This document shows, one piece after another, positions 1-23,906 of a stretch of 23,906 bases of DNA. A program made the translations under genes and the position numbers. Position 1 is the stretch's first letter. Each line of letters begins with the position of its first letter. The stretch comes from a virus: positions 1 through 23,906 of the IMG/VR virus record IMGVR_UViG_3300030450_001060. One strand, written 5' to 3'. A model generated the notes under the pieces. That model had not been told where the DNA came from. It was given only the letters and a program-made list of their open reading frames with translations, and did no database searches.

Positions 1-270
1 CGAGTGGATACTAACTCCATGCTTTCGATGGTTTCGCTCGAATTAGAGCAGAAATTACAAAAAGCATTTAACTTATCTGCGGCTTATGTAGGTTTAGAAC
101 CACCAGAAATTAAAATTAGTCGTGATTTTGATATCGAGAGGCTAATTGGACAAGATGTAACTGCTTTAACTTCACTATTCGATCAACAAGTAATAGATAG
201 AGATGAATTTAGGCAGATTTTAGTACAGGGAGAGGTATTACCCACTGCTTCAGAGACTGAAAACGATTAA
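1..270 (+). CDS. Portal protein, C-terminal end (5' truncated)
   Basis: The reading frame is open from the left edge to a TAA at 268-270, so this is probably the tail of a longer gene; the GTG at 4 need not be its true start. The visible 88 residues are mostly helical and charged, with LELEQKLQKAFNLSA followed by EPPEIKISRDFD and DRDEFRQILVQGEVLP. That ending (search for the best lower-numbered helices, then 'DRDEFRQIL..GEVLP') resembles the C-terminus of phage portal proteins of the DUF4055 type, which form the dodecameric DNA channel at the capsid vertex. Its position directly before scaffold and capsid genes supports this. Only a fragment is visible, so the family is inferred from style and context and not from a complete domain. 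Confidence 0.6.
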   Translation, partial: RVDTNSMLSMVSLELEQKLQKAFNLSAAYVGLEPPEIKISRDFDIERLIGQDVTALTSLFDQQVIDRDEFRQILVQGEVLPTASETEND

Positions 271-307
271 TACACTACAATAATAGTCAGGTACTTATTT
301 ATTTATT

Positions 308-463
308 ATGCCGTCTATTAAGTTGGATAATGGTGTAAGAGCAGAAGACCTAGACGCTGCTATTGCGGCTGAGAATGGAACTCCTGCACCTGCACCCAAG
401 AAAGAAGCTCCTGCTCCTAAAGCAAAAGCTGTAAAAACTGAAACCCCTAAAACATCTGAATAA
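308..463 (+). CDS. Small Ala/Pro/Lys-rich protein, 51 aa, unknown function
   Basis: ATG at 308 opens a 51-residue frame ending in TAA at 461-463, two bases before the next start codon. The N-terminus (MPSIKLDNGVRAEDLDAAIA) looks folded or helical; the C-terminal half is low complexity, made of Ala, Pro and Lys (PAPAPKKEAPAPKAKA), so it is probably extended. There is no Shine-Dalgarno sequence; a T-rich leader (TACTTATTTATTTATT, 292-307) sits directly before the ATG. The location between portal and scaffold suggests a head-assembly or decoration role, but I recognise no family. It fills what would otherwise be an unexplained gap of about 195 bases, and the tight junction with the next gene argues it is translated. 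Confidence 0.6.
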   Translation: MPSIKLDNGVRAEDLDAAIAAENGTPAPAPKKEAPAPKAKAVKTETPKTSE

Positions 464-465
464 AC

Positions 466-1188
466 ATGGAAGAAAGAGTAATTCAGCCTGAGTCTGTGAC
501 TCCTGCTGAACAGCCCGTGGCTGAGACTACTGCTCCACAAGCTCCTAATCTTGACAGTGTTAAGGCGGAGTATGAACAGCAAATCGCTGCTTTAAAGGCT
601 CAAATAGCCCAAAGTGATGAAAAATTCACAGGCATCAAAACAAAATTAGATGATGTCTATAAAAAAGCAGATGTTGAGCGAAAAAAGAAGCTAGAAGACC
701 AAGGACAGTGGAAGGATCTTTGGGAAGAAGCTAATAAGACTGCTCAAGAGAAAGAGCAACAAATCATTAGTCTAAATAGTGAATTAGAGAACTTAAAAGT
801 CTCAAATGAGACTGCAAATACTAAGAGTTCAGCATTGGCTGCTATTAGTAATCTTGGTGCTATTAATGCAGAGCAGACACTCTCATTATTGCAAGATAAG
901 TTAAAAAAGAACGAACAAGGTAGTGTCGTTGTTTTAAATGGAGGGGTTGAACAAGACCTTTCTACATACTTAACTAATCTCAAAAATCCTGGGTCAGGAT
1001 GGGAGCATCATTTCAAGGCAAGCAGTGCTGCTGGAATGGGTGCAAAGCCAACTCCTAACTCAAATGTCTCACCAGGTATGAATAATCCCTGGAAAGAAGG
1101 TAGTATTAATATAACTAGGCAAATGGCCCTAGAATCTACCGAGCCTGAACTTGCAGCTGTGTTGCAACGAGAGGCAAAAACTAGCTAA
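466..1188 (+). CDS. Capsid scaffolding protein (predicted)
   Basis: A 240-residue acidic, Gln/Glu/Lys-rich protein lying immediately before the capsid gene, which is the usual place for a scaffold that shapes the procapsid and then leaves. Residues about 1-30 are Pro/Thr/Glu-rich and probably disordered. Residues about 28-125 are a long heptad-like coiled coil (for example EYEQQIAALKAQIAQ and KEKEQQIISLNSELENLK in spirit). A Gly/Pro/Asn-rich stretch near 190-215 leads to a C-terminal helix, ITRQMALESTEPELAAVLQR, of the kind that contacts the capsid protein in other scaffolds. Start codon follows the upstream stop by two bases with no clear Shine-Dalgarno, so translational coupling is likely. 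No protease motif is visible. The role is inferred from composition and position. Confidence 0.72.
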   Translation: MEERVIQPESVTPAEQPVAETTAPQAPNLDSVKAEYEQQIAALKAQIAQSDEKFTGIKTKLDDVYKKADVERKKKLEDQGQWKDLWEEANKTAQEKEQQIISLNSELENLKVSNETANTKSSALAAISNLGAINAEQTLSLLQDKLKKNEQGSVVVLNGGVEQDLSTYLTNLKNPGSGWEHHFKASSAAGMGAKPTPNSNVSPGMNNPWKEGSINITRQMALESTEPELAAVLQREAKTS

Positions 1189-1251
1189 TTTCCGTGAAAT
1201 TGGCATCCGAGTCCGTGACTTGGACTTCGCAAATTTAATCCCCTAAGTGAA

Positions 1252-2331
1252 ATGGCAGCCCCGTTTCAGAATTATTCAGGCGGTGTCCTTCTTGCGGATA
1301 TCGTTAAAAGAAATAATCTGTCTCGCTATGTAAGTGAGGCAATTAAAGAGCGCAGCTTATTCATTAAGAGTGGAGCTGTAACTCGTAACTCTTTCCTTGA
1401 TGCTAAGGAAGGTGGTACACGTATCCAAGTTCCTGAGTTCAATCCAGTTTCACCTACTGAAGAGGTAATGACTGGTGCGGCTAACTGGGGTACATCTACT
1501 GCTGGTTATTTAACACCACAGAAGATCACCACAGATACACAGATTGCATCAATCTGCCACAGAGGTTTTGCCTATGCGGTTGATGATATTGCAACTTTGG
1601 CTGCTGGTGAAGATCCAATGCTTCACATCCGCAACCAGCTTGCAGATGCAATCAACAAGTTAAATAGCCAAAGACTTTTCTATCAGTTACACGGTCTATT
1701 TGGTACAGCTCTAACAACAAATAAGTTAGATCTTGCTAAGGCCGCTAGTTCTGGTGCTGCTGAAGCTAACTATTTAACTGGTTCAAACGTAGCTCAGGCT
1801 CGTGCACTACTTGGTGAGCGTGGTGATGAATTAGATACTCTAATCGTTCATCCTAATGTTGGTTTCTATCTCTATCAGGTAGGTTTACTAACATTCTCTA
1901 CTTCTTCACTAACTTCTGGTGGCGCAGTCACTTGGGGTGGTGGTGGCACAGGTGTAGATGCTAGAAGCATCGGCACATTCGCTGGTATGAATGTCATCAT
2001 GGATTCTCAGGTGAACGCAGTTCAGCCTGGTACTTCTGGTCACATCAAAGAGTACTACTGCTACTTAGTTAAGTCTGGAACAATCCTTGAAGGTGTTCAG
2101 CAGGATCTAAGGATTGAAGCTGATCGCAACATTCTTTCTAAGCAGGATGTTCTATCAGTTGACTACCACACTGCTTATCACATCTTGGGTACTAAGTGGA
2201 CTAACGCTGCTGACAACCCAACAAACAGTGTTCTTGGTAATAAGGACAACTGGAGTGCTACATATGATGTAGATCTGATTCCAGCTGTTCAGTTAACAGT
2301 TAACACACCTCTAGACACTTCTACTCTATAA
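1252..2331 (+). CDS. Major capsid protein
   Basis: A 359-residue protein that should form the icosahedral shell. It begins AAPFQNYSGGVLLADIVKRN and continues with GGTRIQVPEFNPVSPTEEVM, a pattern of N-terminal helix followed by a beta-rich region with many Gly, Ala and Thr that I associate with HK97-fold major capsid proteins of phages with a separate scaffold. Length is normal for the family. It follows the scaffold gene after a 63-base gap and is followed by a strong intrinsic terminator at 2383-2414, which fits a highly expressed transcript ending here. The start at 1252 has only a weak ribosome-binding site (TAAG). The codons look more C-rich than those of the tail genes (for example CAC, AAC, TTC), as expected for an abundant protein. 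The fold is inferred, not demonstrated. Confidence 0.82.
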   Translation: MAAPFQNYSGGVLLADIVKRNNLSRYVSEAIKERSLFIKSGAVTRNSFLDAKEGGTRIQVPEFNPVSPTEEVMTGAANWGTSTAGYLTPQKITTDTQIASICHRGFAYAVDDIATLAAGEDPMLHIRNQLADAINKLNSQRLFYQLHGLFGTALTTNKLDLAKAASSGAAEANYLTGSNVAQARALLGERGDELDTLIVHPNVGFYLYQVGLLTFSTSSLTSGGAVTWGGGGTGVDARSIGTFAGMNVIMDSQVNAVQPGTSGHIKEYYCYLVKSGTILEGVQQDLRIEADRNILSKQDVLSVDYHTAYHILGTKWTNAADNPTNSVLGNKDNWSATYDVDLIPAVQLTVNTPLDTSTL

Positions 2332-2452
2332 GCTATAGTAGTTGTGGTTATTTAGATGACGGCAATTTAGGTCTGCTGCATCAAAAAGGCTCCACTTTCG
2401 GGTGGGGCTTTTTTATGACGCTATGATGAGAGAGATATCTATTTATTGAACT
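2332..2452. other. Intergenic region between head and connector genes
   Basis: A 121-base non-coding stretch, the longest gap in the left half of the window. It contains the intrinsic terminator at 2383-2414 and, just before the next start, the T-rich leader CTATTTATTGAACT. A TATGAT hexamer at about 2422 could be a -10 box but no convincing -35 box lies at the right distance, so no promoter is called. Confidence 0.6.
2383..2414 (+). terminator. Intrinsic terminator after the capsid gene
   Basis: Left arm 2383-2395 (A5, then GGCTCCAC) pairs with right arm 2402-2414 (GTGGGGC, then T6) around the six-base loop TTTCGG. The stem is 13 pairs including two G.U pairs, and the flanking A and T runs make it potentially active on both strands. 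It lies 52 bases after the capsid stop codon, a typical place to insulate or attenuate transcription into the connector and tail genes. Confidence 0.88.
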
Positions 2453-2986
2453 GTGGCTGCAACAATTAGTGCCACCTTAAAAGGGGAAAATTCTAACAGC
2501 TATGTAACTTTGGCTGAAGCTAATAGTTATTTTGAAACTGTCCCAGACTCTTCAACGTGGACAGACAAGACTGACGATGCTAAAAACAGAGCTTTGATTT
2601 CCGCTTGTCGATGGATAGATAGTCTTGTTTATTACGGTGACAGGTGTGACGAGGAACAAGCCCTTAAATGGCCCCGAAACAATTACGAGGTCGATGATGT
2701 TGAATTGGTATGCACAGCCATACCCAATGGCATCAAGTATGCACAGTACGAATTGGCTAGAGCATTGGCAAATGAGACTGACTCTCTCACAGGAAATAAG
2801 GGAACTGATGGAAATATTGAGGAAGTAAAATTAGGTGAAATTGAAGTTAAGTACGCTAAATCTAGTCAAGGTACAGGGACAGTAAATAATGTCTTTGATG
2901 TTTACCCTTGGTTACAATCGTACTTAGGACCATACTGCTCAGGTGGTTCTGGTAGCTACCAAGTAAGAGTAATGAGAGGAGGTTAA
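2453..2986 (+). CDS. Head-tail connector, DnaT-like/gp6-like adaptor
   Basis: A 177-residue protein starting at GTG. The N-terminal part matches the phage 'DnaT-like ssDNA-binding' family as I know it: SNSYVTLAEANSYFE, then a short helix, RALISACRWIDSL, and ALKWPRNN. Despite the database name, members sit between capsid and tail genes and behave as adaptor proteins that dock under the portal. The second half, with a Gly/Ser-rich end, is less conserved. It is the first gene after the capsid terminator, which fits the connector position. The ribosome-binding site is poor; a T-rich leader precedes the GTG. An adaptor role is inferred from gene order and motif style. Confidence 0.66.
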   Translation: MAATISATLKGENSNSYVTLAEANSYFETVPDSSTWTDKTDDAKNRALISACRWIDSLVYYGDRCDEEQALKWPRNNYEVDDVELVCTAIPNGIKYAQYELARALANETDSLTGNKGTDGNIEEVKLGEIEVKYAKSSQGTGTVNNVFDVYPWLQSYLGPYCSGGSGSYQVRVMRGG

Positions 2987-3370
2987 ATGGCAGGTTCACT
3001 CGACACACTTCTAAAGGGTGTAGCAAAGAAGATAGTTGCTGACCTAGGCAGTTCTCTAGATACTTCTATTGTTTACACAAGGAAAACCACAAGTTCCTAT
3101 GACGTGGCAAAAGGCCGTCTACATACTGTGGAAACCGCATACAACATAAAAGTACCTGTGGAATTTGTAAGTTCTAATGAACAAGCGGGTGTGCAAGAGA
3201 ATAAAGCTAGGTTATATGTGACTCCAGATCTAATAGGGGATAGTCAGCCTTTATTACAGGATGAAGTAACTTTAACTTTCTCTGGATCGACTAGAGTGGC
3301 GAAGATAACGGATATTCACACCCTCAAGGGAGGGCAGGAGTACATGTTTCGTATTGATGTGATCTTCTAA
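2987..3370 (+). CDS. Head-tail joining (stopper-type) protein
   Basis: A 127-residue, beta-rich protein whose ATG directly follows the preceding stop and has a very good Shine-Dalgarno (AGAGGAGG). A helical start, SLDTLLKGVAKKIVADLG, leads into beta strands such as VKVPVEFVSS-like and ending RIDVIF. Size, the small beta-barrel look and its place between the adaptor and tail terminator are those of the stopper or head-completion proteins that plug the capsid channel after packaging. I do not recognise a specific family from sequence alone. Its stop codon overlaps the next start (TAATG), so the two are translationally coupled. Confidence 0.55.
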   Translation: MAGSLDTLLKGVAKKIVADLGSSLDTSIVYTRKTTSSYDVAKGRLHTVETAYNIKVPVEFVSSNEQAGVQENKARLYVTPDLIGDSQPLLQDEVTLTFSGSTRVAKITDIHTLKGGQEYMFRIDVIF

Positions 3371-3798
3371 TGTCTTTAGTTAATGCCAGAGCAGCCTTAG
3401 AGGATGCTATAAACTCTGAGCTTAAACAGCAGAATCCTAAAGTATCTGTTGTTTTTGACAATATGCCTTTTACCACTCCGGGTAAGAGCAAGAGTTATGT
3501 AATGGTAAGTATAAACTTTGAACAGTCTACAGAGCAGTCTCAAGGGGCATCTGCTACTTTTTATTCTGGTGATGTTAGATGTGGAATACTTACTCCTATG
3601 GATAAAGGTACTTATGAAGCCTCAGCAATATCTGAGATAGTTATCACAGCATTAACTAACATAAATGCATCAAGTTACGTTGATACATACTCTGTTACTC
3701 CTCGTGTATCAAGAATAAATGGTCCCACGACAATAAATAGAGAGGGGGATAGTCATCATTTAAGTGTTATAAGCTGCGATTTTACTGCTAATGGCTAG
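3370..3798 (+). CDS. Tail terminator protein (DUF4128/gpU-like)
   Basis: A 142-residue protein that opens with a helix, SLVNARAALEDAINSELKQQ, followed by strands VSVVFDNMPFT, SYVMVSINF, and later VDTYSVTPRVSRI and LSVISCDF. The helix-then-beta layout and the 'F.N.PF..P..S.YV.V...' region resemble phage tail terminators of the DUF4128 type. These form a hexameric ring that caps the growing tail tube and binds the head. The gene overlaps its upstream neighbour by one base and the downstream gene by eight, in line with co-translation of neck components. Confidence 0.65.
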   Translation: MSLVNARAALEDAINSELKQQNPKVSVVFDNMPFTTPGKSKSYVMVSINFEQSTEQSQGASATFYSGDVRCGILTPMDKGTYEASAISEIVITALTNINASSYVDTYSVTPRVSRINGPTTINREGDSHHLSVISCDFTANG

Positions 3799-4354
3799 AG
3801 ATATAAAGCATCTGCCAGAAGATTTAGAAATACTCTTAGGGGATGCTATTGGTGCATCTGCTTCAGAAATACATTTTACGTTGCAGTATGTAAGTCCTTG
3901 GTGGACCGGATCTTTCAACAGGGCTTGGGATATACATACTTCGCCTATTCAGCCTGGTTTACGAAAAGAATCTTCTGTGGCCAGCACTGAAGTTCCTCCT
4001 AGAGTCCCTAGGAAAGCACCTGAATACACCCCTGCACCTTACTCAATTTTAGGTAAACCTCTCTATATAGGGAACATGATTGAGTACGCAGGTTTTGCGG
4101 TGAATAAACCTGGAGCAACTATGCCTAGTATGGATGGAACTCCTGTAACGTATGCAGAGCATGCACAGCTTGCGAACGAAATAACTCCTCGTCCTCCCGT
4201 TGCTGATTGGTTTTGGATTTACCTACAACATGGAAGGGCTAGGTATTTAATGAGGGATATAGACAAAGGTTTTAATAAGGCAGGTTTTACTGTTGGCTTT
4301 AGCAAGGTATTCAATGCAGGGGGAAAATCGGACTATAGAGCGACAGCTATGTAG
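3791..4354 (+). CDS. HK97 gp10-like tail completion/neck protein
   Basis: A 187-residue protein. The features that point to the HK97 gp10-like neck family are a helical N-terminus, the motif SPWWTGSFNRAWDI (compare the usual 'SPv.TGrLr.si'), the strand YIGNMIEYAGFAVNKPGAT (compare 'I.N...YA..vE.G') and a C-terminal helix near RARYLMRDIDKGF. Such proteins complete the neck and help join heads to tails. It has a long proline-rich insertion around residues 55-85 (PPRVPRKAPEYTPAPY). It starts eight bases before the tail terminator stops. Gene order is unusual because no tail tube gene follows; the next gene is the assembly chaperone. Confidence 0.6.
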   Translation: MARDIKHLPEDLEILLGDAIGASASEIHFTLQYVSPWWTGSFNRAWDIHTSPIQPGLRKESSVASTEVPPRVPRKAPEYTPAPYSILGKPLYIGNMIEYAGFAVNKPGATMPSMDGTPVTYAEHAQLANEITPRPPVADWFWIYLQHGRARYLMRDIDKGFNKAGFTVGFSKVFNAGGKSDYRATAM

Positions 4355-4373
4355 TATGCGCTATAGTACATAG
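4347..4373 (+). promoter_or_regulatory. Imperfect inverted repeat across a stop codon
   Basis: CTATGTA at 4347-4353 pairs with TACATAG at 4367-4373; after one G/G mismatch three further pairs (TAT/ATA) close towards the centre. The repeat contains the stop codon of the gp10-like gene (4352-4354) and lies in the 34-base gap before the chaperone gene. There is no T-run after it, so it is not a standard terminator. It could be an RNA processing or translation-control hairpin. Confidence 0.45.
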
Positions 4374-4388
4374 GTAGCACTAAAACTT

Positions 4389-4766
4389 ATGGCAACAGAA
4401 AGAGCTATCGACAAGCTTAGGAAGGCTTTCGATATTCAAGAACGCAGTAATTACTCCATCTTCAAGGGGGAGAAGTTGGTGTTAAAAGTACATTGGACAC
4501 CTATAACTATTGCTGACAGAGATCAGATAAACAGTACACTAAGAGCACTCAACAAGGGTGAGGAAGAAGGAAGCTTAGACTTTGCTTTACAAGTTTTGAT
4601 AAGTAAGGCTGAGGACGAGGCAGGTAAGAAGCTTTTTGCAGAAGCAGACAGAGCAGCTTTAAGGAGAGAATTACCTTTAGCTGTTCTTTTGGACATAATG
4701 TCTAAGATGCAATCCTTGGGAGAGGAGGCTGACCAAGATGCCGTAAAAAGCGAGTCTGAAGAATGA
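4389..4766 (+). CDS. Tail assembly chaperone, short product (gpG-like)
   Basis: A 125-residue protein placed just before the tape measure, the invariant position of tail assembly chaperones. These bind tape measure protein and recruit tail tube subunits. The N-terminus FDIQERSNYSIFKGEKLVLKV-like strand-turn-strand is followed by helices such as RDQINSTLRALNK and LDFALQVLISKAED, and an acidic tail (QDAVKSESEE). It ends at TGA 4764-4766, but an open frame with a conserved-looking domain starts in the +1 register just before this stop; see the fusion entry. The gene is separated by 34 bases containing an inverted repeat from its upstream neighbour. Confidence 0.75.
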   Translation: MATERAIDKLRKAFDIQERSNYSIFKGEKLVLKVHWTPITIADRDQINSTLRALNKGEEEGSLDFALQVLISKAEDEAGKKLFAEADRAALRRELPLAVLLDIMSKMQSLGEEADQDAVKSESEE

Positions 4767-4950
4767 CGGATATCTGAGGTTACAATTTTTCGTAGCAGAA
4801 AGTTTGGGTTACACAGTTGCAAAGTTAAGAGGTGAAATGTCTGTAAGGGAGTTGTTTATGTGGAGTGCTTATTTCAGTTTAAAGAATGAAGAGGAAGCTA
4901 AAGCCTACGATGATGCTAGGAATAAGGCTAGAATAGGAGGTATGCGCTAA
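4389..4950 (+). CDS. Tail assembly chaperone, frameshift fusion (gpGT-like)
   Basis: In lambda-like phages a fraction of ribosomes shift frame near the end of G to add a T domain. Here the frame one base forward (+1, equivalent to -2) is open from 4747 to TAA 4948-4950. It encodes GYLRLQFFVAESLGYTVAKL, then RELFMWSAYFSL and a charged helix ending RIGGMR, which looks like a genuine T domain (aromatic pairs, 'F.W.AY...'). No good start codon precedes that domain; the first in-frame ATG (4837) would cut into it. A +1 frame TAA at 4744-4746 limits the shift to 4746-4766. Slipping of AAA 4746-4748 onto AAA 4747-4749 within A5 gives residues 1-120 plus 66, a 186-residue product. The direction differs from lambda's -1 shift. 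Confidence 0.72.
4746..4766 (+). other. Candidate +1 programmed frameshift window
   Basis: Zero-frame codons here are AAA AGC GAG TCT GAA GAA TGA. The shift to the T frame must occur after the +1 frame stop at 4744-4746 and no later than the zero-frame TGA. The A5 run at 4745-4749 allows a lysyl-tRNA to re-pair perfectly one base forward. The zero-frame stop is in the context TGA-C, as in the bacterial release-factor-2 frameshift, but the preceding GAA would re-pair poorly on AAT. An AGGAGG, resembling a Shine-Dalgarno stimulator, lies at 4723-4728. Confidence 0.55.
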
Positions 4951-4976
4951 ACTTATTTTATTTAGTAGGAAAGGCT

Positions 4977-7460
4977 GTGGCAGGGGCAACTTATTCAGTA
5001 AATATAGAGTTAAATCAGGAAGGTTTACAGAAGCAATTAACCGATCTTAAGACAAATATTCAAGGTCTGGGTAAGTTAACTTCCAAAAACGCAGGTGCTA
5101 GTAAGGAAGAATTAAAGACAATAACAGCAGAAAATAACCTATTAAACTCCAATGCTACTGTGCTAGGTAGATCTCTGAGGTTAAAGAAGTCGAACGTCGA
5201 TATAAGTAACCAAGAGGTTAGATCTGCTGAAGCGATTAAACTCATTCAGGACGGTGAATTTAAACAAGCTAAGGAGCTGATATCAGCCTCCAGATTAGAA
5301 AATACGCTTTCTAAAAATAAGCTAATAATGGAAGAAAAAACGGCCAAGGTTGCTGGTAAGCAAGTAGATACAGAGATGGAGATGCTGCGAGCCAAGCACA
5401 GAAACTTTGCCGTAAGAGACAGATTAGAAAAGTTAGCCAAAGCAGGTGTAAATGTAGACCAGGCAAGGCTTAAGTATGGGGAATTAAATACGGCACAGGG
5501 GGCTAAGGATTTCGACCAGGCTAAGAAAATAGCTTCTGAGTTATCTCTACAGCTGAAACCTATGGAGAGGAAGTTGAAGCTTCAGCAAAAGATAAGTGCG
5601 GAGGCAGCTAGAGAAGCAGACAGAATTAAAAAATTGAAGCAGATGAGTTCCCCCATAAGAGGCAATGCTTTCACAGATGTAGGTTCACCAGCCTGGAACG
5701 ATAGGGTAAGTCGCATACAAGGCGATACTTCTCCTGTAAGAGGCACAGCATCCATGCGTGGTTCACCCGCTTGGTTAGAGGCAAGGTCATCTAGAAATAG
5801 GATGGCCACTCAATCTGCATTAATAAGTGGAGCTTTCCCACTTCTATTTGGGCAGGGACCAGTTACAGCTGCTGCTGGTGCATTAGGTGGTGGTTTAGGT
5901 GCAAAGTTTGGCGGTCAGATGGGAGGATTTGCAGGAGGTTTAGCTGCTACCGCTGCTGTATCGTCTATTCAGGAGATGATAGCTGGCATATCTGATCTAG
6001 GGAAAGCTTTAGACCCTGTTAATGGGGATCTAGATGCTTTGATTTCCTCTATGGGTAAATCCAATACGGCTAGAGGGGCAGAGTTGAAGAGGATTGAAGC
6101 TCTATCTGGTAAACAGGCTGCATTAGAAGCAGCCACCAAAGATATGGCTAAGGTTATAGGTGATGATGGTGTACGTGCTCTTAGAAAATTCTCTGAGGTT
6201 GGAGTTGATTTTACTAATAATTTGCAGCGTTTATGGCTGAAGTTACAGGCTAACGTAGCGAATGTGTTTGAGACTATTACTACCCTTACAGGTGCGGATA
6301 TACAACGTGAGTTTGACGCATTTGAGAGGGATAATCCTGGGGATTCGAGAATCGTAGATATGAGAAATAATAGGCAAAGAATCGAAAATATTACTCAGAA
6401 TAAGTACTCGGATGAGTTCAAGGAATTTAGGACAAATAAGATGGGAGGTAATGTGGGGGCGTTATTTGGTGAGGTTAATGAAGAAGGTATTGCGGAGGTC
6501 AATAGGTTACTTAAGGAGCAAGGTAGGATTATGGCAGAGATACTTACTTTGCGAGCACAAGAAACAGCTGAATCTCATTATAAGAAGGCTAAATTAGATC
6601 TAGAGAAACATTTGAAGAGCTTAGACGATGAACACATTTTAGAGAAGAGAATACTGGAACTAAGAAGGGATGGACTTAATCCTGCTATGGCTAAGCAGAT
6701 AGCATTGATAGAGAAGAAAGCGAGGGAGACTGATAAAGCTGTGCAAGCATCCATAAACGAGCTGACTACGGAAATAGCCAGTTTAGAAACCAAAAAGGAA
6801 TTGAAGCCTGTCGAAGAGGCAAGGTTGTTGTTACTGCAAGAGCAGTTAAAAACATTGAAGGAGATGATGGCCTTAGAAGAAGGAACTTTAGACGTAATAA
6901 GGGCCAGAATAGAAGAAAGGGGAAGAGAAAAAGAATTGCTTGATTTAAACCTTCAAATTACAGAGCAGATAAGAGACACCATAAAGGAAGGCATAGTTGA
7001 TGGTATTTATAGTGCTATAGAGGGTTCTAAAACTTTAGGAGAGGTACTGTCTCAAGTATTAGATAATTTAGCCAAACAGATACTTCAATCTGGAGTCAAT
7101 AAGTTATTCGCCAGCTGGGGCGGAGGTGGAGGTGGGGGTAAAGATAAAGGTACTAATTTAGTAGATATTTTTAGTATGGGGCAGGGCTTAAACATACCTT
7201 TTAGGGCAGCGGGCGGTTCTGTAACTGGTGGTTCTCCTTACGTTGTAGGAGAGAAAGGTCCAGAATTGTTTGTTCCTGGCAGTAGCGGTAGTATTGTTCC
7301 TAATAGTGAAATAGGTGGTTCTATGGTTATTAATGTGGATGCATCTGGTTCCTCTGTTGAGGGGGATGCTAATAAGAGTAGGGAGCTAGGGCAGTTGATA
7401 GGTGCTGCTGTTCAAGCTGAAATAGGTAGACAGCAAAGACCTGGAGGTATGCTTTATTAA
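4977..7460 (+). CDS. Tail tape measure protein
   Basis: An 827-residue protein that sets tail length, fills the tail lumen and is ejected into the host envelope. It begins at GTG after AGGAAAGG. Residues about 1-220 are Lys/Glu/Leu-rich coiled coil. Two related segments follow, SPIRGNAFTDVGSPAW (225-240) and SPVRGTASMRGSPAW (252-266). A hydrophobic Ala/Gly-rich segment (about 276-334) probably inserts in membrane. More coiled coil runs to about residue 690, then a Gly run, and the C-terminus carries the hallmark AAGGSVTGGSPYVVGEKG followed by PELFVPG. At roughly 0.15 nm per residue the tail would be near 120 nm. Position after the chaperones agrees with the call. Confidence 0.93.
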   Translation: MAGATYSVNIELNQEGLQKQLTDLKTNIQGLGKLTSKNAGASKEELKTITAENNLLNSNATVLGRSLRLKKSNVDISNQEVRSAEAIKLIQDGEFKQAKELISASRLENTLSKNKLIMEEKTAKVAGKQVDTEMEMLRAKHRNFAVRDRLEKLAKAGVNVDQARLKYGELNTAQGAKDFDQAKKIASELSLQLKPMERKLKLQQKISAEAAREADRIKKLKQMSSPIRGNAFTDVGSPAWNDRVSRIQGDTSPVRGTASMRGSPAWLEARSSRNRMATQSALISGAFPLLFGQGPVTAAAGALGGGLGAKFGGQMGGFAGGLAATAAVSSIQEMIAGISDLGKALDPVNGDLDALISSMGKSNTARGAELKRIEALSGKQAALEAATKDMAKVIGDDGVRALRKFSEVGVDFTNNLQRLWLKLQANVANVFETITTLTGADIQREFDAFERDNPGDSRIVDMRNNRQRIENITQNKYSDEFKEFRTNKMGGNVGALFGEVNEEGIAEVNRLLKEQGRIMAEILTLRAQETAESHYKKAKLDLEKHLKSLDDEHILEKRILELRRDGLNPAMAKQIALIEKKARETDKAVQASINELTTEIASLETKKELKPVEEARLLLLQEQLKTLKEMMALEEGTLDVIRARIEERGREKELLDLNLQITEQIRDTIKEGIVDGIYSAIEGSKTLGEVLSQVLDNLAKQILQSGVNKLFASWGGGGGGGKDKGTNLVDIFSMGQGLNIPFRAAGGSVTGGSPYVVGEKGPELFVPGSSGSIVPNSEIGGSMVINVDASGSSVEGDANKSRELGQLIGAAVQAEIGRQQRPGGMLY

Positions 7461-7462
7461 TC

Positions 7463-7804
7463 ATGGCAACATTTCCCGCTATTAATCCAAAGTACGGATC
7501 AGTAAAGAAGAGTGGTCCCACTGTTAAGCAAGTACAGTTCGGTGATGGTTACGCTCAAGTTATTAGATATGGGTTGAATCAAAATCCAAAGCAATGGACC
7601 CTTAGATGGGAAGTTTCTGAAACTGATGCAGATACTATAGAAGCATTCTTAGACGCAAGAGCCGCTGATGGTGCGACATTCGATTGGTCTCCACCGGAGG
7701 ATTCAAGTACATATAAGTGGCGTTGTTTTAGTTGGACTAAATCAATTCCTTATCTAAATCGTGCCTCTATTCAGGCAACTTTTACTCAATACTTTGAACC
7801 ATAA
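7463..7804 (+). CDS. Minor tail protein M-like
   Basis: A 113-residue protein that starts two bases after the tape measure stop. It carries the signature of the phage minor tail protein M family: PKYGSVKKSGPTVKQVQFGDGYAQ-type opening (YG..K...P.V....FGDGY.Q), then QWTLRWEVSE, the helix ADTIEAFLDARAADGATF, WSPPE and a final aromatic strand TFTQYFEP. M-like proteins lie at the tip end of the tail and help close the tip around the tape measure. Length fits the family. It overlaps the L-like gene by one base (TAATG), the first of a run of lambda-type junctions M-L-K-I-J. Confidence 0.88.
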   Translation: MATFPAINPKYGSVKKSGPTVKQVQFGDGYAQVIRYGLNQNPKQWTLRWEVSETDADTIEAFLDARAADGATFDWSPPEDSSTYKWRCFSWTKSIPYLNRASIQATFTQYFEP

Positions 7805-8697
7805 TGGCAGTAGCAGCATGGGCAACCAATACTGCATATAGTGTTGGTGATATAAGAAGACCTTCTCTTGTCCCTGTAGATGGTCTGTTTTTTAAATGCA
7901 CAACAGCAGGTACAAGTGGTTCGGCTGAACCTGTCTGGGTAAAGAGTATTGGTAATACGACAACAGATAATACTGCTGTTTGGACTGCAATTAGTAGTGT
8001 ATATGAAGATGTTTCGACATTAGCTCCAGATGCAATAATTGAGTTGTTTGAGATGCATTTAGTCTCTGCACTTCATGGGAGTAATGATGTTTATAGGTGG
8101 CATAATGGCTGTAATGCCAATGTATCTGGAAACATAACATTTGCGTCCCAGAGTTACACAAGACAGCCTATAGAGGCTACCGGGTTTAGTTATTCTTCTT
8201 CTGGAACTTTACCTCGCCCGACCTTAACTATTAGTAATGCTACGGGCGTAATGACAACATTACTCTTACTAGTAAACGCAACAACTACGGGTAATGATTT
8301 AGGGGGTGCAGAGGTGAGACGAGTAAGAACGCTTAAGAAGTATCTTGATGGGGAGTCTGGAGCTGACCCTAACGCAAGGTTCCCTACTGAGATTTGGGAG
8401 GTAGATAGGAAATCCATTGAGAATAGAGAGGTAGTCTCTTTTGAACTTGCTATGAAACAGGACTCCCCCAATAAGAAGGTTCCGCAAAGACAATTAATAG
8501 GAAATATTTGTCAGTGGGGCTATAGATCTTCTGAATGTTCCTATACAGGTAGTAATTATTGGAAGGCAGATGATACTGTTGCTTCTACTCTTGCTCAAGA
8601 TGTATGTGGTAAGAGATTAAGTTCTTGTAAATTACGTTTTGGAGCTAACGGTAATTTGCCTTATGGTTCCTTCCCTACAGCAGGTAGGACTCAATGA
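7804..8697 (+). CDS. Minor tail protein L-like, Fe-S cluster binding
   Basis: A 297-residue tail-tip protein. The C-terminal half matches lambda gpL: four cysteines at 236, 245, 268 and 275 in the spacing C-x8-C-x22-C-x6-C (NICQWGYRSSEC and DVCGKRLSSC), the arrangement that binds a 4Fe-4S cluster in lambda L. The central part (VSTLAPDAIIELFEMHL, YRWHNGCN, ITFASQSYTRQPIEATGF) is the usual L beta domain that contacts the tip. Residues 1-65 are an extra domain, WATNTAYSVGDIRRP, then FKCTTAGTSGSAEPVW and a terminal VWTAI, resembling small carbohydrate-binding modules added to phage and secreted proteins. The gene is longer than lambda L because of this addition. It overlaps K by four bases (ATGA). 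Confidence 0.9.
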   Translation: MAVAAWATNTAYSVGDIRRPSLVPVDGLFFKCTTAGTSGSAEPVWVKSIGNTTTDNTAVWTAISSVYEDVSTLAPDAIIELFEMHLVSALHGSNDVYRWHNGCNANVSGNITFASQSYTRQPIEATGFSYSSSGTLPRPTLTISNATGVMTTLLLLVNATTTGNDLGGAEVRRVRTLKKYLDGESGADPNARFPTEIWEVDRKSIENREVVSFELAMKQDSPNKKVPQRQLIGNICQWGYRSSECSYTGSNYWKADDTVASTLAQDVCGKRLSSCKLRFGANGNLPYGSFPTAGRTQ

Positions 8698-9407
8698 AAT
8701 TATCTGAAGAAATTCAGTCAGAGGCTTTGGGACATGCTAAGAAGGATTTTCCAAGGGAAAGTGTTGGGTTAGTTCATATCGTTAAAGGTAGGGAGCGCTA
8801 CTTCCCCTGTAAAAATATTGCTGATGAACGTGATTTACATTTCGTATTAGATCCAGATGACTATATAAAAGCAGAAGATCAAGGAGAAATAACTGCTGTT
8901 ATTCATAGTCATCCAATTACAAATCATGCTCCTAGTCCGGCTGATTTAGTCGCTTGTGAAAAATCTGGATTACCTTGGCACATTGTTAATCCTCAGACAG
9001 AATTTTGGGGTTATTGTGAACCTTCAGGGTATGAATTGCCTTACGTAGGAAGACCTTTTTATTACGGTGTAATTGATTGCTATAGCTTGATTAGAGACTT
9101 TTATAAACGTGAATTTAATATTGAACTTACTGATTATGACCGAAAAGATAGATGGTGGGAACGTGGAGAAAGTATGTATTTAGATCATTTTAAAGATGAA
9201 GGTTTTATAGAAGTACCTATGGAAGATATCGAATATGGTTCTGTCGTTTTAATGCATTTAGAGGCCACCGTCCCTAATCATGGAGGAATTTATATAGACG
9301 GCAATATGATTTTGCATCATGTTCAAGATAGACTAAGTTCACGAGATCTTTATGGTGGTTTCTACCAAAAGAATACTGCCAAAGTATTGAAACATGAAAA
9401 TCGTTAA
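8694..9407 (+). CDS. Tail tip peptidase K-like (JAMM + NlpC/P60)
   Basis: A 237-residue protein with two hydrolase-type domains as in lambda gpK. Residues 1-110 form an MPN/JAMM domain with all zinc-site residues: E22 in PRESVG, H71 and H73 in HSHP, S81 and D84 (HxH-x7-S-x2-D). Residues about 115-237 form an NlpC/P60 domain with the nucleophile C129 in DCYSLIRDFY, H196 in NHGG and a third polar site among H208/H209. NlpC/P60 enzymes cut stem-peptide bonds of peptidoglycan, so the protein may open the cell wall during DNA entry; the JAMM domain is proposed to act in tip maturation. It overlaps L by 4 bases and I by 14, with gene order exactly as in lambda. Confidence 0.92.
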   Translation: MKLSEEIQSEALGHAKKDFPRESVGLVHIVKGRERYFPCKNIADERDLHFVLDPDDYIKAEDQGEITAVIHSHPITNHAPSPADLVACEKSGLPWHIVNPQTEFWGYCEPSGYELPYVGRPFYYGVIDCYSLIRDFYKREFNIELTDYDRKDRWWERGESMYLDHFKDEGFIEVPMEDIEYGSVVLMHLEATVPNHGGIYIDGNMILHHVQDRLSSRDLYGGFYQKNTAKVLKHENR

Positions 9408-10032
9408 GGTCTATGGAGAATTACAGAAGCGGCTAGGTCGAAGCCGTTTTGAATTAGATGTTGCTACACCTGCCGAAGCAATACGAGCATTATGTGCGAA
9501 CTTTCCCGGTTTACAAAGGTGGATTATTGATAGTGAGCATGACGGTGTTGCCTATAAAGTTAAAGTGGGTAAAGAGCATATTGAGGAAAATAATATTGAG
9601 ACACTTCATTACCCTTGGAGTGAAAGAGAAGTTTTTAGTATTACTCCTGTTTTGATGGGGGCTGGTAAGGGTGGATGGAGCAAAGTTCTTATTGGGGGTT
9701 TATTGATAGGGGCAGCATTTCTTACAGGAGGAGGTTCATTAGCATTTACAGGGGGAGCAATAGGTCTAAAGGCAGGTGCAGTGGCTACTACTAAATTAGG
9801 TATAGCAATGTTTGCTGGAAATCTAGGTATATCAATGGGACTTATGGGGATAAGTGAGTTGCTGTCACCTACTCCTCCTGTACCAGAGGAGGCGGAGACT
9901 TTAGAGAATTATGCATTTAGCGGGGTTGCAAACGTAGCCCGTGTTGGTACGCCTGTCCCAATTGCATATGGAAGATTATTTGTTGGAAGTTCGGTAATAT
10001 CAAGTGGTCTTGATGTTGATCAGGTGGTCTGA
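9394..10032 (+). CDS. Tail assembly protein I-like
   Basis: A 212-residue protein in the lambda I position between K and J. Residues 1-90 look like a beta-grasp (ubiquitin-like) domain: MKIVKVYGELQKRLGRSRFE, an alpha helix PAEAIRALCANFPGL, and YKVKVGKEHI. Residues about 90-155 are Gly/Ala-rich and hydrophobic (KVLIGGLLIGAAFLTGGG and KLGIAMFAGNLGISMGLM), as in other I proteins. The C-terminus has the conserved NVARVGTPVPIAYGRLFVGS motif. The family acts in tail-tip assembly with J; some members are absent from the finished virion. The start overlaps K by 14 bases, and its stop overlaps the J start (TGATG). Confidence 0.88.
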   Translation: MKIVKVYGELQKRLGRSRFELDVATPAEAIRALCANFPGLQRWIIDSEHDGVAYKVKVGKEHIEENNIETLHYPWSEREVFSITPVLMGAGKGGWSKVLIGGLLIGAAFLTGGGSLAFTGGAIGLKAGAVATTKLGIAMFAGNLGISMGLMGISELLSPTPPVPEEAETLENYAFSGVANVARVGTPVPIAYGRLFVGSSVISSGLDVDQVV

Positions 10033-13000
10033 TGCCTTACATTCGAGGAGCTGGTGGTGGAGGCAAAGGTGGTGGCGGTGGATCGCCTACTGAAGCTGAT
10101 GATTCTCTTCAGTCAATTCAGTATGCAACAGTATTAGATTTACTTTCAGAAGGAGAGATTCAAGGATTAGATGATGGGTATAAATCTGTATATTTAGGAG
10201 GAACACCCGTTAAAGATGCGAGTGGAAATAATAATTTTGAGGGTTATACAATAGAGACTAGAAATGGGTTGCAAACACAAGCTCATATCGCAGCATTAGA
10301 TGGTTCTGAATCAGAAAACAGTGTTAATGTCCAAGTTGAAAATGGGAGTCCTATTGTTAGGCAGATTACAAATGCTAATACTGATCGAGTAAGGGTAACT
10401 ATCAGAATACCATCTTTAAGAAGAGTAGAAGATGACGGGGATTTAGTAGGTAATAGCGTACAAATAAAGATAGAAACTCAGTACAACGGAGGTGGCTATA
10501 GCACAGTAAAGACGGACAATATTGTAGGTAAGTCTAGTAACCTTTATATGAGAGATTATGTCTTCTCTTTGTCAGGTTCTTTCCCTGTAGATGTAAGAGT
10601 TACTAGAGTTAGTGCTGATGATTCAGATAGCAAATCAGAAAGTCAAACATTTTGGTCTAGTTATACAGAAATTATTGATGAGAAATTAACTTATCCAAAT
10701 AGTGCTTTAGCATATCTTCGATTTGATTCTAGACAATTTAATAATATTCCAGATCGTAAATATAAGATTAGGGGTATAAAAGTTAAACTTCCAAGTAATG
10801 CGACTGTAGATACAACTACACATATAGGGCGTGTAACTTATAGTGGTGTCTGGAATGGAACATTTGGAGCTGCAACTTGGTGTAATGATCCTGCCTGGTG
10901 TCTTTATGATTTGCTTATTTCCACTAGGTACGGCTGCTCGATTCCTGAGTCTTCCCTTGATAAGTGGGATTTCTATAGTATTTCTCAATACTGTAATGAA
11001 TTAGTTGATGATAGAAAAGGTGGTCAGGAACCAAGATTTGCTTGTAATATTTTAATTAATCAGAGGAAGGATATTTATACCGTTATAAAAGAAATGACCT
11101 CTTTATTTAGAGGTATGAGTTATTATGGTGCTGGTAATACTATAGTTTTACAAGATAAACCTCAAGATAGTCAGTATTTATTAGGCCCAAGTAATGTTAT
11201 TGATGGAGAATTTGAGTATTCCGGTGTATCGCAAAAAGCAAGGCACACTTCAGTGAAAGTTGCATACCAGACTTACGAAGGATTGGGTGAAACAATGTTT
11301 GAGTATGTAGAGGATGCTGATGCGATAGCTAAGTTTGGCATTATTAGCAAGGATGTAAAAGCCCTGGGGTGCTATTCACAAGGGCAAGCTCATAGGATGG
11401 GTTTATGGTTATTGAAATCCGAGCAACTTCTTACTCAAACTTGCAGTTTTGCTGTTGGTGTAGATAGTGGAATTGTACTACGCCCTGGGATGGTAATTGA
11501 CATTGCCGACCCAGTTAGAGCAGGAACAAGAAGATCAGGACGCATTGCAGCAGGGTCAACTACAACTGTAATAAATATAGATAGTGGTGATGATTTCTCT
11601 GTTGACTTAACTAAAAGCCCAACTTTATCTGTTATTCAGCCTACAGGAGTTGTCGAGACTAAAACTATTTCCAATTACGCTCCAAATGCCTCACCTCCTA
11701 CTATAACTGTAAGTGCTGCTTTTACTGAAGCTCCTAATGACGAGTCTGTTTATTTAATCCAGACTACTGATATCCAATCTCAACAATACAGAGTTGTAAG
11801 TGTAGGGGAGACTGATGGTGGAATCGCATCAGTAGTAGCCTTAGAGTATAACGATTCTATTTATTCTTCTGTTGACTCAGGTACAGATATTGTTCTTAGA
11901 GATATTAGTAATTTAAGTGCAATACCTGATCCTGTTACTGATATTGAAGGTGAAGAATTTCTCTATTCAGATGGGCAAGGTGTGTTTGTAGGTTGTGATT
12001 TAAGTTGGCAACATAACAGAAAGAGAGTTACAGAATTCAGAGTTACTTATCGAGTAGATAATGATAACTGGGCAACGTTAACAACTTCTTCTCCTTCTAT
12101 CAGTCTTAGACAAGGTGGTAACTTTGGTGCGTTAAGAGCAGGTACATTATCTGTTCAGATTCAGGCAGTTAACTATTTAAATAAAGGAAGCACTATTGCG
12201 ACTTTTACAAAAGCATTAGCAGGTAAAACAGCAGCTCCTGGGGATGTTACTAATTTAACGATGATCCCTACTAACGGGTTAGCTCGTTTGCAATGGACTC
12301 AATCTGCTGATCTTGACGTAATCGTCGGTGGATTAGTCAGGCTTAGACATTCCCCTGATTTGACGAATGTTACTTGGGCAACTGCATCTAGTATTCATAG
12401 TGATTTAACTGGTACGGCTAAGGAAGCCTATGCAGATTTAAAAGGAGGAACTTATTTAGCTCGATTTGTTGATTCAGGTGGAAGGCTTAGTGTTAATACA
12501 GCATCAGTTGAATTTACAAAGCCTGATTTAGACAACTTAGTTAATATTAATACTCAAACAGAAGATACAAGTTTCCCTGGGACAAAAACAAATTTAGTAG
12601 TAGAGAATTCTAACGGTAATAATGAATTATTGAACGCAGCAGATGGATCTAATTATAAAACAACAGGTACTTATTTATTCCAAAATAACCCTATAGATTT
12701 AGGTGCTGTCTTTAATGTTCAATTAGAAAGTACTTTAAAAGTTAGGAGTTTCTACCCTGGTAACAGCTTCTTGGATTCTTTAGGTACAAATTATGATGCA
12801 ACGGCAGCAATAGGAACAACTGGTTTTGACGCAATCACAAGTCTTGATGGAACGACTCCTCCTAATGCAAATGCTAGTTTATATATAAGAACAACACAGG
12901 ATAACCCTAGTAGTTCTCCTACGTGGACAACTTGGCGACCATATAATAATGCACAGTTCCAAGCGAGAGGGTATGAATTAAAAGCAGAAGTAAGTACAGG

Positions 13001-13301
13001 TGGTGAAAATGATGCCCGTATTGCGATACAACAGTTAAGAGTAGCTTCTAATATGCCTACAAGAACAATAAATGGTACTGGGACTTCTTCTGCTAGTGGA
13101 GATTTGACTGTTACTTTCTCTAAGAGATTTAATGCTGCCCCTGCAATTGGAATCAGTATGAGTACATCAAATTCAGGTGATTATTATACGATTGCAAGTA
13201 GTTCTGCTACCGCTTTTGCTGTTTCCATCTACAATAGTGGAGGTACTCGTCAAGCACGTTCATTTAATTGGACGGCTACTGGATACGGACAAGGAATCTA
13301 A
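10032..13301 (+). CDS. Tip attachment protein J-like (central tail spike, host specificity)
   Basis: A 1089-residue protein that forms the trimeric central tip and helps recognise the host. The N-terminus is Gly-rich (GGGGKGGGGGSP), followed by SIQYATVLDLLSEGEIQGL and VYLGGTPVKD, the classic J opening. Later motifs include YDLLISTRYGCSIPE and RFACNILINQRKDIYTVIKE, also typical of J. A fibronectin type III domain lies at about 736-835 (PGDVTNLTM...LARLQW). The end (about 1022-1089: TFSKRFNAAPAIGIS, then FNWTATGYG) is the beta domain often found at receptor-binding ends. It is similar in length to lambda J (1132). The next gene starts on its stop codon (TAATG). Confidence 0.93.
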   Translation: MPYIRGAGGGGKGGGGGSPTEADDSLQSIQYATVLDLLSEGEIQGLDDGYKSVYLGGTPVKDASGNNNFEGYTIETRNGLQTQAHIAALDGSESENSVNVQVENGSPIVRQITNANTDRVRVTIRIPSLRRVEDDGDLVGNSVQIKIETQYNGGGYSTVKTDNIVGKSSNLYMRDYVFSLSGSFPVDVRVTRVSADDSDSKSESQTFWSSYTEIIDEKLTYPNSALAYLRFDSRQFNNIPDRKYKIRGIKVKLPSNATVDTTTHIGRVTYSGVWNGTFGAATWCNDPAWCLYDLLISTRYGCSIPESSLDKWDFYSISQYCNELVDDRKGGQEPRFACNILINQRKDIYTVIKEMTSLFRGMSYYGAGNTIVLQDKPQDSQYLLGPSNVIDGEFEYSGVSQKARHTSVKVAYQTYEGLGETMFEYVEDADAIAKFGIISKDVKALGCYSQGQAHRMGLWLLKSEQLLTQTCSFAVGVDSGIVLRPGMVIDIADPVRAGTRRSGRIAAGSTTTVINIDSGDDFSVDLTKSPTLSVIQPTGVVETKTISNYAPNASPPTITVSAAFTEAPNDESVYLIQTTDIQSQQYRVVSVGETDGGIASVVALEYNDSIYSSVDSGTDIVLRDISNLSAIPDPVTDIEGEEFLYSDGQGVFVGCDLSWQHNRKRVTEFRVTYRVDNDNWATLTTSSPSISLRQGGNFGALRAGTLSVQIQAVNYLNKGSTIATFTKALAGKTAAPGDVTNLTMIPTNGLARLQWTQSADLDVIVGGLVRLRHSPDLTNVTWATASSIHSDLTGTAKEAYADLKGGTYLARFVDSGGRLSVNTASVEFTKPDLDNLVNINTQTEDTSFPGTKTNLVVENSNGNNELLNAADGSNYKTTGTYLFQNNPIDLGAVFNVQLESTLKVRSFYPGNSFLDSLGTNYDATAAIGTTGFDAITSLDGTTPPNANASLYIRTTQDNPSSSPTWTTWRPYNNAQFQARGYELKAEVSTGGENDARIAIQQLRVASNMPTRTINGTGTSSASGDLTVTFSKRFNAAPAIGISMSTSNSGDYYTIASSSATAFAVSIYNSGGTRQARSFNWTATGYGQGI

Positions 13302-14404
13302 TGGCCCAATCAGACCAAATTATTGCGAATGATACAGGGGCCAACGTGAGGGCCGACATAAATAATAATCTTGCTGCGCTTTATAGTTTAAGTTCTGGAT
13401 CTTCTGAGCCTTCTACAACTACAGCTCATCAACTTTGGTTAGATACAAGTACAAATCCAGACACATTAAAGATTAGAAATAGTTCAGATAACGGTTGGAT
13501 ATTAATTGGAGATGTTTCAACAAACTTAGGGATGGCCCTCCTTACAGGAGCTACATTTTCAGGGAATGTTTTAATTGCTGCTGGTGCTGTAGGTTCTGCT
13601 GGACTTGGGTTTAGTGGAGATACTGATACAGGTTTATATAAAGTTGCTGCTAATGATTTAGGTATTACAGCAGGTGGTTCGTTAATAGCTCATCTGAATA
13701 GTTCAGGTCTAGAAATAGAAGATGGTAGACAATTAAGGCTAAGAGACTCAGGTGGTTCAAACATTGTTTCTTTGGTTGCACCTGCCTTAACAAGTGATGT
13801 TGCTTTAACTCTCCCTAATTCCGATGGGAATAATGGAGATTTCTTGCAGTCAAATGGTTCGGGTGCGCTTTCTTGGGCAGCAGTAGCTGGTGTTCCTACA
13901 GGATCTGTTTTTGCAATGGCAACAACAACTCTTCCTGCTGGATATTTGGAATGTAATGGAGCTTCTATTAGTAGGACTACTTATTCTGCTTTGTTCTCAA
14001 CAATTGGGACTACGTGGGGATCAGCTGATGGCTCATCCTTTAATGTGCCAGACCTTCGTGGTGAATTTATAAGAGGTTTTGATAACGGTAAAGGAACTGA
14101 TCCAGGGAGATCGTTTGCAAGTCATCAGACATCACAGAACTTAGATCACGGGCATAGTGTTAGTGCATCATCATCTGTTAATGACCCTGGCCATAGCCAT
14201 AGCCTTGGTGGTGGTGGAAACGAGGATGATGGTGGAAATAACTCTACAGGTAGTAATAACTCAGGAACAAATAACAATATATCTAACAATAATACGGGTA
14301 TTAATGTTTCGACTTCGATTAGTCAATCTGATAGTGGTATTACGGAGGCAGCGGGTGGAGCTAGACCAAGGAACTGGAGTATGATGTACGTAATTAAGAC
14401 TTAG
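13301..14404 (+). CDS. Tail fibre with phage tail collar domain
   Basis: A 367-residue fibre. The start at 13301 is preferred over an in-frame ATG at 13268: it has AAGGA upstream, overlaps the J stop as TAATG, and the N-terminus MAQSDQIIANDTGANVRADI is typical. Residues 1-100 form a short anchor region; 105-195 carry repeats such as GFSGDTDTGLY and TLPNSDGNNGDFLQSNGSG. From about 199 a tail collar domain is clear: GSVFAMATTTLPAGYLECNG, then SFNVPDLRGEFIRGFDNGKG. Two HxH motifs follow (H283-G-H285 and H298-S-H300), which in T4 short and long fibres bind metal in a needle-like tip. An Asn/Ser/Gly-rich stretch and RPRNWSMMYVIKT end it. Likely receptor-binding. Confidence 0.85.
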   Translation: MAQSDQIIANDTGANVRADINNNLAALYSLSSGSSEPSTTTAHQLWLDTSTNPDTLKIRNSSDNGWILIGDVSTNLGMALLTGATFSGNVLIAAGAVGSAGLGFSGDTDTGLYKVAANDLGITAGGSLIAHLNSSGLEIEDGRQLRLRDSGGSNIVSLVAPALTSDVALTLPNSDGNNGDFLQSNGSGALSWAAVAGVPTGSVFAMATTTLPAGYLECNGASISRTTYSALFSTIGTTWGSADGSSFNVPDLRGEFIRGFDNGKGTDPGRSFASHQTSQNLDHGHSVSASSSVNDPGHSHSLGGGGNEDDGGNNSTGSNNSGTNNNISNNNTGINVSTSISQSDSGITEAAGGARPRNWSMMYVIKT

Positions 14405-14406
14405 CG

Positions 14407-14748
14407 ATGGCAATTGCACCTGGGACTTATAACATGACGATCCAAAGAGGGTCAGATCATAGTATTGATATGAGTCTTAAAGACTCAACAAGTTCTGCTG
14501 TTAATTTGACAGGTTATACATTAACTTCTCAAGTTTGGGACGTTGAGAGAACTCTTAAGGCGGCAGATGCAACTGTTACGGTAACTAATGCTAGTGGAGG
14601 GGCTTTTTCTTGGAAAGTAACTGATACTCAAACAGTATTATTAACCTCTGATGAATATAAATATGACATCCTTTTAACTAATCCTTCAGGTGATAAAGAA
14701 TATTGGGTTGAAGGTACAATTTATATGAGTCAAGGATATACCAGATGA
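14407..14748 (+). CDS. Small beta-sandwich structural protein (BppU-N-like)
   Basis: A 113-residue protein starting two bases after the collar fibre. It reads as alternating beta strands: YNMTIQRGSDHSIDMSLKD, VNLTGYTLTSQVWD, AFSWKVTDTQTVLL, YDILLTNPSG and YWVEGTIYM. This layout resembles the N-terminal domain of baseplate upper proteins (BppU) and other small Ig-like adhesion modules that attach fibres to the tip. No catalytic residues are visible. Its place inside a fibre array suggests it is an attachment or linker subunit of the distal tail. The assignment rests on strand pattern and context. It overlaps the next gene by four bases (ATGA). Confidence 0.6.
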   Translation: MAIAPGTYNMTIQRGSDHSIDMSLKDSTSSAVNLTGYTLTSQVWDVERTLKAADATVTVTNASGGAFSWKVTDTQTVLLTSDEYKYDILLTNPSGDKEYWVEGTIYMSQGYTR

Positions 14749-14999
14749 CTTCAGTAAATGTCACCAAGACAACTAATACTGTTGAGGTAACAGATGCAAA
14801 TACAACAACAACTGTTGAAGTTCCTGTTACCTCTGTTGTTACTGCCACAACGGCAGGACCACAGGGGGCTAACGCAGCCATGATAGATACAACCAATGCT
14901 GTTAACAAATCTATCGTTTATTATGACGGTAGTTCTTCAAGTCTTAAGGCCAATAATACTTGGACCACAGACACACTTACAAACGGAGGTAACTTCTAG
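14745..14999 (+). CDS. Short Thr/Val-rich structural protein, unknown function
   Basis: An 84-residue protein. Residues 1-35 are a Thr/Val-rich beta repeat (KTTNTVEVTDANTTTTVEV), followed by a single GPQG step and a C-terminal YYDGSSSSLKANNTWTTDTL. Proteins with this TVEV-then-GPQG plan occur between fibre genes in cyanophages as far as I recall, but I cannot name a family. It is coupled on both sides: ATGA overlap with the upstream gene, and one-base overlap (TAGTG) with the long fibre that follows. It may be a fibre adaptor. The small size and lack of a globular core make an enzymatic function unlikely. Confidence 0.5.
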   Translation: MTSVNVTKTTNTVEVTDANTTTTVEVPVTSVVTATTAGPQGANAAMIDTTNAVNKSIVYYDGSSSSLKANNTWTTDTLTNGGNF

Positions 15000-16267
15000 T
15001 GGCTAACACGATCAGAATTAAAAAAAGAGCTGCTAGTGGATCAGATGGTGCTCCTTCTACTCTCTTCCCTTCAGAACTAGCGTTTAACGAAAGTGATTTA
15101 AAACTCTATTACGGTTTTGGTGACAACGGTTCGACACCGCCTTCTGCTAGTTCGATCATTACCGTTGGTGGAGCTGGAGCGTTTTTTAATAAGACTGATA
15201 CAAGAACTGCCAATACTATTCTCAGTGGTCCGACTACTGGTAGTGCTGCAGCTCCTACTTTTAGAGCATTAGTCGCTGCTGATATTCCATCAATAGCTCA
15301 TACAAAAATATCTGATTTTGATACAGGTGTTCAGGTAAATAGATTAGATCAAATGGCAGCTCCTACCGCTGCTGTTGGTTTAAACAGTCAAAAGATTACC
15401 AGTTTAGCGGCTCCAACTGCTGACACTGATGCGGCTACAAAAGCGTATGTTGACAGCACCAGCGAGGGGTTGGATGTAAAAGATAGTTGTGTTGTTATAT
15501 CAACCAGTAATATTACACTTGCTAATACTCAAACTATAGATGGTGTTTCATTAGCAGCGAACAATAGAGTTCTGGTGGCGGGGCAATCAACAGCAAGTCA
15601 AAATGGAATTTATAAAGTTGTAGACGGGGGGAGCTGGACAAGGACTGATGATTTTGCAGCAGGTGCGGATGCTGCCGGAGCTTTTACTTTTATTGAACAG
15701 GGGACATCCAATGCTGACACAGGTTGGGTTTGTTCTTCCAATAAGGGAAGTGCAGTAATTGGAACTAACAATTTAGCTTTTACTCAGTTCTCTTCTGCTG
15801 GAGTCACAACCGCAGGTGATGGTCTTGATAGAACAGGAAATGTCTTTTCTGTCGATTTAAAATCAAATGGTGGACTCGTCATTGAGTCAACAGAATTAGC
15901 CCTTGATTTAGCTGCAAGTTCAATAACAGGGACTCTCCCAGTTAGTAAATTAACAAGTGTTACTTCAACGGCTGCTGAGCTGAACATTCTCGATGGCGTA
16001 ACCAGTACTGCCGCTGAGCTAAATATTTTAGATGGTGTTACATCTACAGCCACAGAAATAAACGTCCTTGATGGAATTACTGCAACGACCACAGAACTAA
16101 ACTTGATGGATGGTGGAACGTCCGCAAGTTCTACAACCCTCGCAACAGCGGATAGATTTGTTTGCAACGACGCAGGGACCATGAAGCAAGTAGCTCTGTC
16201 TGATTTAGTCACATTCTTAGAAGATGGTTCGACTTCTGGTTTCGATGTAGACGGAGGAACCTACTAA
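14999..16267 (+). CDS. Tail fibre with ELNILDG repeats
   Basis: A 422-residue fibre with a GTG start on the upstream stop. The N-terminus IRIKKRAASGSDGAPSTL, ELAFNESDLKLYYGFG is a common virion-anchor module of cyanophage fibres. Residues about 130-265 contain DAATKAYVD, then a domain with NTQTIDGVSLAANNRVLVAG, QNGIYKVVDGGSWTR and W-CSSNKGSAVIG, a repeat type widespread in phage fibres. Residues 322-373 are four tandem 13-residue repeats based on TSTAAELNILDGV, probably forming a trimeric beta shaft. The C-terminus (RFVCNDAGTMKQVALSDLVT) resembles the connectors that precede a further fibre domain. There is no obvious globular tip, so it may be an internal shaft. Confidence 0.8.
   Translation: MANTIRIKKRAASGSDGAPSTLFPSELAFNESDLKLYYGFGDNGSTPPSASSIITVGGAGAFFNKTDTRTANTILSGPTTGSAAAPTFRALVAADIPSIAHTKISDFDTGVQVNRLDQMAAPTAAVGLNSQKITSLAAPTADTDAATKAYVDSTSEGLDVKDSCVVISTSNITLANTQTIDGVSLAANNRVLVAGQSTASQNGIYKVVDGGSWTRTDDFAAGADAAGAFTFIEQGTSNADTGWVCSSNKGSAVIGTNNLAFTQFSSAGVTTAGDGLDRTGNVFSVDLKSNGGLVIESTELALDLAASSITGTLPVSKLTSVTSTAAELNILDGVTSTAAELNILDGVTSTATEINVLDGITATTTELNLMDGGTSASSTTLATADRFVCNDAGTMKQVALSDLVTFLEDGSTSGFDVDGGTY
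15962..16117 (+). repeat. Four tandem 39-base coding repeats (ELNILDG)
   Basis: Units at 15962-16000, 16001-16039, 16040-16078 and 16079-16117 each encode 13 residues: TSTAAELNILDGV twice, then TSTATEINVLDGI and TATTTELNLMDGG (the register is arbitrary). Units one and two are identical in protein (13/13) but 9 of their 13 codons differ synonymously. Confidence 0.9.
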
Positions 16268-16292
16268 AAACAATTACTAGGAGGTAGGTTCT

Positions 16293-17651
16293 ATGGCTAA
16301 CACAATTAAACTAAAAAGAGGTTCAGGTAGTGATCCAGGTGCAAGTGATCTTGCAGTCGGTGAGATAGCTATACGGACTGATGAAGGTAAGATCTTTACC
16401 AAGAAAGACGATGGCACAGTTGCAGAGATCAGTGGTTCAGGAGGTGGAGGTACAAATTTCACATATCTGGCACTTAGAAATGCAGCCAATAATGGAGCTG
16501 CTTCTTATCCTGGCAATGATTTTACTTTGGTAACTGATGGAACAACCAATGCAGTAAGTCCAACAGCAGCGAATACTTTGCTTCTTAGTTATGGAGGTGT
16601 AATTCAACAACCTAATTCAGGGACTTCTACAAGTGGAATAACAGGTTTTATTATTGACGGATCAAGACTAAAGACTGCGACTAATTTTGCAGCGGCTCCT
16701 GACTTTATTATTTATCAAAAGGGTGCAGGTATAGGTACTCCTAGTGAGGACACTGTTGATCTTGCACAGTTAGCTCATGCAACTCAAGGTGATGTTCTCT
16801 ATTGGGGTGCATCAGGCGCACCAGCAAGATTAGCTGCTGATAATGGTAAGTTTCTTCGTTCTAATGGCAATAGTTCTAACCCTAGTTGGGAGACAGTTAC
16901 ATCTACTCCAGAAGGAACAGCAATTCTTTCCACGGGAGAGAGTGGAGCAAGTAAGTACTTAAGAGAAGATGGTGATGGTACGTGTTCTTGGCAATCTGTA
17001 CCTGCGGGTATAACGATTAATAATCAGTCAGACAATAGGATTATTTCTGCTACTGGAACAAGTAATACTTTAAATAGTGAAGCCAATCTTACTTTTGATG
17101 GGTCTACTTTAGCGGTTACAGGAAATATCACAGTATCAGGAACAGTTGATGGCATAGATATCGCTACAGATGTTGCCGCTAACACAGCAAAGACAACAAA
17201 TGCCACTCATACAGGAGAGGTGACAGGAAGTGGAGCGTTAACTATTGCAGATGATGTTGTTGATGAGGCTAATTTAAAAGTTGATAATTCACCTACTAAT
17301 GATTATGTTCTAACTGCTAAATCTAGTGCAGCTGGAGGTCTTACATGGGCTGCGCTTCCTTCTGCAGGAGCAGCTTTAACAGGTTCAACCAATAACACAA
17401 TTACGACTGTCACTGGTTCAAATGCTATTCAGGGAGAGGCTAATCTCACGTTCGATGGATCGACTTTAGCTGTTACAGGAAATCAAACAACAACACTTGC
17501 AGTACAAGCCCAAGGTTTTGAATGTCCTGCTACAGTTAGTGCTAACTGGACTATTGGGGCAAATAACAATGCTGTTTTCCCAGGTCCGATGACAGTTGCT
17601 TCAGGCGTTACTGTCACTATTCCTGCGAATAGATCACTCACTATTGTTTAA
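16293..17651 (+). CDS. Tail fibre with repeated FDGSTLAVTGN modules
   Basis: A 452-residue fibre with the best ribosome-binding site in the array (ACTAGGAGGTAGG). N-terminal anchor: ANTIKLKRGSGSDPGASDLA, VGEIAIRTDEGKIFTKKDDG, the same class as in the preceding gene but more compact, followed by a Gly linker. Residues 55-150 form a beta domain with ASYPGNDFTLVTDGT. Repeats follow: EANLTFDGSTLAVTGN at 263-278 and again at 382-397, and between them a TNATHTGEVTGSGALTIADD module shared with the fibre at 21199. The C-terminus (VFPGPMTVASGVTVTIPANR) is the stereotyped end of many fibre proteins. A trimeric shaft or adhesion role is inferred. Confidence 0.8.
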   Translation: MANTIKLKRGSGSDPGASDLAVGEIAIRTDEGKIFTKKDDGTVAEISGSGGGGTNFTYLALRNAANNGAASYPGNDFTLVTDGTTNAVSPTAANTLLLSYGGVIQQPNSGTSTSGITGFIIDGSRLKTATNFAAAPDFIIYQKGAGIGTPSEDTVDLAQLAHATQGDVLYWGASGAPARLAADNGKFLRSNGNSSNPSWETVTSTPEGTAILSTGESGASKYLREDGDGTCSWQSVPAGITINNQSDNRIISATGTSNTLNSEANLTFDGSTLAVTGNITVSGTVDGIDIATDVAANTAKTTNATHTGEVTGSGALTIADDVVDEANLKVDNSPTNDYVLTAKSSAAGGLTWAALPSAGAALTGSTNNTITTVTGSNAIQGEANLTFDGSTLAVTGNQTTTLAVQAQGFECPATVSANWTIGANNNAVFPGPMTVASGVTVTIPANRSLTIV

Positions 17652-17653
17652 TT

Positions 17654-18940
17654 ATGGCAGTAACTATTAATGGTTCTACAGGAGTTGAATATGACGATGG
17701 TGTAAAGCTAATTTTAGGGACTGGAGACGACTTAGAACTTTATCATTCATCTGATCAAAATTATATCTATTCAACTAATGGAAGAATCAATTTAAGAGCA
17801 TCAGAAGTTCGCTGTGAAAAAGCAGATGGTAGTGAAGTCTTGGCTAAGTTTATTGCTGATGGTGCATGTGAACTTAGATACGATGATTCGGCTAAATTTA
17901 AAACAGCATCATACGGAACTCTTCAGAATAACGGTAATTTCAGACTTCCTGATGGTACAACCGCTGATGCTGGTTGGGGGCGAATACAATTTGGATCTGG
18001 TCAAGATCTACAAATCTTTCACGATGGAACAGACTCCAGAATAGATAATTCAACTGGTGCTTTAATACTAAGAGTAGCTGGAACAGAAAAAGCTATTGCG
18101 TGTGTACCTGATGGTCAAGTTGAGTTATATCATAATAACGTCAATAAATTTATGACGACATCAACGGGAGCGTACACGGCTGGTCAATTAGATATAAACA
18201 ATTCCACTGCTAATGCTGTTGGTGATTTAGATGATCCAGCAGATTATGGCTTAGTCCTACGTGGATCTTCTACAACAGGAGAAGGTACAGGTATAGCTTT
18301 TACTAATGATGATAAATCAGCAGTAGGTTCAGCTATTTGTCATATAGATAACGGATCTAACAATATAGGTCATTTGGTTTTTTATACATCAGCATCATCT
18401 AATACTCCTACCGAGAAGCTGCGTATTGGACAGGATGGAACTATAACAACTAATGGAAATACGAGTGTGCCTACTGGTAGCACAAGTGGGTTCGGTTTTA
18501 CAGAAGATCAATTCTATATTTCTGGCAGTGGATCAAGTGATAACTATCAAATACGTTTCTATAATAGCAATGGATTAGTCGGGTCTTGTATGACTTCTGG
18601 CTCTTCTACGTCTTATAATACTAGCTCTGATTATAGATTAAAAGAAAATATTATTTCATTAACTGGTGCTATTACTAGAATAAAAGAATTATCTCCTAAA
18701 CGTTTTAATTTTAAAGCTAATGCGTCTAAAACAGTTGATGGATTTTTAGCACATGAAGCACAAACTGTTGTACCAGAAGCAGTGTCAGGTACTAAAGATG
18801 CAGTTGATTCAGATGATAAAATAATGCCTCAAGGAATAGATCAATCAAAATTAGTTCCACTTCTTACTGCAGCATTACAAGAGGCAATAGCTAAGATTGA
18901 AACATTAGAAACTAAAGTTGCAGCACTGGAGGCAGCATGA
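17654..18940 (+). CDS. Tail fibre with S74 intramolecular chaperone
   Basis: A 428-residue fibre. It begins INGSTGVEYDDGVKLILG and carries two copies of a module of the form GDDLELYH...NGRINL...DGACELRYDDSAKFKT (about 20-90 and 113-175). The end (about 325-428) is the peptidase S74/endosialidase chaperone domain: SDYRLKENI, ITRIKELSPKRFNF, DGFLAHEAQTVVPEAVSG and a C-terminal coiled coil EAIAKIETLETKVAALEA. S325 and K330 are in the S-x4-K positions of the self-cleaving dyad, so the domain should fold the trimer and then cut itself off before S325. It overlaps the next fibre gene by four bases (ATGA). Confidence 0.88.
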   Translation: MAVTINGSTGVEYDDGVKLILGTGDDLELYHSSDQNYIYSTNGRINLRASEVRCEKADGSEVLAKFIADGACELRYDDSAKFKTASYGTLQNNGNFRLPDGTTADAGWGRIQFGSGQDLQIFHDGTDSRIDNSTGALILRVAGTEKAIACVPDGQVELYHNNVNKFMTTSTGAYTAGQLDINNSTANAVGDLDDPADYGLVLRGSSTTGEGTGIAFTNDDKSAVGSAICHIDNGSNNIGHLVFYTSASSNTPTEKLRIGQDGTITTNGNTSVPTGSTSGFGFTEDQFYISGSGSSDNYQIRFYNSNGLVGSCMTSGSSTSYNTSSDYRLKENIISLTGAITRIKELSPKRFNFKANASKTVDGFLAHEAQTVVPEAVSGTKDAVDSDDKIMPQGIDQSKLVPLLTAALQEAIAKIETLETKVAALEAA

Positions 18941-19902
18941 GTGAATTAAAATTACCCGCTGCTTCAGGCGGGGGATCGATCTCTATTAAAGGACCAGCTT
19001 CATCAGGAAGTGATGTTGACTTATTAGATACAAGTGGAAATTTAACTATAAATGGTCAGGCAACTATTCAAAATAAAGACGATGATAATGTAAACGTCTT
19101 AGAAGTTAAGAATGATAATGGTAATGTTTCAGGAGGTTTCAGTCAAGCATCAGATGGAGATGGACAGATATTCTCCAAGAAAAATGATGGTACAAATACT
19201 GTACTATTTAGATCAGATGGTGATTCATATTTATTAGGTGGTGACTTAGGTATTGGAGAAAGTGCGCCTGAAGAATTATTACATATAACTCATGCTTCTG
19301 CACCTGCTATTCAACTTGAAGCAACATCAGGAGGTCCATATAAGTCACTCATAAAAATGGGTGGTAATGATATGGAAATACGAGGATCTAGTGGACAAAT
19401 TCAGTTTTTCCAAGGTAATGCAGATGGTGATTCTTCATCAGAAAAGTTAAGGATTAGTTCTCATGGTGGTATAGCTTTTAACGGAGATACCGCTGCTGCG
19501 AACTGTCTGAACGATTATGAAGAGGGGACTTACAACCCAAGCTGGGGAGGTGTAACTAATACTAATAATTACAATGAATGGATATATAGAAAAGTAGGTA
19601 ATTTAGTTTATATAACTGGTAGATTTAAATGTGCCACAACTACAAACAATGGCACAACGGTTCATGGGACAGTCCCATTTACACCTGCTAGTAATCCCAC
19701 TAATGGCTATAACACTTCTGTAGGAACAGTTATGCATCATAATGTGGATACTTACACAGGTAATTTTACTAGCTATCTATCTACTACCACGAATCTTTAT
19801 TTCTATAAATGTCAAGATAATGGAGGTTGGGATTCTTTGGGAAGTGATGAAGTTGCAGTAGATGATGAGATGATTGTTTCTTTGACTTATATAACTGGAT
19901 AA
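18937..19902 (+). CDS. Tail fibre, receptor-binding type A
   Basis: A 321-residue fibre coupled to the S74 fibre. The N-terminal part (PAASGGGSISIKGPASSG, DLLDTSGNLTINGQATI) is an extended shaft. The middle has the common GDLGIGESAPEELLHITHAS and SEKLRISSHGGIAFNGDTAA units. The C-terminal part, from about residue 190, begins LNDYEEGTYNPSWGG and continues with YRKVGNLVYITGRF; it is probably the globular binding domain. The neighbouring fibre at 19905 has a related C-terminus, so the pair may be paralogues with different specificity. It ends with DDEMIVSLTYITG. Function is inferred from the fibre repeat style and the array context. Confidence 0.72.
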   Translation: MSELKLPAASGGGSISIKGPASSGSDVDLLDTSGNLTINGQATIQNKDDDNVNVLEVKNDNGNVSGGFSQASDGDGQIFSKKNDGTNTVLFRSDGDSYLLGGDLGIGESAPEELLHITHASAPAIQLEATSGGPYKSLIKMGGNDMEIRGSSGQIQFFQGNADGDSSSEKLRISSHGGIAFNGDTAAANCLNDYEEGTYNPSWGGVTNTNNYNEWIYRKVGNLVYITGRFKCATTTNNGTTVHGTVPFTPASNPTNGYNTSVGTVMHHNVDTYTGNFTSYLSTTTNLYFYKCQDNGGWDSLGSDEVAVDDEMIVSLTYITG

Positions 19903-19904
19903 CC

Positions 19905-20840
19905 ATGAGTAAATTAATCACAAATACAATCCGTCATACAGGTGGTTCAGCTGACAATATCACTCTTGATAATTCTCAGAATGTCACTGTAGAAGGCAAT
20001 GCAACAGTTGATGGAACTTCTACCCTTACAGGGAATGTAACCGCTAGTGGAAATCTAGGAGTAGGAGTATCACCTTCTCATTTAGTACATATAAAGAAAG
20101 ATACAACAGGTGGAGCTGTTGGAACCAAAGTAGTTATTGAAAATGCAGCTACAGATACCGTTAATAATAAAGCTGAATTATATTTGAAAACAGCCAGAGG
20201 GGACTTTGGGTTCGTCCATTATAATGCTACTGAATCTTATATCCAGGTTCCAGATCAGTTAATTATAAATACTAATAATGCCACTTCAGCTACTCAAGCT
20301 TTACATATAGATACCTCTCAAAATGTAAAAATAAGTAATGGTGACTTATTCTTTGGTGCTGCTGGTAAAGGTATTTGTTTAGGAGTAACGTCTAATACTG
20401 ATGCTAATACTTTGGACGATTATGAAGTGGGAACTTTCACGCCAAAATTAGGTGGAAATGCTAATAACAGTACATATAATGTAAGTGGTAGTGGGCACTA
20501 TGTAAAAGTAGGTCATATAGTTCATGTATCAGTTAGATTTCACGGTGTTGATTTAGATCAGAACGCTGATGGTACTGTAATAATTACTGATATGCCATTT
20601 ACTGGTACTTCTGCCTCAACTAATCCAGTTTGTGCTGCTGGAACTACTACTAATTTTGAGACGTATAATATAGTATTTGACAATTCTAAGAGACCTTCTT
20701 TCTATCTCAGCAATAACACAACTTGGTGGCAAGGATTACAATCAGTATCTAATGGTTCATGGACCAATTGGGATATAGATGATTTTAATGTACAGAATGT
20801 TCTGTATATGGATCTTTCTGGAACATACAGGACGACATAG
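19905..20840 (+). CDS. Tail fibre, receptor-binding type B (paralogue of previous)
   Basis: A 311-residue fibre starting two bases after its neighbour. It opens ITNTIRHTGGSADNITLDNS with a shaft repeat STLTGNVTASGNLGVGVSPS. The C-terminal domain begins TLDDYEVGTFTPKLGG and continues HYVKVGHIVHVSVRF, a clear match in plan to the DYE.GT..P..GG and KVG..V....RF blocks of the fibre at 18937, while the loops differ. It ends NVLYMDLSGTYRTT. Side-by-side paralogues of this kind are expected when receptor-binding tips duplicate and diverge. No enzymatic motif is visible. A 58-base gap with no terminator follows. Confidence 0.72.
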   Translation: MSKLITNTIRHTGGSADNITLDNSQNVTVEGNATVDGTSTLTGNVTASGNLGVGVSPSHLVHIKKDTTGGAVGTKVVIENAATDTVNNKAELYLKTARGDFGFVHYNATESYIQVPDQLIINTNNATSATQALHIDTSQNVKISNGDLFFGAAGKGICLGVTSNTDANTLDDYEVGTFTPKLGGNANNSTYNVSGSGHYVKVGHIVHVSVRFHGVDLDQNADGTVIITDMPFTGTSASTNPVCAAGTTTNFETYNIVFDNSKRPSFYLSNNTTWWQGLQSVSNGSWTNWDIDDFNVQNVLYMDLSGTYRTT

Positions 20841-20878
20841 ACCGCTAGCACGTCTTTAAACTAAGCCATAAACCTGTT

Positions 20879-20893
20879 TTAATCGGAGATTAA
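20879..20893 (+). promoter_or_regulatory. Small hairpin holding a ribosome-binding site
   Basis: TTAATC (20879-20884) and GATTAA (20888-20893) are perfect inverted copies around the loop GGA. The likely Shine-Dalgarno GGAG (20885-20888) of the next gene sits in the loop and first stem base, ten bases before its ATG. The stem is AT-rich, so a regulatory effect is only possible, not shown. Confidence 0.35.
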
Positions 20894-20898
20894 TCCTA

Positions 20899-21189
20899 AT
20901 GGCTATTACAAAGGAACTAACCAATGATAAGATTGAAGTGGTTAATCGTTGGAACATACAAGTTCGGACTGCGACAATAATTAAAGAAGATGATAAAGAA
21001 CTAACCCGTAGTTTTCACAGAAAAGTATTAGCGCCAGGAACACTTGATGCAAGTGATGATTTAGTAGAAACAGATATCAGTAAAGAGGATGAAGATGTTC
21101 AGCGAATCTGCAATGCTGCCTGGTCGGATCAAGTAAAATCAGATTACAAAGCTTTTCTTATTGCAAACAAAGAAAACACACCTACATAG
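20899..21189 (+). CDS. Conserved cyanophage-type hypothetical protein
   Basis: A 96-residue soluble acidic protein. It starts AITKELTNDKIEVVNRWNIQ and continues VRTATIIKEDDKELTRSFHR, with VLAPG and a helical C-terminus QRICNAAWSDQVKSDYKAFL. I recognise this pattern (VRTAT.I.EDG.ELSRSFHR...L.PG, then V..ICN..W...VK..Y) from proteins that recur beside fibre genes in T4-like and other cyanophages, but not with a defined function. It lies between fibre genes, so it may assist fibre assembly. The ribosome-binding site is in a small hairpin. No membrane segment or metal motif is visible. Confidence 0.6.
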   Translation: MAITKELTNDKIEVVNRWNIQVRTATIIKEDDKELTRSFHRKVLAPGTLDASDDLVETDISKEDEDVQRICNAAWSDQVKSDYKAFLIANKENTPT

Positions 21190-21198
21190 GAGGGATGA

Positions 21199-22650
21199 GT
21201 GGCATTAACTCAAGTCACAACAAACGCAATAGCTGATGATGCTGTTACTACTGACAAATTAGCTAATGCTATAAACACAGCGAGGGATGCCAATACAGCG
21301 AAAGTCACTAACGCTACGCACTCAGGAGAAGTAACAGGTAGTGGGGCGTTAACTATTACTGACGATACGGTAGATGAAGCAAATTTAAAGATAAGTAATT
21401 CAGGATCTAATGGGCAATTTCTACAAAAACAATCAGGAAATACAGGGGGCCTTACATGGGCTTCAGTTTCAACTACTGATTCGACAAAAATGCCACTAGC
21501 AGGTGGTACATTTACTGGTGATGTAATATTCGATAATGCTACTAATGCTGGTAAAGATTTGACATGGGATATGTCAGATGATTCTTTAGAATTTGCAGAT
21601 AATACTAAAGCTGTATTTGGTGATGGAGGAGATCTAAAAATCTACCATAATGGAACAGATAATTATATCATGCCTTCAAATGGTAAGCTCATTATTAATA
21701 ATGGTTCAGAAACTCTTGCTTCATTTACTAGCGATGGAGCCGTAGAACTCTACTATGATGGTACGAAGAAATTATCCACAACTTCAGGTGGTGCAAATCT
21801 TGAAGGGTATTTAGTATTTGATAAAGGTGATACAGTTAAATACCATCGAATAATTTCTAATGATACTGGTAGCGATTTAGCTTTCCAACAAAGTGCAGGA
21901 AATAGTGATGCAAGTTATACAACTTATTTAAGAATTAAAGATGGTGGTGATGTATCGTTACCTGTTGATAGTAAAAAGCTTCTGTTAGGTGCTGGAGATG
22001 ATTTAGAAATATACCATGATGGATCTAATTCTTATATAAAAAACAGCACTAATGCTCTCACAATACAGGGTGCGGGTGTATATATAAATGATGTCGCTAA
22101 TGGTAAAACTTCAGCGGCTTTTGATACTGATGGGGCAGCAACACTCTATTACGATAACTCTGCAAAGTTACAGACCACCTCGGCAGGAGGAACACTTACA
22201 GGTACTTGGACTGGAGCTGGTAAAGTACTTCAAGTTAGAAAAGCTAATTTAGGATCTGATTTGAATACTGGTTCTACTTCATGGATAGATACGGGTCTTT
22301 CAGAAACTATTACATTAGCAAGTACAAGTAATTATATATATATTATCCTAAGTACTACACCTTATATTGGGGGTGGGTCTGAAGAAAGGTTTAGATTAAT
22401 CATTACTGTTACACCTTCAGGTGGTTCTACTACTACTGTATTAGAAGATAATTATTGGTGTTATAGAACTAGTGATGATGTTAAAGCTTGGTCTGGGCAT
22501 CACGATGTATATTATCAACCTAGTAGCACAGCTGAACTTACTATTAATGTTCAAACTCAAAGACAAGCTGGTGGTGATACCCTCTGGCTAGGTAGACATG
22601 CTACTGATATGAACACAAACACATTAACCATTATGGAGATAGCAGGATGA
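21199..22650 (+). CDS. Tail fibre with LEIYHDG/ELYYDG modules
   Basis: A 483-residue fibre starting at GTG after AGGAGGG. N-terminus: TQVTTNAIADDAVTTDKLAN, a standard anchor repeat, then TNATHSGEVTGSGALTITDD shared with the fibre at 16293. MPLAGGTFTGDVIFDNATN follows. Two copies of the GDDLEIYHDGSNSYI...DGAVELYYDGTKKL module occupy about 140-200 and 265-332. The C-terminal 130 residues are distinct: TWTGAGKVLQVRKANLGS, then SWIDTGLSETITLASTSN and a final beta domain with EERFRLIITVTPSGG and LWLGRHATDMNTNTLTIMEI, plausibly the binding tip. It overlaps the next small gene by four bases (ATGA), coupling expression. Confidence 0.82.
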   Translation: MALTQVTTNAIADDAVTTDKLANAINTARDANTAKVTNATHSGEVTGSGALTITDDTVDEANLKISNSGSNGQFLQKQSGNTGGLTWASVSTTDSTKMPLAGGTFTGDVIFDNATNAGKDLTWDMSDDSLEFADNTKAVFGDGGDLKIYHNGTDNYIMPSNGKLIINNGSETLASFTSDGAVELYYDGTKKLSTTSGGANLEGYLVFDKGDTVKYHRIISNDTGSDLAFQQSAGNSDASYTTYLRIKDGGDVSLPVDSKKLLLGAGDDLEIYHDGSNSYIKNSTNALTIQGAGVYINDVANGKTSAAFDTDGAATLYYDNSAKLQTTSAGGTLTGTWTGAGKVLQVRKANLGSDLNTGSTSWIDTGLSETITLASTSNYIYIILSTTPYIGGGSEERFRLIITVTPSGGSTTTVLEDNYWCYRTSDDVKAWSGHHDVYYQPSSTAELTINVQTQRQAGGDTLWLGRHATDMNTNTLTIMEIAG

Positions 22651-22940
22651 TCGATTCAGATAGTTATAAAAAAGCGCAAGCTATTAATTCTTTAGTCCCA
22701 GGAGCAGATTTCACTCTAAGAGGATTGGATGATTTAGAATGGAATGATTCTAGAACTAAGCCTACTGATTCAGAGATAACAGCTGAAATAAACAGGCTCA
22801 AAAATATTAGTGATTATCAAACCCCTAGAAAAAGGGAGTACCCACCTTTCGGAGAACAATTAGATATGATTTACCATGATATAGATGCATGGAAAGCCAA
22901 GATAAAAGAAACAAAAGACAAATACCCTAAACCGTCTTAA
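22647..22940 (+). CDS. Fibre-associated protein with YPPFGEQLD motif
   Basis: A 97-residue protein coupled to the last fibre by an ATGA overlap. The C-terminal half contains YQTPRKREYPPFGEQLDMIY followed by DAWKAKIKETKDKYPKP. This block is common in small proteins (or C-termini) encoded just after tail-fibre genes in many phages, where the variable part precedes it. The N-terminal half is acidic and probably helical (DSEITAEINRLKNI). It may act as a fibre assembly or attachment factor; that is inferred from position and motif recurrence, not from a known mechanism. Confidence 0.65.
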   Translation: MIDSDSYKKAQAINSLVPGADFTLRGLDDLEWNDSRTKPTDSEITAEINRLKNISDYQTPRKREYPPFGEQLDMIYHDIDAWKAKIKETKDKYPKPS

Positions 22941-22978
22941 GGGCTGGCATAATATAGTAATAATAAAATACTTATTTT

Positions 22979-23206
22979 ATGTCTGAAATTCTCGATAAGC
23001 TTGTTGCGGATTACGATCAGAAGATCAAACAAGAGAAAGACCGCCTACAACAATTAGAGCAAGCAAGAGCTACTTCTATTAGAAATATAGATCGTTTAGA
23101 AGGAGCAAAACTCGGCGTTGTAGAAGCACAAAGTCAAATGCTATCTACTGCTGGTCAAGCTGCTGAATGTGAAATGCCCCAACAAGATACAGAGGCGCAA
23201 GAGTAG
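22979..23206 (+). CDS. Small coiled-coil protein, unknown function
   Basis: A 75-residue, highly charged protein. Residues about 5-45 are a coiled coil (LDKLVADYDQKIKQEKDRLQ, QLEQARATSIRNIDRLEG). The tail is Gln/Glu-rich (ECEMPQQDTEAQE). There is no Shine-Dalgarno sequence; the ATG follows an AT-rich leader, AATACTTATTTT, similar to that before the 51-residue gene at 308. I see no family signature. Its place between fibre genes and a small membrane protein, and a gap of 38 bases before it, suggest a new transcription or translation unit. Confidence 0.55.
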   Translation: MSEILDKLVADYDQKIKQEKDRLQQLEQARATSIRNIDRLEGAKLGVVEAQSQMLSTAGQAAECEMPQQDTEAQE

Positions 23207-23279
23207 CTCCCAAAGCACAGCCCATGATTATAATTGGGGTAAGTGCCTTCAAAAAGGCATCTCTCCAAATATCTTTCAT
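23145..23279 (-). CDS. Possible antisense micro-ORF, membrane-like
   Basis: On the reverse strand an ATG at 23279-23277 opens 44 codons to TAG at 23147-23145. The product begins MKDIWRDAFLKALT, followed by a hydrophobic span with IIIMGCALGATLAPLYLVG and a polar tail, like a tiny membrane protein. Its start overlaps the plus-strand start of the next gene in a CATG palindrome, and it fills the 71-base gap that has no plus-strand gene. Against it: no clear ribosome-binding site, no other minus-strand gene in the window, and antisense of Gln/Glu codons tends to look hydrophobic. Listed with low confidence. Confidence 0.28.
   Translation of the reverse strand: MKDIWRDAFLKALTPIIIMGCALGATLAPLYLVGAFHIQQLDQQ
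23244..23259 (+). promoter_or_regulatory. Short perfect hairpin before membrane protein gene
   Basis: TGCCTT (23244-23249) and AAGGCA (23254-23259) pair perfectly around a CAAA loop, 18 bases before the ATG at 23278. It is followed by TCTCTCC, not a T-run, so it is more likely an RNA-level element than a full terminator. It may be incidental. Confidence 0.3.
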
Positions 23280-23517
23280 GTTTGAAAAAATTCTTAAAGT
23301 CCTTACTATCCTAAACTTTCTAGGGATAGTTGCTGTCTTTGGCGGTGGTTATTTTGGACTTCAATACGTTAAAAGCCCTCAGTTCCAAAACAAGATCAAG
23401 AATCAATTGATGGGCGAGCTTAAAGGTGCTTTACCTAATGTTGTAGGAGGTCAGATGCCTAAGCTAACTTCACCTGGAATTCAACTACCTAAGAAAGCTA
23501 TCCCTTCATTCAGATAA
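23278..23517 (+). CDS. Small single-pass membrane protein
   Basis: A 79-residue protein if started at ATG 23278; an upstream in-frame ATG at 23224 would add 18 residues, but the shorter start is preferred because MFEKILKVLTILNFLGIVAV is a natural N-in signal-anchor-like beginning. One membrane segment lies at about 7-30. The rest is soluble with KSPQFQNKIKNQLMGELKG and a Pro/Lys-rich end, LTSPGIQLPKKAIPSF. I recall similar 'one helix plus SPQF..KIK' proteins in cyanophages, function unknown. There is no good ribosome-binding site. It overlaps the next small ORF as TAATG. Confidence 0.62.
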   Translation: MFEKILKVLTILNFLGIVAVFGGGYFGLQYVKSPQFQNKIKNQLMGELKGALPNVVGGQMPKLTSPGIQLPKKAIPSFR

Positions 23518-23696
23518 TGAATCCTCTTAGGGCTATTGGGTCGTTATTTGTTTATACAAGTCCCGATCCAATGGACGGCTATAGGAGGTTCCTTAGATAC
23601 AAAACTAGCAAGCAACTTCAACTGCTTGCTGGTACGGCTAGTCATTACAGTAAGACCATCTTAATTAATATGATCATTGATGGTTCCAAAGATTGA
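23517..23696 (+). CDS. Small basic protein, 59 aa, unknown function
   Basis: An ATG on the upstream stop codon (TAATG) opens a 59-residue frame ending in TGA at 23694-23696. The product is basic: MNPLRAIGSLFVYTSPDPMD, then YRRFLRYKTSKQLQLLAGTA and SHYSKTILINMIIDGS. The helical C-terminal half with alternating basic and hydrophobic residues recalls small DNA-binding or host-takeover proteins, but I recognise no family. An AGGAGG lies inside the frame at about 23584-23588 and is not the start signal. It overlaps the next gene by 17 bases in another frame, a layout consistent with a real, coupled gene. Confidence 0.55.
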   Translation: MNPLRAIGSLFVYTSPDPMDGYRRFLRYKTSKQLQLLAGTASHYSKTILINMIIDGSKD

Positions 23697-23906
23697 GATA
23701 CCCGTTATTGATAGGTATGTAATTCACGCTCCACAGATAAATGTTCCCGTTGTTCCTGTCAGTGTTCCTTTAGGCTTTCCATTAATACAAATGCCTTGCG
23801 TAGAAACAAGGCGTTTTTCTTATGAAAACTCAGCGTTAATTAACAACGACCCAGCAGGTAATGTTGTGTTATGTGACGCAAATATGCCGAGTTTCACACC
23901 AATGGA
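23680..23906 (+). CDS. Pro/Val-rich conserved protein, 3' truncated
   Basis: An ATG at 23680 opens a frame that runs off the right edge (75 codons visible). The start is PKIEIPVIDRYVIHAPQINV, then PVVPVSVPLGFPLIQMP, a Pro/Val/Ile-rich region, followed by CVETRRFSYENSALINNDPA and GNVVLCDANMPSFTP. The scheme Pro-rich start, 'MP.CVE.....N....DP.G....CDG..PSF.P' is one I associate with a short protein of unknown function that recurs in cyanophages. Two cysteines (in MPC and LCD) may be functional. A hairpin with a T-run (23791-23818) lies inside the frame. Confidence 0.6.
   Translation, partial: MVPKIEIPVIDRYVIHAPQINVPVVPVSVPLGFPLIQMPCVETRRFSYENSALINNDPAGNVVLCDANMPSFTPM
23791..23818 (+). terminator. 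Terminator-like hairpin inside a coding frame
   Basis: GCCTTG (23793-23798) pairs perfectly with CAAGGC (23807-23812) around an eight-base loop, and two more outer pairs (A-T and T.G) are possible, followed by T5 at 23814-23818. By form it is an intrinsic terminator, although it sits within an apparently protein-coding frame. Confidence 0.5.

Follow-up and report, generated by a model that had tools for sequence, protein, structure and literature searches.

The locus lies in a marine long-tailed phage sequence (IMG/VR record IMGVR_UViG_3300030450_001060); the window, the whole stretch of DNA analysed, is 23,906 nt long and is the sole contig of this record. Just 5′ of the tape measure gene, two ORFs stand next to each other, overlapping and in different frames. 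The features discussed here are the following.

4389–4766, + strand: G-like tail assembly chaperone ORF, 125 aa, zero frame, from ATG at 4389 to TGA at 4764–4766; assigned by PHROG matches and an AlphaFold model.

4724–4728, + strand: Shine-Dalgarno-like GGAGG, 17 nt before the slip codon, a putative 5′ stimulator; at −22 in 72/72 distinct G genes of the window's clade.

4737–4745, + strand: GAT GCC GTA, a possible 5′ stimulator or context; identical in 72/72 distinct G genes of the window's clade, with no synonymous change.

4744–4746, + strand: TAA of the +1 frame, read from the sequence, which bars a slip further upstream; 152/221 junctions have a +1-frame stop directly against the slip site.

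4746–4751, + strand: predicted +1 slip site AAA_AGC; AAA in 217/217 distinct G genes, AAA_AG in 255/255 loci, two-stop spans of 11 nt in 72/221 junctions.

4747–4950, + strand: T-like domain, 67 codons plus TAA, in the +1 frame only; matches to PHROG 337, 14766 and 25875.

4764–4766, + strand: zero-frame TGA, read from the sequence, the stop of G and the 3′ limit of the shift, not itself a conserved shift site; the stop position differs between homologues.

4977–7460, + strand: tape measure protein gene, the client of the chaperone; PHROG tape measure matches.

The T domain, which contains GYLRLQFFVAESLGYTVAKL and closes with the TAA at 4948–4950, has no ATG before 4837, and the ATG at 4837 sits within the conserved domain. 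Because the TAA at 4744–4746 and the TGA at 4764–4766 flank the junction, a shift must fall between these two stops. An A5 run occupies positions 4745–4749, where the frame of G reads GTA AAA AGC. Conceptual fusion of G residues 1–120 to T gives a GT protein of 186 aa. The length of T, 67 codons, is constant throughout the window's clade, and the closest relatives (L002 and L003, with G 98% identical) have the same frames as the window. The sequence-only reading of this DNA had described a tail chaperone pair in which T is open only one base ahead of G and in which the shift is confined by the two stops. Its coordinates and frames are borne out by the sequence, and both stops were found where it had placed them; the assignment as a chaperone pair agrees with the profile matches to both halves, the gene order and the fold of G described below.

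In the PHROG profile search, G matched phrog_20784 (E 2.9e-16) and the tail assembly chaperone family phrog_344 (E 2.3e-5), and T alone gave weak matches to several tail families. The profile of phrog_14766, a single-frame family of 224 aa, aligned collinearly to residues 77–161 of the conceptual fusion and was unbroken at the junction; phrog_25875 matched the fusion weakly. Genes homologous to scaffold, major head protein and Ad1 precede the terminator, and the order that follows is terminator, G, T, tape measure and the M, L, K, I and J homologues. A search of PDB sequences with the profile of G returned no match, and so fold comparison was used instead. When the AlphaFold model of G alone (alignment of 32 relatives, pLDDT 79.5), in which residues 111–125, including the slip site, are disordered, was compared with the PDB, the HK97 tail assembly chaperone (2OB9) ranked first (probability 1.00, E 4.6e-3, TM 0.51/0.59), with YqbN (3KLU) among the first five. 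The match between the modelled fold of G and 2OB9 is regarded as moderate. As judged from these comparisons, the locus is a lambda-type G/GT tail assembly chaperone pair and not a member of the −1 heptamer class. It resembles G/GT of phage lambda in lying directly 5′ of the tape measure gene, in a short G with a presumptive rarer GT, in the placement of the slip near the 3′ end of G and in the predicted HK97-chaperone-like fold of G.

In the interval from the tail terminator to G (window 3370–4389), a major tail tube gene could not be recognised. The gene at 3791–4354 has no family match; its weak resemblances are to neck ORFs, one in AG-345-A17 (E 2e-5) and one in S-2L (E 0.04). AG-345-A17 (L085 4341–4799) is likewise without a tube gene there, whereas one is present in S-2L, S-H1 and MED4-184, which are cultured −1 relatives.

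T stands in the +1 relation to G in 80/80 of the best IMG/VR homologues of G. These 80 were enlarged to a set of 244 +1 loci by alignment-based and AG-345-A17-based searches and to 255 by outgroup searches, the counts being of assembled contigs with related sequences among them. AAA_AG was present at the junction in 255/255 loci of the +1 class, mostly as AAA_AGC, sometimes as AAA_AGT and in two as AAA_AGG; 177 distinct junctions of the 244-locus set comprised 160 AAA_AGC, 16 AAA_AGT and 1 AAA_AGG. The two loci with the AAA_AGG variant (L230 and L236) are AG-345-A17-like and otherwise +1 as usual. Independently, and with no protein search involved, viral contigs were scanned for the DNA pattern GGAGG-N8-GATGCCGTAAAAAGC, which gave 111 further loci. 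Of these, 109 fell exactly on a +1 G/T junction, one was at the end of a contig that has G, and one was an unrelated gene. On these counts, the +1 arrangement at this locus is far beyond chance. The same T domain is also carried by two short contigs (L166 and L167) of a Maricaulis MAG (isolate IN14), probably a misbinned virus. A DNA search of the window against phage records gave no match.

A one-base sequencing or assembly error in a −1 or in-frame gene would also produce the frames seen in the window, and −1 homologues had been put forward as a sign of such an error. Outgroup phages are indeed in the −1 relation, but they form separate lineages with −1 slip sites of their own. The frames and the site recur in hundreds of independent contigs, by which the error reading is refuted, and the probability left to it is next to nil.

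The homologues narrow the position of the shift. In 72 of the 221 distinct junctions both stops are flush with the site, giving a span of 11 nt (e.g., TAAAAAGCTAA) that leaves only AAA and AGY as the slip site. The slip lysine codon is AAA in every one of the 217 distinct G genes, whereas all other codons whose amino acid is at least 90% conserved vary synonymously (normalised entropy 0.34–0.95). In the DDL/DAI/DEL clades only 41% of Lys codons are AAA, and the figure for the KBS-like clade is 33%; the slip codon is nevertheless invariably AAA there. The A-run is A4 in 104 and A5 in 117 of the 221 distinct G-T regions; four A's are what +1 re-pairing of a single tRNA-Lys needs. Counted over the genes of the window, AAA_AGY turns up twice where codon frequencies predict 5.9, a weak hint that it is avoided elsewhere. 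The A5 run (AAA to AAA) had been singled out beforehand as the best slip site, and it is there that the homologues place the shift. TGA-C, the second site then suggested, did not hold up: a shift at 4764 was rejected because neither the stop position nor its context is conserved, the stop of G following directly after AAA AGY in 74/221 junctions.

Part of what would be expected of a programmed +1 shift is found at this locus: no frame but +1 is open through the T domain, AAAA is invariant and forward re-pairing in the P site is possible. A tandem slippery heptamer (X_XXY_YYZ, with T in the −1 frame) is not present, as T is in the +1 frame and AAA AGY comes after a variable codon.

The frame relation itself is compatible with either +1 or −2, and both had been named beforehand. 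Shifting by −2 has been reported for the chaperone of phage Mu (PMC5009743, PMC3498833), and at the same place here it would give the same frame outcome, adding one Lys at the junction. The −2 triplets in the 221 distinct junctions are TAA (107), TGA (45), TTA (35), CTA (14), CAA (10), TCA (6) and CCA (4); a Lys codon (AAA or AAG) is never among them, whereas the +1 triplet is always AAA. In contrast to Mu, where the same relative frame is reached by a −2 slip, the tRNA would find nothing to re-pair with two bases back. As a −2 slip would set tRNA-Lys against triplets such as UAA, UGA and UUA, +1 (AAA to AAA) is strongly preferred, and the −2 half of the earlier alternative is disfavoured and considered quite improbable.

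The length of the A-run bears on slippage of RNA polymerase, which can occur on A-runs and could also restore the frame by giving a mixed mRNA population. Known transcriptional slippage runs are often of at least 8 (PMC3711429) but the runs here are only A4 or A5, and the strict AGY after the run would be without a role. Polymerase slippage is judged extremely improbable as the source of GT.

Upstream of the site, conservation is lineage-specific. In addition to the elements of the window's clade listed above, GAGG is found at −18 in 68/68 distinct G genes of the AG-345-A17 clade, and GAGGCTAAAGCC lies upstream of the slip in 68/68 of that clade. GCC accounts for about 9% of Ala codons in window-clade G genes and for 4% in the AG-345-A17 clade. 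The conserved stretch may serve as a 5′ stimulator or cause pausing. The Shine-Dalgarno-like element stands 14–17 nt upstream of the slip site and not close to it, a spacing that differs from that in prfB. No +1 stimulator of a recognised kind stands out. Of the A-site codons, AGC has a low frequency in the window (6.0 per 1000) and AGT does not (27.5 per 1000), and across the +1 loci the A site is not bound to a stop or to a scarce sense codon. In the window's clade, no consistent folding signal and no covariation was found for a downstream stem-loop or pseudoknot; an Rfam search of 3700–5600 gave no match, and no phage-encoded tRNA able to alter AGY decoding was found within the window.

GGAGG and GAT GCC GTA (window 4724–4745) also give ATG CCG TAA in the +1 frame (4738–4746). 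In the window's clade, where GGAGG and G-ATG-CCG-TAA are conserved, these could serve for making T separately from a start of its own, by coupling or re-initiation. That ATG, however, is closed by TAA two codons on and is missing from most other +1 clades. There is no conserved start position, the first ATG after the slip lying mostly 21, 30 or 31 codons in and being absent in 38/221. A separate start would also leave the AAAA constraint unexplained, and single-frame fused homologue profiles exist; taken with these points, it is judged highly improbable. Comparison of the homologues establishes the identity of the pair, the relation of its frames, the location and conservation of the site and the lack of a conserved start for T.

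We consider it very likely that the locus encodes a lambda-type chaperone pair in which +1 slippage at AAA_AGC makes a GT fusion. From the comparisons above we infer that slippage occurs, its direction (+1 over −2), its efficiency and the chaperone mechanism, as follows. Most ribosomes would read G and terminate at the TGA at 4764–4766. A smaller share would slip: with AAA 4746–4748 in the P site and AGC in the A site, tRNA-Lys would move forward by one base and re-pair with AAA 4747–4749, the next codon being GCG (Ala). Reading on through T to 4950 would then yield the 186-aa fusion (...QDAVK-ASLKNDGYLR...). By analogy with lambda, G would coat the tape measure protein and GT would connect the tape measure to tail tube subunits, with the efficiency of slippage setting the G:GT ratio.

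Homologues of G and T are also found in cultured relatives among the cyanophages and pelagiphages, most of which carry A_AAA_AAC. KBS-S-2A (GTA AAA AAC TAA), S-H1 (GCA AAA AAC), and HTVC202P and HTVC026P (both GTA AAA AAA AAC), all with A_AAA_AAC, and S-2L (GAC CCA AAG; C_CCA_AAG) share a homologous slip junction with the window, and their T starts with Lys as it does here; unlike here, the relation is −1. MED4-184 and MED4-117 are also −1 (GCA AAG). The −1 relation holds in 80/80 S-H1-like IMG/VR loci. Among KBS-S-2A-like loci both relations occur: the majority are −1, almost always with AAA AAC, and the rest are +1 with ATG AAA AGC. A tree of 34 GT representatives, calculated from about 170 columns with the slip-site residues left out, has 5 direction changes, at least 4 of them forced by well-supported branches, and 3 when four long rows are omitted; as the tree is without a known root, these are changes in which gains are not distinguishable from losses. 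A single +1 clade was rejected (AU p 1.6e-4 with all rows, 7.4e-5 without the long rows). A long-branch warning applies to this short tree near the AG-345-A17 and S-H1 groups, and the switch inside the KBS-like group is independent of that region. On this evidence the relation has switched repeatedly between +1 and −1 among these relatives, with at least 3–4 changes.

Programmed frameshifts of tail chaperones are conserved in most long-tailed phages, with −1 as the rule, and Xu, Hendrix and Duda reportedly described a conserved set of them in 2004. Lambda and most phages shift by −1 on a tandem slippery heptamer, whereas here the shift would be +1 on AAA_AGY with re-pairing of a single tRNA. 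To our knowledge, AAA_AGY has not been established as a +1 slip sequence. The +1 site of bacterial prfB is CUU_UGA. In Listeria phages PSA, A118 and A500, the +1 sites of tsh and cps, which are tail-shaft and capsid genes, are CCC_UGA and ACA_CCC_(UCC) (PMC5009743). These genes, the SPP1 tail gene and prfB are examples of programmed +1 shifts in phage structural genes or in bacteria; in contrast to the Listeria phage sites and prfB, Lys AAA here precedes a sense codon, AGY. Tailed phages variously use −1, −2 or +1 for their tail chaperones, Mu using −2 (reviewed in PMC5009743), and the tail chaperone of the haloarchaeal virus HSTV-2 is very likely +1 (PMC5009743). This archaeal myovirus would thus have the +1 relation in its tail chaperone gene as here. 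Shifting by +1 in tail chaperones is therefore known in kind. In the open-access literature searched, we found no description of a conserved AAA_AGY +1 tail-chaperone site, of its spread or of recurrent switching of direction. AAA_AGY is probably a kind of bacterial +1 slip site that has not been described before. A large group of phages, most of them marine and some from other waters, would use it, and their chaperone genes would flip repeatedly between A_AAA_AAC −1 and AAA_AGY +1 at the same codon position, with the fusion protein kept and at least 3–4 flips in the family.

Such a natural series of direction flips with a constant product makes it testable what selection keeps, the G:GT ratio and not the direction, and also what minimal sequence is required for the forward slip of a bacterial ribosome on a Lys codon. 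T has been overlooked in annotations of this phage group. The authors of PRFect, a frameshift finder, state that a general forward motif is yet to be identified, and the forward motifs of the tool, only simple three- and four-base runs (PMC10885494), limit its search for forward shifts. In the records of the cultured relatives (L251–L256 and L084), the T frame after G is unannotated or unjoined, leaving a gap of ∼170–270 nt before the tape measure gene; in S-H1 a separate short ORF lies in this gap.
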